64,000 nucleotides of DNA from the NCBI GenBank assembly GCA_022072445.1, contig JAJVHV010000005.1, positions 186,001 to 250,000 on the forward strand, given 5' to 3'. The notes below the pieces were generated by a model that saw nothing but the letters and a program-made list of their open reading frames with translations, ran no database searches and was not told the DNA's origin. The DNA comes from Phycisphaerae bacterium (GTDB taxonomy: Bacteria; Planctomycetota; Phycisphaerae; UBA1845; Fen-1342). Made by a program: the position numbers and the translations under genes. This document shows positions 1 to 64,000 of this stretch, piece by piece (position 1 is the first letter of the stretch; each line of letters starts with the position of its first letter).

Positions 1-420
1 CGGCTGAAAGAATCCCGTTCGACGATGACATTGCGGCTGGACCCGCCGCGGCTGGGTTCTCTCCGCGTTTGGATGACCGTTGACCGCGGGCGGGTGACGC
101 TGGACGTGGCGACGCAGACGCATCTGGCACACCGCATGCTAACGGGCGAGGTCGAGTCGCTGCGCCGTGCGCTGGAGGCGGTCGGCGCGCAGCTCGACGC
201 GTTTGTCGTGCGAGAACCCGACGCGCAGGAGGCGGCGAGCGATCCGGATGCGTTTCGCCCGGACGCGGACACAGCGGGCCACGGACGGCCGCACGCGGAC
301 ACGGACCGTCCGCGGACAGCACCGGAGACGGATCTCCACACCGCCGGCGCCACGGAGGGCGCTGCGACGGAGTCGTTACTGGCGTGGACGACGGAGTCGT
401 TCGTGAACGTTCTGGCCTAG
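1..420 (+). CDS. fliK: Flagellar hook-length control protein FliK, C-terminal part
   Basis: The reading frame is open from the first base, so the gene begins upstream of the window and only about 139 C-terminal residues are visible. The segment RLDPPRLGSLRV, followed by an alternating beta/alpha pattern ending in LRRALEAVGAQLDAFVV, matches the FliK C-terminal domain (Flg_hook). In the family this domain interacts with FlhB to switch export from hook to filament substrates. The last 70 residues are a hydrophilic Asp/Thr/Ala-rich tail. Position directly before flgD and flgE is the usual hook-gene order. The identification is sure; the total length is unknown. Confidence 0.88.
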   Translation, partial: RLKESRSTMTLRLDPPRLGSLRVWMTVDRGRVTLDVATQTHLAHRMLTGEVESLRRALEAVGAQLDAFVVREPDAQEAASDPDAFRPDADTAGHGRPHADTDRPRTAPETDLHTAGATEGAATESLLAWTTESFVNVLA

Positions 421-456
421 CGGCGGCGCGGAGCGGCGCGGGCTGGCCGAAGCGGA

Positions 457-1059
457 ATGTGGGATCCGGTGATGGATACGACCGCCATCGCGCCTGCGGG
501 CGCGGCGACGGCGGCGCGGCCCGATCGCGGGCTGGCGTCGCTGCGCAGCGAGGACTTTTTTTCGCTGCTGATTTCAGAGCTCAAGCAGCAGGACCCGCTC
601 GAGCCGTCGAAGACGTCGGACATGATCGACCAGGTGGCGCAAATCCGGTCGATCGAGCTGTCGGGCAACCTGAACGAGTCGCTGGCCAAGCTGGCCGATC
701 AGAACGGCGCCGCGAGCGTCGCCGGCCTGCTGGGACGGCACGTGACCGCGGTCATCAAGTCGGGCGTGGGTCAGGAGACGACCGTGGCCGGCGTGGTGAC
801 TGGCGTGCGTTTCGGCGAAGACGGCACGCCGGTGCTGGAGCTGGACAGCGGACAGACCGTTCCGCTCAGCGCGGTGCGCAGCGTCGCGACGCTCGAAAGC
901 GTGGAGGCGGCCGCGGCGTCCGGTTCGACGGCGACGGACGCCGACAAGTCGGCGACGGCGTCCAAGTCGACTGCCGCGGCGCAAGGCCGTGCCGCCGCGG
1001 CGAGCGGCGCGGCGCCGCGTCAGCCGTGGTTTTCGCTGGGGCCGCTGAAGCTCTATTAG
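457..1059 (+). CDS. flgD: Flagellar hook assembly (capping) protein FlgD
   Basis: The protein is about 200 residues. It has the FlgD N-terminal signature around residues 30-60: FFSLLISELKQQDPLEP, then a DMIDQVAQIRSIEL segment. A Tudor/Fn3-like region follows, with the AGLLGRHVTAVIKSG stretch and V/G-rich strands. FlgD caps the growing hook and promotes FlgE polymerisation. The C-terminus from about residue 150 is Ala/Ser/Thr-rich low complexity, and the usual second beta domain looks short. The start is uncertain: an in-frame ATG at 472 has a better GGGA-type ribosome site and would remove five residues. The gene lies 36 bp after fliK. Confidence 0.9.
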   Translation: MWDPVMDTTAIAPAGAATAARPDRGLASLRSEDFFSLLISELKQQDPLEPSKTSDMIDQVAQIRSIELSGNLNESLAKLADQNGAASVAGLLGRHVTAVIKSGVGQETTVAGVVTGVRFGEDGTPVLELDSGQTVPLSAVRSVATLESVEAAAASGSTATDADKSATASKSTAAAQGRAAAASGAAPRQPWFSLGPLKLY

Positions 1060-1176
1060 CCTGGAGTGGGCGCCTCTCGGCAGCGGAACGAACCCCGGCG
1101 CCGGCTGGCATGCGGAAACGTGCGTCGCAGCGGGCGGCGGGAACTTGAACGGGTTGCATACGGAACGGCGGGAAAC

Positions 1177-2859
1177 ATGGGACTGACGTCTGCGCTGTAC
1201 ACGGGGCTGACCGGGCTGAACGCCAATCAGTTTCGCATCGACACGATCGGCAACAACGTGGCGAACGTCAACACGACGGCGTTCAAGTCGTCGCGGGCGC
1301 TGTTTCAGACACAGTTTTCGCAGACCTACTCGTTCGGCAACGGGCCCAGCGCGAACAGCGGCGGTGTCAACCCGACACAGATCGGGCTGGGTACGGCGCT
1401 GGGCTCGGTGCAACGGAATTTCAATCCCGGCTCGATCGAGACGACGGGCATTGCCAGCGATCTGGCGATCGAGGGCAACGGCTTTTTCATGATCCGCAAG
1501 CCCGACGGCCAGCAGGTCTACACGCGCGACGGCGCGTTCACCGTTTCGACCGACAACCGGCTGGTGACGGCCGACGGCAATTTCGTGCAGGGCTTCGGCG
1601 TCGACGGTGCGTTCAACGTCGTGCCGGGGGTGCTGACCGATCTGACGGTTCCGCTGGGGACGCTGACCCTGGCCCGCGCGACGCAGGTCGCGGCGATCGA
1701 CGGCGATTTGGCGGCGAATGGCACCGTTGCGACGCAAGGTTCGCTGCACAGCTCGCAAGCGCTGGTGAACGGCGCCGGCGCGGCCGTGGACGGGTCGACC
1801 GCGCTGACCGACGTGCGCAGCGCGTCGGGCGCCGCCGTCGCGCTCTTCAACGACGGCAGCGTCATCACGGTGTCGCGCGTTGCGAAGGGCGGCCGCGAGC
1901 TGCCGGACGCGACTTTCACCGTAGGCACCGACGGCGCGACGCTCGATGATTTCGCCAACTGGCTCGAACGGACGATGGGGATCGACGCCACAGCCGGATT
2001 GACCGGCAACCCGGGCGTGAGCATCGAGAATGGGTCTATCGTGATCCGCGGGAACGCCGGCGAGCAGAACGACATCGAGATCACCGGCAACGACTTCCGC
2101 AGCGACAACACCGCCGCGCCGCAACCCTTCACGTTCACGAAGTCGCAGAGTGCCGACGGCAGCGGGGTGTACACGGGGCTGACGGTGTACGACTCGCTCG
2201 GTAATCCCGTCATTGTGAACCTCACCATGGTCCTGGAAGCGACGCCGAACACGGGTCCGGTCTGGCGGTTTTTCGCGGAGACGCCTGACGGCGTCGGCGG
2301 CAACCGGTTGCTGGGCACGGGGACGATCACGTTCGACACGGATGGGAACTTCGTCGCCGCCGATGGAAATCGCATCAACATCGACCGCTCCGGGACTGGC
2401 GCGGAGACGCCGCTGACGTTCGACCTGGATTTCAGCGCGGTGAAGGGGCTCTCGACGGTGGAGTCAGGGCTGATTCTGGCGGATCAGGATGGATTTCCAC
2501 CCGGGACGCTGACGAGTTTCGGCGTCGGTTCGGATGGGATGATCACGGGTGTTTTCACCAATGGGCTGAGCCGTACGCTGGGGCAGGTGGCCCTCTCGGT
2601 GTTTGACAATCCGGCCGGCCTGATCGCGGACTCGGACAACAACTACCTTCTGGGGCCGAACGTGGATCAGCCGGTGATCACCCCGCCGGGTGGTGGTGGT
2701 GCGGGCACGCTGCTGGGGGGCGCGTTGGAGTTGTCGAACGTGGACCTGGCGCGCGAGTTCATCGGGCTGATCACGTCGAGCACGGGCTTTCAGGCCGCGA
2801 GCCGCGTGATCACGGTCAGCAGCGATCTGCTGAACCAGCTTCTGCTGATCGCGCGCTGA
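1177..2859 (+). CDS. flgE: Flagellar hook protein FlgE
   Basis: This is a 560-residue hook subunit. The N-terminus MGLTSALYTGLTGLNANQ, followed by IDTIGNNVANVNTTAFKSSR, is the classic axial-protein D0 signature (flagellar basal-body rod domain). The FlgE/F/G motif IEGNGFFMI and a YTRDGAF strand follow near residue 100. The C-terminus, LARAFIGLITS-like with FQAASRVITVSSDLLNQLL, forms the partner D0 helix. The frame extends upstream to 1066, but ATG 1177 is chosen because it begins the conserved D0 helix and follows a GGCGGGAAAC ribosome site. The middle 300 residues carry the variable hook-surface domains. Confidence 0.95.
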   Translation: MGLTSALYTGLTGLNANQFRIDTIGNNVANVNTTAFKSSRALFQTQFSQTYSFGNGPSANSGGVNPTQIGLGTALGSVQRNFNPGSIETTGIASDLAIEGNGFFMIRKPDGQQVYTRDGAFTVSTDNRLVTADGNFVQGFGVDGAFNVVPGVLTDLTVPLGTLTLARATQVAAIDGDLAANGTVATQGSLHSSQALVNGAGAAVDGSTALTDVRSASGAAVALFNDGSVITVSRVAKGGRELPDATFTVGTDGATLDDFANWLERTMGIDATAGLTGNPGVSIENGSIVIRGNAGEQNDIEITGNDFRSDNTAAPQPFTFTKSQSADGSGVYTGLTVYDSLGNPVIVNLTMVLEATPNTGPVWRFFAETPDGVGGNRLLGTGTITFDTDGNFVAADGNRINIDRSGTGAETPLTFDLDFSAVKGLSTVESGLILADQDGFPPGTLTSFGVGSDGMITGVFTNGLSRTLGQVALSVFDNPAGLIADSDNNYLLGPNVDQPVITPPGGGGAGTLLGGALELSNVDLAREFIGLITSSTGFQAASRVITVSSDLLNQLLLIAR

Positions 2860-3039
2860 GGCGCGTAATCGGCGCCCGGCGCACATCCTGCCTGTTTGCG
2901 GCGGCTTCGTCTCATAAACGGCGCTGTGCCGCGCTTCGGCGTCGCCGCTGTGAAGCACCCCCGGCGGGCTGGTCGATATGGCTTGCGCGGCGCGCGAGGG
3001 CGGCCGCGGCGGTGATATTCGACCTCGGTGAAAACGAAC

Positions 3040-3570
3040 ATGGCGGAAGAGACCAAGCCGGCGGCGGGGCAGGAGCAGGCCAAGCCCAAGAAGAAGCTGC
3101 CGATGACGATGATCATCGTCGCCGGCGCGATGACGCTCGAAGCCGTCGCGTTCTTCGTTGCGATGAAGTTCATGGGTTCGTCCCCGGCGCCGACGCACGC
3201 GGAGGAGAATCCGCACGTCGAGGCGCACGCCGAGGAGCATACGGCGGCGACGGTCGAAGTGAGCCTGCTCAAGCGGCTGCGTGTGCCGAATTCGCAGAAT
3301 GGCCGCAATTACATGATCGACCTGGATCTGTCGGTCATCGTGCGGGGCGACAAGCAGGCGCTGGTGGAAGAGCTGGTCAAGACGCGGATGGGAGAGATCC
3401 AGGACCGGCTGTCGCAGATTGTCCGCGCCGCGGAAGGGCGGCTGCTGGCCGAGCCGGACCTGCAGGGGCTGCGGATTCAGTTCAAGGCGGCGCTGGATGA
3501 GATCATCGGCGACCCGGAAGTGGTGCAGCGCGTGCTAGTGCCGCGCTTTGTGCCGATATTGGCGGATTGA
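3040..3570 (+). CDS. fliL: Flagellar basal body-associated protein FliL
   Basis: This 176-residue protein has one N-terminal membrane anchor (about residues 20-42, rich in M/I/V/A) after a short Lys-rich cytoplasmic tail. An acidic/His linker leads to a periplasmic domain that ends [13 protein letters not shown]. The arrangement and length fit FliL, the stator-associated inner-membrane protein of the basal body. GTG 3028 is in frame, but ATG 3040 is preferred because GGTGAA lies at a suitable distance before it and nothing similar precedes the GTG. The 180 bp between flgE and this gene shows no other gene. No motA or motB is present in the window. Confidence 0.85.
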
Positions 3571-3619
3571 CCGACTCGAAAAGCGCGACGACCTGATTTC
3601 CCACGGATGGGAGCTGACC

Positions 3620-4306
3620 ATGCCGGACGAAACCCCGCAAGCCGTCCAAGCCGAAGCGAACGCTTCTAGTAATGAAGTCGCCGCGCCGCAAGGTTCGCCT
3701 GCGGGCGGACCGGCAGACGCGGCGGTCGCGGCGGCGCCCGGCCCGCAAAACGCACCCGCCGCCGGCGCGCCCGAGGCCGACAGCAGCGCGACATCTGCGG
3801 CCGGCGCGCCCCCTGCGGGCGGCGCGGAATCGCCGGCTTCAGCCCCGCCCGCGGCGGCGGACGCGCTGCTCGCATCGCAGGAAGAGCTGAATGCCGCCCT
3901 GGGGACCGCGCAGCAGGCCGTGGCCAGCGCGGCCGACGCGGTGCAGCAGGTGGAGCGCGAAGTGGCCGGAGTGGTCGGCGGCGTCGGGGGGACGGCGGCA
4001 CCACGCGACGCGCGTCCGCTGCCGCTGCCGGAATTCGACGCGCGTGCGGCGGCGTCACCGGCGGGAGGAATCGAGCTGCTGGATGACGTCGAGCTGCACG
4101 TGAAAATCGAGCTGGGACGCACGGAGATGTACGTCGAGGACGTACTGAAACTGGGCGTCGGGTCGGTCGTGGAACTGGACAAGCTGGCGGGCGATCCGGT
4201 CGACATCTTCGTCAACGACCGCCTCATCGGCCGCGGCGAGGTCCTCGTGTTGAACGACAATTTCTGTGTGCGGGTGAATGAACTTCTCAGCACGATCGCG
4301 GAGTGA
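3620..4306 (+). CDS. fliN: Flagellar motor switch protein FliN (long N-terminal extension)
   Basis: The last 75 residues, from [18 protein letters not shown] to [12 protein letters not shown], are a single SpoA/FliN C-ring domain with the [20 protein letters not shown] core. FliN forms the lower C-ring that binds the export ATPase complex and takes part in direction switching. The first 150 residues are Ala/Pro/Gly-rich low complexity with a possible short helix ([16 protein letters not shown]), so the protein is about twice the usual FliN length. Upstream extension to 3548 is possible, but ATG 3620 has a GGGAG site eight bases before it. It directly follows fliL, where fliM is normally found; no fliM is seen. 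Confidence 0.88.
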
Positions 4307-4961
4307 GCGCGGGCGGCGGCCGGCCGGCGCGCAGCGCGGCACACGGCTGCTGGCGGCCGCGGTGCTCGTGCTTGCCTACACGGCACCGGCGCCCGCCGAG
4401 GACCCATGGGAAGCGGCCGGCGTGGCTCCGGAGCAGGGTGGCCGGGCCGTCCTGCGCCGAACCGGTCCCAGCGCTCAGCAGAACTCAAGCGCGCAGCGTA
4501 CGCCGTCGCTGAGCCCGGGATGGTGGCGCAGCACGCTGGCGCTCGGCGGAGTCGTCGGAGGTGTGCTTGTGCTGGCGTGGGTCGTGCGGCGGCTTCCGAC
4601 GCCGTACCGCGTCATGCGGCCGGGCCTGGTGCAGATTCTCAGCCGCACGCCGATCAACGCGCGACAATCGCTGTGTCTGGTGCGCGTCGGGCAGCGCATC
4701 GTGCTGGTGGGCGTGTCGCCGGGTCAGCTCGCGACGCTCGATTCGATCGACGATCCGGCGGCGGTGGCGCGGCTCGCGGCGCACGGATTGGGCGCGACGA
4801 AACCCGCCGCGTTCGAGCAAGAGCTTGGCGCACAATCCGGCCGTTTTGACGACCGCGCAAACTCGACCCCGCATAATTCGCCCCCCCCGGCCAAAATCGT
4901 CAATGTGCGGGCGAAGCTGGCCGAAACAATCCAACGACTGAGGTCGCGGCGCAGCGCGTAG
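4278..4961 (+). CDS. fliO: Flagellar biosynthetic protein FliO-like
   Basis: This 227-residue protein has an N-terminal hydrophobic segment ending in PAPAED (probable signal or first membrane helix, residues 22-40). A second membrane helix lies at about residues 85-103 ([18 protein letters not shown]), followed by a small basic cytoplasmic domain with [17 protein letters not shown]. That domain pattern and the position immediately before fliP identify it as FliO, which helps assemble the FliP/FliR export-gate core. It overlaps the fliN end by 29 bp. The C-terminal 60 residues are variable. Sequence conservation of FliO is weak, so the name rests partly on gene order. Confidence 0.82.
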
Positions 4962-5009
4962 TGCGAGAAGCGTCGTGCAGGACGGCGGCGGAGCCGCACG
5001 GAGACGGAG

Positions 5010-5849
5010 ATGATCCGCGGAGCGGGTCGCATAATGGCATGGATGCCGCTGGCGGCGGTGCTGTGGTGGTCGGCGTCGGCGCCGGCATCGCAACCCGCGG
5101 CCGAGCCGGCCGCACCGCCGGCGCATGCCTCGGGCGCTCCGATCTACATTCCGGACGTCAGTCAGTTCCTGCCGCCTGCGACCAACCGCGAGTCGCTCTC
5201 CACCTCGTTGCAGCTTCTGATTCTGTTCTCGGTGCTGACGATTCTGCCCAGCATCATCCTGATGATGACGTGCTTTTCGCGCATGATCATCGTGCTGGTC
5301 CTGCTGCGGCAGGCGCTGGGGACGGCGTCGCTGCCGCCGTCGCAGGTCCTGATCGGGCTGGCCTTCTTCCTGACGCTGCTGGTGATGGCGCCGACCTGGG
5401 AGCGGATTCACGCGCAGGCCGTCGAGCCGTACGTCAACGGCGATCTGTCGCAGACCGCGGCGCTGACGGCGGCGACGGGCGAGCTGCGCGGGTTCATGTT
5501 CGACCAGATCGAGGCGGCGCGGAACGAGCAGGACGTGTACATGCTGGTCGAGTATGCGCGGCGTGAGTCGATCCCCGAGACCGAGGTGCTGACGCGTGAC
5601 GAGGTGCCGCTGACGGCGCTGATTCCGGCGTTCATTCTGAGCGAGCTGAAGGTGGCGTTCGTGCTGGGGTTCCGCATCTACCTGCCGTTTCTGGTCATCG
5701 ACATGGTGATTTCGACGATTCTGGTGTCGATGGGCATGCTGATGCTGCCGCCGGCGCTGATCTCGCTGCCGTTCAAGCTGCTGCTGTTTGTACTGGCGGA
5801 TGGGTGGCACCTGGTGGCCGGGTCGTTGACGGCCAGTGTCGCGATGTAG
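5010..5849 (+). CDS. fliP: Flagellar type III export gate protein FliP
   Basis: This 279-residue membrane protein starts with a signal-like segment (MPLAAVLWWSASAPAS). FliP hallmarks follow: LLILFSVLTILPSIILMMTCFSRMIIVL, an LLRQALG segment, and LIPAFILSELKVAFVLGFRIYLPFLVIDMVI, ending in the MLPPALISLPFKLLLFV helix. FliP pentamers with FliQ and FliR form the export gate in the inner membrane. The start at 5010 follows CGGAGACGGAG; ATG 5034 is a possible later start. It lies 48 bp after fliO in the same transcription unit. Confidence 0.95.
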   Translation: MIRGAGRIMAWMPLAAVLWWSASAPASQPAAEPAAPPAHASGAPIYIPDVSQFLPPATNRESLSTSLQLLILFSVLTILPSIILMMTCFSRMIIVLVLLRQALGTASLPPSQVLIGLAFFLTLLVMAPTWERIHAQAVEPYVNGDLSQTAALTAATGELRGFMFDQIEAARNEQDVYMLVEYARRESIPETEVLTRDEVPLTALIPAFILSELKVAFVLGFRIYLPFLVIDMVISTILVSMGMLMLPPALISLPFKLLLFVLADGWHLVAGSLTASVAM

Positions 5850-5905
5850 GAGCGCGGATCGGGTGCCGCGAGCGGTTGGCCCGGCCCGGATGACGGGAGG
5901 ACACG

Positions 5906-6160
5906 ATGGACGTCGGCATGGCACTGGATCTGGCGCGCGAGGCGCTGATCGCCAGCCTGATCATCGCCGGACCGATTCTGGTGGCGGGCATCACGGTAGG
6001 TGTGATCATCAGCCTGATCCAGACGGTGACGCAGATGCAGGACCAGACGCTCAGCATCGTGCCGAAGATCGTCGCGATGGTCGCGGCGGGCATCTTCTTT
6101 CTCCCGTGGGTGACTGAGCACGTGCTGGAGTACGCGCGGCGCTCGATCGGCAACATGTGA
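5906..6160 (+). CDS. fliQ: Flagellar type III export gate protein FliQ
   Basis: This 84-residue protein has two membrane helices separated by the conserved QTVTQMQDQTLSIVPKI linker, the FliQ signature. The length is normal for the family. FliQ packs around the FliP/FliR core of the export gate. A clear GGGAGGACACG ribosome site precedes ATG 5906. The stop codon overlaps a GTG that could serve as an upstream start for fliR, so the genes are close or coupled. Confidence 0.95.
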   Translation: MDVGMALDLAREALIASLIIAGPILVAGITVGVIISLIQTVTQMQDQTLSIVPKIVAMVAAGIFFLPWVTEHVLEYARRSIGNM

Positions 6161-6192
6161 GCGCCGCCACAACCGGCAGGAAACGCAACGGC

Positions 6193-6963
6193 ATGCCGCT
6201 GGATCTGCTCAACGCCTACCTGAACGTACCGGTGTTCGGCCTGGTGGCGGCGCGGCTGGCGGGGCTGATCATGTTTCAGCCGCTGCTGAGCAGCCTGGCG
6301 ATTCCGGGCAACCTGCGCGTGCTGTTTGTGCTCGCGTTGGCGGCGTTGGTGACGCCCTTCGTGCAACTGCCGGCCGACGCACCGGACTCCACCCTGGAGT
6401 TCGCGATCGCCCTTTCCAGCGAACTGCTTCTGGGAATCCTGATGGGAGGTGTGGTCGCGGCGTGTCTGGTCGGGCTGGAAGTCGGCGGGCTGCTGGTCGC
6501 ACAGGAGTCGGGCCTGGCGTACGCCCAGGTGATCGACCCCAACACCGAAAACGAGAACACGGTCGTGAGCGTTTTCTATCTTCAGCTCGGCGTCGTCGTG
6601 TTCCTGACGCTGGGGGGACACCGCGCGGTGCTGGGGTCCTGCCTGCGGTCGTTCGACACCGTGCCGCTGTTAACGGCCATCGACACGACCGGCGGGCTGA
6701 GCTGGTTCACCGACGCGCTGGCGGCCGCGTTCGAGCTGGCGGTGCGGGTCGCGGCGCCGACGGTGGTGACGCTCTTTCTGGTGAACGTGGCGATGGGCTT
6801 TATCGCACGGACCATGCCGCAGTTCAACGTGGTGACGCTGGGATTCTCATTCAAGACGCTGATCAGCTTCGTCATCGCCGCGGCGGCGCTGCCGCTGGCG
6901 GTCGACGCGTTCGCCTCGCAGCTCGAGCGCGCCATCGAGTGGCTGGGGGCTTCATTCGGCTGA
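6193..6963 (+). CDS. fliR: Flagellar type III export gate protein FliR
   Basis: This is a 256-residue multi-pass membrane protein. The opening LLNAYLNVPVFGLVAARLAGL and the later VGLEVGGLLVAQESGLAYAQVIDP are typical of FliR, as is the late MGFIARTMPQFNVVTLGFSFK segment, which corresponds to the conserved MPQ.N motif. FliR is the single-copy subunit that closes the FliP5R1 gate. A GTG at 6157, overlapping the fliQ stop, would add 12 residues. ATG 6193 is preferred because the protein then has the normal FliR N-terminus and length, and an AGGA lies 11 bases upstream. Confidence 0.93.
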   Translation: MPLDLLNAYLNVPVFGLVAARLAGLIMFQPLLSSLAIPGNLRVLFVLALAALVTPFVQLPADAPDSTLEFAIALSSELLLGILMGGVVAACLVGLEVGGLLVAQESGLAYAQVIDPNTENENTVVSVFYLQLGVVVFLTLGGHRAVLGSCLRSFDTVPLLTAIDTTGGLSWFTDALAAAFELAVRVAAPTVVTLFLVNVAMGFIARTMPQFNVVTLGFSFKTLISFVIAAAALPLAVDAFASQLERAIEWLGASFG

Positions 6964-6994
6964 GCCGACATCGCGCGGCCTGGACTCTGAGATC

Positions 6995-8074
6995 ATGGAC
7001 GAATCGGACGAAAAGACCGAACAGCCGACGGCGCGGCGCCTTGAAGAAGCGCGGCAGAAGGGCAACATCGCGCGCAGCGCCGACCTGGCGGCCGCGGTCG
7101 CTCTGCTCGGGGCCGTCTGGACGCTCGACACGTTCGGCCGCCAGTCGCTCGAGGGACTGATCGCGCAGTTCCGGCGGCTGGGGGAGGCGGGCGACCACAG
7201 CATCGCCGCGTTGCCGATCTGGATCTTCACGGCGCTGCGCTCGACGGGGTGGATTCTGCTGCCGTTTCTAGCGGTGTCGGTGGTGCTGGCGATTCTGGCG
7301 TCGGGCGTGCAGACGCGTTTCAACCTGGCCTGGGCGCGCATGCAGCCCGATCTCGGCCGGCTGAGCCCCCTGAACGGGCTGAAGCGGCTCTTCTCGGGTG
7401 CCTCGGCGGTGACGCTGCTGATGGGTCTGGCGAAGATGGGGCTGCTGGGAGCGGTCGCCTGGGTGACACTCAGCGGGCGGTTGGGGCATTTGCTGGCGAT
7501 GGGGAACGTCCCCGCCGCCGGGCTGCTGGCGCGGGCCTGGGAGTTGACGTATCTGATCGCGATCCGGATGGGGCTGATACTGCTGGTGCTGGGCGTGATC
7601 GACTACTTCTACCAGCGCTGGAGCGTGATGCGCAAGCTGCGGATGAGCAAGCAGGAGGTCAAGGATGAGATGAAGCGCATGGACGGCGACCCGCTGATGA
7701 AGCAGCGCCGCCGGCAGGCGCAGATCAAGCTGATGATGCAACGGATTCGGATGGACGTGCCGAAGGCGGACGTGGTGGTGACGAATCCGACGGAATACGC
7801 GGTGGCGATCCGCTATGACGAGCGCTCGATGAGCGCCCCGCGCGTCGTGGCCAAGGGCAAGGACTATCTGGCGCTTCAGATCCGGCTCGTCGCCGCCGAG
7901 CATCACGTGCCGATCGTGCAGCGTCCGGCGTTGGCGCGGGCGCTGTTCGCCTCGTGCGAGCCGGGTGACGAAATTCCCGAGGCGCACTATCGGGCGGTGG
8001 CCGAGGTGCTGGCGTACGTCTATCGGCTCGAAGAGCTGTCGGGGCAGCGCGCGCGCCGGCCGGGTGCGGCATGA
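6995..8074 (+). CDS. flhB: Flagellar export switch protein FlhB
   Basis: This 359-residue protein has the FlhB N-terminus DESDEKTEQPTARRLEEARQ, four membrane helices between about residues 30 and 215, and a cytoplasmic domain containing the self-cleavage loop. The loop reads N264-P265-T266-E267, not the usual NPTH. The sequence around it, KADVVVTNPTEYAVAIRYD, is otherwise normal. In the family, cleavage between Asn and Pro lets FlhB switch from rod/hook to filament export together with FliK. Thirty-one bases separate it from fliR. Function as FlhB is secure; the effect of the His-to-Glu change on cleavage is not. Confidence 0.95.
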   Translation: MDESDEKTEQPTARRLEEARQKGNIARSADLAAAVALLGAVWTLDTFGRQSLEGLIAQFRRLGEAGDHSIAALPIWIFTALRSTGWILLPFLAVSVVLAILASGVQTRFNLAWARMQPDLGRLSPLNGLKRLFSGASAVTLLMGLAKMGLLGAVAWVTLSGRLGHLLAMGNVPAAGLLARAWELTYLIAIRMGLILLVLGVIDYFYQRWSVMRKLRMSKQEVKDEMKRMDGDPLMKQRRRQAQIKLMMQRIRMDVPKADVVVTNPTEYAVAIRYDERSMSAPRVVAKGKDYLALQIRLVAAEHHVPIVQRPALARALFASCEPGDEIPEAHYRAVAEVLAYVYRLEELSGQRARRPGAA

Positions 8075-8141
8075 GAGCTAGAGGCACACGCCAGGGCAAT
8101 TCACGCGCGCTCGACCTCGCGCCACGATCGGCGGTGCGGGC

Positions 8142-10232
8142 ATGAGCACGGCACTGGAGCTGAGCCCGATCGCGCGATTCGTGACGCGGCATCGCGGGCT
8201 GCTGTTTCCGGCGGCGATCGTGGCGCTGCTGTTCGTGATTCTCATCCCGCTGCCGACGTTCGTCCTCGATTTTCTGCTGATCGCCAACATCCTGCTCTCG
8301 ACGGTCGTGATGATGACCGTCATTTACATCCGCACGGCGCTGGAGTTCTCGAGCTTTCCGTCGCTGCTGCTGTCGCTGACGCTGCTGCGGCTGGTGCTGA
8401 ACATCGCCACGACGCGGCTGATCATCTCGAACGGCGAGAGCGGCACCGCCGCCGCCGGCCACGTGGTGCAGGCCTTCGGCGTGTTCGTCGCGGCCGGCTC
8501 GCTGGCGGTGGGCGTGATCATCTTTGTGATCATCACGGTGATTCAGTTCGTCGTGATCACGAAAGGCGCGACGCGCATCGCCGAGGTCGCGGCCCGCTTC
8601 ACGCTCGACGGCATGCCCGGCAAGCAGATGGCGATCGACGCGGACCTGAACGCGGGGATCATCAACGAGGCCGAAGCGCGGCGGCGGCGCGAGGAGATTT
8701 CAGCCGAGGCTGACTTTTACGGGGCGATGGACGGCGCCAGCAAATTCGTGCGGGGCGACGCGATCGCGGGCCTGGTGATCACGTTTGTCAACGTGCTGGG
8801 CGGCCTGTACGTCGGAATGGTCGAAGACGGCATGACGCTGTGGGAGTCGCTCGACGTCTTCACCAAGCTGACGATCGGCGACGGGCTGGCGTCGCAGATT
8901 CCGGCTTTCATTCTCTCGGTGGCCGCCGGCCTGCTGGTGACGCGCAACGCCGGCAAGTCGAACCTGGGCGAGGAGCTGCTGGGGCAGGTGTTCGCCAAGC
9001 CGGTGGCACTGGGGCTGACGTCGGGCTTCCTGGGCGTACTGGCACTGACGCCTCTGCCGACATTTCCGCTGCTGACGCTGGCGGCGGGCTGCTCGGGGAT
9101 GGCTCTCATGATGAATCGCAACCAGACCGCGCGGGCGGCAAAGAAAGCGGCCGACGAGCGCGCCCACGAGAAGAGCAAGCCGGAGAAGATCGAAGCGCAT
9201 TTGAAAGTGGACGCGCTGGAGCTTCAGCTCGGCTTCGGCCTGGTGCGCCTGGTGGATCGGACGCGCGGCGGCGACCTGCTGGATCGCATCGCCGCCCTGC
9301 GCCGCCAGACGGCGCTGGAGCACGGGCTGGTCATCCCGCCGGTGCGGATTCGCGACAGCGGCACGCTGCCGCCCAACAGCTACGCCGTCCTCATCCGCGG
9401 GCAGGACGTGGCGCGCGGCGAAATCTACCCGGATCAGTTCCTGGCGATCAACTCCGGCGTCGCCGAAGAGCCGCTCGCGGGCATTGAGACGGTCGAGCCC
9501 GCGTTCGGGCTGCGGGCGTACTGGGTGGCCGGCGAGGAGCGCACGCGAGCCGAGCGGCACAATTACACCGTGATCGACGCGAGCGGCGTCCTGATCACGC
9601 ACCTGACTGAGGTGATCCGCCGCAACGCGGCCGAGTTGCTGACGCGCGGCGAGACGCAGAAGCTGATCGACGCGCTGAAGGAGCGCAACGCGGCCCTGGT
9701 GGACGAGGTGATTCCCGCGCAGCTCAAGGTCGGCGACGTGCAGAAGGTGCTGCAAAACCTGCTGCGCGAGCGCGTGCCGATCCGCGACCTGGAAGTGGTG
9801 CTGGAAGCACTGGGCGACTGGGCGCCGCGCTCCAAGGATCCCGAGATTCTCAGCGAATACGCACGCAACGCACTGGCGCGGACCATCTGTGCGCAGTACC
9901 GCGACGAGAAGAACGTCATTCATTGCATCACACTCGATCCGGCGGTCGAAGACTATCTTCAGGCCGGCATACAGCGCTCGGAGCACGGTTCGGTGCTTTC
10001 CATGCCACCTGACCGTCAGGCGGCGCTGGCCATGAAGACCCGTCATCTCGTGGAGCGCGCCGCGCCGCAGGCCGGCGGCGCCACGCTGGCCGTCGTCTGC
10101 TCGCCAGTGGTGCGGATGTGGTTCCGCCGGCTGATCGAGCCGATGCTGCCGCAGACCCCCGTCCTGGCCCTGAACGAGATCGTGCGATCGGTCGAATTGC
10201 AGGCCCATGGAGTGGTGACCCTTGATGGATAG
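8142..10232 (+). CDS. flhA: Flagellar export protein FlhA
   Basis: This 696-residue protein has about seven or eight N-terminal membrane helices. The FHIPEP-family region is recognisable as LRLVLNIATTRLII, ATRIAEVAARFTLDGMPGKQMAIDADL and EISAEADFYGAMDGASKFVRGDAIAG. The C-terminal 350 residues form the cytoplasmic ring domain (residues from about 330) that docks export substrate-chaperone complexes. Length agrees with the family. The start follows CGGTGCGGGC. The last codons overlap the start of flhF by 8 bp, so translation of the two is probably coupled. Confidence 0.96.
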   Translation: MSTALELSPIARFVTRHRGLLFPAAIVALLFVILIPLPTFVLDFLLIANILLSTVVMMTVIYIRTALEFSSFPSLLLSLTLLRLVLNIATTRLIISNGESGTAAAGHVVQAFGVFVAAGSLAVGVIIFVIITVIQFVVITKGATRIAEVAARFTLDGMPGKQMAIDADLNAGIINEAEARRRREEISAEADFYGAMDGASKFVRGDAIAGLVITFVNVLGGLYVGMVEDGMTLWESLDVFTKLTIGDGLASQIPAFILSVAAGLLVTRNAGKSNLGEELLGQVFAKPVALGLTSGFLGVLALTPLPTFPLLTLAAGCSGMALMMNRNQTARAAKKAADERAHEKSKPEKIEAHLKVDALELQLGFGLVRLVDRTRGGDLLDRIAALRRQTALEHGLVIPPVRIRDSGTLPPNSYAVLIRGQDVARGEIYPDQFLAINSGVAEEPLAGIETVEPAFGLRAYWVAGEERTRAERHNYTVIDASGVLITHLTEVIRRNAAELLTRGETQKLIDALKERNAALVDEVIPAQLKVGDVQKVLQNLLRERVPIRDLEVVLEALGDWAPRSKDPEILSEYARNALARTICAQYRDEKNVIHCITLDPAVEDYLQAGIQRSEHGSVLSMPPDRQAALAMKTRHLVERAAPQAGGATLAVVCSPVVRMWFRRLIEPMLPQTPVLALNEIVRSVELQAHGVVTLDG

Positions 10233-11256
10233 GATTCGTACATTCCGCGCGGCCTCGATGCCCGAAGCGCTCGCGCTGGTGAAGCGCGAGTTCGGCGGCA
10301 ACGCCGTCATCCTCGGCACGCGCGCCGTCCAGCCCGACGGCATCGGCCGCCTCGTCCGCCGCGAATGGGTCGAGATCACGGCTTCGGCGGGCGGCGCGTC
10401 GCCGGGCGGGGCGGGCCGCGGCCGCGGTGCGGAGCCGCCGGCGGCGCCGCAGCGGAACGTCGCGCTTCCCGAGCACGTGCATCGCTACTATCAGCGGCTG
10501 GTCGAGAACGACGTGGCGCATGAGATCGCCGAACGGCTGGCGCGCTCCGTGCTCGGCCCGGCCGGTGCGCCGCCGCGGAACGAATCCCAGACTCGCCGCC
10601 GGCTGCAACAGCTCATCGCCCGTACGCTGCCGCCCTGCGAGACGCTTTCGCTGGCGGAGGGCCGCGCGACGCGGATTGCGCTACTGGGGCCGGCGGGCGG
10701 CGGAAAGACCACGACGCTGGCCAAGCTCGCGGCCCACTTCTGGCTCAAGCTCCGCAGGCCCGTCGCCATCATCTCGCTCGATCTCTTCCGCCTCGCGGCC
10801 CACGAGCAGATGCGGCGGTACGGCGAGATCATCGGTGTGCCGGTTCACACGGTCGGCACGGCTTCCGACGTTTCCGTGGCGCTCAAGGCCACCGCGGACG
10901 CGGCCCTCGTGCTGATCGACACGCCGGGCGTCAGCCCCGGCGACAGCGAGCGGCTGGCGCACGTCTCGGGACTGCTCGACGCCCTGTCGCCGGACGGCCG
11001 GCACCTCGTGCTTCCGGGCACGATGGCGGACCGCGCCCGGCAGCGCTGTGTTGAGGCGTTTAACCGACTGGCACCCACGCATGTCGTCCTGACACGGCTG
11101 GACGAGGCGGTCGGCTTCGGCGTCGTGCTGAACGCGCTGGATTCGCTTCGACTGAAGCTCAGCTACCTGACCACCGGGCAGCGCGTTCCAGGCGACATTA
11201 TTCCTGCTTGCAGTGATCGCCTAGCTGAGCTAGTATTACACGCCACCAGCGCCTGA
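10225..11256 (+). CDS. flhF: Flagellar biosynthesis SRP-family GTPase FlhF
   Basis: This 343-residue protein has an N-terminal FlhF B-domain (MDRIRTFRAASMPEALALVKREFGGNAVILGTR), then an NG GTPase domain. The P-loop is GPAGGGKTTT with Lys at about residue 161, followed by the SLDLFRLAAHEQM segment, LIDTPG and LTRLDEAVGFG. FlhF sets the position and number of flagella at the cell pole in other bacteria. ATG 10225 is chosen over the adjacent TTG 10222. Immediately downstream lies the FlhG-like partner that would normally stimulate FlhF GTP hydrolysis. Confidence 0.95.
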   Translation: MDRIRTFRAASMPEALALVKREFGGNAVILGTRAVQPDGIGRLVRREWVEITASAGGASPGGAGRGRGAEPPAAPQRNVALPEHVHRYYQRLVENDVAHEIAERLARSVLGPAGAPPRNESQTRRRLQQLIARTLPPCETLSLAEGRATRIALLGPAGGGKTTTLAKLAAHFWLKLRRPVAIISLDLFRLAAHEQMRRYGEIIGVPVHTVGTASDVSVALKATADAALVLIDTPGVSPGDSERLAHVSGLLDALSPDGRHLVLPGTMADRARQRCVEAFNRLAPTHVVLTRLDEAVGFGVVLNALDSLRLKLSYLTTGQRVPGDIIPACSDRLAELVLHATSA

Positions 11257-11296
11257 GACTCGGCCAGGGCGCGTCCCATCTTCCGCGGCCGACCGC

Positions 11297-12022
11297 ATGA
11301 AACTCGCACGTGCAGCGCACATCGCGACGCCGCCGCAAATAGTCCACAGTCGGGTCGTCGCCTTTGTCAGCGGATTGGGCGGTGCGGGGACTTCGACGAT
11401 CGCCCGCGGCGTGGCGGAGACGCTCAGCTCGGGTGGCGAGCGCGTAGTGCTGGTGTCGGATGCGGACGGAATGGTGGCGCGGTGGGGGCATGCGCGCGAC
11501 GGTACTTCGTCAGTCTGGACGCGCGAAGTTGGCGCGTCGCCCGATCTCGATCAGTTGCGCGGCAGTCACGATGCGGTCATCGTGGATTGCCCGCCAGGAC
11601 TGAGCGCGCCACTTTTGCGCGTGGTCGAACGTGTGGATGATCTCGTGCTGGTACTCACACCGGCGCCGGCGGACCTGGTTCAAACGTATGCGCTGCTCAA
11701 ACGGATCGCGCCGCAGTTGGGTTTGGCGCGAGTCGGGCTGATCGTGAATCGCGCTTCAAGCGGACAGGCGGCCAGCGCGGCACGGCGATTCTCAAACTGT
11801 GCACGACGCTTTTTAGGACTGGCGCCGATGCTGCATGGCCGGCTACCGCTGCATGGACGCGCGCGGCACGCCGAGCCGGCGCTGGCCGGGGGCGGGCCGC
11901 GCGTGGCGTCGATCGCTGCAAGTGTTTGTCTTAGCGAGATTTCCGCGCGGTTGTGTCCAGCGATGTTTGAGTGCCCACCGCCGCGGCGGCTCTGGCTGCA
12001 GTTCGCCAGCCTGTTCCTGTAA
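11297..12022 (+). CDS. FlhG/FleN-like MinD-family protein with degenerate P-loop
   Basis: This 241-residue protein follows flhF, the standard place for flhG (fleN/ylxH). The fold signature is present: VVAFVSGLGGAGTSTIARGVAETL at the Walker A position, VVLVSDADG, AVIVDCPPGL and DLVLVLTPAPADLVQTYALLKR. The deviant Walker A should read KGGxGKT. Here residues 25-34 read SGLGGAGTST, so the signature lysine is Leu27 and the P-loop lysine is Thr32. MinD-type ATP hydrolysis and dimerisation need these residues, so the protein is probably a non-hydrolysing remnant or a scaffold. The C-terminus is Arg/Leu-rich (RRLWLQFASLFL) and might still reach the membrane. The family call is firm; loss of activity is inferred. 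Confidence 0.8.
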   Translation: MKLARAAHIATPPQIVHSRVVAFVSGLGGAGTSTIARGVAETLSSGGERVVLVSDADGMVARWGHARDGTSSVWTREVGASPDLDQLRGSHDAVIVDCPPGLSAPLLRVVERVDDLVLVLTPAPADLVQTYALLKRIAPQLGLARVGLIVNRASSGQAASAARRFSNCARRFLGLAPMLHGRLPLHGRARHAEPALAGGGPRVASIAASVCLSEISARLCPAMFECPPPRRLWLQFASLFL

Positions 12023-12079
12023 TTGCCCCGCGAAAGGCCGCACGGAAGCGGGCCGATAGGTAGACACGGATGTCAGGTA

Positions 12080-12355
12080 ATGACCAGGACCATTTCCGCC
12101 CAGATCGGGTTGTTGGCGTTCTCGCTCGCGACGGGGGCGGGTCTCGTGGCGCGCAATTCGGCGACGACGGTCTTGGTCCGCGCGCTGGTGGCGCTCGTGG
12201 TGGCGAGTCTGATCGCGCAGTGCGCCGCCTATTTCGCCCGCCAGATTCTCCGCGACGTGCTGATTCGCACCAAGTCTCGGATCGACGCGCAGCATCTCGA
12301 GGAACTCAAGACGATCGACAGCGAAGCCCCCGAGCCGGTTTCTGATGTGGCCTAG
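12080..12355 (+). CDS. Small membrane protein of unknown function in the flagellar cluster
   Basis: This 91-residue protein lies between the flhG-like gene and fliA. I do not recognise the family. It has two probable membrane helices (about residues 6-24, IGLLAFSLATGAGLVARNS-like, and 28-48, VRALVALVVASLIAQCAAYF). A charged cytoplasmic-looking tail follows: RQILRDVLIRTKSRIDAQHLEELKTI. The frame extends up to 12023, but the added residues are Arg/Gly-rich and unlike a leader, so ATG 12080 is preferred. Its stop lies 18 bp before fliA. Position alone suggests a link to flagellar placement or regulation. Confidence 0.6.
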   Translation: MTRTISAQIGLLAFSLATGAGLVARNSATTVLVRALVALVVASLIAQCAAYFARQILRDVLIRTKSRIDAQHLEELKTIDSEAPEPVSDVA

Positions 12356-12373
12356 CCAGGAGAGGAATCCCGC

Positions 12374-13213
12374 ATGATCCGCCGACGATACGCCCAGCGC
12401 CGCGTGCGCACCATGACCCGCGAGGGTGTCGACCGCGCCTTCGAATCCGATCAACACCTGCAGGAAGCGTGGCGCGAGTTCAAGCGCACCGGCGAAGAGC
12501 GCGTCCGAAACCGCCTGATCGAGCACTATCTCTACCTGGTCAAGTTCAACGCCGAGCGCATCGGCGCCAAGCTGCCGGACGAAGTCGACGTCGACGATCT
12601 GATGAGCGCCGGAATCTTCGGCCTGGTCGACGCGATCGACGCGTTTGACCTGGAGCGCGGCGTGAAGTTCGAGACGTATTGCGCGCCGCGCATCCGCGGC
12701 GCGATGCTCGACGAGCTGCGCAACATGGACTGGGTGCCGCGGCTGGTGCGGCACCGCACGCACAAGCTCGACGACGCCACCCGCGCTCTGGAAACCGAGC
12801 TGGGACGCTTGCCGACCGAGGACGAGCTGCTGCGGCGGCTGGGGCTGTCGCGGCCGAGCTTCGAGCGGCTGATCCGCGACGCGAACGCCGTCTCGCTGGT
12901 CTCACTGTCGCGCAAGCACTACGACTCGGACTCGGAGCGCGACGTGCTGGAGATCGACGTGCTGTCGGATCAGCGGCGGACGGACGCGCTGACCCAGTCG
13001 CAGCGGCTGGACATCGAGGAGATCGTGCTCAAGCGGCTCAGCCGTGCGGAGCGGCTGATCGTGGTGCTGTATTACTACGAGCAGATGACGATGAAGGAAA
13101 TCGGCGCGACGCTCGACCTGTCCGAGTCGCGCGTCAGCCAGATGCACTCGTCGATTCTCGCGCGGCTCAAGGAGCACCTCGAACTGACCGCCGACGAGTG
13201 CGTCGCCGAGTAA
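12374..13213 (+). CDS. fliA: Flagellar sigma factor FliA (sigma-28/WhiG type)
   Basis: This 279-residue sigma factor has a complete sigma-70 group 3 layout. Region 2 has LIEHYLYLVKFNAERIGAKLP, DVDDLMSAGIFGLVDAIDAFD and GVKFETYCAPRIRGAMLDELRNMDWVPR. Region 3 is LETELGRLPTEDELLRRLGLS. Region 4 is LSRAERLIVVLYYYEQMTMKEIGATLDLSESRVSQMHSSILARLK. The segment GAMLDELRNMDWVPR is typical of FliA/WhiG. It would direct transcription of late flagellar genes such as flagellin. A CAGGAGAGGAAT site precedes ATG 12374. A strong hairpin follows the stop. Confidence 0.95.
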   Translation: MIRRRYAQRRVRTMTREGVDRAFESDQHLQEAWREFKRTGEERVRNRLIEHYLYLVKFNAERIGAKLPDEVDVDDLMSAGIFGLVDAIDAFDLERGVKFETYCAPRIRGAMLDELRNMDWVPRLVRHRTHKLDDATRALETELGRLPTEDELLRRLGLSRPSFERLIRDANAVSLVSLSRKHYDSDSERDVLEIDVLSDQRRTDALTQSQRLDIEEIVLKRLSRAERLIVVLYYYEQMTMKEIGATLDLSESRVSQMHSSILARLKEHLELTADECVAE

Positions 13214-13222
13214 CGCGTTGTG

Positions 13223-13243
13223 GGGCGGGCTTCCAGCCCGCCC
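13223..13243. repeat. GC-rich perfect hairpin after fliA (REP-like or terminator-like)
   Basis: Nine-base arms GGGCGGGCT and AGCCCGCCC are separated by a 3-base loop, ten bases after the fliA stop. No T-run follows, so it does not look like a standard intrinsic terminator. Its form is like the GC-rich palindromes elsewhere in the window (22768-22785 and 22819-22842), which suggests a dispersed repeat. It may still end or stabilise the fliA transcript. Confidence 0.6.
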
Positions 13244-13297
13244 GAGCCGGCCGAACGCCGGCTCCAGCGACCGGGCGAGCCGGCGAAAGAGATCGCG

Positions 13298-13594
13298 ATG
13301 TCGAGCATTCCGCCAACCTGGCTGTCGTCGATCATCCAGACGACGGCCGCGGCCGGAAAGTCGGCCGCGAGCCGCGAGAAGGAACAGTCGGAAGTCGCCG
13401 ACGCCGCACGCCGCGCCGAGCAGACCGCGCCGGCCAACACGCTCCAAAACGACGACCGCGACAGCAGCGTGGACGTTGACGGCGGCGGGATGGGCGGCAC
13501 GGGCCGCCAATCCGCATCACACACGCACGAACACGATCAGCCCGCGGACGAAGCGCCCCAGGAGGGCGCTGGCGGGCTCGACCTTCAGGCCTGA
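13298..13594 (+). CDS. Small hydrophilic protein of unknown function next to fliA
   Basis: This 98-residue protein begins MSSIPPTWLSSIIQTTAAAG. A charged helical stretch follows (ASREKEQSEVADAARRAEQ), then a Gly/Asp/His-rich tail (SVDVDGGGMGG, SHTHEHDQP). There is no signal peptide or membrane helix. I do not recognise the family. A longer frame from 13220 would read through the hairpin after fliA, so ATG 13298 is preferred. It sits 84 bp after fliA and 12 bp before the DUF115 gene, suggesting co-transcription with the flagellar accessory genes. Confidence 0.55.
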   Translation: MSSIPPTWLSSIIQTTAAAGKSAASREKEQSEVADAARRAEQTAPANTLQNDDRDSSVDVDGGGMGGTGRQSASHTHEHDQPADEAPQEGAGGLDLQA

Positions 13595-13606
13595 GCGAAA
13601 GCCGAC

Positions 13607-15532
13607 ATGCCGACAGCGGACACGGACGTCCTCCCGCCCCAGGCGCCGCCGATCGACGCGTGCCGGGCGCGCTACCTTGCGAATCTGGCGGCACTCTACC
13701 GCGTTGATCCGCCGCTGGCGGCGACGATCGACGGCCTGCCGTTTGCAAGCCTTCCGCCGGTGGAATTGGCGCGCGACGGCCGGCTGACGGCGCGACTGAT
13801 CGCGGACGACGGAAAGCCGATCTACGCGCACAGCCGGTACGAGCCGGGGCGCGAAGCGCAGAGCCTGGTCGAGGCCATTCCGGAGGTGGACAGCGCGACG
13901 TTTGTGGTGACGGGCGTCGGACTTGGCCACCACGTACGAGAACTGGAGCGGCGTTTTGAGCGCCCGCTGCTGATCATCGCCGAGGATGACCTGTCGCTGC
14001 TCAAGGCGGCGCTGTGCGCCGTCGATCTAGCCGAACCGATCGCCCAGCGACGCCTGCTGATTGTCCCCTCCGCCGAGAAGAGCGACGTGCACGCACGGCT
14101 GACGAGCTGCAACGCTCCGATCATGCTCGGCACGCACTTTGTGACGCCGCCGCACGCCCGCCGCTACCACGCGGCATTTCAGGCGAAGCTGCGCGAGGAG
14201 TTCGCGAGCTTTGTGGCGTACTGCCGGCTGCAGATGATCACGCTGCTTCACAATGCCCGCATTACGTGCCGCAACATCGCGGCCAACCTGCCGCACTATC
14301 TGGCCAACCCGGGTGTCGAGGTGCTGGCCGGGGGGGCGCGCGGCCGGCCGGCGATTCTGGTGGCGGCCGGTCCGTCCCTGGCGCGGAACGTGCACCTGTT
14401 GCGCGAACTGCGCGGGCGGGCGGTGATCATCGCCGCGCAGACCGTCTTCAAAACCCTGCTGGCACAGGGCTGCCCGCCGCACTTCGTCACCAGCCTCGAT
14501 TTTCACGAAGTCTCGGCCGAATTTTTCCGCGGCGTGGAGGACGTGCAGGGCTGCACGCTGGTGGCCGAGCCGAAGGCGACCTGGCACGTGCTGGACGCCT
14601 ATCCCGGCCGGCGTCATGTGCTGCACAGCGTGTTCGCCGACGACCTGCTGCGTGACGCCGCGCCGTCGCGTGGTCGGCTGCGAGCGGGCGCGACGGTGGC
14701 GCACCTGTCGTTCTATCTGGCCGAGCAGTTGGGCTGCGATCCGATCATCCTGATCGGGCAGGACCTGGCGTATTCCGACGGACTCTACTACCCGCCGGGC
14801 ATGCCGATCGAGGAAATCTGGAGTCCCGAGCTGGATCGCTTCTGCACGGTCGAGATGAAGCAGTGGGAGCGCATCGCGCGTTTCCGTCCGATTCTGCACC
14901 ACGTCAAGGACGTGCACGGCCGCGAGACGTACACCGACGACCAGTTGCTGAACTACGCCCAGCAGTTCCAGATCGACTTCGCCGCCTCGCCGGCGCGCGT
15001 CATTCACGCCTGTGAGGGCGGGATGCAGCTCAGTGGCGTGGAGTGCATGACGTTGCGGGACGCCGCGGAGCGCTGGTGCCGCGGGGCGCTGCCGGATGGG
15101 CTCTTCGGCGAGTCGGGCGTGGTCGACGCCGGCGCGGCGTTCGCCGCGGCGCGCGCGGCGCTGGCCGAACGGCAGCGCGAGGTGTCCGCGATCCGCGACA
15201 TCTGCACGCAGATGCTGAAGAACCTCGAACGGCTGGTTGGGCTTGTCGAGCGGCCCGACGAGTTCAACCGCGTGGTCGTGCAGGTCGACGCGCTGCGCGT
15301 CCGGATCCAGGCGTTCGAGCGCACCTACCGGATGGTGGTCGACGTCTCTCAACAGGCCGAGCTGCGCCGCTTCGCCGCGGATCGCCGCATGTCGGGCACT
15401 TCGCAGGAGACGGCCGCGTCGGCGCGCCGGCGGCTGGAGCGTGACCGCGACTTTGTCGCCGCGCTGCGCGACGGCTGCGACTACCTCGGCTCGCTGCTGG
15501 ATTTTGCCGCCGGGCGCCTGGAGGCCGCGTGA
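13607..15532 (+). CDS. DUF115/Maf-type motility accessory protein
   Basis: This 641-residue protein has a central DUF115 (MAF_flag10) domain, roughly residues 240-440. Its motifs are ILVAAGPSLARNVHLL, AQTVFKTLLAQGCPPHFVTSLD, GATVAHLSFYLAEQLGCDPIILIGQDLAY and the following DGLYYPPG. Proteins of this family (Maf, motility accessory factors) are linked to glycosylation of flagellin with nonulosonic acids in Campylobacter and relatives. The N-terminal 230 residues resemble the usual Maf N-domain (VVTGVGLGHHVRELERRF). The C-terminal 200 residues are helical. The gene overlaps the next one by 4 bp (GTGA), so the two products are probably made together. No flagellin or nonulosonic acid synthesis gene is in the window. 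Confidence 0.85.
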   Translation: MPTADTDVLPPQAPPIDACRARYLANLAALYRVDPPLAATIDGLPFASLPPVELARDGRLTARLIADDGKPIYAHSRYEPGREAQSLVEAIPEVDSATFVVTGVGLGHHVRELERRFERPLLIIAEDDLSLLKAALCAVDLAEPIAQRRLLIVPSAEKSDVHARLTSCNAPIMLGTHFVTPPHARRYHAAFQAKLREEFASFVAYCRLQMITLLHNARITCRNIAANLPHYLANPGVEVLAGGARGRPAILVAAGPSLARNVHLLRELRGRAVIIAAQTVFKTLLAQGCPPHFVTSLDFHEVSAEFFRGVEDVQGCTLVAEPKATWHVLDAYPGRRHVLHSVFADDLLRDAAPSRGRLRAGATVAHLSFYLAEQLGCDPIILIGQDLAYSDGLYYPPGMPIEEIWSPELDRFCTVEMKQWERIARFRPILHHVKDVHGRETYTDDQLLNYAQQFQIDFAASPARVIHACEGGMQLSGVECMTLRDAAERWCRGALPDGLFGESGVVDAGAAFAAARAALAERQREVSAIRDICTQMLKNLERLVGLVERPDEFNRVVVQVDALRVRIQAFERTYRMVVDVSQQAELRRFAADRRMSGTSQETAASARRRLERDRDFVAALRDGCDYLGSLLDFAAGRLEAA

Positions 15533-17166
15533 CGACGGTGGCGGCGGTTTTCGCGTCGTTTGACGAGTCGTTCCTGGGCGGTCCGTCGCCGCTGGATCGA
15601 GCGCTCGGCACGCGCAGCGTCCTGGGCCACACGCTTCATCGGGCGGCGCAGATCGCCGGCGTCGATCGCCGCTGTGTCTTCACGCATCCCGCGCACGAGG
15701 AGGCGGCGCGCGGCGCGCTGCATGCCAGCGGCCTGGAGAATGCGTTTGAGGTTCTGGCGATCGACTCGGGTGCCCGGCCGCGGCGGCGGCTGATGCGCTC
15801 GGCACGCAAGTGGGCCCTGGGTCGCTGGCGGGCGAACGTCTGTGCGGCGACGTGCTTTGATGAGTACGTCGAACCTTACTGCGTCGCCCAGGTGCTTGAT
15901 CACTACCAGGCAGCAGCCGTCCTGTGCCTGGACGGCACACAGGCGGCGCTCGACCCGCGGATCGCCAGCGACATGCTGCAGCGCTGCGACGAAAGCGGCG
16001 ATCGCCCGCGCCTGGTCTTCACGCAGGCCCCGCCCGGACTGGCCGGCCTGCTGCTGCGGCGCGACCTGGTCGCCGACCTGGTGCAGCAGAATCTGACCGT
16101 CGGCGTGACGCTGGCGTATCGGCCGGAGTCGCCGCAGCAGGACCCGATCACCAAGGCATCGTGCCTGCGCGTCGACCCGGCCGTCGCGCAGTCGAGCGGC
16201 CGGTTCTTCGTCGACACGCGGTTTTCGGCCGAGACGGTCGCCGAGGCGTGGGGCGCGCTGGGCGAAGATGCCGACGCCGCGGCGATTTGCCGCTGGGCGC
16301 GCGAGAATCCGCGCGACGGCGGCCTGCCGGCCGAAGTAGAGCTGGAGCTCACGACGCGCGATCCCCTGCCCGACACCACGCTGCGGCCGCGCGGGGAGCG
16401 CGTGCCGCGCCGCGCGCTGGAGTCGGCCGCGACACTGCGGCCCGCGTTCGAGGAATTCGCCCGATACGACGATCGCTTGCTCGTGCTCGGCGGCTTCGGC
16501 GACCCGCTGGCTTGCGAGCACTTCGGCGACGTGTGCGCCGTGGCGCGCGGCTGCGGAATTGCGGGTATCGCCGTCGTTACGCCGCTGGTCGAGCTCTCCG
16601 ACCGGCAGATCGAGGCGCTGATTGAGCACGGCGTGGACGTGCTGCAAGTTCTGCTCGACGCCGATACGCCGGAGACCTACCGCCGCGTGCACGGCGCCGA
16701 TCGCTTCCACGACGTGGTGCGGAACATCGAGCGCATCCAGGAAGTGCGTCAGTCGCGGCTCTCGCCGCAGCCACTCATCGTCCCGACGATCACGCGTTGC
16801 GCGGCGACGCTGGGCGAGATCGAGGCGTTCTACGACCGCTGGATTCAGGCGGTGGGGTCGGCCGTAATCTCGGGGTATTCGGACTTCGGCGGGCAGCTTC
16901 CGGTCGGCACGCTTCTCCCAGTGACGCCGCCAGTCCGCGGTGCTTGCCGGCGGCTTTCGCGGCGAATGATGCTGCTGGCGGACGGGCGGGCGGTGAGCTG
17001 CGATCAGGATGTTCTGGGACGGCAGGCGGTGGGCGATTGGAGGCGGCAGCGGCTGTCGGAAATCTGGGCCGGTGCGGGGTTGGGAGCGATCAGGCGATGC
17101 AATGCCGAGCGCGATTTCGGCGGGACCCCGGCGTGCGCGAGTTGCGGAGAGTGGTTCCGGCCGTAG
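15529..17166 (+). CDS. Nucleotidyltransferase-like/SPASM fusion with degenerate radical SAM core
   Basis: This 545-residue protein starts at GTG 15529 and overlaps the Maf gene by 4 bp. Residues 1-250 resemble a sugar nucleotidyltransferase fold (DRALGTRSVLGHTLHRAAQIAG, LDGTQAALDPRIASDMLQRC). Residues 260-500 follow a radical SAM TIM-barrel pattern: the first-strand motif normally reads TTxCxxxCxxC. Here it is TTRDPLPDTTLRP (residues 275-287), with Asp278, Asp282 and Leu285 at the three cysteine positions. The C-terminal SPASM-like region keeps five cysteines (GAC at about 470, SCDQD, RRCN and CASC near the end). Loss of the SAM-binding cluster should abolish radical SAM chemistry. It recalls spiro-SPASM proteins of spirochaetes, from memory. 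A role in flagellar or surface modification is inferred from its Maf neighbour. Confidence 0.75.
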   Translation: MTTVAAVFASFDESFLGGPSPLDRALGTRSVLGHTLHRAAQIAGVDRRCVFTHPAHEEAARGALHASGLENAFEVLAIDSGARPRRRLMRSARKWALGRWRANVCAATCFDEYVEPYCVAQVLDHYQAAAVLCLDGTQAALDPRIASDMLQRCDESGDRPRLVFTQAPPGLAGLLLRRDLVADLVQQNLTVGVTLAYRPESPQQDPITKASCLRVDPAVAQSSGRFFVDTRFSAETVAEAWGALGEDADAAAICRWARENPRDGGLPAEVELELTTRDPLPDTTLRPRGERVPRRALESAATLRPAFEEFARYDDRLLVLGGFGDPLACEHFGDVCAVARGCGIAGIAVVTPLVELSDRQIEALIEHGVDVLQVLLDADTPETYRRVHGADRFHDVVRNIERIQEVRQSRLSPQPLIVPTITRCAATLGEIEAFYDRWIQAVGSAVISGYSDFGGQLPVGTLLPVTPPVRGACRRLSRRMMLLADGRAVSCDQDVLGRQAVGDWRRQRLSEIWAGAGLGAIRRCNAERDFGGTPACASCGEWFRP

Positions 17167-17216
17167 GTGGAAATCCGGGTGCGCGGCATGCGGTATGCGG
17201 TATGCTAGTCAACGTA

Positions 17217-17245
17217 TTGAAAATCGTCGAACGGGACGATAGCAT
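17217..17245 (+). promoter_or_regulatory. Candidate sigma-70-like promoter in an AT-rich leader
   Basis: TTGAAA and TAGCAT are spaced 17 bases apart, within a 280-bp gene-free stretch (17167-17448) that is clearly more AT-rich than its surroundings. It would start a transcript about 200 bases upstream of the zinc-ribbon gene and mutY. The -10 box matches only four of six consensus bases. The same region has two tandem GCGGTAT copies near 17190 and two CGAATTCG-type sites near 17325 and 17360, with no clear role. Confidence 0.3.
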
Positions 17246-17448
17246 ATAAGCAGCGTGGAAAAGGCTGACACGCAGATCATTTTCAGTCGTGTGACGTGAA
17301 TTCGGACTCATCTCGTTCATATTCGAATTCGTAGCTTCAGCCGAGAGTTGTTGGATATCGAATTCGGGGCAAGCGGGAGCAATTCCGCGGCCCGCGTTGG
17401 TCGCTGCGCTACACCCGCAGCCGACCAGGTGAACACTTGGGGTGAGTT

Positions 17449-17727
17449 GTGTCAGAGACGATCAAGTGCGCATGTCCTGAGTGCGGCGCCAAGTATCGAC
17501 TCCCCGTCGAAACACAGGGTCGAAAGGCCCGGTGCAAGAAGTGCGGGAAGCCGTTCGAGGTGCCCAAGAGCGACGGCCTGGAAGACAGCATCCTGGCGTG
17601 GCTCAACGAACCCGAGGACGACGAAGCTCCCGCGCAGCCGCGCGTCATCAGCATGCAGGCTGAGGCCGCCGACCCGGACGCGGTGAAGAAGTCGCGCGGT
17701 CCGATTCGGATGAAGTCCGAGCCTTAG
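17449..17727 (+). CDS. Small zinc-ribbon protein
   Basis: This 92-residue protein starts at GTG 17449 after GGGGTGAG. Residues 7-40 form a zinc ribbon with two knuckles, CPECGAKYRLP and CKKCGKPFEVP, of the type found at the N-terminus of many planctomycete and deltaproteobacterial proteins (zinc_ribbon/MJ0042-like). The rest is acidic then basic, with no catalytic domain or membrane helix. The function is unknown; a protein- or nucleic-acid-binding role is only a guess. It lies 8 bp before mutY and probably shares its transcript. Confidence 0.7.
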   Translation: MSETIKCACPECGAKYRLPVETQGRKARCKKCGKPFEVPKSDGLEDSILAWLNEPEDDEAPAQPRVISMQAEAADPDAVKKSRGPIRMKSEP

Positions 17728-17735
17728 CCGACGCT

Positions 17736-18869
17736 GTGCCGATCGACGAATCCTCGTTATCGGTCCTGACACGCTCCCGAAGTGCGACCATTCGCGCGCG
17801 GCTCCTCGCCTGGTATGACGCCAGCCGCCGGGACCTCCCTTGGCGACGCGACCCGCCCGACCCGTATCACATCTGGGTCAGCGAAGTGATGCTCCAGCAG
17901 ACTCAGGTCGCGACCGTCGTGCCCTATTGGCGGCGTTTCGTCCGGCGCTTTCCCGACGTGCAATCGCTGGCGGCGGCCCCGATCGAGGAGGTACTGCGTG
18001 CCTGGGGCGGGCTGGGGTACTACCGCCGGGCGCATCAGCTTCACGCGGCGGCTCGGGAATTGGCGGCCCGCGGGGGGACCTTTCCGCGGGATGTGCCGGC
18101 GCTGGAGCGGCTGCCCGGTATTGGGCGTTACACAGCGGGGGCGATCGCGTCGATCGCGTTCGGCCGGCGGGCCGCGCTGGTGGATGGCAACGTGGCGCGC
18201 GTGCTAAGCCGCGCGTTTCACCCGCTGTCGGGCGCGGGCGACGCGGAGCAGCGCGCGGATTGCTGGCGGATCGCCGAGAGACTTGTGCCGGCGGAGCGGC
18301 CCGGGGACTTCAATCAAGCGCTCATGGAACTTGGCGCGACGTGCTGTACGCCGGCGGCGCCGCGCTGCGCGGATTGCCCGTTGCGGCGGAGCTGCGCGGC
18401 GCGGCGCGCGGGTGTGCAGGACCGGGTTCCACCGGCGCGGCGGCGGTTGGCGGCGTCGACGGTTGAGGTGGTGGCGCTGGTGGCGTTGCGCCGGGGTGAA
18501 GTGCTGCTGGAACGCCGGCCCGCGGGCGGGCTGTGGGCCGGGTTGTGGGACGTGCCGTCGGAAGTTGCGGCGGGCGCCTCGGCGGATGAAGTGCGCGGTG
18601 CGCTGGAGAGGCTGGCGTCGCGCGTGGGGGTGGCGCCCAGCGCGTGCCGGCCGGTGGGGGAGATTCGTCGCACGCTGACGCATCGGCGGCTGCGGTTTCA
18701 CGTGTACGTGGCGTGGGTCGATCGGCGTGTGCGGCGGGACGGCTGGCGCTGGGCGAAGCAATCGCTGGACGGGATCGGTGTGTCGCGCGCGGCGCAGGCA
18801 GTGCTGGAGCTGGTGCGACGAGGCGGCGCCGTCCGAGCTACAGCGCGTCAGCCCGCCAGGCGTGACTGA
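17736..18869 (+). CDS. mutY: A/G-specific adenine DNA glycosylase MutY
   Basis: This 377-residue protein removes adenine mispaired with 8-oxoguanine. The HhH-GPD fold is clear: WVSEVMLQQTQVATV with the catalytic Glu, LPGIGRYTAGAIASIAFG hairpin, and LVDGNVARV with the catalytic Asp. A [4Fe-4S] loop follows, C-x6-C-x2-C-x5-C, within CTPAAPRCADCPLRRSC. The C-terminal domain (from about residue 235) is the NUDIX-like 8-oxoG recognition region (VEVVALVALRRGEVLLERRP, GGLWAGLWDVPSE). The start is GTG 17736. Its 3' end overlaps the convergent GlcE-like gene by 32 bp. Confidence 0.95.
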   Translation: MPIDESSLSVLTRSRSATIRARLLAWYDASRRDLPWRRDPPDPYHIWVSEVMLQQTQVATVVPYWRRFVRRFPDVQSLAAAPIEEVLRAWGGLGYYRRAHQLHAAARELAARGGTFPRDVPALERLPGIGRYTAGAIASIAFGRRAALVDGNVARVLSRAFHPLSGAGDAEQRADCWRIAERLVPAERPGDFNQALMELGATCCTPAAPRCADCPLRRSCAARRAGVQDRVPPARRRLAASTVEVVALVALRRGEVLLERRPAGGLWAGLWDVPSEVAAGASADEVRGALERLASRVGVAPSACRPVGEIRRTLTHRRLRFHVYVAWVDRRVRRDGWRWAKQSLDGIGVSRAAQAVLELVRRGGAVRATARQPARRD

Positions 18870-20016
18870 GTGAGTCGTCGAACGGCGTCGCGCGGGCGAA
18901 GATTCCATGCGGGTCGAGGGCTTGTTTGACGCGGCGCATGAGCGGCCAGTCGGATCGCGGCGGTCCGAACATCGGCAAATCGATGATGCGAACGCTGCGC
19001 GACGTCGGCAGAAGCCAGGAAACGCCGGATTGTGCCCAGCGCAGCGTCAGCTCGCGGACGGGGCGGGCGTCGGTCACGCGGACGGCCGCGTTGATCGCTC
19101 CGCTCGCCAGGCTGGCGGCGACGCGGGCCGCGGGGCATTGGCGCGCGAGTTGGAACGCGAGCTCGGCGGCGTCGGCGCGGGCGGCGCTGAATCGGATGGT
19201 CGCGTCGCCGTCAACAAGCAGATCGCTGATTGCCTGGCGCTGCCGTAGCGCGTCGTCGCCAGGGAGATATTCGCCGGCGAGCTGCTCGCGGCAGGCGGTG
19301 ATCTGGGTTTCGACAGTTTCGCGACGGCCCTCGAAACCGAGCAGAACGCTGGCGGGTGCTTCGGGCGAGGCGCCGGCGGGGAGCAAAAGGTCCATCGAGG
19401 CGGGCAGGAACGGGCCTTCGAGCACGCAGCGCGCGACCCGCTCGGCGTCAGACGCGTCGCGCACGCCGATGCGCAGCGCCGCGGAGTGCTGCGGCGCCGC
19501 GTGCAGGCGAAGCGTGGCTTCGACGATGACGCCGAGCCAGCCCCACGAGCCGCAGAAGAGCTTGCAGAGGTCGTAGCCGGCGACGTTCTTGACAACGCGG
19601 CCGCCGGCCCGAATCAGCTCGCCGTCGGCGTTGACGAAGGTGAGGCCCAGGAGCAGATCGCGCATGGCGCCGGCCGATGAGCGGCGCGGGCCGCTGAGGC
19701 CAGAAGCGATAACGCCGCCGATCGTCGAGTGCTGCGGACGGGGGGCGTCAAGCGGCAGCGACTGGGCGTGGCCGGCGAGCAGCGTCTGGAGGGATGCGAC
19801 GGTCATGCCGGCTTGAACGGTGACGGTGAGGTCGTCGATGGCGTGCGCGAGCAGGGCGGACTTCGCGCGCATATCGCAGCAGTGCGTGGCGCGGTCGGGT
19901 TCGGCGAGGACGCCGCCGCCCCGGATAAGGACGTGGCCCCCGTCGCGCCGCGCGTCACGGATGAGCCCGCGGATGTCGTCGTAGGTATGGCCGGTGTCTG
20001 CGGGGCGCTCGGACAT
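18838..20016 (-). CDS. GlcE-like FAD-binding oxidoreductase subunit
   Basis: This 392-residue protein has the VAO/PCMH FAD-binding domain: HVLIRGGG near residue 28, VTVQAGMTVASLQTLLAGHAQ, and PQHSTIGGVIASGLSGPRR. The run GRVVKNVAGYDLCKLFCGSWGWLGVI is highly characteristic of GlcE, the glycolate oxidase subunit. ATG 20016 is chosen because it starts just before the domain. GlcE normally works with GlcD (a second FAD subunit) and GlcF (iron-sulfur), but neither is nearby. The substrate is therefore unproven; glycolate or another 2-hydroxy acid is likely. Confidence 0.85.
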   Translation of the reverse strand: MSERPADTGHTYDDIRGLIRDARRDGGHVLIRGGGVLAEPDRATHCCDMRAKSALLAHAIDDLTVTVQAGMTVASLQTLLAGHAQSLPLDAPRPQHSTIGGVIASGLSGPRRSSAGAMRDLLLGLTFVNADGELIRAGGRVVKNVAGYDLCKLFCGSWGWLGVIVEATLRLHAAPQHSAALRIGVRDASDAERVARCVLEGPFLPASMDLLLPAGASPEAPASVLLGFEGRRETVETQITACREQLAGEYLPGDDALRQRQAISDLLVDGDATIRFSAARADAAELAFQLARQCPAARVAASLASGAINAAVRVTDARPVRELTLRWAQSGVSWLLPTSRSVRIIDLPMFGPPRSDWPLMRRVKQALDPHGIFARATPFDDSLSHAWRADAL

Positions 20017-20116
20017 TGGGTGGACTATAACGCGAGTCGCGGGGCGCGGGGCGCGGTTCAGCGACGGCGATGCAGAATGAAGAATGCAGACTGCAGAACG
20101 CAAGCGCGGGAAGCGG

Positions 20117-20139
20117 AGTGCAGCCGGGGCGGCCGTGCT
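20117..20139. repeat. Imperfect GTGCAGCCG-type palindrome
   Basis: AGTGCAGCCG and CGGCCGTGCT flank a GGG centre, two bases short of a perfect inverted repeat. It lies in the 130-bp gap between the divergent-looking glcE-like start and the bamA stop. A perfect version of the same element is at 51045-51068, and a diverged one at 42181-42208. This suggests a mobile or amplified intergenic palindrome family. Confidence 0.5.
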
Positions 20140-20146
20140 ACAAGGT

Positions 20147-22528
20147 CTACCAGAACGAGGCGCCGACCGAGAAGTTGAAGACCTGCTCCTCGTCGTCGTC
20201 GTCCTGCGCGATGGGGAAGCCGAAGTCAAAGACGAACGGGATGGCGCCGAAATAGTCGAGCTGCACGCGGAACCCGAAGCCGACCGAAGCGCGCCACTCG
20301 GTCAGTTCAAAATCTTCCTCGACCGTGCCCATGTCGATGAACGTCACGCCGCGCAGAACTTTTGAATACAGCGGGAAGGAGTACTCGGCGCCGCTGAGCA
20401 GCATGAAATTGCCGCCCACCGCGTCCTCGCGAATGCCCTCGCGCGGCGAGACGCCGCGGAACTCGAACCCACGGATCGAGCCGAACCCGCCGGCGTAGAG
20501 GCGTTCGAACACGGGGGCTTCGTCGACGATGTAGGAGACGTCGCCGCGGAGCGCGAGCACGCTCTTGCGGTCGAAGATGTCGGTGCGAAGGGTGCGATAC
20601 CAGGTGATGCCGGCGCTGGGCTGGCCGAAGTCGAAATCGCCGCCGAGCGCGCCGACCTGCTCCCAACTGAACGAGAGGCGGTAGCCCTCGGTGGGGAAGA
20701 CGCGGCTGTCGGTGGTGTCGCGGACGATGGCCCCCTTGAGGCTGGTAAGAAAGCTCGAGCCGCGATCGCGGCGGATGTCCTGCGCGGCGAAGTCGTTGAT
20801 GTCGTCGATGCGGATCGATTCGGCCCGGGCGGCGCCTTCGACCGCCCAGCCCTCGAGCAGCCCGCTCTCGAAACGCCGCCCGAGGCTGAGCACGCCGCCG
20901 ATGCGGCGTTCGTCGTAGGCGTCGCGCTCGCGCTGGAAGAGATAGGCCGAGGCGCCGAAGCGCAGCGGCTTGTCGAGCAGATAGGGCTCGTCGAAATCGA
21001 GTCGGAAGCGGGTCAGCTCGGTGCCAGGCTCAATCAGCAGGCGGACGCGCTGGCCGTCGCCGCGGAAGGACTGTCCGCGGAAGAACTCGCCCCAGGTCCG
21101 CGGCGTGTCGGCAAGGTCGAAATTGCGGTTTTCGATGGTAAACGAGCCGACCAGGCCGGCGTCGGAACTGACGCCGCCGCCGATCAGGAAGTTGATGGCG
21201 TTGGCCTCGCGGACCTCGACGAGCGCGTCGCGCGCGTCGGGCTCGCCGGCGTCGAGCGGCTTGACGGTGGCTTCGCTGAAGAGGCCGGTTTCGCGCAGGC
21301 GCTGCTCGGCCTTGCGGGCGGCGACGGTGTCGTAGTCGTTGCCGGGGTAGAAGCGCAGCTCGCGGCGGACGACCTCGTCCTTGGTCTGCTCGTTGCCGCG
21401 GATGGTGATGCGGCCGAACTTGAAGCGGTTGTTCTCGGTGATCTGGAAATTGACGGTCACCAGGCCGGGCTCTTCGAGGAACGCGAGCGACGACTCGACG
21501 ACGACGTCGACGTACCCGATCTGGCCGTAGAGATCGGAAAGGCGGCGGCGGTCTTCGCGCAGCACCTCCTCGCGGACGAACCCGTTCGGCTCGATCTTGA
21601 TGGCGGCGCGCAGATCGTCGGCGGAGAAGACCGACTGCCCGGCGAAGGCCACGTCGCGCACGCGGTAGCGCACGCCCTGGTCGATGACGAAGACGAGCGT
21701 CAGGTTGGCGCGATCGTCTTTCTCGAACTCGGTGCGAAAGCCGACGCGGGCGTCGAGAAAGCCCTCGTCGCGGTAGAAGCTCTGCAGGTCAAGCGCGTCG
21801 CGCTCGGCCCGCTCGGCGTCGAATTCGCCGGTGCGGAAAACCCAGATGTAGGTCTTCGTGCTGATCTTCGTGTCGAGCCGCGCCTCGGGAAAGGCGGTGT
21901 TGCCCTCGTAGCGGATGTGGCGCACGCGGACGCGCGGGCCTTCGGAAATGCGGATGAGCAGCCGCCGCTCCTGCTCGAGCAGCGCAGCGTCCACCTCGAC
22001 GGTGGCGTAGTAGTAGCCGGCTTCCTTGTACTTGCGCAGGATGTCGTCGCGGGCCTTGTTGACCTCGTAGAGATCGAGCGGCGTGCCGGTGGCGGGCGTC
22101 AGTTCGAAAAGCTCCGAGAGGTTGAACTTCTGGTTGCCCTCGATCTGAACCGAGACGATTTCGGGCTTCTCGAGCAGCGCGAATACGACTACCGCCTGGC
22201 CTTCCTCGGTGCGGGTTTCGGCGAAGACGTTCGCGAACTTGCGCGTGCGGAAAATCTCGCGCACGTCTTCCTGCAACTGGCGGTTGCTGAGCGGTTGGCT
22301 CTCGCGCGTGCGGATCAGGCGGCGGACATACTCCTCGCTGATGCTCTCAAGGCCGCGAATCTCGACGCGGCGGATGAGCGTGCCGTCGGGAAGCTGTTCC
22401 TGGAGGGCGCCGACGGACGGCGGCGGTGGGGCGTGCGCGGCGGCTGTGCCACCGAGCGCCGCGAGGGAAAGCAACGGCGCCGCCCACAGCGCCACAGCGC
22501 GACGAAGAGCACGTGCTTGGTCGGGCAC
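20147..22528 (-). CDS. bamA: Outer membrane protein assembly factor BamA
   Basis: This 793-residue protein has a signal peptide (hydrophobic to about residue 32). A series of POTRA domains follows, residues 50-430, with repeated patterns such as VRVRHIRYEGNTAFPEARL and FKFGRITIRGNEQTKDEVVRRELRFYPGN. The C-terminal Omp85 barrel contains the lid motif GSIRGFEFRG near residue 690 and ends in a terminal aromatic (SVGASFW). BamA inserts beta-barrel proteins into the outer membrane, so this organism has one. It is transcribed alone here, without skp/ompH or lpx genes. The length is normal for five POTRA domains. Confidence 0.95.
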   Translation of the reverse strand: MPDQARALRRAVALWAAPLLSLAALGGTAAAHAPPPPSVGALQEQLPDGTLIRRVEIRGLESISEEYVRRLIRTRESQPLSNRQLQEDVREIFRTRKFANVFAETRTEEGQAVVVFALLEKPEIVSVQIEGNQKFNLSELFELTPATGTPLDLYEVNKARDDILRKYKEAGYYYATVEVDAALLEQERRLLIRISEGPRVRVRHIRYEGNTAFPEARLDTKISTKTYIWVFRTGEFDAERAERDALDLQSFYRDEGFLDARVGFRTEFEKDDRANLTLVFVIDQGVRYRVRDVAFAGQSVFSADDLRAAIKIEPNGFVREEVLREDRRRLSDLYGQIGYVDVVVESSLAFLEEPGLVTVNFQITENNRFKFGRITIRGNEQTKDEVVRRELRFYPGNDYDTVAARKAEQRLRETGLFSEATVKPLDAGEPDARDALVEVREANAINFLIGGGVSSDAGLVGSFTIENRNFDLADTPRTWGEFFRGQSFRGDGQRVRLLIEPGTELTRFRLDFDEPYLLDKPLRFGASAYLFQRERDAYDERRIGGVLSLGRRFESGLLEGWAVEGAARAESIRIDDINDFAAQDIRRDRGSSFLTSLKGAIVRDTTDSRVFPTEGYRLSFSWEQVGALGGDFDFGQPSAGITWYRTLRTDIFDRKSVLALRGDVSYIVDEAPVFERLYAGGFGSIRGFEFRGVSPREGIREDAVGGNFMLLSGAEYSFPLYSKVLRGVTFIDMGTVEEDFELTEWRASVGFGFRVQLDYFGAIPFVFDFGFPIAQDDDDEEQVFNFSVGASFW

Positions 22529-22937
22529 GATTCACCCGTTTGCATGAGAGAGTAGGACGTCGTACCGGCTCCGCGACCGCGCGGCGGGACGGCGGGGACA
22601 CTATACCCGGGCGCGCTGCCGCGGGCTATGGACGGGCTCAGGGTTCGGGGTTCAGGGCAGGGTTCAGGGGCTGTGTGGCATGCTCGCGCCGGACCGCGAG
22701 AGCGAGCCACTCAACATCGGACCCCTGCGCGCCCGCATGGGGCACCGGACTCCCTCGGCTGCGGAGCCCCGCCCTTCAGGGCGGGCCGGCGGGCCGTCCC
22801 CGGCGTGGACGCCGAGGCGGGGCGGGCAGAGACGCCCGCCCCACCCGACTCGGAAGGGCCAAACTCGAGAGACCGGCCAGAGGCCCGTCTCGGCGATGCA
22901 CACGCCGCCGGACGGTCCCCAGGGCTTGGGATAGGCT
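22529..22937. repeat. Gene-free gap with several GC-rich palindromes
   Basis: No convincing gene lies in these 409 bases. Two strong hairpins are visible. One is CCCGCCC/GGGCGGG with loop TTCA at 22768-22785. The other is GGGGCGGGC/GCCCGCCCC with loop AGAGAC at 22819-22842. Near 22635 there are three copies of GGTTC(G)GGG-like units in tandem. The hairpins resemble the one after fliA and look like REP elements; the gap is probably the bamA upstream region plus the tricorn gene's downstream region. Confidence 0.6.
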
Positions 22938-25900
22938 CTACTTGTCCTCAGGCCGGATGCCCATGCCCTTGCGATCCGGGTAGGCCGGGCGTTTCGGCGG
23001 CTGGTAGCCGTTGGCCTTGATCTCCTTGAGCATCAGTTCGATCGCAGCGTCGAGCTGCGGGTCTTTCACGGAGCCGTCGGCACTCACCATCTTGGCTGGG
23101 TCGTCGATCAGCTCGATGTCGGGGTCGACGCCGTGGCCCTCGACGCCCCAGGTTCCGTCCTTCTCGTAGAAGGCGAAGGTGGGTGCGGTGACGCTTCCGC
23201 CGTCGATGAGGTCGGGATTGCCGGAAATGCCGACCAGCCCGCCCCAGGTGCGGGTGCCGATCAGCTTTCCGAGTTTGTTGAACTTGAACAGCCAGGGGAA
23301 CATGTCGCCGCCCGAACCGGCCAGGCCGTTGATGAGCATGCACTTGGGACCCTGGTGAGAATCGGGCGGCCAGGTCCAGTCCTTTCCGTCGCGGCGTGCC
23401 CAGTAGTTCGTCACCGGGCGGTTGAGCAGCTCGATGAAGCGCGTCGGAATCTGGCCGCCGCCGTTCCAGCGCTCGTCGATGATGAGCGCTTGACGGTCGA
23501 TCTGGCCGTAGAACTGGCGGAAGAGGTTGTTCTGGCCGTTAATGCCCGTGTCGGGGACGTAAATGTAGCCGACCTTGCCGCCGGACTTTTCGGCGACGTA
23601 GCTGCGGTTTCGCTCGATCCAGGCACGGTAGCGCAGGTCGCCGTCGCCGCCGAGCAGCTTGACGACGGCCTCGCGTGCGGTGCTGTCGCGCGTCGGCTTG
23701 TCGCTGACGGTGATGGTGACGGTTTTTCCGGCCAGGCCGATGAACCCGGCCCAGGGGTCTTTCTTCGTGTCGAGCGGCGCGCCGTTGACGGCGAGCAGAT
23801 AGTCGCCTTCCTTGACGTTGACGCCGGGTTGGCTGAGCGGGCCGCGGGCGTCGGAATCCCAGGGTGCGCCCTCGTGAATCTTCGCGATGCGGTAGGCGCC
23901 ACTATCAAGCGTGAACGCGCAGCCGAGCATTCCGACGCTGACATTGGGCTGATCTTCCTCGTCGCCGCCGCCGTAGTAGGCGTGGCCGACGTTCAGCTCG
24001 GAGATCATCTCGCGGATGAGGAAGCTGACGTCCTCGCGCGAGACGCAGTCGTCGAGCATGGCGCGATAGCGGCGATAGACGGCTTCCCAGTCGACGCCGT
24101 GCATGTTCGGGTCGTAGAAGAAGTCGCGTTCGACGCGCCAGGCTTCGCGGAGGATCTGCCGCCACTCGGCCCGCGGGTCGATGGTCTCGAACATCGTGTC
24201 GGTGGGAACCTTCTTGTCGGTCTTCTGGTCGGGCTTGGCGTCGATCACGGCCATCGCGCCGCCCTGCATGACGAGGGCCTTCTTGCCGTCGGCGCTCAGG
24301 GTGAAGCCGTTGATGTCGGAAACGATCGTCTTCTCTTCCTTCTCGTCGGCGCTGAGGTCCAGGATCTTGAGCGACGTGTGTTCCTCGGAGCCGCGGCGCG
24401 GGGCACGGACGTAAATCAAGTGGCCGTCGCTGTTCACCGACAGGCCGAAGAAATTGCCGCGTTTGACGGGGAGCTGGATGGCGCGGCGCTCGAAACCGTC
24501 GACGTCGATGACCAGCGGCTTTTTCTCGTCCGCCGGCGCAGAGCTCGCCGGCGCCGAGCTGGCGGGCGCGGAACCACTGGCGGTCGCGGGCTGGGAGGTG
24601 GCGCCGTCCTTCTTCACCTCCTCCTCATCGTTCTTGGGCAGCAGGGGGGACTTCACGTCCTTGCGAAGCGGCACCGCCAGAAGCACGCCGACGTCGGAAT
24701 AGACGAAGGTCGTGCCGTTGTCTTCGTACGTCGGCCCGCTGAAGTCGCGCAGGCTGCTGTAATAGAGGAACTCGCCCTTGCGATCGAACGTCGGATTGTT
24801 GTCGTCGAACATGCCGGCCGTCACCTGATGCTTCTCGCCGCTGGAGACGCGATAGAGCCAGATGGCTCCCATGCGGTTGTCGCCCGCCTTGGAATAGGTA
24901 AGCCAGTCGGAGTCGTGCGACCAGCGCACGCCCTGCTGATTGGCCCACGGGTCGGTGTCGATCAGCTTGAGTCCGCCGCCCTCGGCGTTGACGATGAGGA
25001 GATTGCCGGCCTTGTCCGAGAACGCGATCCGCTTGGAATCGGGAGACCAGTTCGCGTTGTAATAGAACGTGCTGCTTTTCTCGGTCAGGGCGCGCGGTTC
25101 GTCGCTGCCGTCCGCGGCGCGGACGTAAAGCTCATACTCGCCGCTCGCGTCCGAGAAGTACGCGATCCACTTTCCGTCCGGGCTCCAGGCCGGCATACGC
25201 TCGTGGGACGAGTCGGACCGGGACAGATTGCGTGTCCCGCCCTCGTGGGCCGGCAGCGAGAAAACGTCGCCGCGGGCTTCGACGGCGACACGTTTGCCGG
25301 TATTGGAAAGGTCGGCGGAGCGCTGCAGCGCCCCCATGTTGACGCGAATCGGGCGGATCGACGGGCGGTCACCCGGGATGGCGACCTTGACCGGCTTTGA
25401 CTGCTCGGTCTTCAGATCGAGCAGGTAGAGATCGGCGCCGTTCTGAAGAATGATCTCGCCGTCGCCGGTGGGGCCCGGCCCGATCGACGGCCATTTCACG
25501 TCGAAGTCGGCGAACTTCGTCACCTGGGCGCGATTGCCGCCGCGGGTCTCATATTTCCAGATGTTGCCGCGATGCTCGGGTCCCTGGTCGCTGAGATAAT
25601 AGACCGTGTCGCCATGCCACATCGGCAGCGAATCGGTGCCTTCCCAGTCGGTCATCAGCTTTGATTCGTGTGTCTTGAGGTTGAAGAGCCAGATATCGGT
25701 CTGCATGCCGCCGCGATAACGCTTCCATGTTCGGAAGTCGATCGAGTGCGGCGTGTAGGCCAGCCAGGTACCATCCGGGCTGACGGCGGCAGTGGCGCCG
25801 TAGGGGACGGGCAGTTGCTGCGGCAGGCCACCCTCGGGCCCGACGGTGAAAAGCTGGCGAATGCGGCCGGGGTAACCCGCGGACATGCTGCTGTTGAAGA

Positions 25901-26279
25901 GCAGGCGGCCGTCGGGCGTCCAGTCCTGGAGCCATTCGTTATCGGGATGATGCGTGACGCGGAATGGCGTGCCGCCCTCGACCGGGATGAGATAGATGTC
26001 GCGGTTGCCGTCGTAGTTGCCGACGAACGCGATGGACTTGCCGTCGGCGCTGAAGCGCGGGAAGCCTTCCTCACCCGACGGGCTGGAGAGCGGCGTGGCG
26101 AGGCCGCCCTCGCGCGGCGCGAGCCACAGGTCGTTCGCGTAGGCGAAGACGATCTGCGTGGCGCTGACGTCCGGATAGCGCATCATGCCGGCGTCGGGGC
26201 GGACCTGGGCATGGGCGGCGGCGGTGGCGATTGAAAGCAGAGCGAGGCTGATAAATCGACGGCGGGGTTGGGCGAACAC
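22938..26279 (-). CDS. Secreted tricorn-type protease (S41 family)
   Basis: This 1113-residue protein starts with a signal peptide ending AHAQ. The first 600 residues are WD40/TolB-like propeller repeats (FSADGKSIAFV, WSPDGKWIAYFSDASGEYELYV, WSPDSKRIAFSDKAGNLLIV). They are followed by an Ala/Pro/Ser linker, a tricorn C1 helical domain (REAWRVERDFFYDPNMHGVDW), a PDZ domain (about residues 810-880) and an S41 peptidase core. Catalytic candidates are His in ELNVGHAYYGG and Ser in GLAGSGGDMFPW, with RTWGGLVGI nearby. Tricorn trims peptides; secreted bacterial forms probably degrade peptides in the periplasm. Length agrees with family members. It is probably monocistronic. Confidence 0.9.
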   Translation of the reverse strand: MFAQPRRRFISLALLSIATAAAHAQVRPDAGMMRYPDVSATQIVFAYANDLWLAPREGGLATPLSSPSGEEGFPRFSADGKSIAFVGNYDGNRDIYLIPVEGGTPFRVTHHPDNEWLQDWTPDGRLLFNSSMSAGYPGRIRQLFTVGPEGGLPQQLPVPYGATAAVSPDGTWLAYTPHSIDFRTWKRYRGGMQTDIWLFNLKTHESKLMTDWEGTDSLPMWHGDTVYYLSDQGPEHRGNIWKYETRGGNRAQVTKFADFDVKWPSIGPGPTGDGEIILQNGADLYLLDLKTEQSKPVKVAIPGDRPSIRPIRVNMGALQRSADLSNTGKRVAVEARGDVFSLPAHEGGTRNLSRSDSSHERMPAWSPDGKWIAYFSDASGEYELYVRAADGSDEPRALTEKSSTFYYNANWSPDSKRIAFSDKAGNLLIVNAEGGGLKLIDTDPWANQQGVRWSHDSDWLTYSKAGDNRMGAIWLYRVSSGEKHQVTAGMFDDNNPTFDRKGEFLYYSSLRDFSGPTYEDNGTTFVYSDVGVLLAVPLRKDVKSPLLPKNDEEEVKKDGATSQPATASGSAPASSAPASSAPADEKKPLVIDVDGFERRAIQLPVKRGNFFGLSVNSDGHLIYVRAPRRGSEEHTSLKILDLSADEKEEKTIVSDINGFTLSADGKKALVMQGGAMAVIDAKPDQKTDKKVPTDTMFETIDPRAEWRQILREAWRVERDFFYDPNMHGVDWEAVYRRYRAMLDDCVSREDVSFLIREMISELNVGHAYYGGGDEEDQPNVSVGMLGCAFTLDSGAYRIAKIHEGAPWDSDARGPLSQPGVNVKEGDYLLAVNGAPLDTKKDPWAGFIGLAGKTVTITVSDKPTRDSTAREAVVKLLGGDGDLRYRAWIERNRSYVAEKSGGKVGYIYVPDTGINGQNNLFRQFYGQIDRQALIIDERWNGGGQIPTRFIELLNRPVTNYWARRDGKDWTWPPDSHQGPKCMLINGLAGSGGDMFPWLFKFNKLGKLIGTRTWGGLVGISGNPDLIDGGSVTAPTFAFYEKDGTWGVEGHGVDPDIELIDDPAKMVSADGSVKDPQLDAAIELMLKEIKANGYQPPKRPAYPDRKGMGIRPEDK

Positions 26280-26437
26280 GTCATCTCCAGGTAATCAAGG
26301 CACGAACCATCAGAAGCCGGCGCGTGGGCGGCGCCGGTGAGACCCTGCATCCAGTGACACCCGCGTGCCGGACTTCCGACGGGAAATCCGGCACGGCGAG
26401 GCGGCGGGGCGCGACCGCGGCGCCCTGACCGCACACT

Positions 26438-28702
26438 TCATTCGTTGGGCGTCACCGCGACATTATCGTAAAAAATCTCCGCGAGCGAAAAACCGTAAAG
26501 TCCGGGTGCGCCCTGGCGATGGCCGATCGGGTCTTCGAGCGTGATCGACCAGTCGGCCGGCTCGGACTCGCCGCGCTTCCAGACCTTTCCGCGGACCAGC
26601 GCGACGTCGCCCTTGACGTCGACACGCAGTTTCATGGAAAACCACTCGTCCTCCTTGAAGCTGAAGGGCAGCACCTGCTGGATGCGCGGCGCGGGTACCC
26701 AACTGACCAGGCGCATTTTCTGGGTATTGCCCATGAGCTCGAAGCGATAGCGATTGGCGATCAGCCCCATGTCGGGCAGGTTCCGGCTCTTCTTCGCGGC
26801 GCACACGTCGGCCCGGACGGTGTAGCCGCTCAGCTCCGGGACGCTCATGTAAATGTCGCCACGCGCCAGCGACGGATTCTCGGTCTTCTTGACCAGCACG
26901 CGCTGGCCGTCCTTTTCGGCGACCGCGAACTTGCCCCCGGCCCCGATCCAGTGCGGCGGGAATTTTCCGGCTTCGATGGCGTCGAAGTCCTGCGCGAAAG
27001 GCGGGTGCGCGGCGATGCGGACGCGCGCGGTTGCGGTCAGCTCGCCGACCTTTGCCTCGATCACTCCCACGCCACCGGGGTGATCGGCGCCGACGGCGAG
27101 CGTTCCATCGGCTGAAAGCGTGGTGCGCGGGAGTTTCCCACTCCAGGCCGGTTTCACGTCGCCGATGAGTCGGCCCTGGGCGTCGTAGGCCCGCGCGACG
27201 AAGGTGGCGGATGTTCCCGGCTTCAGCAGCACATCGGCGGGATAGGCGAGGAGCATGGCGGTCGCGGCACCATCGGGCGCTTTCTGCGGGGGCGGAATGG
27301 CGCCGACAACGGGGCTGGGGCGGGGTTGCTTGCTGCCGAGGCAGTAGACGCCGGAATCGGTCGCGAAATAGACCCGGCCGTTGGCGATGGCAGGCGAGCC
27401 ATAGACGTCGACCACGCCGCCCTTGTCGTCGGTAAAGGTCTCCTCGTCGAGCAGCTTCGCGCCGCTGGGCGAGTTCTCGAGGATCAGAAAGTGCGAGTTG
27501 ACCTCCGTGGCGTAGATTTTTCCGTCGGCCAGCACGGGCGAGCCCTTGCCGACCTTCCCGAGCTTGTGCCGCCAGATTTCCTTGCCGCTGTCGGCGTCGA
27601 GGCAGAAGAGGAAGGCGCTGTTGTCGATGACGTAGATGCGGCCGTCCAGCGTCGCCGGCGAAGCGTATCCGGCACCCAGTCCGTCGACACGCCAGACTTC
27701 ATGCGTCTTGGAGACGTCGCCGGTGCCGGTGGCGTCGATGCACGTGAGGCGCCCCATGACGGTGTTGTCGACGTTGTCCTCGCCGTGGCTGACGTAGACG
27801 CGGTTCTTGTACACCACCGGCGAGACGTTGACGGCGAGCTTGCAGAGCTGAAACTGCCAGACGGGTTTCCCGGTCTGCGCCTGGACGGCGTAGACGTATC
27901 CGTCGGCGCCGCCGCCGATCAGAAGCCGCTGGCCGTTGATCTCGGCGACGACCGGCGTGGAGTAAATGGTGTCCTGCGGTTTTCCGCCGGGCTTGGACCA
28001 CCAGACGACATTTCCGGTGCGTTTGTCGAAGGCGACCAGGCGATGGCCGCCGCCGGCCTGATCTCCCCAACTGGCGTTGAGCATTCCGACAATGACCAGA
28101 TCGCCATCGAGCGTCGGCGATTGGAGCCGGCCGCCGTATCCGCTGATGCGGTTGTATTCCTCGGTGAGCGAGTGGGACCAGACGATCTTGCCGCTCGCGT
28201 CGGCGCAGAAGACCAGGCCGCCGGTGGAATGTCCGTAGACGCAGCCGGTCTCGGGGTCTCCGACGGGGCTGGTCCAGCCGACGCGCGTATTGGGGATGGT
28301 GGTGTGGAACACTTCCAGGGGGACCTGCCAGGCGAGTTCGCCGGTGTCGGCGTTGAGGCAGACCAGCCGTTCGCGCTCGTGGATTCCGCTACCCTCTCGA
28401 CAGAGCAGGTAGACGCGGCCGTTCATGACAATCGGCGCGCTGCGCCCGGTGACGGTCAGGTTCTTCCAGACCAGGTTCTCGCCCTCCTGCGACCAGGTCG
28501 CGGGCAAGCCGGTCTCGTGCGAGACGCCATCGTTGCCCGCTCCGCGCCAGTTGGTCCAGTCGCCAGGGCTGGCGGCGGCGAGCGGTGCTCCCGTCAGTAG
28601 AAGCAGCAGCGCCGGCACGCGGCGACGGAGTCCGAAACCGGGTCGTGAACTAGTCACGCGAGACGCGAGCCGCGCGCTGCCGCGGCTGGAAAAACGACAC
28701 AT
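26438..28702 (-). CDS. Secreted PQQ-type beta-propeller protein
   Basis: This protein of about 754 residues has a signal peptide (VPALLLLLTGAPLAAA). An eight-bladed PQQ-like propeller follows, residues 50-500, with repeats such as LVCLNADTGELAWQVPL, LVAFDKRTGNVVWWSKPGG, YAVQAQTGKPVWQFQLC and FCLDADSGKEIWRHKLG. The last 180 residues are a separate beta-sandwich-like domain (FDAIEAGKFPPHWIGAG, YGFSLAEIFYDNV). No dehydrogenase cofactor or cytochrome motif is seen, so it is a binding or scaffold protein rather than an alcohol dehydrogenase. ATG 28702 is preferred to 28729 because GATGGAGGAGTATT precedes it. It is 23 bp downstream of the lipoprotein gene on the same strand. Confidence 0.85.
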   Translation of the reverse strand: MCRFSSRGSARLASRVTSSRPGFGLRRRVPALLLLLTGAPLAAASPGDWTNWRGAGNDGVSHETGLPATWSQEGENLVWKNLTVTGRSAPIVMNGRVYLLCREGSGIHERERLVCLNADTGELAWQVPLEVFHTTIPNTRVGWTSPVGDPETGCVYGHSTGGLVFCADASGKIVWSHSLTEEYNRISGYGGRLQSPTLDGDLVIVGMLNASWGDQAGGGHRLVAFDKRTGNVVWWSKPGGKPQDTIYSTPVVAEINGQRLLIGGGADGYVYAVQAQTGKPVWQFQLCKLAVNVSPVVYKNRVYVSHGEDNVDNTVMGRLTCIDATGTGDVSKTHEVWRVDGLGAGYASPATLDGRIYVIDNSAFLFCLDADSGKEIWRHKLGKVGKGSPVLADGKIYATEVNSHFLILENSPSGAKLLDEETFTDDKGGVVDVYGSPAIANGRVYFATDSGVYCLGSKQPRPSPVVGAIPPPQKAPDGAATAMLLAYPADVLLKPGTSATFVARAYDAQGRLIGDVKPAWSGKLPRTTLSADGTLAVGADHPGGVGVIEAKVGELTATARVRIAAHPPFAQDFDAIEAGKFPPHWIGAGGKFAVAEKDGQRVLVKKTENPSLARGDIYMSVPELSGYTVRADVCAAKKSRNLPDMGLIANRYRFELMGNTQKMRLVSWVPAPRIQQVLPFSFKEDEWFSMKLRVDVKGDVALVRGKVWKRGESEPADWSITLEDPIGHRQGAPGLYGFSLAEIFYDNVAVTPNE

Positions 28703-28725
28703 AATACTCCTCCATCTCAACACGC

Positions 28726-29616
28726 TCATCCATCGCTGGTCGGGGCGGGCTCATCAGGTTCGGTTTCCGGCGGTGATTCGCCGCCGGGCGGCGCCGGCTC
28801 GGCACCGGTGCTCTGCGTCCCGGTGCCGATGATCAGCGGCGCGACAAAACGGGCGACGAACGCACGCGTCGTGGCGCCCGTGTGGCCGCCGAGGTAGCCG
28901 TATTCGGCGAATTCCTCGCGCCACGGAATGTTACGGACTCTCTGCGCGTAGACCTCGCGCACGGCGGCTGAAGACCGCCGCGGCACCGCGAAGCCGCGCA
29001 GCCCGGCGATATTGTTGAGGCTGAACTGACGGTCGATCGTGCCCGCCAACGGGACCATCGCCAGCAGCACCGGATCGGTCTTGGAGTGAAAGCTGTAAAG
29101 CCGCCCATCGACGCGGCGCAACGCCTTGGTCAGATCATAGTCGCGCGAGAGACTGCTCGACAGATATGCGATGTTCCCGATGCGCACGCGGCTCGACAGC
29201 CCTTCGAGGGCCCAGGTGGCGATTCCCGTGCCGCCCGACAGCGCAATGATGTTGATCCGCCGATTGGGATAGCGGCGCGCGTAGTCCTCGATCCGCTGCG
29301 CGAAGCGGACCGCCTCCTCAAGGTTGCGTTCCTGATCGAGCTGATCGCGGAGCGTGCCGCCGACCCAGCTCTGCCAGCCGAAAACCTCGATCGCGCCGCG
29401 ATAGCCCGCGTCGCGCAGGCCGTTGGGCACGTCGAGCGTGCCGACGTGGCCGAGCGTACCGGCGCCGCCGAGATAAAACGTCTTCCCGAACGGCTCGCCG
29501 CGCAGGTCCGTGCCGAGATGGGCGATCCACGTGCATCCGGGCAGCAGGACCAGCGAGAGGAGCAGCGCGGCGCGGCGGAGTACCTGCGGTTCATTCGGCT
29601 GCGAGGCCTCAAGCAT
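28726..29616 (-). CDS. Lipoprotein with alpha/beta-hydrolase-like fold
   Basis: This 296-residue protein starts at ATG 29616, giving a lipoprotein signal with lipobox LLPGC (Cys at about residue 27). The core resembles an alpha/beta hydrolase: IEVFGWQSWVGG near an oxyanion position, RRINIIALSGGTGIATWALEG with a nucleophile-elbow Ser, and YSFHSKTDPVLLAMVPLAG. The elbow reads ALSGG, not a perfect GxSxG. A late GYLGGHTGATTRAFV has a candidate catalytic His. The substrate is unknown. The C-terminus is a Pro/Glu tail. It is just upstream of the PQQ-type propeller gene and may share its transcript. Confidence 0.65.
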   Translation of the reverse strand: MLEASQPNEPQVLRRAALLLSLVLLPGCTWIAHLGTDLRGEPFGKTFYLGGAGTLGHVGTLDVPNGLRDAGYRGAIEVFGWQSWVGGTLRDQLDQERNLEEAVRFAQRIEDYARRYPNRRINIIALSGGTGIATWALEGLSSRVRIGNIAYLSSSLSRDYDLTKALRRVDGRLYSFHSKTDPVLLAMVPLAGTIDRQFSLNNIAGLRGFAVPRRSSAAVREVYAQRVRNIPWREEFAEYGYLGGHTGATTRAFVARFVAPLIIGTGTQSTGAEPAPPGGESPPETEPDEPAPTSDG

Positions 29617-29761
29617 GACCGCGAGTGTATCGGGCTGGTCGCCGCGCCGCAAAAGTGCGGTGCGTGCGAAACGGGGCGGAGAATGGGGCGAGGCCGATCG
29701 ACGGCGGCGCCACGCGGCGCGCCATCCATCGGCCTCGCAACTCTCGGATTCGGATCGCGGC

Positions 29762-30337
29762 TTACGGACGTTCGTCGTCACGCGCGCGGCGCGGACGCTC
29801 GCCCGGCTGCCGACCGCCCATCATCGGGGTCGCGGCGGCGGCCTCGTCGGCGTCAATCTTGCCGTCGTGATTCCCGTCGAACCGGTTGAACTGCTCCTCG
29901 GCGCCGGAGACGTACTCGTCGCGCGTCACAAAACCGTCCTTGTCGCTGTCGAAGCGCATCACGAACCCGCCGCGCCCGCCGAAGCCCGGGCCGGGGCGAT
30001 CTTCCGCGTCGCCACCCGGGCCGCCGGGGCCGCGCCGCTCGCGCCGCGGACGGGCTTCCTCGGCCGTGACGACGCCGTCCTCGTCGCGGTCCAAGGCGCG
30101 CAGCACGTTGGCCGCGTCGTCGATCTCCTCGCGCGACAGACTTCCGTCGCGGTCTTTGTCGAACATGATCATGATCATGTTCATCTCCGGCCGACGCTCA
30201 CCGTCCGCCTGGCGAGCTTCCTCGCGGCGGACTCTGCGCTCCGGACGCCCCTCCTGCGGTGTGCTCTCCTGGGCGATGCAAACCGCAACGATGGCAGCCA
30301 CCGCGACAGCTCCAAATGCTCCAACGACGTATCTCAC
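29762..30337 (-). CDS. Secreted protein with four EF-hand loops
   Basis: This 191-residue protein starts at GTG 30337, after a strong AGGGAG ribosome site. A signal or anchor segment follows (YVVGAFGAVAVAAIVAVCIAQ). Four calcium-binding loops are clear: DKDRDGSLSREE, DRDEDGVVTAEE, DSDKDGFVTRDE and DGNHDGKIDADE. Between the second and third is a Gly/Pro/Arg-rich linker. The protein is probably extracytoplasmic and binds Ca2+; a partner is not evident. Secreted EF-hand proteins are common in planctomycetes. A frame extending to 30436 lacks a good start. Confidence 0.8.
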   Translation of the reverse strand: MRYVVGAFGAVAVAAIVAVCIAQESTPQEGRPERRVRREEARQADGERRPEMNMIMIMFDKDRDGSLSREEIDDAANVLRALDRDEDGVVTAEEARPRRERRGPGGPGGDAEDRPGPGFGGRGGFVMRFDSDKDGFVTRDEYVSGAEEQFNRFDGNHDGKIDADEAAAATPMMGGRQPGERPRRARDDERP

Positions 30338-30689
30338 GACAGTCTCCCTGGGAAGGATGGCGCACCCGCCGCGATCGTCCCGGTCACACGCTCGATCCGT
30401 ATCGCCGGCGTGCGGCACGCTCGTTTCTCGTGTCAACTTGCGGGAGGCCGTGGCCTCCCACAGCTTGAAACGGGCACCCCCGCCTGGCGTCTACAGGGCG
30501 CGGAGATTTCGTTCTCTCAGCGGCGCAAATCCTGCCTCGGTTCGCGATTTATTGAAAAAAAACCGGGCCGAAACATGGAGATCGCGCCCGCCCCCGGCGG
30601 ATGCACGTTGACGGCGCTCAACGCTTGAGCGCGACATCGCGGAAATGCCGGGGCCGCCAGTCGGGCGCCCATCGAGAGGAGACTCTGAC
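30338..30689. repeat. Divergent intergenic gap with a GGGAGGCC palindrome
   Basis: These 352 bases separate the divergent EF-hand and large beta-repeat genes; no gene is supported. A perfect inverted repeat GGGAGGCC-GT-GGCCTCCC occupies 30442-30459. The AT-rich stretch TTTATTGAAAAAAAACC at about 30548-30564 is the most likely promoter-containing zone. The palindrome has the same simple two-arm form as the other REP-like elements in the window. Confidence 0.55.
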
Positions 30690-32423
30690 ATGCGTCGAAG
30701 CGGGTATGCAGCATCAATCGAGCGCCGTGGACGGGCGCGGCTGGCCTGGGCCTTGCTCGCGGCGGGGCTGGCGACCGCCCCATGGGCCGCCGAAGCAGCC
30801 ATCACGCACACGCAGCGGCTGCACGACCCGGCCGGGGCGGGCGGGGCGGGCGTCGAGATCGAGCCCTGGGCGGGTGGCTACATTTATCTGGCCAACCAGA
30901 TCAACCCCTACCTTCTGCCGGCGGGCTTCAACCGCCGGCCCGTCCTCGTGCGGACCGATGCCGCCCTGAATCCCGTGGCCGCCTACACCTACATGCGGCC
31001 CTTCGAAAACACCACGATGTACTCCACACAGCTCTATCTCACCTCGACCGATTTCTACAAGACCCGCGATGGCGGGTTCATCATCTGCGGCGACTACGCC
31101 GAGGGCGACGAACTGTTCGGCGGCGGTCTGACCTACGGCGCGTTCCTGCTGAAGATCGACGGGTCGACGCTCCAGCCGAACTGGTTCCGGCAATATCCGG
31201 CGACCAACCCGCAGGCCTATGTCCAGGACATTCACTTTCTGTCGGTGGTCGAAACGATTCAGCCGAACGGGCAGCCGATGTACGCTGTCGCGGGGAACAT
31301 CACGACGTCGAATCTGAACGAAGCCCTGGTGGCGGGTTTCGACAACCTCGGCAACGTGATGTGGTTGAACGAACTGACCGGCTTTGAGGGCGGCTGGGGA
31401 AGCGCGAACGAGGTGATCGTCTACGACGCCGACTCGATCGCGGTCACCGGTCAGGCACACGGCGCGCCGCACATTCACTGTCAGAACTTCGAGGCGCACG
31501 GCGACGTGCTGGTGGCCCGACTGTCGAATGACGGCACTCCGCAATTTGTGGCGCTCTACGGGCGGTCGTTCGAGATGATCAACGGCGTGAACTACTCGGT
31601 CATGGAGCAGGGCGCGTCGCTGACCCGGCCGACGAACTCGCCGGATCTCATCATCGTGGGTAAGACGCAGGCCTGGTCGACGATCGACGACTGCGCCGGC
31701 GCACCCGCGTTTGACGAAATGCTGGCGTTCCGCGTCGACCCGTCCGGCACGGTCGTGTGGGCCCACCGCTACGGTCTGGCCGGCGCCAGCAGCGTGGCCG
31801 GCGTGCAGGTCAAGTCGATCACCGCCTTCGTCGCCATCGCGGCGGACACCTGGACCACGCTCAACAACGTGCATTCGGAGAACGTCGGCTATTTCCGGCT
31901 CATGTCGGGCGGCGGATCGCTGGCACAGCAGACCGAGATCTTCGGCGGCGCGCAGAGCGACTTCGCGACCGGCATCATCCCGCTCGGGCCGCCCTACCCC
32001 CAACCGGCCGTAATCGTTGGGACGAGCAACAGTTTCGGCAGCTTCTATCAGAAGCCGTACCTGATCCACCGGCAGGTCTTCGCGCAGAAGCCCTGCCACG
32101 ATGCCGTCATCTCGACCAGTATCACGCCCGTACCTCTGCCGCTGCACGAGGTCATCATGACGCAGCCGCTCATTCCGATCCTGTCGCAGGAACTGACGCT
32201 GCTGGACGAACCCGTCGCCGATCGCAACCTGTGTCGGAAGGCGGTCGTTGACACGTCCACGACGACGGGCGTGATCTCGCCTGGCTCGGTGGGTGTCCCG
32301 CCGCCGCCGCCGGCGCCGCGTCCGGACGGAGATAGCGCGGACGAACCGGGCGCCGAGCCGGTCGTGAGCGCGGCCGCGCCCGAGGGAGCCGGGAAGGACT
32401 GCAACTGCCCCGACGGTCCATAG
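30690..32423 (+). CDS. Large secreted beta-repeat protein, function unknown
   Basis: This 577-residue protein starts at ATG 30690 with GAGGAG nine bases before it. A signal peptide follows (RARLAWALLAAGLATAPWAAEA). The body has propeller-like strand patterns ending in asymmetric GGF/GNI turns (GGFIICGDYAEGDELFGG, MYAVAGNITTSNLNEALVAG, DLIIVGKTQAWSTIDDC), similar to SBBP or delta-60 repeat proteins. The C-terminal 60 residues are Pro/Ala/Glu-rich and end CNCPDGP. No catalytic motif is recognised. It is probably exported; a surface or envelope role is only a guess. The function is unrecognised. Confidence 0.6.
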   Translation: MRRSGYAASIERRGRARLAWALLAAGLATAPWAAEAAITHTQRLHDPAGAGGAGVEIEPWAGGYIYLANQINPYLLPAGFNRRPVLVRTDAALNPVAAYTYMRPFENTTMYSTQLYLTSTDFYKTRDGGFIICGDYAEGDELFGGGLTYGAFLLKIDGSTLQPNWFRQYPATNPQAYVQDIHFLSVVETIQPNGQPMYAVAGNITTSNLNEALVAGFDNLGNVMWLNELTGFEGGWGSANEVIVYDADSIAVTGQAHGAPHIHCQNFEAHGDVLVARLSNDGTPQFVALYGRSFEMINGVNYSVMEQGASLTRPTNSPDLIIVGKTQAWSTIDDCAGAPAFDEMLAFRVDPSGTVVWAHRYGLAGASSVAGVQVKSITAFVAIAADTWTTLNNVHSENVGYFRLMSGGGSLAQQTEIFGGAQSDFATGIIPLGPPYPQPAVIVGTSNSFGSFYQKPYLIHRQVFAQKPCHDAVISTSITPVPLPLHEVIMTQPLIPILSQELTLLDEPVADRNLCRKAVVDTSTTTGVISPGSVGVPPPPPAPRPDGDSADEPGAEPVVSAAAPEGAGKDCNCPDGP

Positions 32424-32503
32424 GCGTCGTAGCTGGAATACGCTTCAACACGCGGGCGCGCGTCGTCGAAAGGCGATGCGCGCCCGCAGTGCTGCGCCTG
32501 CCA

Positions 32504-35368
32504 TCAGCGGTTGACGGCCTCGCGACGCAGATCTTCGAGATGATCCGCGTTTTCCTGCGCCGAGGCCTCGTCGCCAATCGCCGTGTACACCGTGACGAGC
32601 TGTCGGTAGCAGCGGACACGCATGGCGCGCACGAACGGCGCCTGCGCATCTTCCGGCGACAGTCCGTCCAGCCGCGACACGACGCGCTCGAGGAACTCGC
32701 TGGCCAGCGCCAACTGCTCCTCCTGCTCCAGCACGCGCGCCGCGGCCAGATCGAACGAGATGGCCGTCTGCGTGTAGGCGCCCACATCCGGGAATCGCCG
32801 GGCCAGCGCGTCCTGGAGCGTCGCGGCCCGCAGGATCGCGTCGCTGGCGTCCTGGTGGCGATTCTCGCGCTCGTAGCTGCGCGCCACCATGAAGAGCACG
32901 CGCGCCAGCGTCGCCGCATATTCCGGTTCGTCGGGCCGCTCGCGATGCAGCGCGTCCATCATCTCAACGGCGCGCTGCAACTGCTCGCGCGACGCGCTCT
33001 GCATCGCGTAGGTCTCCGACAGGTCAACCCGGTACTCCGCCACGCCGGGAAATTCCGCCACGAGCTGCTCCAGTAGCTGCACGGCGCGGTCGCGCGGCGG
33101 CGTCTCGTCGTCGCGCGCTGCGGCCGGCCGCGCCGGCGGCATCCCGCGCAGACAGCGCGCCAGCAGATGCCGATACGCCGGAGGGGCCGGTGACGCGGCG
33201 CACAGCCGGTTCAGAATCGCCGTGGCTTCTTCCAGGTGGCGCCGGCGAAGGCCGATCGCCTCGGCGCGGCGTGGGCGGCGGTCCCGGACCGATTCGGCCG
33301 TCGAGGACGCCTCGCGCGAAGTCGGCTCGCCGCGCAGCACCGCGCGGCGCGGATCGGGAATGCTGCGGCTGAAAAGGTAGTGCGTGCGGGCCAGCACGAA
33401 CCACGTGCCAGCGTCGGCCGATGCCTCGCGGGTGAGCGACTCGAGCAGGTCGAGCGCGCTTTGGAGCTGCTGCTCGCCCTCGCGAAGGCGCCCCTGCCGG
33501 AAGTCGAGCTCGGCCAGCTCGTTCCGCACGTCGGCCAGTGCGACCTGCGCGGCACGGTCGGCCGGGTCCGACGCCGCCAGCGCCTCGTAACGCGAAATCG
33601 ACTCGGCCAGCGCTGCCTGCGCGTCGTCAACTCGCCCGAGACGTTCATGAATCTCGCCGACGCGGCGCTGCGAATCAGCCGTCTTGAGCTGCAATGCCCG
33701 CGACTGCCCTTCCTGAGCCGAGAGCCGCCGATAGAACTCCAGCAGCGACGTGAGCAGCTCGGCACTGGCCCGCGACAGCACCGGCGTGGCGGGAACGGCA
33801 TACGACTGCTCGCCCTCGTCGCTGGTGGCGTGTTCGCCGGGCGAGAGCGGCGCGAGCCGGTCGAAAACCGTGTCAAGCGCCGCCTCGGCCAGCCGCAGCG
33901 TCGCCTCGGCGCGCTCGCGCTGCCGGGTCTGCCCGCGGAGTGCCTGCTGCGTGTCGCCCTCGGCCCGGCTGACACGCACATACGCCACGGTCGACACAGT
34001 CGCCACGGTCAGCAGCAGGACGGCGGCCAGCGACAGACTCGCGGCCAGGGCGCGATTGCGGGCCGCCCAGCGCGCAAGTCGCTCGATCGGAGAAATCCAG
34101 CGCGCCCGCACCGGCAGCCCGTCCGCGAATCGACGCAAGTCGTCGCGCAACGCCTCGGCCGACGCGTAGCGATGCGCCGGCTGGCGGGCCGTCGCCGTCA
34201 GAATCACCGTTTCGAGGTCGCGCGGCATCGCCGGCTGAAGCCGCCGCGGCGGAGCGAGCGGCTCGGAGAGCACCGCTTTGAGCACGCTGTGGCCGTCGCT
34301 GGGCCGGAATGCGGGGGCCAGCGTCGCCAGCTCATAGAGCGTGATGCCCAGCGAATACACGTCGCTGCGCTCGTCGTGCCGGCCTTCAAACCGCTCGGGG
34401 GCCATGTAGCGCAGCGTCCCCGCCAGATCGCCGCTGCGCGTCATCGACTCCTGCTCGTGCTGCGTGGCCAGTCCAAAGTCGGCCACCCACAGGGCGCCGT
34501 CCTCGTCGAGCAGAAGATTCGCCGGCTTCACGTCACGGTGCGTCACGCCCTGCCGATGCGCAAACGCCAGCGCATCGGCCCCCTGCGCCAACAGGCGCGC
34601 CATGCAGCGCCAGTACCCCGACGGCGCGCTCGGCGGCGGCCCATCCGGCTGCGGCGGCTGTTCAACACGGCCCGGGTGGGCGTCGAGCACCCGGTCGGGA
34701 GCTGAGAGCGTCGTCGACGCCGCGCCACCCGAGCGCGAGGCAAGCGGCGGGATCCGGCTCGGATCGCGAACCAGCGAGAGCAGGTCGGGAAGCGTTCCCG
34801 GCGGCTTTCCCTCCGCGCCAATGAGAAGTTGAAAGACCCGATCGAGGCCGACGCCGCGGATGTACTGCATCACGTAATAGTGATGCCCCTCGTGCTCGCC
34901 GATGCCGAAGACCGGGACGATGTTGGTGTGATGCAGTCCGGCAGCCAGGCGCGCCTCGCGCTCGAAGCGCTGCCGCCGGCCGGCGTCTTCGAAGAATTGC
35001 CGCGGCAGGACCTTGATCGCGACGCGCCGCCCCAGCGATTCCTGCTCGGCCTCATACACCACGCCCATCCCGCCGCGCCCGATCTCACGCAGAATGCGAA
35101 AGTCGCCCAGGTGCTCCGGCGGCGGCTGCTGCCCCGCCCGGTTGGCGCTCCCCGACGCCGACAACGCCGCGATCTTCGCCCGCTCCAGTTCGCGGATCGT
35201 TGGGAACAGCTCGCGAATCTCGTCGGCCAGCTCGGGATGCCGGTTGGTGAATTCGGCCAGCGCCGGATCGTCGCCGCGCCGGATTCGCTGCACGAATTCG
35301 TCCGCGATGCGCTCGATCGATGCGGGATCTGCCGGTGCCGGGTTCATCTCCGCCGCCTTGTTCTCCAT
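32504..35368 (-). CDS. Transmembrane Ser/Thr protein kinase with TPR-like C-terminus
   Basis: This 954-residue protein contains an acidic N-terminal helical region (RGDDPALAEFTNRHPELADEIRELFPTI). The kinase domain starts at about residue 90: G-loop GRGGMGVVYEAEQ, VAIK (Lys119), THRDVKPANLLL (about 276-287), and VADFGLA (about 295-301). A 65-residue Pro-rich insertion (183-250) splits the middle of the kinase. A membrane helix follows at about residues 440-460 (ALAASLSLAAVLLLTVATVS). The remaining 500 residues are helical TPR-like repeats (YRRLSAQEGQSRALQLKTADSQ, YAATLARVLFMVARSYEREN). It is 4 bp downstream of an ECF sigma gene and co-transcribed, a common planctomycete pair. Confidence 0.92.
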   Translation of the reverse strand: MENKAAEMNPAPADPASIERIADEFVQRIRRGDDPALAEFTNRHPELADEIRELFPTIRELERAKIAALSASGSANRAGQQPPPEHLGDFRILREIGRGGMGVVYEAEQESLGRRVAIKVLPRQFFEDAGRRQRFEREARLAAGLHHTNIVPVFGIGEHEGHHYYVMQYIRGVGLDRVFQLLIGAEGKPPGTLPDLLSLVRDPSRIPPLASRSGGAASTTLSAPDRVLDAHPGRVEQPPQPDGPPPSAPSGYWRCMARLLAQGADALAFAHRQGVTHRDVKPANLLLDEDGALWVADFGLATQHEQESMTRSGDLAGTLRYMAPERFEGRHDERSDVYSLGITLYELATLAPAFRPSDGHSVLKAVLSEPLAPPRRLQPAMPRDLETVILTATARQPAHRYASAEALRDDLRRFADGLPVRARWISPIERLARWAARNRALAASLSLAAVLLLTVATVSTVAYVRVSRAEGDTQQALRGQTRQRERAEATLRLAEAALDTVFDRLAPLSPGEHATSDEGEQSYAVPATPVLSRASAELLTSLLEFYRRLSAQEGQSRALQLKTADSQRRVGEIHERLGRVDDAQAALAESISRYEALAASDPADRAAQVALADVRNELAELDFRQGRLREGEQQLQSALDLLESLTREASADAGTWFVLARTHYLFSRSIPDPRRAVLRGEPTSREASSTAESVRDRRPRRAEAIGLRRRHLEEATAILNRLCAASPAPPAYRHLLARCLRGMPPARPAAARDDETPPRDRAVQLLEQLVAEFPGVAEYRVDLSETYAMQSASREQLQRAVEMMDALHRERPDEPEYAATLARVLFMVARSYERENRHQDASDAILRAATLQDALARRFPDVGAYTQTAISFDLAAARVLEQEEQLALASEFLERVVSRLDGLSPEDAQAPFVRAMRVRCYRQLVTVYTAIGDEASAQENADHLEDLRREAVNR

Positions 35369-35372
35369 CCGC

Positions 35373-36017
35373 TCACGTGGTCGCCGCAGCGCCGGTGGAC
35401 GAGTCGAGCCCGCATTCCTCCAGAACGCGCTTCAGCCGCCGCAGCGCGCGGACGTAGCGGATGCTGGCCGCCTTCGACTCGATCTGCAGCGCCGCCGCCA
35501 CCTCGTGATTATCGAGCTCCTCGAAGTGTCGCAGCGCCAGCACTTCGCGGTCGTTTTCGCTCAGATTCGCGAGCGCCACGCGCAGCCGCTCGTGACGCTC
35601 GTCGCGCCGCGCCGCCTCGGTCGGCGACGTCAAATTGGCGGCCAGCGCCAGCGCCAGTTGCCGGCCGGTCGCCTCGCGCCCGTCCGGCCACGCCCAGCCG
35701 ATCTCCTGTCGCACGTCGCGCATCGCGGCCTCCACGTGCCGTCGATGCAGGTCGATCAGCGTCTGGAGCACGATCATCCGCAGCCAGACGAACAACTCCG
35801 CCTCCGAATCACCGCGCAGATTCGCGCAGCGCTGCCCGGCGGCGAGATAGGCTTCCTGCAGCACGTCGTCGACCGCGACGCGGCCCGCCAGCCGCGGGTC
35901 CATGCGAAACGCGATGACGCGCGCCAGCCGGTCGCGATAAGCACCCATCGCGTCTGCGATCGCCTGACGGTCGCCGCGGCGAATCCGCTCCGACTGCGAA
36001 TCCCGGTCCGATGACAT
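35373..36017 (-). CDS. ECF-type RNA polymerase sigma factor
   Basis: This 214-residue sigma factor has region 2 (YRDRLARVIAFRMDPRLAGRVAVDDVLQEAYLAA) and region 4 (LSENDREVLALRHFEELDNHEVAAALQIESKAASIRYVRALRRLK). The order and length fit the extracytoplasmic-function group. No anti-sigma factor follows; the partner is the Ser/Thr kinase gene 4 bp downstream. This suggests control by phosphorylation rather than by an anti-sigma. ATG 36017 is chosen, but a GTG at 36056 would add 13 residues. Directly upstream lies a tandem repeat array. Confidence 0.88.
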   Translation of the reverse strand: MSSDRDSQSERIRRGDRQAIADAMGAYRDRLARVIAFRMDPRLAGRVAVDDVLQEAYLAAGQRCANLRGDSEAELFVWLRMIVLQTLIDLHRRHVEAAMRDVRQEIGWAWPDGREATGRQLALALAANLTSPTEAARRDERHERLRVALANLSENDREVLALRHFEELDNHEVAAALQIESKAASIRYVRALRRLKRVLEECGLDSSTGAAATT

Positions 36018-36069
36018 GCCTCTTTTTATACCCGCGAAGGTCGTCGCCGGAGTCACGCCGCCGCCTCAA

Positions 36070-36858
36070 TTAGTATCGCGCCCCCAGCCGAACTCTGAGT
36101 GTGCCCCCGAACTCGCCGAAGCCGCCCCCTCCGAACTCGCCGATGGCGCCCCCTCCGAACTCTCCGATGGCGCCCCCATCCGAGCCCCAAGCGTCAGCGC
36201 GGGGTTCGACCTGAGTGTGCCTTCGGCCTCGGAGTATTGCGCCCCCATCCGAGCCCCAAGCGTCAGCGCGGGGTTCGACCTGAGCGTGCCTTCGGCCTCG
36301 GAGTATCGCGCCCCCATCCGAGCCCCGACCGTAAGGGAGGGGTTCGACCTGAGCGTGCCTTCGGCCTCGGAGTATCGCGCCCCCAGCCGAGCCCCGACCG
36401 TAAGGGAGGGGTTCGACCTGAGCGTGCCTTCGGCCTCGAAGTATCGCGCCCCCATCCGAGCCCCGAGCGTCAGCGAGGGGTTCGACCTGAGCGTGCGTTC
36501 GGCCTCGGAGTATCGCGCCCCCATCCGAGCCCCGACCGTAAGGGAGGGGTTCGACCTGAGCGTGCCTTCGGCCTCGGAGTATCGCGCCCCCATCCGAGCT
36601 TCGACCGTAAGGGAGGGGTTCGACCTGAGTGTGCCTCCGAACTTGCCGATGGCGCCCCCAGCCGAGCCCCGACCGTAAGGGAGGGGTTCGACCTGAGTGT
36701 GCCTCCGAACTCGCCGAAGCCGCCCCCGTCCGAACTCGCCGTTCGCGCCCCCATCCGAGCCCCGAGCGTCAGCGAGGGGTTCGACCTGAGCGTGCGTTCG
36801 GCCTCGGAGTATCGCGCCCCCAGCCGAGCCCCGAGCGTCAGCGAGGGGTTCGACCGTG
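36070..36858. repeat. Tandem array A: ten 69-bp units with a REP-like core
   Basis: Units start near 36172, 36241, 36310, 36379, 36448, 36517, 36586, 36654, 36747 and 36816; most are exactly 69 bp. Shorter related sequence with repeated CCGAACTCGCCGATGG-type pieces precedes them. Each unit has a 20-base semi-palindrome in one of several forms: CCCCGAGCGTCAGCGAGGGG (units 5, 9, 10), CCCCGACCGTAAGGGAGGGG (units 3, 4, 6, 8), a CCCCAAGCG form (1, 2) and a CTTCGACCG form (7). A fixed CGCCCCCATCCGAG block precedes it and TTCGACCTGAG follows it. Because 69 is a multiple of three and no stop occurs, both strands show long open frames; none looks like a real protein. The array lies between the ECF sigma gene and thiL. 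Confidence 0.9.
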
Positions 36859-36979
36859 ACCAAACCGCGACGCGCGCGGACGCTCGCCGACGTCCAGCAC
36901 GCGCCCATGCGAGCCGTCTTCCGCACGCTGCATTACGCTGCCGGTAGCACAGCCGCCCTCGACTGTGTTGAATAGGAAT

Positions 36980-37906
36980 ATGGCAACCGAATCGAAAGGC
37001 GAATTCGAACTCCTCCGCCGTCTGCTGCCCACCCTGGGCCGCCGGGCCGACCTGCTCATCCCGCCGGGCGACGACATGGCGGAACTCTCGTGGACCGCGC
37101 CATCGCTGCTCGTAGCGACCGACATGCTGATGGACGGCGTCGACTTCCGCCCGGGCGAGCACACCTGGGCGCAGATCGGGCGCAAGGCGATGGACGTGAA
37201 CCTCAGCGACTGCGCCGCCATGGCCGTCGTCCCCGTCGCCGCCCTGTGCAGCCTCGCCCTCAACGACGAGCTCTCGATGGACGCCGCCCTGCAACTCGCA
37301 GACGCAATCCGCGCCCGAGGCGAGACATTCAACTGCCCGCTGATCGGCGGCGACACGAATAGCTGGGCCTCGCCAACTGTCATCAACGTCACCGTGCTGG
37401 CGCGGTCCGACGGCAGCGAGCCACCGATCCGGCGCGACGGCGCCCGGCCGGGCGACAGAATCTTTCTGAGTGGACCTGTCGGCGGATCGATCCTCGGCCG
37501 GCACATCGACGTGCAGCCCAGGGTCGCGCTGGCGCTCGATGTGAATCGCTCGCTGCACCCGCACGCCATGATCGACATCAGCGATGGACTGGCGATCGAT
37601 CTCTACCGCATCCTCGACGCCTCGCGCTGCGGCGCCGTGCTGAACGACGCCGCCTTGGCCGCCGCGATTCACCCCGACGCGCGCCGGCTCGCCAACACCG
37701 ACGGAACCACAGCGCGCGACCACGCACTCTACGACGGCGAGGATTTCGAGCTGATCATCGTTTGCCCCGCCAGCGTCGGCGCCGACGCCACGGCCCGCCT
37801 CGGACTGATCGAGATCGGCGTTACCTGCGCCCAGCGCGGCTGCTGGATCGATGCGGGCGGGGGGCGGCGCGAGGTTGAGCGCCGCGGATGGGAGCACTTC
37901 CAGTGA
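36980..37906 (+). CDS. thiL: Thiamine-monophosphate kinase ThiL
   Basis: This 308-residue protein phosphorylates thiamine monophosphate to the diphosphate cofactor. Motifs in order are GEFELLRRLLP, PGDDMAEL, ATDMLMDGVDF, IGRKAMDVNLSDCAAMA, LIGGDTNSW, DISDGLAIDL and YDGEDFELI; all are PurM/ThiL-family ATP- and metal-binding elements. ATG 36980 is preferred to GTG 36965 because it starts four residues before GEFELL. Its end overlaps tsaE by 4 bp (GTGA), so the two are translationally coupled. No other thiamine gene is near. Confidence 0.93.
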   Translation: MATESKGEFELLRRLLPTLGRRADLLIPPGDDMAELSWTAPSLLVATDMLMDGVDFRPGEHTWAQIGRKAMDVNLSDCAAMAVVPVAALCSLALNDELSMDAALQLADAIRARGETFNCPLIGGDTNSWASPTVINVTVLARSDGSEPPIRRDGARPGDRIFLSGPVGGSILGRHIDVQPRVALALDVNRSLHPHAMIDISDGLAIDLYRILDASRCGAVLNDAALAAAIHPDARRLANTDGTTARDHALYDGEDFELIIVCPASVGADATARLGLIEIGVTCAQRGCWIDAGGGRREVERRGWEHFQ

Positions 37907-38418
37907 GCGTGCGACCCGCTGCTCCGCCGCTGCTGCTGACGCGCGCACTGGCCGACTCGGCGCAGACAATTGCGGTCGCTGCCAGCATCGGCGCCGCGGC
38001 CGCCGGTCGCGATGTGTTCGCCCTCACCGGCCCGCTCGGCGCCGGCAAGACGCACTTCGTCAAGGGATTGGCCCGCGGCCTGAGCGTCCCCGCCGATCAG
38101 GTCGTCGTCAGCCCCACGTTCGTGCTCGTCCGCGAGTACGCCGGCCGGCTGCGCGTTTATCACGTCGATGCCTACCGGCTTCGGCACGCGGACGAGCTCA
38201 CCGCCCTGGGATTCGACGAAATGCTCGCCGATGACGGCGCCGTGCTGGCGATCGAATGGGCCGATCACGTCGGCGAGCTGCTTCCTCCGCACGCCGTCTG
38301 GCTTGATCTCGCCTATGCCGCCAGCGGCGGCAGAGAGCTCCGTATTCGCGGCAGCTCGCCACGCGCCGCGGCCCTGGCCGCGGCGGCCGCGCCACCCCTC
38401 GTCCCGCGCCGGGGTTGA
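37903..38418 (+). CDS. tsaE: tRNA threonylcarbamoyladenosine synthesis ATPase TsaE
   Basis: This 171-residue protein has the TsaE P-loop LTGPLGAGKTHFVKGLARGL. SPTFVLVREY follows, then VYHVDAYRLRHADELTALGFDEML, and a late VLAIEWADHVGELLP. TsaE works with TsaB and TsaD to install t6A37 on tRNAs that read ANN codons. GTG 37903 is chosen: it overlaps the thiL stop and has GGGAG eight bases upstream; ATG 37888 is an alternative. The last 25 residues are Ala/Pro-rich and not conserved. TsaB and TsaD are not in the window. Confidence 0.93.
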   Translation: MSVRPAAPPLLLTRALADSAQTIAVAASIGAAAAGRDVFALTGPLGAGKTHFVKGLARGLSVPADQVVVSPTFVLVREYAGRLRVYHVDAYRLRHADELTALGFDEMLADDGAVLAIEWADHVGELLPPHAVWLDLAYAASGGRELRIRGSSPRAAALAAAAAPPLVPRRG

Positions 38419-38460
38419 TTGCACTCTCGCGCCCGGATAAACCTTCGCTGCAATCTCGCG

Positions 38461-39609
38461 ATGGAAGGCGTGAACCCGATCCGCATCATTCACTTTCTGG
38501 CCAAGCTCGAGCCCGGCGGCATCGAAACCTGGCTGCTCTACGTCCTGCGCAACATCGACCGCACGCGCTTCCACCTCACCTTCTGCACCATGTGGCCGTC
38601 GCAGGGCGCGCGCGGCGTCTATGAGCCCGAAGTTGAGGCGCTGGGCGCCCGCATCGTCCGCTGCCCCTGGCAACGAAACCTGCTCCGCTTCGGCCGCGAC
38701 GTGCGCCGCGTGCTCGACGAGGGCCGCTACGACGTCGTGCACGCCCACCCGCAGAATCTCGCCGGCTACATCACCCGCGTCGCGCACCGCGCGGATATTC
38801 CCGGCCGTATCCTCCATCTGCACACCATCTGGGACGGCAAACAACCCACGCTCCCACGCCGCGCCTACCGCGCCGTCATGGCGCGTCTGGCCCGCTGGCA
38901 CGCCACCCACATGCTCGGTTGCTCGCGCGGCTCGCTCGACGTCTTCTTCGGTCCCCATTGGCGGCGCGACCCGCGCATGCGCGTGCTCTACTACGGCGTG
39001 CAGACCTCGCTGCTCGACGTGCCGGCTGACAACGCTGGCGTGCGGGCCGAATTCGGCATCCCCCTCGACGTGCCGCTGCTCATCCACGTCGGTCGGCTGT
39101 CCTACCCCAAGAATCACGCCGGACTGATCCGCATCTGCGAAGCGCTGCATCGGCGGCGGCCGGAGATGCACTTTCTGTTTGTCGGCGACGGCGAGTTGCG
39201 CGCCGAAATCGAAGCACAGGTCGCCGCGACCGGCATCGCGCACATGTTTCATCTCGCCGGCCGCCGCGGCGACGTGGCCCGGCTGCTGAAGGCCGGCGAC
39301 GTGTTCGTGATGCCGTCGAATTACGAGGGAATGCCCGTGGCCCTGCTCGAAGCGACCGCCGCCGGCCTGCCCGCGGTCGTCGCCGATCTGCCCGGCTGCC
39401 ATGAAGCCAATGAGGTCGCGACGCGGGCCGAGATTCTCTCCATCCAGCGCCCGCCGGAGGAGTGGGCCGAGCGTGTGCTGGACGTTCTCGCGCGTCCGCG
39501 TCCCGACCCGCGCGAGGCGCTGGAGCGCATCCGCCGTTCGCCCTTCGACAGCAATCAGAGCATAGCCGAACTCTGCCGCGTCTATGATGGCTGTGTGGGG
39601 CGGCGCTGA
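38461..39609 (+). CDS. Glycosyltransferase, GT4-like
   Basis: This 382-residue GT-B protein begins IRIIHFLAKLEPGGIETWLLY, the N-terminal Rossmann half with an acceptor-side GGIE motif. VVHAHPQNLAGY and HVGRLSYPKNHAGLI follow. The C-terminal GT4 signature is GDVFVMPSNYEGMPVALLEATAAGLPAVVADLPGCHE, with the E-x7-E pair. It uses a nucleotide-activated sugar; donor and acceptor are unknown. The start at 38461 is an ATG that directly opens the fold; a longer TTG start at 38419 is possible. It is 42 bp after tsaE and 18 bp before the next glycosyltransferase. Confidence 0.88.
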   Translation: MEGVNPIRIIHFLAKLEPGGIETWLLYVLRNIDRTRFHLTFCTMWPSQGARGVYEPEVEALGARIVRCPWQRNLLRFGRDVRRVLDEGRYDVVHAHPQNLAGYITRVAHRADIPGRILHLHTIWDGKQPTLPRRAYRAVMARLARWHATHMLGCSRGSLDVFFGPHWRRDPRMRVLYYGVQTSLLDVPADNAGVRAEFGIPLDVPLLIHVGRLSYPKNHAGLIRICEALHRRRPEMHFLFVGDGELRAEIEAQVAATGIAHMFHLAGRRGDVARLLKAGDVFVMPSNYEGMPVALLEATAAGLPAVVADLPGCHEANEVATRAEILSIQRPPEEWAERVLDVLARPRPDPREALERIRRSPFDSNQSIAELCRVYDGCVGRR

Positions 39610-39627
39610 CGAAAGGCGGGACTTCGC

Positions 39628-40818
39628 TTGCCGCATCTTCGACTGCTGGTCGCGCACACGAATTACTTTTTCCGCGGACCGGACGACGTGGTCTACACGC
39701 GCGATCCGGATCATTACGAGCGCTGGTCGCGCTACCTGACCGCCGCCGACGAGGTTGTCGCCTTCGCCCGCTGCCAGCGCGTCGACACCATCGATCCGAA
39801 ATGGCGCGCCGCCAGCGGACCCGGCGTCTCGTTTTTCGACCTGCCGTCGTTTTCGGGCGTTCCGGCGTATTTCCGAAATTTGTTCCGCCTCCGCCGGCTG
39901 GCGGATGAGGCCGTCGCGCACTGCAACGCGTTTCTGCTGCGCACCGGCGGAGCGCTGATTCCGACGCTGGCCGAGGGCGCCATCCGCCGCGCCGGCAAAC
40001 GCTTCGCCGTCGAAGTCACCAGCGATCCGTGGATGCTTTTTCAGCCGGGTGGCGTGCGCACGATCTTTCGGCCGATAGCGCGCTGGCGGACGCGCGCGAA
40101 TCTGCGCCGGCAGTGCCGCGACGCCATCGCCGCGACTTATGTGACGCGCGAGGCCCTTCAGCGACAGTATCCGCCCGCGCCCGGCGCGCTGGTCGGCGCC
40201 TTTTCGGACGTCGATCTCCCGCCGGCCCGCATCCGCACCGGGCCGCGCCATTACACCGCGCCGGCCCGTCGCGTCGCGCACGTCGGCGCGCTGAACCAGT
40301 TCCACAAGTGTCCCGACACGCTGGTGCGCGCCGTCGCCGAATGCCACCGCCGCGGACTGCCGCTGTCGCTCGAAATCGTCGGGGACGGGCAGCGGCGCGG
40401 CGAACTCGAGGAGCTCATCGCGTCGTGCGGCGTGCGCGACAGTGTGAAGATATTGGGCTGGCTGCCGGCTGGGTCGGCGGTGGATGAAGCACTGGACCGC
40501 GCCGAGCTGTTCGTGCTGGCGTCGCGCGTCGAAGGCATGCCGCGGGCCATGCTCGAAGCCATGGCGCGCGGACTGCCCTGCATCGGATCGCTGGCCGGCG
40601 GAATCCCCGAGCTGCTCCCGCCCGAGGATCTCGTGCCCTCCGGCGACGTGGCCGCCCTGGCCGATAAACTGAGCGAATTCGCGACGCGGCCGGAGCGGCT
40701 GAACGCGGCGTCGGCGCGGAATCTCGCCACGGCCGCGGAGTATCGCTCCGACATTCTCGGTCCGCGCAGCCTGGCGTTCTTCCGTGAGCTTCGAAACCGA
40801 TTTGCGCAATTTGCCTGA
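39628..40818 (+). CDS. Glycosyltransferase, GT4-like
   Basis: This 396-residue GT-B enzyme has VAHVGALNQFHKCPDTLVRAV at the domain linker and VKILGWLPAGSAVDEALDRAELFVLASRVEGMPRAMLEAMARGLPCIGS with the E-x7-E pair. The N-terminal half has FFRGPDDVVYTRDPDHYERW, a less common opening. The start is TTG 39628, with GGCGGGA upstream and no nearby ATG. It follows another glycosyltransferase and precedes an M24 peptidase. The pair may build one surface saccharide, but no flippase or polymerase gene is present, so the pathway is open. Confidence 0.85.
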   Translation: MPHLRLLVAHTNYFFRGPDDVVYTRDPDHYERWSRYLTAADEVVAFARCQRVDTIDPKWRAASGPGVSFFDLPSFSGVPAYFRNLFRLRRLADEAVAHCNAFLLRTGGALIPTLAEGAIRRAGKRFAVEVTSDPWMLFQPGGVRTIFRPIARWRTRANLRRQCRDAIAATYVTREALQRQYPPAPGALVGAFSDVDLPPARIRTGPRHYTAPARRVAHVGALNQFHKCPDTLVRAVAECHRRGLPLSLEIVGDGQRRGELEELIASCGVRDSVKILGWLPAGSAVDEALDRAELFVLASRVEGMPRAMLEAMARGLPCIGSLAGGIPELLPPEDLVPSGDVAALADKLSEFATRPERLNAASARNLATAAEYRSDILGPRSLAFFRELRNRFAQFA

Positions 40819-40827
40819 GGGCCACCC

Positions 40828-42021
40828 ATGACGCTTGCCGCCGAAAAACTCGACCAGGCCGTCGCCCTGCTCACCGAGCTGGACGTCGACTGCTGGCTGA
40901 CCTTCGTCCGCGAAACCACCGGGGCGCGCGACCCGGTCCTGCCGCTCATTCTGGGACGCGACCTGACCTGGCAGAGCGCGCTGCTGGTGACCCGCGGCGG
41001 CGAGCGCGTCGCGATCGTCGGGAACTTCGACGCCGACGCGATTCGCGCCCTGGACACATGGCCGAGCGTCGTGCCGTACGTGCAGAGCATTCGCGGGGAG
41101 CTGGTCGAGACGTTGAAGCGGCTCGATCCGCGCTTGATCGCGATCAACTATTCCGAAAACGACGTGAAGGCCGATGGGCTGTCGCTGGGCATGTACCGCG
41201 TCCTGTGCGGCTACCTGCGCGACACGCCGTTTGCCGAGCGGCTGGTCAGCGCCGAGCGGCTGATCGGCGCGCTGCGCGGGAGAAAGACGGACTCGGAGGT
41301 TGGGTTGATCCGCGCTGCGGTGGCGTGCGCGGAGTCGATATTCGAAGCGTTGCCGAGTCTTGCGCGTGTCGGCATGAGCGAGGCCGAGATCGCGCGGCTG
41401 ATGCGCGAGCTGGCCGCCGACAGCCGCGCGGCGCCGGCCTGGAACGCCGAGCAGTGCCCGATCGTGAACAGCGGGCCGCAGTCGATGGTTGGGCACGGCG
41501 TGCCGTCGGAGGACATCCGCGTCGAGCCGGGGCACATACTGCACGTCGATTTCGGCGTGCAGCTCGATGGTTATTGCTCGGACCTGCAGCGTTGCTGGTA
41601 TGTGCCGCGGCCGAATGAGAGCGGTCCGCCGGCCGAGGTGAAGCGGGCGTTCGAGACGGTCGTTGAGGCGATCCGCAGCGCGGCGAAGGCGCTGAAGCCG
41701 GGCGCCGTGTGCTGGGAGGTCGACGCGGCGGCGCGCGGCGTGATTACGGCAGCGGGATTCCGCGAGTATCTGCACGCGACGGGGCACCACGTCGGGCAAG
41801 CGGCGCACGACGGTGGGGGCGTGATCGGTCCGCGCTGGGAGCGATACGGGGAGACGCCCAACCAGGTGGTCGAGTCCGGTAACGTTTTCACGCTGGAGCT
41901 GGGTGTCGATAACGTGGCCGGGTGCGGGTATGTGGGACTGGAGGAGATGGTGTTGGTGACGGCGTCGGGCTGCGAATTTCTCTCTTCGGCGCAGACGAAG
42001 CTGGGTCTGCTGGGTCGGTGA
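40828..42021 (+). CDS. M24-family metallopeptidase (Xaa-Pro dipeptidase-like)
   Basis: This 397-residue protein has the pita-bread fold: an N-terminal creatinase-like domain (LTELDVDCWLTFVRET) and a catalytic domain. Metal ligands appear in order: Asp in HVDFGVQLDG (about 241), Asp in YCSDLQR (about 252), His in ATGHHVGQ (about 320), Glu in FTLELGVD and Glu in GLEEMVLV. These are the five ligands of proline-specific aminopeptidases. It would cleave Xaa-Pro peptides in the cytoplasm. It begins 9 bp after the second glycosyltransferase; no signal peptide is seen. Confidence 0.88.
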   Translation: MTLAAEKLDQAVALLTELDVDCWLTFVRETTGARDPVLPLILGRDLTWQSALLVTRGGERVAIVGNFDADAIRALDTWPSVVPYVQSIRGELVETLKRLDPRLIAINYSENDVKADGLSLGMYRVLCGYLRDTPFAERLVSAERLIGALRGRKTDSEVGLIRAAVACAESIFEALPSLARVGMSEAEIARLMRELAADSRAAPAWNAEQCPIVNSGPQSMVGHGVPSEDIRVEPGHILHVDFGVQLDGYCSDLQRCWYVPRPNESGPPAEVKRAFETVVEAIRSAAKALKPGAVCWEVDAAARGVITAAGFREYLHATGHHVGQAAHDGGGVIGPRWERYGETPNQVVESGNVFTLELGVDNVAGCGYVGLEEMVLVTASGCEFLSSAQTKLGLLGR

Positions 42022-42230
42022 GGGTCGGGTGCGATAACGGGCTGCGATCCGATTCAGGCTGTTCATGTTCATAGTGTAACACAGAATTCTAGAAAAGCAA
42101 GACCGGGCGGGAGTTTTTTGTGTGGGATCCCCGCTGGCAGGGCAGGAAGCACGCTCACGCCTGCGGCGAGAGCGCGGACAGGAGTGCAGCCGAGGGCGGC
42201 CGCTCTCCGCGGGTTCAAGCATGCCGCCGG
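42022..42230. other. Intergenic gap with AT-rich patch and diverged palindromes
   Basis: No gene is supported in these 209 bases between convergent genes. An AT-rich patch (42060-42120) contains CATAGTGTAACACAGAATTC and ends in a T6 run, without a clear stem, so it is only a weak terminator candidate. At 42150-42208 two diverged repeat elements lie next to each other: a CTCACGCCTGCGGCGAGAG copy, also seen at 60243-60262, and a GGAGTGCAGCCGAGGGCGGC copy of the palindrome at 51045-51068. Confidence 0.5.
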
Positions 42231-43331
42231 CTACGGCGGCGGGATACGCTGGAACGTGGCGGCTTCGGCCGGGGCGGTTGCGTCGTCGGTGGCGGGGCAG
42301 TGCGTGTTGTCGACGCCGAGCAGCTCGAACGCGACCAGGGCGTTGACGCTGAGCGGGTCGCCGTCATCCACAATCCCGAGCAGCGCGTGGCCCCCGCCGG
42401 GCAGCGCCGGCCCGAGCGCGAGACCTTCCATGTTGTTGACGTTGCCCTGCCACAGGGGCGACTTCGAAACTGGTATGTAACTCGCCCCATCCAGGCCGTC
42501 CAGGAGCCGCACGTCGGTCGCGCCGACGAAGCCGATTTCATACATCCGGCTCTGGAACAGGCCCGAGAGATTGAACGCGAGCGAGCGCTCCAGGGCGATG
42601 ATGCGGCCGTCCGGAAGCTGCACGAGCTCCGATAGTCCGCTCGATCCGCCGGTGATCGTGCCGCCGTGCATCGGGTCAACTTCGTAGGCGAATTGCGCGC
42701 CCGGCACGAACGACGCTCCGGCGGGCGTGTATTTCAGCAACCGCACGACCGTGCCGCTCGAGGGGGACGCGACCGGTCCGTCGACGGTCAGGGCTTCTTC
42801 GTTGGCGGTCCAGATCTCCTGCCCGTCGCAGAGGCGGGTCAGCGATTCGAAGCCGCGATTGGAGCGGCGATTCGCGAAGACCGCGGGGGTGTCAAGCACT
42901 TTGAGCAGCGAACCGTCGGCGAGGCTGAACTCGCGCACGGCGGGCGTTCCCTCCTCGCTCAGCCAGACGCTCCCGCCGTCGCCGCCGGCATAGGCGATGC
43001 CCTCGAAGTCGCGCGACTCGGCCAGCGCGAGCCCGCCGGTGACGACCGCGCCAAGAATGCCCGCGTCGGCGGCGAACTCGACGTCGATGAAGACGAGCTT
43101 GTTGGAGTTGTCCATCACGGCGATGAAGTGTCCGCCGCCGGTGTGCGTCAGGCCGCTCAGTCCGGCGATGGTGAACGACTGGCCGAATTGGTCGGTGGTG
43201 GATGTCGGCAGCGTGACGCTGCCGCGCGGGATGACACTGAGGATCTGCGCCCCCACCGGCGTGCAGGCGCTTAGGGCCGGAAGCAACGCGAGCAGTCCCC
43301 AGCGCCGAAGTCTGCAGGCCAGGCCGTGCAT
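42231..43331 (-). CDS. Lipoprotein of the esterase-like phytase family
   Basis: This 366-residue protein has a lipoprotein signal with lipobox ALSAC (Cys at about 23). The domain is an esterase-like/phytase beta-propeller: RDFEGIAYAGGDGGSVWLSEE, PAVREFSLADGSLLKVL, RRSNRGFESLTRL, GGSSGLSELVQLPDGRIIALERSL, NNMEGLALGPALPGG and LLGIVDDGD. Family members hydrolyse phosphate esters or are uncharacterised. It is probably anchored in a membrane facing the periplasm. It starts exactly at the end of dus (TGATG overlap), so it is transcribed with that gene, though the functions seem unrelated. Confidence 0.75.
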   Translation of the reverse strand: MHGLACRLRRWGLLALLPALSACTPVGAQILSVIPRGSVTLPTSTTDQFGQSFTIAGLSGLTHTGGGHFIAVMDNSNKLVFIDVEFAADAGILGAVVTGGLALAESRDFEGIAYAGGDGGSVWLSEEGTPAVREFSLADGSLLKVLDTPAVFANRRSNRGFESLTRLCDGQEIWTANEEALTVDGPVASPSSGTVVRLLKYTPAGASFVPGAQFAYEVDPMHGGTITGGSSGLSELVQLPDGRIIALERSLAFNLSGLFQSRMYEIGFVGATDVRLLDGLDGASYIPVSKSPLWQGNVNNMEGLALGPALPGGGHALLGIVDDGDPLSVNALVAFELLGVDNTHCPATDDATAPAEAATFQRIPPP

Positions 43332-44389
43332 CAATTGTTCTCCGCAGCGCAGGCTCCCGCGGCGATGAGGTCGCCTGGCCCATGACGGTGTCTGCCGGGC
43401 GGCCAGGTCGCCACTGGGTCGTACCACGTAGCGAGCACGCGCTGCCAGTCCTCGGCGCTGGCGGCGCGGACGAACGCTTCGCGCACCTGCGTGCCGCAGG
43501 GATGCAGTTCGCTGTACTTGATGCCGAATTTGCGCATGATGCGCGGCGCATCCTCTGTTCGCGCGCGAGCACAGAGGGCGTAGTGCTCGCGGATGACGGC
43601 GCCTTGCTCGGCGACGCTGGGCGGATCGGGCAGCGTCTGTCCTGAGAGCAGCGCTCGCACCTGCGAGAAGATCCAGGGATTGCCGATGCAGCCGCGGGCG
43701 ATCGTGACGCCGTCCACGCCAGTCTGCTCCAGCATCCGCACCACGTCCAGCGCGGTGAAAAGATCGCCGCTGCCGAGCACCGTGCGGTTGCCAGCGTGCC
43801 GCTTGGCGCGGGCGAGAAAGTCCCAGCGGCTGGGCCCGACGTACTTTTGCTCGACCGTCCGGCCGTGAACGGTGATCGCCGCCAGGCCCTGTTCGAACGC
43901 ATAGTCGAAGATACGAAAGAAGCTCTGCTCGCTGTCGCCCGAGTCGTCCATGCCGCGGCGCATCTTGAGTGTGACGGGGATGGCCGGCGGGACGGCGTCG
44001 CGCACACGGCGGATGATCTCGAACGCGGTGGGGGGGTCGGAAAGCAGATAACCCCCGCGGCAGCGGCCGAGCACTTTGCGAACGGGGCAACCGAAGTTGA
44101 TGTCGATGACGTCGAACCCGGCGTCGGCCATCAGGGCCGCGGCCTGCCCGAACTGCTCCGGCTCGGAACCCATGAGCTGGCCGCCGACGGGGTGGTCGCG
44201 CGGGTCGAGCGCCAGTGCGCGGCGGCGCAGCTTTCCGGGCTGAACGACCAGCTTGTCGAGCACGACTTCGTGCAGGGCGTAGGGCGCGCCGAGCCGCCGG
44301 GCGATGAGGCGCATGGGGCCGTCGCTGTAGCCCGATAACGCCGCCTGGACGGCGGGCGCGTCGATCTGGAGGTGGCCGATGGTCAGCAT
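43331..44389 (-). CDS. dusB: tRNA-dihydrouridine synthase (DusB-like)
   Basis: This 352-residue TIM-barrel flavoenzyme reduces uridine to dihydrouridine in tRNA. Motifs are APAVQAALSGYSDGPMRLIAR at the start, IDINFGCPVRKVLGRCRGGYLL with the catalytic Cys (about 100), LKMRRGMDD, ITVHGRTVEQKYVGPSRWDF, GSGDLFTALDV and IARGCIGNPWIF. These fit the Dus superfamily, closest to DusB by the CPVRKV loop. The subgroup is inferred. It starts near a small divergent gene (paaB-like) 138 bp away. Confidence 0.9.
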   Translation of the reverse strand: MLTIGHLQIDAPAVQAALSGYSDGPMRLIARRLGAPYALHEVVLDKLVVQPGKLRRRALALDPRDHPVGGQLMGSEPEQFGQAAALMADAGFDVIDINFGCPVRKVLGRCRGGYLLSDPPTAFEIIRRVRDAVPPAIPVTLKMRRGMDDSGDSEQSFFRIFDYAFEQGLAAITVHGRTVEQKYVGPSRWDFLARAKRHAGNRTVLGSGDLFTALDVVRMLEQTGVDGVTIARGCIGNPWIFSQVRALLSGQTLPDPPSVAEQGAVIREHYALCARARTEDAPRIMRKFGIKYSELHPCGTQVREAFVRAASAEDWQRVLATWYDPVATWPPGRHRHGPGDLIAAGACAAENN

Positions 44390-44527
44390 TGAAGCGCATT
44401 ATAGCTGCGGTGTGCCGTTTGAATTCGGCCGGTATGATCTGCGCGCCGCGGCGGCGCGAGAGCGGCGGTGGGGCGTTTCAGAAGCGGTGCGAACGATATT
44501 GGACGCCGCCGGCGATGGAGCAACGAG

Positions 44528-44860
44528 ATGAGCGATTCACAATGGCGCGTCTGGGAGGTGTTTCACCAGCAGGCCCGCGGCGACGCTCACATTTACGTGG
44601 GCAGCGTGCACGCGCCGGACGCGGAGATGGCATTGCTGCTGGCGAAGGAACAATACGGCCGGCGGCAGGCGTGCGTGAACATGTGGGTGGTCGACGCGCG
44701 GCACATTCATCGCACCGAGTACAGCGACAGCGACATCTTTTCCCCCGGCACCGACAAGAGCTACCGCGAGGCGTATGGGTACGACACGACCAGGCGCATC
44801 CGGGCGGTGCGTGAGTCGCGGAAGGGCGGCACGGCGCGCGACGGCGGGGAAGAGACCTGA
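44528..44860 (+). CDS. PaaB-like protein (phenylacetyl-CoA epoxidase subunit family)
   Basis: This 110-residue protein has the PaaB pattern: WRVWEVFHQQARGDAHIYVGSVHAPDAEMALLLAKEQYGRR, NMWVVDARHIHRT, and DIFSPGTDKSYREAYGYD. In the Paa pathway PaaB is a non-catalytic bridge of the PaaABCE epoxidase. None of paaA, paaC, paaE or other phenylacetate genes is present. An isolated paralogue may have another role. ATG 44528 has GGAG seven bases upstream. Confidence 0.75.
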   Translation: MSDSQWRVWEVFHQQARGDAHIYVGSVHAPDAEMALLLAKEQYGRRQACVNMWVVDARHIHRTEYSDSDIFSPGTDKSYREAYGYDTTRRIRAVRESRKGGTARDGGEET

Positions 44861-44896
44861 CCGCGGCCGGCGTCGGGCGCCGCGGCTGGCGGCACT

Positions 44897-47521
44897 TCAG
44901 CGCGGCGCGCCGCCGAGCCGTTCGTGCAGCGCGCGGTAATCCGTCTTGCCGGTGCCGAGCAGCGGGAGTTGATCGAGCTGCACGACGCGGGAGACGTTGT
45001 GCAGGGGCGAAAGGCCGGCCGACCGGATCATGGCGTTGGCCCGGTCGCGGTCGACGTCGCGCGTCGTGAACAACACGATTTCCGGGCGCATTTCGTCGCT
45101 GGTGGCCTCGATGGCCAGCACCGGTCCTTCGTCGTCGTCGCGCGCGAGCTGCTGCTCGAGGACAGCCTCGATCGCCGGCAACGAGACCATCTCGCCGCCG
45201 AGCTTGACGAATCGCTTCAAGCGTCCGCGAAACGTCATGACGCCGCCGGCGTCGGCGGAGACCAGGTCGCCCGTGCGATACCAGCTTTTTCCCTCGAATT
45301 CGACGAACGGCGAGGGAGCGTCGCCGAGGTAGCCGCCGAACACGCTCGGCCCGCGCACCAGCAGCATGCCGACCGCGGCGGGCGCGACGCGCCCGCCGCG
45401 CTCCGGTTCGACGATGGCGGCTTCCAGCGACGGGAGCAGCTTTCCGATAGTTCCGGGCTGCGCCTCGTGCAGGCGGTTGACCGAGACGATGGGCGAGCAT
45501 TCGGTGATGCCATAGCCTTCGAGCACAACGGCTTGCGGGCAGGCCGCGGCCAGCGCGGCGTAGGTTTTGTCCGGGCATTTTTCGGCGCCCGTGACCGCGA
45601 GCCGCAGGCTGGCGAGCTGTCCGGGCGCCGAGGCACGGACGATTCCCGACAGAAACGTCGGCGTACCAACCACGAGCGACGCGCGATATGCCTCGATCAA
45701 GCCGGCCAGGGCGAAACTGTCGGTCGGGTTGGCGTGATAAACCGCCCGCACGCCGGCAAGCAGCGGCAGCAACATCGTGACCGTCAGGCCGAAGGAGTGG
45801 AACGGCGGCAGGAAACCGATCAGCCGCTCGTCGGCGTCGATCGAGATTTCGCTCAACACGTCGCGCAGGTTGGCGAGCAGGTTGGCATGTGTCAGCGGCA
45901 CGGCCTTGGGCAGCGACTCGGAACCACTGGTCAGCAGGATCGCGGCAACGTTCGGCGCGGCCGCGCGGCGCAGGGCGCGCCAGGAGAGCCGCGCCGCGGC
46001 GGCGGCGCGCAGCTTCTCAAGCCGCGTCAGCCGCTTTCCCAGCTCTTCCAGCCGGACCAAGCGCTCGGCGACGCCGGTGAGGTCGATGCCCTGCGACGCC
46101 AGGCGCGTCAGCAGCGCGCCGGCCGTGAGCACGCGTCGCACGTCCAGCACGTCGAGCGCGTGTTGCAGATTGCGCGCTCCGGTCGTCCAGTTCACCATGA
46201 CGGGCGTCTTGCCGGCAAACAGCGTCGCCAGATAGGTCGTGGTGGCGGCGACCGACGCCGGCAGCATGATCCCGACGCGCTGCCCCTCCAGCCGCGCCAG
46301 ATGCGGCCGCAGGACCAGCGCGGCCGTCACCAGATCGCGATACGTCCGCACGCCGCTGGCCTGGTCGGCGATGACGACCGCCGACGGTTGCCGCCGTGCG
46401 GCAGCGAGGAACACGCTCGTCAGCGATTCTCCGGCGGGCAGAGCGGCGGCGCCGTGGGGTCGCGGACGAAACCAGGCGGGCGGGGCCGGCTTGATCTCAA
46501 CGGCGCTCGGCCCGACTACCTGGCCGCAGGCGGCCAGCACACAATCGCCGACGGTCTGAAGCGCGGCGGTGTCTCCGGCGTGAAATCCGAACTCCTTACC
46601 GAGCCACAGGAGCAGCTCGGCGCGGTCGAGGCTGTCGAGGCCCAGGTCGTGCGCCAGGCGCAGCTCGTCGCGCAAGTTGGTTCGGCCGGCCAGCGCGCTC
46701 AAGTACTGGAGCACCAGGGCGCGGGTCGCCGGGGGAGCTTCATGCGGGTCGCCGATCGGCCGCGCGATCCGTGGTTCGGGTAGCTCGCGTGTTTGCGGGC
46801 TTTCCCAGATCGAGTAGGGGACGTAGCGCGCGGCGGGCGCGTCCTGGTTGTAAAAACGCTCGAGGTAGTCGTTGAAGGCGTTGCGGCCGGCGGTGCGCGG
46901 CAAGTCGGACGGCTCTTCCAGCTCGATCTCGACGACGCGCCGCGGCGAGAAGAAAAGGCCGTTTTCCAGCAACTGCAACGCCCCGCGCCGCAGGCAATGG
47001 GCCACGTCGGGGGTGCCGGCTGCGTAGCTGAAGCTGCTGCCCCACAGGCCGCGCGTCCGGACGAGCACGACGCGCGCGTCGGATACCTGGCTGAGGATCG
47101 TCTCGGCGGCGCTGTTGCCGCGCAGGTCTTCGAGCCGCGTGCGATAGACGTGGCCGGACGGATAGAGCAGCAGATTCTGCCCCTGCCGCAGCACCTCGAC
47201 GCAGCGCCGGACGGCCTCGTCGACCTCGGCCCGCGCCTCGGGGCCATACTTCCCAAGAAACGGGACATCCAGCGCGTTCACCTGCCGCGCCAGCCAGCGC
47301 AGGTAACCGCGCTGCATCTGGTCGCGGTCGATCAGCGGACGCGGCCGGAAGGTGGCGTGCAGATGCGCCACGAGAATGACTGGATCGATGAACGCCGGAT
47401 GATTCGGCAGGAACAGGATGCCGCGCCGGCCGCGGGCGGCGACGGCTTCGAGGCCGCGGATGCGCACGTCATAGCGCAGCGCAAGCAGACGCCGGGCGAC
47501 AGATCGGACAATCGCCATCAT
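44897..47521 (-). CDS. Acyltransferase-ACP-acyl ligase fusion (Aas-like)
   Basis: This 874-residue protein has three parts. Residues 1-240 are a PlsC/LPLAT domain with the HxxxxD motif in FLPNHPAFIDPVIL and an LLYPSGHVYRTRLED block. Residues 265-335 form an acyl carrier domain with the phosphopantetheine site LGLDSLDRAELLLWL. Residues 370-870 are an AMP-forming ligase: ILLTSGSESLPKAVPLTH, VLEGYGITECSPIVSVN, WYRTGDL and GTGKTDY. E. coli Aas fuses an acyltransferase and acyl-ACP synthetase without the carrier domain. This one could activate a fatty acid, load it on its own ACP and transfer it to a lysophospholipid. It lies 77 bp downstream of terC. Confidence 0.85.
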   Translation of the reverse strand: MMAIVRSVARRLLALRYDVRIRGLEAVAARGRRGILFLPNHPAFIDPVILVAHLHATFRPRPLIDRDQMQRGYLRWLARQVNALDVPFLGKYGPEARAEVDEAVRRCVEVLRQGQNLLLYPSGHVYRTRLEDLRGNSAAETILSQVSDARVVLVRTRGLWGSSFSYAAGTPDVAHCLRRGALQLLENGLFFSPRRVVEIELEEPSDLPRTAGRNAFNDYLERFYNQDAPAARYVPYSIWESPQTRELPEPRIARPIGDPHEAPPATRALVLQYLSALAGRTNLRDELRLAHDLGLDSLDRAELLLWLGKEFGFHAGDTAALQTVGDCVLAACGQVVGPSAVEIKPAPPAWFRPRPHGAAALPAGESLTSVFLAAARRQPSAVVIADQASGVRTYRDLVTAALVLRPHLARLEGQRVGIMLPASVAATTTYLATLFAGKTPVMVNWTTGARNLQHALDVLDVRRVLTAGALLTRLASQGIDLTGVAERLVRLEELGKRLTRLEKLRAAAAARLSWRALRRAAAPNVAAILLTSGSESLPKAVPLTHANLLANLRDVLSEISIDADERLIGFLPPFHSFGLTVTMLLPLLAGVRAVYHANPTDSFALAGLIEAYRASLVVGTPTFLSGIVRASAPGQLASLRLAVTGAEKCPDKTYAALAAACPQAVVLEGYGITECSPIVSVNRLHEAQPGTIGKLLPSLEAAIVEPERGGRVAPAAVGMLLVRGPSVFGGYLGDAPSPFVEFEGKSWYRTGDLVSADAGGVMTFRGRLKRFVKLGGEMVSLPAIEAVLEQQLARDDDEGPVLAIEATSDEMRPEIVLFTTRDVDRDRANAMIRSAGLSPLHNVSRVVQLDQLPLLGTGKTDYRALHERLGGAPR

Positions 47522-47597
47522 GCCGTCGGATTGTATGGCGGCGCGGGCGGCGCGCCGCGTTCCGTGGTTCGGCCTGCCGCGGACGCCCGCGCCGCCG

Positions 47598-48551
47598 CTA
47601 GGTCGCTGTTGCGGGACGGGGCGTGCGTGGCGCCGCCAGCAGTGAGGCGGCGATGGCGACAGTCAGGATCAGCGCGATGATTCCCAGCGACGCGCCGACG
47701 GGCATCTTGTATCCCAGCCCGGCGTGGGCCAGCATTTTGCCGCCAATGAAGATCAGCAGCACGGCCAGCCCGTACGTCAGGTAGTGGAACATCTTCATGA
47801 AGCTGGCCAGCGCGAAGTAGAGGGCCCGCAGCCCCAGGATCGCGAAGACGTTAGACGTATAGACGATGAACGGGTCGGTGGTGATCGCGATGATGGCCGG
47901 AATCGAATCGACCGCGAAGATCACGTCGGTGGTCTCGACGAAGATGAGCACGAGCAGCAGGGGGGTCGCCGCCCACCGACCGGCGTCGCGCGTGATGAAG
48001 CGGTCGCCATCGAACTGCGAGCGCACCGGCAACAGGGCGCGGCTCAGTCGCATGATCGGGTTCTTCTCGGGGTCGATCTGCTTGCCCTTGGCCCACACCA
48101 TCTTGATGCCGGTGATGATCAGCAGGGCTCCGAAGAGGTAGATCGTCCAGGCGAAGTGCTCGATCAGCCACAGCCCGCCGAAGATGAACGCGGCGCGGCA
48201 CAGCAGCGCGCCGAGGATGCCGTAAAAGAGCACCTTGTGCTGATACGCGGCCGGCACGGCGAAGTACGAGAAGATCATCGCGAAGACGAAGACGTTGTCG
48301 ACGCTGAGCGATTTCTCGATCAGGTAGCCCGTCAGGAACTCGATCGCCACGCGGCCGCGGTCGGCAGCGGGGTAGTCGCCGAACCAGCCGGCGTAGATTC
48401 CCAGGTTGAACAGCAGGGCGAGCGCGATCCAGACGCCGCTCCAGGTCAGCGCCTCGCGAAAGCGGACCTCGTGCGACTTGCGGTGAAACACGCCCAGGTC
48501 CAGCGCCAGCATCGCCAGCACAAACAGGTTGAACGTCACCCACCAGAACAT
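47598..48551 (-). CDS. TerC/Alx-family membrane protein
   Basis: This 317-residue integral membrane protein has nine or so helices and two acidic motifs of the family: LTGYLIEKSLSVDNVFVFAMIF (about residues 73-95) and LIFVETTDVIFAVDSIPAII. These motifs place it in the TerC/Alx group. Alx in E. coli is induced by alkaline pH and exports Mn2+; TerC is linked to tellurite resistance. A manganese role is the likely reading here. Only 50 bp separate it from the upstream HPF-like gene, so there is no space for a yybP-ykoY riboswitch. Confidence 0.9.
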   Translation of the reverse strand: MFWWVTFNLFVLAMLALDLGVFHRKSHEVRFREALTWSGVWIALALLFNLGIYAGWFGDYPAADRGRVAIEFLTGYLIEKSLSVDNVFVFAMIFSYFAVPAAYQHKVLFYGILGALLCRAAFIFGGLWLIEHFAWTIYLFGALLIITGIKMVWAKGKQIDPEKNPIMRLSRALLPVRSQFDGDRFITRDAGRWAATPLLLVLIFVETTDVIFAVDSIPAIIAITTDPFIVYTSNVFAILGLRALYFALASFMKMFHYLTYGLAVLLIFIGGKMLAHAGLGYKMPVGASLGIIALILTVAIAASLLAAPRTPRPATAT

Positions 48552-48601
48552 TCAGGTCTCCACTCGCCTACGGGTCCGTCCCGCGCGACGGTCGCGCCGG
48601 C

Positions 48602-48973
48602 CTATGCCCCGTGCCGCGACTCCGCGGGTGGCAGCGCCAGCGGCTGGCTGGCGCGGCCACGGCGCATCTCGCGCGAGCGCTCGATGCGCCCGCGCAACTG
48701 CCGCGCGACGCGCTCGGCGGCACGCCCGACGGCGGCCTCCGCCGATTCGTCAATCACCTCGGCGACGATCGGCGTCCCGTGCGGCCGGGGCGTGGCCTCG
48801 ACCAGGCAGCGGCGATCCGGACCGCCGCGGGGACCATTCACGTCGTCAATCCGCACGCGGACGGCGGCGATGCGGTGGGCAAAGCGGCCCAGGGCGAACT
48901 GCACGCGGCGGTGGATGAGTTCGCGCAACGCGGTGCCGATACTCCCGGCACGATGCTGAATCAGGACTTTCAT
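48602..48973 (-). CDS. HPF/RaiA-like ribosome-associated protein
   Basis: This 123-residue protein fits the short ribosome hibernation/RaiA fold: MKVLIQHRAGSIGTALRELIHRRVQFALGRFAHRIAAVRVRIDDVNGPRGG. A later segment, GTPIVAEVIDESAEAAVGRAAERVARQLRGRI, forms the second helix. The identity is weak but the pattern is that of the sigma-54 modulation/S30EA family. If real, it binds ribosomes during stress. It is transcribed with terC and divergently from the NhaR-like regulator across an AT-rich region. Confidence 0.7.
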   Translation of the reverse strand: MKVLIQHRAGSIGTALRELIHRRVQFALGRFAHRIAAVRVRIDDVNGPRGGPDRRCLVEATPRPHGTPIVAEVIDESAEAAVGRAAERVARQLRGRIERSREMRRGRASQPLALPPAESRHGA

Positions 48974-49057
48974 CGCGACCTCCCTGCGCGGTCTGCGGCG
49001 GGCTCGACGCGCCGGCCGCGGCCGCCTTCCACAGAAGGTTAGGATCGCGGCGATCGA

Positions 49058-49087
49058 TAGACAAATAGATAATGTAGCGATAATCTA
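49058..49087. promoter_or_regulatory. AT-rich operator/promoter candidate between divergent hpf-like and nhaR-like genes
   Basis: TAGACA and TAATCT are spaced 17 bases apart. Two GATAAT direct repeats at 49068 and 49079 are 11 bp apart, one helical turn. TAGAT and ATCTA at 49066-49070 and 49083-49087 form a short inverted repeat. The 50 bp are sharply AT-rich within a GC-rich genome. A LysR-type regulator often binds such a divergent region, autoregulating its own gene and the neighbour. Positions only 13 bases from ATG 49100 mean the boxes may not be a standard promoter. Confidence 0.35.
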
Positions 49088-49099
49088 TAGTAATAAGCT

Positions 49100-50023
49100 A
49101 TGAAACCGGCACCGGCCGACTGGCTGAACTACCACCACCTGATCTACTTCTGGCACGTGGCACGGCACGGCAGCGTCAGCGCCGCCGCCCGCGAACTGCA
49201 CCTCGCCCAGCCGACCGTCTCCGCCCAGATCGGGGCACTGGAACGCGCGGTCGGCGGACGGCTCTTCGAGCGCGCCGGACGGGGTCTGCGGCTCTCCGAC
49301 CTGGGCCGCACGGTGCTTCGCTTCGCCGACGAAATCGCCTGGCTGGGCCGCGAGCTGCTCGACACGCTGCGCGACCGACCCGTCGGCAACCCGGTTCAGA
49401 TTCAGATCGGCGTCGCCGACGTTGTGCCCAAGATCGTGGCCCACGAGCTGATCGCGCCGGCCGTGCGCATGCCCGAACCCGTGCGCGTCGTCTGCTACGA
49501 GTCGACACACGCCGAGCTTTTGGCGCGCCTCGCGATCTATGATCTCGACGTGGTCATCTCCGACGCCCCGGTCACGTCGCAGGTCCGCGTGCGGGCCTTC
49601 AGTCACCTGCTGGGGGAGTGTGGCGTATCGTTTCTGGCGTCGCGTTCGCTGCGGCGGCGCCTGCGGCGGCCGTTCCCGCAAGCGCTCGACGCCGCCCCGT
49701 TCCTGCTGCCGACCGCCAACACTGCCTTGCGCCGCTCGCTGGAGCGCTGGTTCGACGAAGTGGGCGTGCGGCCGAACGTGGTGGGGGAGTTCGAGGACAG
49801 CGCCCTGCTGAAAGTCTTCGCCGAGTCGGGCGCCGGCGTTTTCGCGGCGCCCGACGTGGTGCGCGCGCGGGTCGCCGCGCAGTATGGCCTGGTGGCGGTC
49901 GGGCGGACCGACGCGATCCGCGAGGAGTTTTACTGCATCTCGACCGAACGGCGCGTGACGCACCCCGCCGTCCTGGCCATCACGTCGGCGGCCCGCGGGA
50001 CACTCTTCCGTCGGCCGCTATGA
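49100..50023 (+). CDS. LysR-family regulator, NhaR-like
   Basis: This 307-residue regulator has the NhaR-type opening WLNYHHLIYFWHVARHGSVSAAARELHLAQPTVSAQIGALERAVGGRLFER, a full LysR winged-helix domain. The effector domain continues to residue 300 (IQIGVADVVPKIVAHELIAPA, DLDVVISDAPVT, VGEFEDSALLKVFAESGAGVFAAPDVV). NhaR in E. coli responds to Na+ and alkaline pH and activates the antiporter nhaA; no antiporter gene is present here. The divergent hpf-like and terC genes are the natural candidates for its targets. Confidence 0.88.
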   Translation: MKPAPADWLNYHHLIYFWHVARHGSVSAAARELHLAQPTVSAQIGALERAVGGRLFERAGRGLRLSDLGRTVLRFADEIAWLGRELLDTLRDRPVGNPVQIQIGVADVVPKIVAHELIAPAVRMPEPVRVVCYESTHAELLARLAIYDLDVVISDAPVTSQVRVRAFSHLLGECGVSFLASRSLRRRLRRPFPQALDAAPFLLPTANTALRRSLERWFDEVGVRPNVVGEFEDSALLKVFAESGAGVFAAPDVVRARVAAQYGLVAVGRTDAIREEFYCISTERRVTHPAVLAITSAARGTLFRRPL

Positions 50024-50061
50024 TGAGATTTCCGGCACGGACGCCGCCAGGAGTCTATTTG

Positions 50062-50823
50062 GTGAGCAGCTCGATCATGATTACGACGTTATTGCTGACG
50101 ATTCCCCCGTCCGCGGCGCAGGATTCACGCCCGGGGGAGCGTATCGCCGCCGGCTTTCTGCTCCGCAGCCTGACGATCGGCAACGAGACGTTTCAATACG
50201 CGCTGTGGGTCCCGCCCGGATACAACCCGGACAAACCCTGGCCGCTGATTCTCTTTCTGCACGGCTCCGGCGAGCGCGGGTCGGACGGTCTCTTGCAGAC
50301 CGACGTTGGGCTGGGCGCGATCATCCGGCGCAACGGTCTGCGCCCGCCGGCGCTGATTGTTTTTCCGCAATGCCGCCGCGACAAGGACTGGGGCGGCGAG
50401 ATGGCCAAGATGGCGCTGCGCTGTGTTGAAGAGACGGCCCGTGATTACGCGGTCGATCCCGACCGGCTCTACCTGACCGGCCTGTCGCTCGGCGGGGCGG
50501 GCACGTGGGGCATCGGCGCGGCCCTGCCCGATCGCTTCGCCGCCCTTGTGCCGGTCTGCGGCTTCGGCAACCCGAACGAGGCAGCCAAGCTGGCCGCGGT
50601 GCCGACGTGGGTGTTTCATGGCGGCGCCGACGATCGCGTGCCCGTGCAGCGGGCGCGCGACATGGTCGAGGCGATCCGAAAGGCCGGCGGCAACATCCGC
50701 TACAGCGAGCTCCCCGGCGTGGGGCACAATTCGTGGGACGATGCCTACAAGAACGCGGAACTCTGGAAGTGGCTCTTCGCGCAGTCCCTCGCCAATCGCG
50801 GCGCCAAGCCCACCGGCGGCTGA
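50062..50823 (+). CDS. Secreted alpha/beta-hydrolase (esterase/peptidase family)
   Basis: This 253-residue protein starts at GTG 50062, with AGGAG eight bases upstream, and has a signal peptide (IMITTLLLTIPPSAAQ). The hydrolase core has LILFLHGSGERG at the oxyanion hole, YLTGLSLGGAGTWGIG at the nucleophile Ser (about 140), then HGGADDRVPVQRA with the Asp and GVGHNSWDDAY with the His. It belongs to the phospholipase/carboxylesterase or prolyl-oligopeptidase-like esterases often secreted by planctomycetes. The substrate is unknown. Other in-frame ATGs at 50020, 50023 and 50077 exist. It is 38 bp after nhaR. Confidence 0.85.
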   Translation: MSSSIMITTLLLTIPPSAAQDSRPGERIAAGFLLRSLTIGNETFQYALWVPPGYNPDKPWPLILFLHGSGERGSDGLLQTDVGLGAIIRRNGLRPPALIVFPQCRRDKDWGGEMAKMALRCVEETARDYAVDPDRLYLTGLSLGGAGTWGIGAALPDRFAALVPVCGFGNPNEAAKLAAVPTWVFHGGADDRVPVQRARDMVEAIRKAGGNIRYSELPGVGHNSWDDAYKNAELWKWLFAQSLANRGAKPTGG

Positions 50824-51147
50824 CGCCCGCCGGCAGGTGGGCGAGGCGCAAACCGTGGAAGGTCTCCGCAGAATACGCACTTCCTCTGCTCCTGCGGAGC
50901 CGAAACACGTCGCCCGCTGCAACCACGGTTTCGCTCGGCCTGTCACGGGCCTCGCTTCCCCCGTGGCTACGTTCCGTCGTCGGTTCGGGACGATCCATCG
51001 CCCGCGCGTGAGGAGACGCCGGCTCGGATGGGAGTGGGAGGCGAAGTGCAGCCGAGGGCGGCTGCACTACACATCGCGAGAGATCATCGCTCGCGGTCAG
51101 CGGCGGATGGTGGCGCCCGGCAATGGGTCGATGATCTTCTCGCGGAC
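50824..51147. repeat. Gene-free gap with perfect GTGCAGCCG palindrome
   Basis: No gene is supported in these 324 bases. A perfect 10-base-arm hairpin, AGTGCAGCCG-AGGG-CGGCTGCACT, is at 51045-51068. Diverged copies lie at 20117-20139 and 42181-42208. A duplicated piece, TCGATGATCTTCTCGCGGA, occurs at 51128-51146 and 51158-51176, the second within the 3' end of the LuxR-type gene. This suggests a short tandem duplication at that gene's end. Confidence 0.6.
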
Positions 51148-51834
51148 CTATGGATCGATGATCTTCTCGCGGATCGCGAACCGCGCCAGCTCCACCCGGC
51201 CTTTCACCCCCAGCTTTTTGAGCAGCCGCGTGCGGTGGGCGTCGGCGGTCTTGTAGCTGACGCTGAGCTGCGCGGCCGCATCGCGCAGCGTCAAGCCGCG
51301 CGCCAGAAGCGGCAGCAGCTCGGATTCGCGCCGCGTCAGCCGCCGGCCGCGCAGACCGGCGGCACCCACCACGACGCGCATCGAGCGGCTCGCGAAGCGC
51401 TTGCCGGCGGAGAGCGTGTCGAGCGCGACGCGCAGCTCGTCGACGCCGCCGTCGCGGTCGACCAGCCCGTCGAGCCGGAGACGGCTCCACGCGTCGGCAT
51501 CGGCACTGGCAGCGAGCACAATGACCTTGGTTTCGTGCGCGAGCCGGAGGATCATCTGCACGCTGTCGACCAGCGGCGCGCGGGCGAGCGGGGCGCTGAC
51601 CAGCATGAACTCGGGCCGGCCGCGCAGCGCGGCCCAGATCGGGCGGGCGTCGTTTTCAACGCCGGACACCGCTTTCAACCCGAATCGCTCGGTCAAGAGC
51701 GCGACGATCGCCTGGCGATCCAGGAGTGTCTCGGCGACGACGCAGATGCGCCGCGCGTGGCGTGTGATGGCGTGCGGGAACCCGGCTGGTTCCGGGTTGG
51801 CGGCGTGCGGGGATGGTCGATCGTCGCCCTGCAT
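51148..51834 (-). CDS. LuxR-type DNA-binding response regulator-like protein
   Basis: This 228-residue protein ends with a LuxR (GerE) helix-turn-helix: LTRRESELLPLLARGLTLRDAAAQLSVSYKTADAHRTRLLKKLGVKGRVEL. The first 150 residues resemble a receiver fold (RRICVVAETLLDRQAIVALLTERFG, EFMLVSAPL, VIVLAASADADAW). The usual phospho-acceptor Asp and Lys are not obvious, so it may be a pseudo-receiver. ATG 51834 is preferred over an upstream start at 51891. No sensor kinase lies next to it. Targets are unknown. Confidence 0.75.
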   Translation of the reverse strand: MQGDDRPSPHAANPEPAGFPHAITRHARRICVVAETLLDRQAIVALLTERFGLKAVSGVENDARPIWAALRGRPEFMLVSAPLARAPLVDSVQMILRLAHETKVIVLAASADADAWSRLRLDGLVDRDGGVDELRVALDTLSAGKRFASRSMRVVVGAAGLRGRRLTRRESELLPLLARGLTLRDAAAQLSVSYKTADAHRTRLLKKLGVKGRVELARFAIREKIIDP

Positions 51835-51938
51835 TATGGTGCGTATCCTACGGGCGATCGCCCGACCCGAACATAAGGCAAACACCTCCATTGTGCGCGG
51901 GCAAACGCCTGATAGGCACGATTGCCGCGCACCGCGAG

Positions 51939-52515
51939 GAGGCCGCTGCGCCCTGGCGACCTACCTGGTGCGGCTGGCGTGTGCTGCCTCCGACCCCTCA
52001 CTGGCGTGAGGGGTTCGGATGGGGCGACGTGAGGGGTTCGGATGGGGCGCCGGGGAGGCCGCTGCGCCCTGGCGACCTACCTGGTGCGGCTGGCGTGTGC
52101 TGCCTCCGACCCCTCACTGGCGTGAGGGGTTCGGATGGGGCGACGTGAGGGGTTCGGATGGGGCGCCGGGGAGGCCGCTGCGCCCTGGCGACCTACCTGG
52201 TGCGGCTGGCGTGTGCTGCCTCCGACCCCTCACTGGCGTGAGGGGTTCGGATGGGGCGCCGTGAGGGGTTCGGATGGGGCGACCGGGGAGGCCGCTGCGC
52301 CCTGGCGACCTACCTGGTGCGGCTGGCGTGTGGTGCCTCCGACCCCTCACTGGCGTGAGGGGTTCGGATGGGGCGACGTGAGGGGTTCGGATGGGGCGGC
52401 GTGAGGGGTTCGGATGGGGCGACCGGGAGGGGTTCGGATGGGGCGGCGTGAGGGGTTCGGATGGGGCGACGTGAGGGGTTCGGATGGGGCGACGTGAGGG
52501 GTGCGGATGGGGCGA
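51939..52515. repeat. Tandem array B: four 116-bp units then 23-bp half-units
   Basis: Units begin near 51940, 52056, 52172 and 52289 (116, 116, 117 bp apart). Each has GAGGCCGCTGCGCCCTGGCG, then the palindrome CCCCTCACTGGCGTGAGGGG, then TTCGGATGGGGCG. After the fourth unit only GTGAGGGGTTCGGATGGGGC pieces follow, at 23-bp spacing (e.g. 52448, 52471, 52494). Thus the end of the array has lost the left palindrome arm. The sequence right of the palindrome (GGGGTTCGGATGGGG) is the same as the reverse complement of array A (GGGGCTCGGATGGGGG). It lies between the LuxR-type and GGT-like genes. Confidence 0.9.
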
Positions 52516-52616
52516 CGATCGCTGGGGAGCCCGATCCGATCCCGGACGCAGGTCGCGGGCAGCAACGGCGGGGACGCTGACGGGCGGGCCAGCATGCGGA
52601 GTTCTGACTCCGAACA

Positions 52617-54401
52617 CTAATCGCCTTCGATGATCCCGTTCAGTTCGCTCGACACCGCGCCGCTCCAGCCCGCCGGCGTCCGCTGAATTCCCAACCAGTA
52701 GTACACCGTCCCCGGCTGCTCGCTGGTCGAAGCCTCGGCCGCCGGCTGACCCAGTTCTTCGAGCCGCTTCAGAAACGACTCTGGAAACTCCTCCCGCCGG
52801 AACGACTGCTTGAGAAACTCGGCTGCGACGTCTCCGCGGCCAAAGACCGGTCCGCCGAACTTCGGGGTGTCGAGCGCCTGACGCGGGCTCATTCCATAAT
52901 CCAGGCAGTTGACGAGATTCTGCAGCATGCACTCGTGCAGGGCCGAGCCGATGCCGCTGGCAGCCAAGGCGGGCTTCCCGTCTTTCAAGACGATGCACGG
53001 GTTTGTGATGTTGGGCAGCCGGGAGCCCGGCGGAACGCGCGAGATCATCTGCTGCTGAAACGAAGCCGAATCGGGAATCGAAACGCCATCCACGAAGATG
53101 CCGGTCGATCCCCAGATGAGCGCATTAGAACTGTGCACCAGCGCGGCGATGTTGCCCGCTTCGTCGACCGCCACGACGCCGTCCGAATGGCCGTTGGCCT
53201 CGGAGAAACCGGCGATGACGGCAGACATCCAGTCGGGCGATTGCAGCCGCTCCCAGTTCCGTGCCGCCGCCGCCTTGGTCACGCGCTCGTCCGCGGTGAT
53301 CCCGACTGCGTCGGGTCGGTTGTCCGCGGGAAGGTAGCGCGGCGAGTACGTCAGAGCGTAGCCGAGTCGGGTCGCGCGGATGTACCAGAGCATCGAGTCG
53401 GCAGACTCGTAATACCGCGGCCGGGCGTGCAGCTCCGCGGCTTCCAGCAAGTTCAGGGCCTCGACGAGCTGAATTCCGCCCACCTCGGGAAACCCGATCG
53501 TGCAGACCTGATGTCCGCGATATTCGGCTCTGAGGGGCGCGCTCCACGTCGGCTCATACCGCCGCAAGTCGTCGCCCGTGATGCGCCCGCCTTCGCGGCG
53601 GACAAGCTCGACCATCCGCGCGGCCCACGGCCCGGTGTAAAAATATGCGGCGCCGTGTTGCGCGACTTGTTCGAGTGTGTCCGCCAGCGCCGGCTGCACG
53701 AACAGGTCGCCGGGTTGCAGGACACGCTGGTCCGGCCGGACAAAGATCGCGCGGCCCTCGGGCAGCCGCCGCAGGACCTTCCGCTTCTGCTCGATCATCA
53801 GGCCGAGCACGGCGTCGACCTCGAAGCCCTCGCGCGCCAGGAAGATCGCCGGCTCGAAGAGCGACGCCCACGGCAACCTGCCGAAGCGGCGGTGCGCCGC
53901 CTCGGCACCCGCCATAAACCCTGGGACGAGCGCCGTCCGGCCGCTGGCGTTCTCCGCACCGGGGATGCTGAGCGGGTCTTTGTCGTCGAGCACGGTGTTG
54001 TAGCCGGCGTTCAACGCGTGCACTTCACCGCTGCGCGCGTCGTAGTACACCAGGTAGAGAATGCCGGCGAAGCTGTTCCACGAACCGCCCGAGAGCACGA
54101 TCTGCGCCAGCGACGTGGTCAGCGCCGCGTCCGCCGCGCTGCCCCCGGCCCGCAGCACCTCCAGCCCGGCGTGAATCGCGATCGGTCCGGTGGTGCCCCC
54201 GATCATGATGTGCCGGGAGGTTGCCTCGGGGTCGCCGGCGTGATACGTACGATTCTGAAGCCGGTAACGCGCCAGCACGTCGGCCGGCCAGTCGCGCGGC
54301 GAGATTCCGCGCGCCGCTGTGATCGGCCCGGCGCGCCCTGCGCAGCCGGCGACGCACGCCACGAGCACGCTTGCCGCCGCCACTTGGCCGGCGCGCCTCA
54401 C
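52617..54401 (-). CDS. Gamma-glutamyltransferase-like lipoprotein
   Basis: This 594-residue protein has a lipoprotein-like signal (SVLVACVAGCAG, Cys at about 20). The GGT/Ntn-hydrolase fold is clear: GLEVLRAGGSAADAALTTSLAQIVLSGG, ALVPGFMAGAE, GRITGDDLRRYEPTW and IGSALHECMLQNLVNCLDYGMSPRQAL. The autoprocessing site normally has Thr; here the segment around residues 400-412 reads EANGHSDGVVAVD, with Ser406 where many relatives have HTDGVV. If the enzyme is active, the nucleophile is probably Ser. The gene starts at GTG 54401, overlapping the stop of the PEGA lipoprotein gene by 4 bp. It may act on glutathione or gamma-glutamyl peptides in the periplasm. Confidence 0.85.
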   Translation of the reverse strand: MRRAGQVAAASVLVACVAGCAGRAGPITAARGISPRDWPADVLARYRLQNRTYHAGDPEATSRHIMIGGTTGPIAIHAGLEVLRAGGSAADAALTTSLAQIVLSGGSWNSFAGILYLVYYDARSGEVHALNAGYNTVLDDKDPLSIPGAENASGRTALVPGFMAGAEAAHRRFGRLPWASLFEPAIFLAREGFEVDAVLGLMIEQKRKVLRRLPEGRAIFVRPDQRVLQPGDLFVQPALADTLEQVAQHGAAYFYTGPWAARMVELVRREGGRITGDDLRRYEPTWSAPLRAEYRGHQVCTIGFPEVGGIQLVEALNLLEAAELHARPRYYESADSMLWYIRATRLGYALTYSPRYLPADNRPDAVGITADERVTKAAAARNWERLQSPDWMSAVIAGFSEANGHSDGVVAVDEAGNIAALVHSSNALIWGSTGIFVDGVSIPDSASFQQQMISRVPPGSRLPNITNPCIVLKDGKPALAASGIGSALHECMLQNLVNCLDYGMSPRQALDTPKFGGPVFGRGDVAAEFLKQSFRREEFPESFLKRLEELGQPAAEASTSEQPGTVYYWLGIQRTPAGWSGAVSSELNGIIEGD

Positions 54402-54814
54402 GGTTCGCCGCCGCCGAAGAGCGCCCGGTCGCGCGTCTCTTCCGCGCGCCCGACAATCTCCTGGTCGGTGCGCTCGCGCGTACTCTCCAGCGTCAGCAGC
54501 GGGACCTCGCGCTCGTCGCGGATGGTCCCCGGCATGAGGGTCTCGACAACAAAATCGATCGGCGGAAACTGGTACCACGGCGGGTCGAGCCGATGATGCG
54601 TCTTCAGCGTCTCATACCCCGCCTTCCGCACGATGATGTCGTAGTCGCCGTACCACAGGAAGCTGAATTTCACCGGGCTGAGACCGACTTCCTCATCGTT
54701 CACGATCACCAGCGCGTTGGACGGATCAGTTTGAATCTTCATGGTCCGCTCGACGCATCCGCCGCTCAGCAGCAGGCAGACCAGGCCGATGATCACGCCG
54801 GTTCGTACCGTCAT
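54398..54814 (-). CDS. PEGA-domain lipoprotein
   Basis: This 138-residue protein has a lipoprotein signal (GVIIGLVCLLLSGGC). A single PEGA-like domain follows: KIQTDPSNALVIVNDEEVGLSPVKFSFLWYGDYDIIVRKAGYETLKTHHRL. The domain usually serves as a surface or envelope binding module. The C-terminal 45 residues are charged. ATG 54814 overlaps the stop of the phosphodiesterase gene (ATGA), and its own end overlaps the GGT-like start. The three genes form a tightly coupled operon whose joint function is not clear. Confidence 0.8.
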   Translation of the reverse strand: MTVRTGVIIGLVCLLLSGGCVERTMKIQTDPSNALVIVNDEEVGLSPVKFSFLWYGDYDIIVRKAGYETLKTHHRLDPPWYQFPPIDFVVETLMPGTIRDEREVPLLTLESTRERTDQEIVGRAEETRDRALFGGGEP

Positions 54815-55311
54815 GTGGGCACCTCGATCAGCTCGACGTCGCGCGTTTCCGTGTCGAGCGTCGCGATCGTACATCGTCCCGTAACCCAGCCGCAACATTC
54901 GCCTGGATTGACGAACAGACGGCCGTCGCGCGATTCGACGCGGACTTCGTGCGTGTGACCGGTAACAACGATGTCGGCCCGGGCAACATCCTCCGGGCGG
55001 CACCAGTCGACGAAATGGTGTAGCAGCAGCGTGCGTGCCCCGAGCTTGACGAATTGCGGTCCGTCCTGAATCTGCGGCAGCACCCTGGCCAGGCCGGCCC
55101 GCTCGCCGTCATTGTTCCCAAAGGTGATGTGGAGCGTTCCGGAAAACTCGGCCAGAGCCCGCGCCGCAAACGGTGCGATCACGTCGCCCGGATGCAGCAG
55201 TACGTGGATGCCGCGCTTGCGGAAAATCTCCAGGGCCCCGCGAAGCGTCGGAAGCCGGTCGTGCGTGTCGCTGATCAGGCCGATAATCAAGTCGCTGCCT
55301 CTGCTTCGCAC
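54811..55311 (-). CDS. MJ0936/YfcE-type metallophosphoesterase
   Basis: This 166-residue protein has all five phosphoesterase motifs: IGLISDTHDRLPTLR, VLLHPGDVIAP, TFGNNDGE, LLLHHFVD and VVTGHTHEVRVE. The family uses two divalent metals to cleave phosphodiesters in vitro; the substrate in the cell is unknown. The closing NPGECCG fits the NPGS motif of YfcE relatives with a changed tail. The start is GTG 55311; a nearby TTG is possible. It is first of a three-gene operon with the PEGA and GGT-like genes. Confidence 0.88.
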   Translation of the reverse strand: MRSRGSDLIIGLISDTHDRLPTLRGALEIFRKRGIHVLLHPGDVIAPFAARALAEFSGTLHITFGNNDGERAGLARVLPQIQDGPQFVKLGARTLLLHHFVDWCRPEDVARADIVVTGHTHEVRVESRDGRLFVNPGECCGWVTGRCTIATLDTETRDVELIEVPT

Positions 55312-55410
55312 GTCGCGAATGGTTCACTCAGCGCTGGAAAGTCTGCGCGATCCTGCGTCGTGGCTGAATCGTAATCGATTCCGGCGTCGATAGGGGTGGC
55401 TGGAGGCGAC

Positions 55411-55863
55411 ATGAGTACCGCGGTACACCCAGGCCATTCATCCGCGCCGTTGGCGTCGCCGCTGGCACGCCTGCCGGTCACCGTCTGGCTGGTCGAGCCT
55501 GGCGATGCGGCGGACATCGAGCAGTTTCTGGAGCGGCTTCCTGCTGGAGAGCCGGCAGGCGGGCACGATGCCCGCTTCACCCGATTCTCACTCAGCCTCA
55601 GCGGGGCGTACTGGCTTGCGGCAATGCGCGGCGACGAAATCGTCGGTGTGTTGCCGTTGGTCGGACGGCCCGAGGACGCGGAGAGTCTGGTGGGCTGTCG
55701 GCCTGAGAGACTCGAGGGTCGTATCATCACGGTCGATGATGACGCGCGGGCCGCGCTGCACGATCGGGCCATTACGTTGGCGCGCCTTAGAGGCTTGCGC
55801 ATGGCGGGCGCCCACGCGGTCATTCGCGACTCCGCGGAGTCGCGCGAGCCGGGCGCGGAGTGA
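55411..55863 (+). CDS. Protein of unknown function, faint GNAT-like pattern
   Basis: This 150-residue protein starts at ATG 55411 after GGAGG. The segment TVWLVEPGDAADIEQFLERL and the strand pair YWLAAMRGDEIVGVLPLVG resemble the N-terminal half of a GNAT acetyltransferase. The acetyl-CoA motif (Q/RxxGxG/A) is not seen and the tail (ALHDRAITLARLRGLRMAG) is short. It may be a reduced or non-catalytic relative. No confident family. It lies between divergent phosphodiesterase and a sulfatase gene. Confidence 0.45.
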   Translation: MSTAVHPGHSSAPLASPLARLPVTVWLVEPGDAADIEQFLERLPAGEPAGGHDARFTRFSLSLSGAYWLAAMRGDEIVGVLPLVGRPEDAESLVGCRPERLEGRIITVDDDARAALHDRAITLARLRGLRMAGAHAVIRDSAESREPGAE

Positions 55864-55925
55864 GACGAGCCCCTCGTCCGGCCTTCATCACCGGCGCGTC
55901 GGCAAGCCGGTAGAATCCCAGAATC

Positions 55926-57494
55926 ATGATCAGCCCGCGGCGGTCAGACCGACACCAGTTCAGCGCGCTCGCCAGCACCGGGTTGCTGCTCGCGCTGGGC
56001 GCGACCGCACTGCTCGTGTCGTGCCGCGGCGGCGACGGCAGCGCGGGCCGCTCGGCGGCCCGGCCGAACATCCTGCTGATCAGCCTGTGCTCCGTCCGGC
56101 CGGATCACATGCAGTGCTACGGCTACGCCCGCGAGACCACGCCCACGCTCAGTGCGTTCGCCCGTGACGCCGTGGTCTTCACACACGCGGTCACGCCATG
56201 GCCCAAGACGGTGCCGGCGTTCGCGGCGATCATGACGGGCAAGTATCCGCACACGACGCACGTGATGCGGATGACGCCGCGGCAGCGGCTGGCCGACGAG
56301 CACGTGACGCTGGCGGAGGCGTTTCAGGCCGCGGGTTACGCGACGGGGGCATTCATTTCGACGCCGGCGCTGAATCCGGCGGCCAACATCGGCCAGGGTT
56401 TCGACCGGCGCGTCGAGACCTACCTGAACGAGCGCAAGTACGAATACACCACGCACGCGGCGGCCGAGTGGCTCAAGCAGTTGCCGGCCGGAAAGCCCTA
56501 TTTCGCGTGGGTGCACTACAACAACGCGCACTATCCCTACACGGCTGAGAGCGCGCCTGACCCGAACATGTTCGTGGGCGACGCACATTACGACCCCGCG
56601 CGAAAAATATCTCCGCATCCGACGGGCCGCCTGCCGCTGAACGTGCCCGACTCGCACCCGTGCGCGCTGCCGATGCTGCGGGCCGACCTGGGCTACGTTC
56701 ACAGCGAGGCGCTGCTGCCCGAACGCCCGGATGAATTCGCCTTCTACGTCGCGCGCTACGACGCCGGCATCTTCGCCGCCGACCGGATGATCGGCGAGCT
56801 GCTTGCGCGGCTCCGCGAGGCCGGTAAACTCGACAACACGATCGTGGCTCTGGTCGGCGACCACGGCGAAGCGCTCGGCGAACACAACTTCTACTTCGAG
56901 CACGGCCGATTTCCCTACGACGACACGCTGCGCGTGCCGCTCATGATTCGCGTACCCAACCAGGCACCGCGGCAGATCGCCACGCCGGTCGAATCATTCT
57001 CGCTGATGCCGACGCTGCTCGAACTCGCCGGCGTGCCCGTGGCGGGCGAGGTCGAAGCGCGCTCGCTGGCACCGCTCCTGGCGGGTCGCGACGAGGGGGG
57101 GCTGGTCTTCAGCGAATCGGGCTATCAGTTCGAATTCACGCTCTCGGTGCGCGATTCGCAGCTCTGGAAACTGATTCACGTGCCGAGCCGGGCCGACCGC
57201 GCCCTGATGAGCAACGTCGAATTCGAGCTCTACGATCTGAACGTCGACCCGGCCGAGCTGACCAATCTCTACACGTCTCAGCCGCAGCGCGCCGCTGGGC
57301 TTCGCAGGGCGCTGGAGCAATGGTCGGCGCCCTGGATTCGCGACGCCTACAGCGTGCACAGCCTGTCGGACGCGCCGCTGGACGCCGAGACGATCCGCCA
57401 GCTCCGCACGCTGGGCTACGTCGGCGACGACGCCGACAGCCCGGCCGCCGCCAGTTCCGCACCGGCCGGCTCGACCGGCTCTGACCCGCCGTAG
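55926..57494 (+). CDS. Sulfatase-like lipoprotein without the canonical nucleophile
   Basis: This 522-residue protein has a lipoprotein signal (LLVSC, Cys at about 33). The alkaline phosphatase/sulfatase fold is clear from NILLISLCSVRPDHMQCYGYARETTPTL, GDHGEALGEHNFYFEHGRFPYDDTLRVPLMIR and YDLNVDPAELTNL. In active sulfatases the first metal-binding Asp precedes TLR; here it is Cys55. The CxPxR motif is replaced by PWPKTVPAFAAIMTGKYP, with Thr95 at the nucleophile place. Relatives that use Thr or Ser can be phosphatases or phosphotransferases. The gene starts 62 bp after the preceding one and ends 21 bp before the HEAT-like lipoprotein gene. Confidence 0.85.
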   Translation: MISPRRSDRHQFSALASTGLLLALGATALLVSCRGGDGSAGRSAARPNILLISLCSVRPDHMQCYGYARETTPTLSAFARDAVVFTHAVTPWPKTVPAFAAIMTGKYPHTTHVMRMTPRQRLADEHVTLAEAFQAAGYATGAFISTPALNPAANIGQGFDRRVETYLNERKYEYTTHAAAEWLKQLPAGKPYFAWVHYNNAHYPYTAESAPDPNMFVGDAHYDPARKISPHPTGRLPLNVPDSHPCALPMLRADLGYVHSEALLPERPDEFAFYVARYDAGIFAADRMIGELLARLREAGKLDNTIVALVGDHGEALGEHNFYFEHGRFPYDDTLRVPLMIRVPNQAPRQIATPVESFSLMPTLLELAGVPVAGEVEARSLAPLLAGRDEGGLVFSESGYQFEFTLSVRDSQLWKLIHVPSRADRALMSNVEFELYDLNVDPAELTNLYTSQPQRAAGLRRALEQWSAPWIRDAYSVHSLSDAPLDAETIRQLRTLGYVGDDADSPAAASSAPAGSTGSDPP

Positions 57495-57515
57495 AAGGCG
57501 TTACAATCCCCGTCG

Positions 57516-57920
57516 ATGAAGCCGATCCGGACCAGCACGGCGGCGTGCCTGCTGCTCGGACTCGCGACGGGCGGGCCCGGGTGCGGCAGCGAGCGCGCCC
57601 GACTTCAGTCGCTGAGTCCGGTCGAGCGCGCTGCCGCCATCATCGACGTCGTCCGGGTCCGCGACCGGCAGGCCGTGCCGAAGCTGGTCGGACTGCTGGA
57701 AGACCCGGACCGCGGCGTGCGGATGTTCGCCATCACGGCGCTGGTCGATCTGTGCGGCGATGACTTTGGCTATCGCTACTTTGCGGCCGAAGCGCAGCGC
57801 GCCGACGCCGTGGCGCGCTGGCGCGAAGCCCTTCGAACCGGCCAGGTTCGCGTGGTTCCGGCGGCCGATCCGCCGACCTCGGCGCCGGCTTCTGGTGAGG
57901 TTACCCTGAGCCACCCATGA
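57516..57920 (+). CDS. Small HEAT-like lipoprotein
   Basis: This 134-residue protein has an N-terminal hydrophobic leader ending in GPGCG, which may be a lipobox. A HEAT-like helical repeat follows: PKLVGLLEDPDRGVRMFAITALVDLCG. A WREALRTGQ segment and a Pro/Ala tail complete it. It overlaps the STAS gene by 4 bp, so the two are translationally coupled. A link to the MlaE transporter two genes downstream is possible but not shown. Confidence 0.6.
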   Translation: MKPIRTSTAACLLLGLATGGPGCGSERARLQSLSPVERAAAIIDVVRVRDRQAVPKLVGLLEDPDRGVRMFAITALVDLCGDDFGYRYFAAEAQRADAVARWREALRTGQVRVVPAADPPTSAPASGEVTLSHP

Positions 57921-58264
57921 GCGACAAAAACCGTTACGCGCTGCGCCCGATCGCGGACCCGACTCTCTGCCTGTTCGAGGTCAAAGGCGAAATCGACATC
58001 CGCACCTCGCCCGAGTTGCACGACGCGCTCATGCGGGCCGTCGCCGACCGGCCCGCGCGGCTCGTGCTCGACCTCGCCGGCGTGACGTACATGGATTCCT
58101 CCGGGGTGGGCACGCTGGTCGAGATCAAGCGTCAGCTCGAACGCAATGATGGCACGCTCGTGCTGGCCGCGCTGCGCGAGCAGGTCAAGGGGCTGTTCGA
58201 AATCACCCGGCTCGACAAGTTCTTCAAGATCGCCGCTTCGGTCGAGGACGCCCGCGCGCTGTGA
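57917..58264 (+). CDS. STAS-domain protein (anti-sigma antagonist or MlaB-like)
   Basis: This 115-residue protein is a single STAS domain. It has FEVKGEIDIRTSPELHDAL, LVLDLAGVTYMDSSGVGTLVEIK with the conserved Ser of DSSG (phosphorylation site in SpoIIAA-like proteins), and REQVKGLFEITRLDKFF. It overlaps the MlaE-family gene by 4 bp. In Mla systems a STAS protein (MlaB) regulates the transporter, so it is probably an MlaB-like partner. It could equally be an anti-sigma antagonist; the coupled mlaE makes the first reading better. Confidence 0.85.
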   Translation: MSDKNRYALRPIADPTLCLFEVKGEIDIRTSPELHDALMRAVADRPARLVLDLAGVTYMDSSGVGTLVEIKRQLERNDGTLVLAALREQVKGLFEITRLDKFFKIAASVEDARAL

Positions 58265-59115
58265 GCACCGCCCCCAACAGCAAGGCTGTACCGCTGTGGC
58301 GGCGCGTCCCGATGCGCGTTGGGCGCGTCACCGCCGCCCAGATCGATTTCGTCGGGTCCACCGTCGCCTACGTTGGGGGGGTGACGCGTCTCGTGTTCGG
58401 CGCGATCCACCGCCTGGCGCTCTCGCTCGTCTCGCGCAAGCGCGTCAGCCGCCGCTCGCTGACGCAGCAGATGGTGCGCGTCGGGGTGCGCAGCATCCCG
58501 ATCATCATGCTGGTGCAGTTTTTCATCGGCATCATCCTGGCACTGAATCTGGCGCCGACGCTCGACGCCTACGGGCAGCTCGAAAGCGTCGCCGACGTGG
58601 TCGCCATTGCCGTCTTCCGCGAGCTGGGGCCGCTGATTTCGGCGATCGTCCTGTGCGGTTTCGCGGGTGCGTCGATCGCGGCGGAAATCGGCACGATGGT
58701 CGAGGCTGAGGAACTCAAGGCGATGCGCGCCCTGGCGCTCGACCCCGTCCGCTTCCTCGTCGCGCCCCGCATCGTCGCCGCCACGGTCATGATGGTCGGC
58801 CTGGCCGTGTTGGCCGACGTGGTGGGCACGTTCGGCGGCCTGTGTACCGCGGTCGGCGTGCTGGGTGTGTCCGCTCAGACCTACATCGACCGGACACGGG
58901 CCATCCTGACGAATACGGACTATTTCACCGGTCTGGTGAAGGCCGCCGTCTTTGGCCTGCTGATCGCCTCGCTGGCCTGCTACGAGGGGCTGCGCGTCCG
59001 CGGTGGGGCCGAGGGCGTCGGCCGGGCGACGACGGCCACGGTGGTCAAGAGCATCGTCTCGCTGATCGGTGCCGACTGCATCTTCACGGCGATCTTCTAT
59101 CGCCTCGGATGGTGA
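58261..59115 (+). CDS. MlaE-family lipid transport permease
   Basis: This 284-residue membrane protein starts at GTG 58261. The MlaE signature appears in IPIIMLVQFFIGIILALNLAPTLDAYGQLESVADVVAIAVFRELGPLISAIVLCGFAGASIAAEIGTMVEAEELKAMRALALDPVRFLVAPRI. Segments ELGPL and GASIAAEIGTM match the family closely. It forms the permease of an outer-membrane lipid transporter with an ATPase (MlaF) and an MCE protein (MlaD). Neither gene is in the window. It is 3 bp upstream of the RNase HII-like gene. Confidence 0.92.
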   Translation: MSTAPNSKAVPLWRRVPMRVGRVTAAQIDFVGSTVAYVGGVTRLVFGAIHRLALSLVSRKRVSRRSLTQQMVRVGVRSIPIIMLVQFFIGIILALNLAPTLDAYGQLESVADVVAIAVFRELGPLISAIVLCGFAGASIAAEIGTMVEAEELKAMRALALDPVRFLVAPRIVAATVMMVGLAVLADVVGTFGGLCTAVGVLGVSAQTYIDRTRAILTNTDYFTGLVKAAVFGLLIASLACYEGLRVRGGAEGVGRATTATVVKSIVSLIGADCIFTAIFYRLGW

Positions 59116-59118
59116 GCC

Positions 59119-60198
59119 GTGCTGCTGGTGGGCATCGACGAAGCCGGCTACGGACCGCTGCTTGGACCGCTCGTCGTCGCCGCGAGCGTCTGGGAAGTCG
59201 CGCCCGAGGTGTGCGGTGGCGATCTGTGGAAACACCTGGAAGCGGCCGTCTGCCGCACGCCCGGCCGCGCGGAGCATCGGCTCTGCGTTGACGACTCCAA
59301 GCGTCTCTTCGACCAGCGCAAGCAGCTCTGGCCGATCGAGCGCTCCATTCTCGCATTCGCCGCCGCCGCCGATCAGCCGGCCGGGTCGCTGCGCGCGCTG
59401 GTTGATTCTCTGACGCACGATTCGCCGTCGTCCGCGCCGGCCGGCGCGGCCGAGGTCGACATGGCGACGGATCCGCCTGCGGCTTCGGATCGTCCGTGGG
59501 GCGCCGCGCCCGACGTGCCGCCCTGGTATCGCCTGCTGGCGCGACGATTGCCAACCGATCCGCGCGCCGCGGCCGGACCCGCCGCGCAGCGCCTGCGCGA
59601 CGAGATGTCGAAGCGGAGAGCGCGCTGCGCCCGACTCATGGCGCAGGTCGTCCCGGAGCACATCTTCAACCAGCGTGTTGCGCAGACGCGCAACAAAGCC
59701 GCCGCGGTGGTCGAGCAGGTGCTGACGCTCATGCTGCGAGCCGTCGCGAACCGCGCCGACGACGTGCTCTTCCGGATCGATCGCCTTGGCGGGCGGAGCG
59801 ACTATCGGCATCTGCTTCAGCTCGCGTTTCCCGACCGCAGGCTGGAAATCACGGCCCTGTCGGACCACGAGAGCAGCTATCGCCTGAGGCTCGCGTCGCC
59901 TTCGACGCCGCGCGCCGCGTCGGCAGCAGCGCCGCATTCGCCATCGGCCGGCGAGTGGACGGTGACGTTTTCGGTCGCTGCCGACGCCGAGCATCTGCCG
60001 GTAGCGCTGGCCGGCATGCTGGCCAAGTACGTCCGCGAGCTGCTGATGCACGAGTTCAACGCCTTCTGGCGAACGATCGACCCCGCCCTGCGCCCCACGG
60101 CCGGATACTACAATGACGCGTTGCGTTTCATCGCCGACATCCGGCCGCACCTGGCCCGCTGCGGCCTCGATCCGGCGACGTTTGTGCGCACGCGCTGA
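59119..60198 (+). CDS. Enlarged RNase HII-like protein
   Basis: This 359-residue protein opens with LLVGIDEAGYGPLLGPLVV, the GIDEAGxGP motif of RNase HII (Asp7, Glu8). Then VDDSKRL (residues 58-63) matches the DSK motif, VLFRIDRLGG gives a candidate Asp221, and LAGMLAKYVRELLM (298-310) resembles the ASxxAKxxRD helix with Glu307 in place of Asp. RNase HII is normally 190-230 residues. Here about 150 extra residues (85-210) separate the motifs, and another Ala/Ser/Pro-rich insertion is at 260-278. It may cleave RNA-DNA hybrids, or have a changed role. The start is GTG 59119, three bases after mlaE. No normal rnhB lies in the window. Confidence 0.7.
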   Translation: MLLVGIDEAGYGPLLGPLVVAASVWEVAPEVCGGDLWKHLEAAVCRTPGRAEHRLCVDDSKRLFDQRKQLWPIERSILAFAAAADQPAGSLRALVDSLTHDSPSSAPAGAAEVDMATDPPAASDRPWGAAPDVPPWYRLLARRLPTDPRAAAGPAAQRLRDEMSKRRARCARLMAQVVPEHIFNQRVAQTRNKAAAVVEQVLTLMLRAVANRADDVLFRIDRLGGRSDYRHLLQLAFPDRRLEITALSDHESSYRLRLASPSTPRAASAAAPHSPSAGEWTVTFSVAADAEHLPVALAGMLAKYVRELLMHEFNAFWRTIDPALRPTAGYYNDALRFIADIRPHLARCGLDPATFVRTR

Positions 60199-60596
60199 CT
60201 ATTCCGGTAGAGGGCGGCGGGCCTTGCCCGAGTACAAGCATGCTCACGCCTGCCGGCGAGAGCATGCCGCCGGGCGAGAGCATGCCGCCGGGCCGCATTG
60301 CGTTATGGCTGTGCTTCGCGACAGCCAGGACACAACCAAGCCGGCGTGTCTCTGGAGAGCCGCCGCGCCCGGCTGCACTCCGCGTCGGCGGTCGTTTGCC
60401 GTCGAACCCCTCGCTGACGCTCGGGGCTCGGCAGGGGACGCACGCGGAGTTGCGGGGATGCAACGCGTGGCCTTGGCTGGAGATGCAACCCGCGGAGTTG
60501 GCCGGGGATGCGACTCGCGCAAGTCACTGGGGAAGCAACTCGCGGAAACGGTCTGACGACAGCCCGATTCGAATCACACTCAGCCGCACCGGCTGC
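60199..60596. repeat. Gene-free gap rich in REP-like palindromes
   Basis: No gene is supported in these 398 bases. GCATGCTC and GAGCATGC arms flank 60246-60259. A direct 18-base repeat (CGAGAGCATGCCGCCGGG) occurs twice at 60257-60292. TGGCTGT and ACAGCCA form a 7-base-arm hairpin at 60306-60327. CCCCTCGCTGACGCTCGGGG at 60407-60426 is a single copy of the array A core. Several copies of GGGGATGCAAC-like pieces lie between 60455 and 60540. It is the richest repeat cluster outside the arrays. Confidence 0.7.
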
Positions 60597-61841
60597 CTAT
60601 TTCGGTGCTGGCCCCGCCGCCGGCATCTCCGCCGGCAGCCGGAACTCGTCCGCCTGCGAACCCGTGCCGCGGCTGCCCAGCTCGGGCAGATCCTCGTCCG
60701 TGTTGGCGATGTACAGCCACCAGTTGTTGTAGCCATACTTCGTGTAGCCGGGCGATTTCGGCACGTGCTCCAGAATCCACTTCTGATAACCGAAATGGCT
60801 ATTGCCCCACTCCGTGCTCGAGATCAGCCGCGGCTCGCCGCGCAGATCGGGATAATTCGCCCAGCCGTCGGCCCACGAGAGCACGCGCCGCTTGTTGTTG
60901 TAGTCGTAACCCGATTGTCCGTTCGGCGGGACGTGGCAGTTGCCGACCTGCGACGGCGTGCCGGCGTGATCCATCTCGAGCCAACTGAAGACGTTCCACG
61001 GATCGCGGCGCTCGTGCGTATCCCAGACGCCGTCGGCCAGGGCCAGGGCCGCCATGCTCTCGACGCGGTGCGTGTAGCTGTGGATCATGTTGTCGGCCCC
61101 GACCTCGTAGTTGAAGCCCATCACCCAGGTCGTGCGGCCCAGCTCTTCCGGAATGTCATACGGGCGATAGAACCACGGGTTGTCGGTCGGCGCGAAACGC
61201 GCGTACCGGTTCGGGATGTAGCCGGCGAACTCGTCGAAGTGCATGCCCGACGCGCCCCACAGCCACATCTCGGTGATTGCCTCGCGCTTGAAGCGTTCGA
61301 GCAGACCGTTTTCCTCCAGCACCTTGCGATACGAGCTGGGCGACGGCTGCCACTTCTGTGTCTTGCGCACCTCCATGAAGCTCTCGTCGGTGTAGCGGAA
61401 GCCGTCCACTTTCTGCGGATAGCCGTCTACGCTGATGACGTCCACGATTTCGTAGTTGATGTAGCCCCAGCTCGCTTCGCGGATCACGTTCGCGAGGATG
61501 TGCGAATACTCGACCGGATCGTTGGCCTTCAGGTGTTCGATCAGCGTCTTGCCGCCGTCGCTTTCCAACACGGGGTTGTAGATCACCACGACGACCTTGG
61601 CGTGCTTGCGGCCGGTTGCGGCGCGCGCGTCGTAGGTCCAGGGCGGCCGCGTCCAGCGCGAAATCGCCGAGCGCTTGACGGTGTACGAGCCGGTCGAGGC
61701 CAGCTCGCCGCTGGGTTTTACGTCTGGCAGCCGGCGCCAGGCCGGCTCGGTTTGAGTGCCGACGGCCTGGCGCGGCGCGGCGGGCAGGGCAGCAGGGGGG
61801 ATCAGAAACGGCGCGATCAGCCATAGGCGGAAAGTCAGCAT
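60597..61841 (-). CDS. Secreted protein of unknown family
   Basis: This 414-residue protein has a perfect AGGAGG ribosome site seven bases before ATG 61841 and a signal peptide (RLWLIAPFLIPPAALPAAP). The body has conserved-looking aromatic/charged blocks: VVVVIYNPVLESDGGKTLIEH, ASWGYINYEIVDVISVDGYP, TEMWLWGASGMHFDEFAGY and TTWVMGFNYEVGADNMIHSYTHRVESM. I do not recognise the family. It has no obvious catalytic motif or repeats. It could be a peptidase- or glycosidase-like secreted protein, but this is not supported. The nearest neighbour is a divergent ECF sigma gene. Confidence 0.6.
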   Translation of the reverse strand: MLTFRLWLIAPFLIPPAALPAAPRQAVGTQTEPAWRRLPDVKPSGELASTGSYTVKRSAISRWTRPPWTYDARAATGRKHAKVVVVIYNPVLESDGGKTLIEHLKANDPVEYSHILANVIREASWGYINYEIVDVISVDGYPQKVDGFRYTDESFMEVRKTQKWQPSPSSYRKVLEENGLLERFKREAITEMWLWGASGMHFDEFAGYIPNRYARFAPTDNPWFYRPYDIPEELGRTTWVMGFNYEVGADNMIHSYTHRVESMAALALADGVWDTHERRDPWNVFSWLEMDHAGTPSQVGNCHVPPNGQSGYDYNNKRRVLSWADGWANYPDLRGEPRLISSTEWGNSHFGYQKWILEHVPKSPGYTKYGYNNWWLYIANTDEDLPELGSRGTGSQADEFRLPAEMPAAGPAPK

Positions 61842-62083
61842 GATCAGCCTCCTTGGGAATTGGGAGCGTATCGCGGCCGGCGCCGAAAGACCAACCCGAC
61901 GAGACAGGGCACAGACGCCGACGACTCGTCGCCATCGCGCGCGGTGCGGTTCTGACGCTTGTCGCCTGCGGCGGTTCCGCCCGTTGGCTCCGGGCGCGTG
62001 CGGGTTCGCCGAATTTGCGCTTCGGCGGCACGGGAATTGCACGCAGACGCGTGGGAACGAGGCTTCGTCCCAGCCAGATCTAC

Positions 62084-62665
62084 ATGCTCACAGCAACGTC
62101 CACGCATCTCAGCCTGCTGGCGCGGCTGTCCGACGCGCGCGATCGGACGGCCTGGCGCGAGTTTCACGAGCGTTACGGCGCGCTGATCGCCGGTTTCGCC
62201 CGACGGCGCGGGCTTCAACCGGCGGACTGCGACGACGTGGTGCAGGACGTGCTGCTGTCGCTCAGCAAGGCTCTGCCGCAGTTTCGATACGACTCGAAGA
62301 AGGGGACGTTTCGCGCGTATCTCAAGGCCGCGACGCTCCGCGCGATCTCACATCGGGCGCAGGGCCGGCCCGCGATGCTCAGCCTGGCTGATTCTGTGAG
62401 CGATCCGCCCGACGAGCACGCCGCCGACGAGGTGTGGGAATACGAGTGGCGGCAGTATCACCTGCGGCAGGCGATGCGGGTGGTCGACGCGGAGTTCAAC
62501 GAGGTGGATCGGCAGGCGTTTCAGCGCTACGCGCTGGAGAGCGCTAACCCGCACGATGCGGCCGGAGCGCTATCGATCAGCGTTGAGCACGTCTACCAGG
62601 TCAAATCGCGGATTGTGAGGCGCATCGCCGAGCTGATTGAGCAGCAGATCCAGGACGAGGGCTGA
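62084..62665 (+). CDS. ECF-type RNA polymerase sigma factor
   Basis: This 193-residue protein has region 2 (LSDARDRTAWREFHERYGALIAGFARRRGLQPADCDDVVQDVLLSLSKALPQF) and region 4 (EFNEVDRQAFQRYALESANPHDAAGALSISVEHVYQVKSRIVRRIAE). The linker DPPDEHAADEVWEYEWRQYHLRQAM is typical of planctomycete ECF factors linked to kinases. No anti-sigma factor is adjacent. The next gene, 17 bp downstream, is a Ser/Thr kinase, the second such pair in the window. ATG 62084 is chosen because it opens the region 2 domain. Confidence 0.88.
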   Translation: MLTATSTHLSLLARLSDARDRTAWREFHERYGALIAGFARRRGLQPADCDDVVQDVLLSLSKALPQFRYDSKKGTFRAYLKAATLRAISHRAQGRPAMLSLADSVSDPPDEHAADEVWEYEWRQYHLRQAMRVVDAEFNEVDRQAFQRYALESANPHDAAGALSISVEHVYQVKSRIVRRIAELIEQQIQDEG

Positions 62666-62682
62666 TTGGCTGAGACGCGTGG

Positions 62683-64000
62683 ATGCGGGCTGGCTTGGAC
62701 TGGTATCGGGATGAGGCGCGGCTGCTCCGGGAGCTGAAGCAGCTCAGACAGCGCGAACCGCCCGTGCCCGAAATTCCAGGATACGCCGATTTCCGCGAGC
62801 TGCGCCGCGGCGGACAGGGCGTGGTCTATACGGCGATACAGCAGTCGACGCGACGGCGCGTCGCCATCAAGATTCTCGGGGGTGGCAGTTGGGCGAGCGA
62901 AGAGCGACGCCGGCGCTTTCAGCGTGAGGTGGACGTCATCGCGGCGCTGCGCCATCCCGACATCGTGCAGCTTTACGACGCGGGGCTGGCGGGCCAGGGA
63001 TTCCCCTATTTCGTCATGGAGTTCATCGACGGCGTCGGACTCGAGGAGCTTCTGCCGTCGCCGTGGCAGAGTGCGGCGTGCGACGACAGCGCGAGTGGAT
63101 CGGCATCGGCACTGGGTCGGGTGCGGGCGATTGCGGAAGCGGCCGGGCTCGGGACGGTACGGGGATCGCTGGCACTGGTGGCGCGAATCTGCGTGGCGGT
63201 CGGGTACGCGCACGCGCGCGGCGTGATTCACCGCGATATCAAACCCAGCAACATTCGTATCGATCCGGCCGGCGCTCCGCACGTGCTGGATTTCGGACTG
63301 GCGCGCGCCGCGCAGGACTCGCTCGTGGCAGACACGGGCAGCGCGATGACGCACACCGGCGAGTTCGTCGGATCGCTGCCCTGGGCGAGTCCGGAGCAGT
63401 CGCAGGGCACGGCGCAACAGCTCGACACGCGGACCGACGTCTATTCACTCGGCGTCGTGCTCTATCAACTTCTGACCGGCCAATTTCCCTACTCCGTCGC
63501 CGGCGGGCTGGGCGACGTGCTCGACCGCATCCGGACGGTCGAGCCGATCACTCCGCGGACGCTGCGCCGCGAGATCGACGCCGACGTCAGCACGATTGTG
63601 CTCAAGTGCCTGGCCAAAGAGCCCGCTCGTCGCTATCGCGATGCGGGAGATCTGGCGCGCGACATTCAACGCTATCTCGTCGCCGAACCGATCGCCGCCC
63701 GGCCCGATTCGCTGGTCTATCGTCTCTCGCGCCGTATTCGACGCAACCGCACAACCGCCGCACTCGCCGCGGCCCTGACGATCGCGCTGGGCGCCACCGT
63801 CGCCGGCGCGCTCTGGTGGCGGCACGCCGAGTACCGGCGGCGATATGCCGCCGAGTATCGGCCAGACGGCTTGATCGTGGTGAACACGGCGATTCTGGGA
63901 CAGAACGTGCCCACCGAGCTGCGGCCCGGCTCGACGCTCCGCGCCAACGAGTTGCACAATCTGCCCGATCAGGCCACGTTTCCCGGCAGCCTCGACCTGG
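62683..64000 (+). CDS. Transmembrane Ser/Thr protein kinase, C-terminus beyond the window
   Basis: Translation from ATG 62683 stays open to the end of the window, giving 439 residues. The kinase domain begins near residue 34: GGQGVVYTAIQ, VAIKIL (Lys63), GVIHRDIKPSNIRI (His183-Arg-Asp) and VLDFGLARA (Asp203). A stretch of about 45 residues with no family match (around residues 115-160) splits the middle of the kinase. A membrane helix follows the kinase (AALAAALTIALGATVAGALWW). After it begins an extracytoplasmic part of unknown type, with the visible part ending at LPDQATFPGSLDL. It is paired with an ECF sigma gene 17 bp upstream. Confidence 0.9.
   Translation, partial: MRAGLDWYRDEARLLRELKQLRQREPPVPEIPGYADFRELRRGGQGVVYTAIQQSTRRRVAIKILGGGSWASEERRRRFQREVDVIAALRHPDIVQLYDAGLAGQGFPYFVMEFIDGVGLEELLPSPWQSAACDDSASGSASALGRVRAIAEAAGLGTVRGSLALVARICVAVGYAHARGVIHRDIKPSNIRIDPAGAPHVLDFGLARAAQDSLVADTGSAMTHTGEFVGSLPWASPEQSQGTAQQLDTRTDVYSLGVVLYQLLTGQFPYSVAGGLGDVLDRIRTVEPITPRTLRREIDADVSTIVLKCLAKEPARRYRDAGDLARDIQRYLVAEPIAARPDSLVYRLSRRIRRNRTTAALAAALTIALGATVAGALWWRHAEYRRRYAAEYRPDGLIVVNTAILGQNVPTELRPGSTLRANELHNLPDQATFPGSLDL

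Follow-up and report, generated by a model that had tools for sequence, protein, structure and literature searches.

Directly downstream of a maf gene, the stretch of Phycisphaerae DNA analyzed here (64,000 nucleotides, hereafter the window) encodes a spiroSPASM-like protein. As judged by comparison with homologues across the phylum, this protein joins a cytidylyltransferase-fold domain to a radical-SAM-type barrel that has lost the CxxxCxxC motif and to a Twitch/short SPASM tail, and its gene is genetically coupled to the Maf/DUF115 gene. Maf proteins are believed to decorate the flagellum with sialic-acid-like sugars. We see about an even chance that the spiroSPASM-like protein, non-radical and doubly degenerate, serves the Maf flagellin glycosyltransferase as an accessory subunit, with a nulosonic acid as donor. 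Such a subunit would bind Maf, and its altered cytidylyltransferase pocket (R93, W100-R101-G102, D111-E112, R225 and D229, with Ala at the G102 position in the window protein) would hold the activated nulosonic acid, or the CMP part of it, for transfer. The barrel and tail would recognize flagellin, SAM would not be cleaved, and cytidylyl transfer would probably not take place either. A functionally open, named family would thereby gain a testable role as Maf partner in nulosonic acid flagellin glycosylation. The protein is also a case of two enzyme folds that have lost key catalytic motifs within one polypeptide retained through a large clade.

Table 1. Position of the spiroSPASM-like gene, its domains and the surrounding flagellar genes in the window
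Feature	Position	Strand	Basis or remark
flhA	8142-10232	+	ORFs; identity by reading the sequence
flhF	10222-11256	+	ORFs; identity by reading the sequence
FliA-type flagellar sigma factor	12374..13213	+	Sigma70 regions 2, 3, 4; upstream, same strand run
Maf/DUF115 (PF01973 MptE-like) glycosyltransferase gene	13607..15532	+	Pfam PF01973 E 6e-37; NF050051 FlagModPseD E 2e-20
spiroSPASM-like protein gene	15529..17166	+	545 aa, GTG start
N-terminal cytidylyltransferase-fold domain, residues ~1-260	15529..16308	+	profiles, Pfam in members, fold comparison, conservation
Radical-SAM-type barrel without CxxxCxxC, residues 262-460	16312..16908	+	PF04055; profile matches to radical SAM structures
Former CxxxCxxC strand, residues 275-286: TTRDPLPDTTLR	16351..16386	+	
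C-terminal Twitch/short SPASM, residues 466-545, C473 C491 C536 C539	16924..17163	+	PF13186; BtrN alignment

The window protein matched the Pfam models Radical_SAM (PF04055, residues 299-409, E 5e-8) and SPASM (PF13186, residues 473-539, E 5e-7) above their gathering scores as well as the NCBIfam family TIGR04321 (E 3e-26). The radical SAM/SPASM derivation proposed in the preliminary description was borne out by these matches; the contrary outcome, a profile search without any such similarity, did not occur. A phmmer search of the PDB with the single protein gave only chance matches, so that profiles were required, and plasmid tblastn did not find a full-length relative, its matches being confined to the radical SAM/SPASM half. 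Homologues were detected in 96 out of 101 genomes of the window's order (E<=0.001), 95 of them in full and one as a weak match. The analyses below are based on 62 distinct full-length homologues: a first set of 43 (30 from the order, 3 from a scan of genome contigs and 10 from elsewhere in the phylum) and 19 further ones. Two small genes were noticed in the surroundings. A 110-aa ORF at 12023-12355, between the flhG-like and fliA genes, had no Pfam match, and a small zinc-ribbon protein (PF13717-like) is encoded at 17449-17727, shortly downstream of the spiroSPASM gene.

Coupling to Maf and the nulosonic acid pathway

The maf and spiroSPASM genes share the four bases GTGA at 15529-15532, an overlap that, like the ORF and its coordinates, had been given correctly in the preliminary description. 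Among 35 loci measured, 27 show it with exactly 4 bp. The coupling to Maf proposed there was supported and is stricter than had been assumed, comprising co-occurrence, fusion and nearby nulosonate genes. Each sampled genome with a spiroSPASM-like protein also has a Maf/DUF115 gene. Among 40 genomes of the class besides the window's own, 27 carried both genes and 13 carried neither (Fisher 8e-11). In the phylum sample, 83 out of 392 genomes had PF01973. These include each of the 45 genomes that encode a full-length spiroSPASM-like protein, corresponding to a hypergeometric value of 2e-36 which overstates independence because the genomes are related. A true homologue is missing from six genomes of the order (five unmatched genomes and the one with the weak match, G096); all six lack Maf, and three of them have flagellin. 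Thus, the spiroSPASM-like protein follows Maf rather than flagella as such. Several Planctomycetota, e.g. those of family f22, have the PF01973 gene alone, which indicates that Maf does not always need a spiroSPASM partner. In one genome of the order (G012) the two genes are located on different contigs. Nearly complete genomes of one family of the class (f14) were observed to contain flagellin and to lack both Maf and spiroSPASM.

Three Phycisphaerales MAGs (L031, L032, L033) encode Maf-spiroSPASM fusions that were confirmed by reading frame and domain content. They consist of a single frame of ~1190 to 1360 aa with PF01973 and a spiroSPASM-like region in which the tail cysteines are gone. 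Equal frame lengths for both matches on the same contig indicated 18 further probable fusions. Three families of the class account for 17 of these, and the remaining one (G280) belongs to a family that is not part of the class. Two genomes of the class (G395 and G460) showed fused frames with weak PF01973 scores, and flagellin was not detected in them; these fusions are perhaps decaying or serving another target.

Strong NeuB matches (PF03102) were obtained for every spiroSPASM-positive genome among 61 tested, and two genomes without spiroSPASM (G006 and G057) gave weak NeuB matches only. In the window's genome, genes for a NeuA/PseF-like cytidylyltransferase, NeuB and a hydrolysing NeuC-type epimerase lie in a row on contig C5 (L094:5908-8836), outside the flagellar cluster. 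Such a NeuA-like/NeuB/NeuC set directly adjoins maf-spiroSPASM in G031, and NeuC adjoins the pair in G027 and G051. From this set we infer that the sugar is likely a nulosonic acid of the Neu or legionaminic type, the NeuC-type epimerase pointing to these rather than to pseudaminic acid. The pathway may also serve other glycoconjugates. In several relatives a conserved gene was found between the nulosonate-pathway side and maf-spiroSPASM (L095:7068-7970, L096:8262-9257, L097:6149-7036, L098:1107-2072). Its product, with a motif of roughly AxxxIGDIATLPxVT, looks HDOD-like by eye; the L096 copy had no NCBIfam match.

The N-terminal domain

Residues 1-260 of the window protein alone gave no Pfam match. 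Several of the 41 members examined matched nucleotidyltransferase models, namely NTP_transf_3 (19/41), IspD (8/41) and CTP_transf_3 (5/41), and when the PDB was searched with a profile of the domain, it matched IspD and KdsB (E 8e-5). Fold comparison by Foldseek and VIA-align grouped the domain with cytidylyltransferases, the best match (Z 15.0; 159 residues, rmsd 2.4) being the Leptospira cytidylyltransferase 6oew. The underlying structure prediction was derived from four rows with a low mean pLDDT of 53.6 and was used for the fold assignment of this domain alone, where it is backed by the profiles. The nucleotidyltransferase-like N-terminus recognized earlier is therefore well founded as a fold, which residues 1-260 have in common with the CMP-Kdo, CMP-nulosonate and IspD cytidylyltransferases.

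In contrast to the canonical enzymes, which possess a triphosphate loop and the metal-binding Asp of the QGDEP motif, the N-domain lacks the RxxSxRLPGK-type triphosphate-binding loop with its glycine, arginine and lysine residues, and the Asp is not conserved. The column of the KdsB QGDEP metal Asp holds His in 21 out of 43 and Asp in 5 out of 43 sequences, most members having His, Thr, Ala, Ser or Glu. Other positions are strongly conserved. R93, W100, R101, E112, G170 and R225 are invariant and D229 nearly so in the 41-row alignment, and all seven are still nearly invariant in the second homologue set, fusions included. By this conservation the domain keeps a conserved pocket of its own kind. 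In KdsB, the counterpart of D229-T230 may be the metal Asp of the DTPED motif.

The main rival to the accessory subunit is an active but unusual N-domain, i.e. one with cytidylyltransferase or GT-A-like glycosyltransferase activity that produces the activated sugar for Maf or passes it on, with barrel and tail as scaffold. We regard this as possible but rather unlikely. The clear cytidylyltransferase fold, the near-invariance of the pocket residues through all lineages and the possible metal Asp are consistent with it. The invariant pocket might just as well be a functional active site of a different type. It is opposed by the missing loop and the replacement of the QGDEP Asp in most members. 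Moreover, a separate cytidylyltransferase with the canonical loop adjoins NeuB on contig C5, and PF02348 enzymes were present in all 61 genomes tested. On the same three grounds, loop, metal Asp and separate canonical enzyme, cytidylyl transfer as the activity of the window protein, as suggested in the preliminary description, was not supported. A role as sole CMP-nulosonate synthetase was also considered and is disfavoured by the canonical enzyme beside NeuB.

The C-terminal tail and the barrel

Five SPASM-like cysteines had been reported for the tail. All five are present in the window protein, but only C473, C491, C536 and C539 are conserved; C524 is not. In a profile search (E 1.5e-13) these four aligned without gaps to the four auxiliary-cluster cysteines of BtrN, which argues for a Twitch-type site for one cluster and not for a full SPASM domain with seven cysteines and two clusters. 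By sequence, the window protein thus has the cysteines for at least one putative auxiliary cluster. The BtrN Twitch domain binds one fully ligated [4Fe-4S] cluster (PMC6231123). BtrN-type enzymes share the four-cysteine site and keep the SAM cluster, which the window protein lacks. Of the first set, 39 out of 43 loci have the full site, as do 8 of the 19 further ones (47/62). In the other 15 homologues the cysteines are incomplete or absent: three keep three out of four, and the rest, among them the three confirmed Maf fusions, are without the site.

Most members could hence plausibly bind a cluster, as had been suggested. Cluster binding is nevertheless ruled out as the core function, because the cysteines decayed in 15 out of 62 homologues while the link to Maf was kept. 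This weighs against a retained Fe-S redox function, in which the Twitch-type cluster would be an electron-transfer or redox/iron-sensing element controlling Maf or flagellin modification. The complete site in 47 homologues and the fully ligated cluster of BtrN agree with such a function; we consider it unlikely given the persistence of the Maf link without a full site, including in all three confirmed fusions. A very unlikely extension of the accessory-subunit reading would combine both ideas: the protein would be an obligate Maf subunit assembled from two dead enzymes, a cytidylyltransferase and a radical SAM enzyme. In most lineages the redox or iron state would gate glycosylation through a retained auxiliary Fe-S cluster, which would have been dispensed with upon fusion to Maf.

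The strand of the barrel that normally carries CxxxCxxC reads ELTTRDPLPDTTLRPRG in the window protein, with Asp278, Asp282 and Leu285 at the three cysteine places, as described before. Homologues with CxxxCxxC at this position were looked for, and none of the 62 carried the motif (0/44 and 0/30 alignment rows, 12 duplicates removed). Standalone radical SAM/SPASM relatives, retrieved with the same profile and processed in the same way, served as control and displayed the motif in 16 of 22 rows. The remaining six are partial alignments outside the motif, so that 16 out of 16 rows covering it keep CxxxCxxC. Within the order the altered strand is strongly conserved as ELTTxDPLPxTTLRPRG, which shows that it was rebuilt and did not simply erode. 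A sequencing or frame artefact was ruled out by the conservation of this strand across independent genomes. The barrel thus retains the fold, by PF04055 and profile matches to radical SAM structures, and not the site of the SAM cluster, and radical SAM activity was rejected on the missing motif. That the protein works as a radical SAM enzyme through a non-canonical cluster site is hardly credible in spite of the conserved barrel, since varying non-Cys residues occupy the three motif columns among the 62 homologues and the GxGEP motif reads GxGDP in most members, with Asp in place of the SAM-contact Glu.

Relation to named families

The nearest named family is NCBIfam spiro-SPASM, TIGR04321, to which the window protein scored 92.2 bits against a cut-off of 250. 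None of 149 genomes of the phylum exceeded this cut-off, the highest score being 159 bits (L034). Homologues outside the order (L034, L035, L036, L037, L040) aligned with profile positions from 75-506 to 96-505 of 510, the window protein with 207-506. The former therefore have the N-domain half in common with TIGR04321 and agree with it in length architecture. At the CxxxCxxC columns the TIGR04321 model shows a weak preference for Cys, whereas the planctomycete clade is wholly without the motif. To probe this preference, altered copies of the window protein were scored against the model. Placing the three cysteines in register raised the score by ~9 bits, ~8 above an alanine control, i.e. a preference of ~2.7 bits per site, whereas removal of one SPASM cysteine cost ~7 bits. 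This weak preference of the model suggests, indirectly, that many spirochaete members may also lack CxxxCxxC.

A pseudo-SAM/SPASM protein as such is already known, the named precedent being the haloarchaeal family TIGR04347. This is a different family, which weakly matched two homologues (L034, L038); among the matches listed, none was to the window protein. To our knowledge, TIGR04347 has no N-terminal cytidylyltransferase domain. New here are the cytidylyltransferase-like domain with a catalytic-signature loss of its own and the strict coupling to Maf. The PseD-type Maf flagellin glycosyltransferases that operate with NeuABC belong to the same PF01973 family as the gene adjacent to spiroSPASM, and the pathway genes are present here as well. 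None of the Maf systems studied in Campylobacter, Aeromonas or Clostridium is known to us to have a spiroSPASM partner. If the accessory-subunit reading is true, the spirochaete spiro-SPASM proteins may share this role, which bears on how spirochaete flagellins are modified. A literature search for 'spiro-SPASM' returned no match; TPASS_0285 of T. pallidum is listed as an Fe-S protein (SPASM) and serves as a lead only (PMC4403809).
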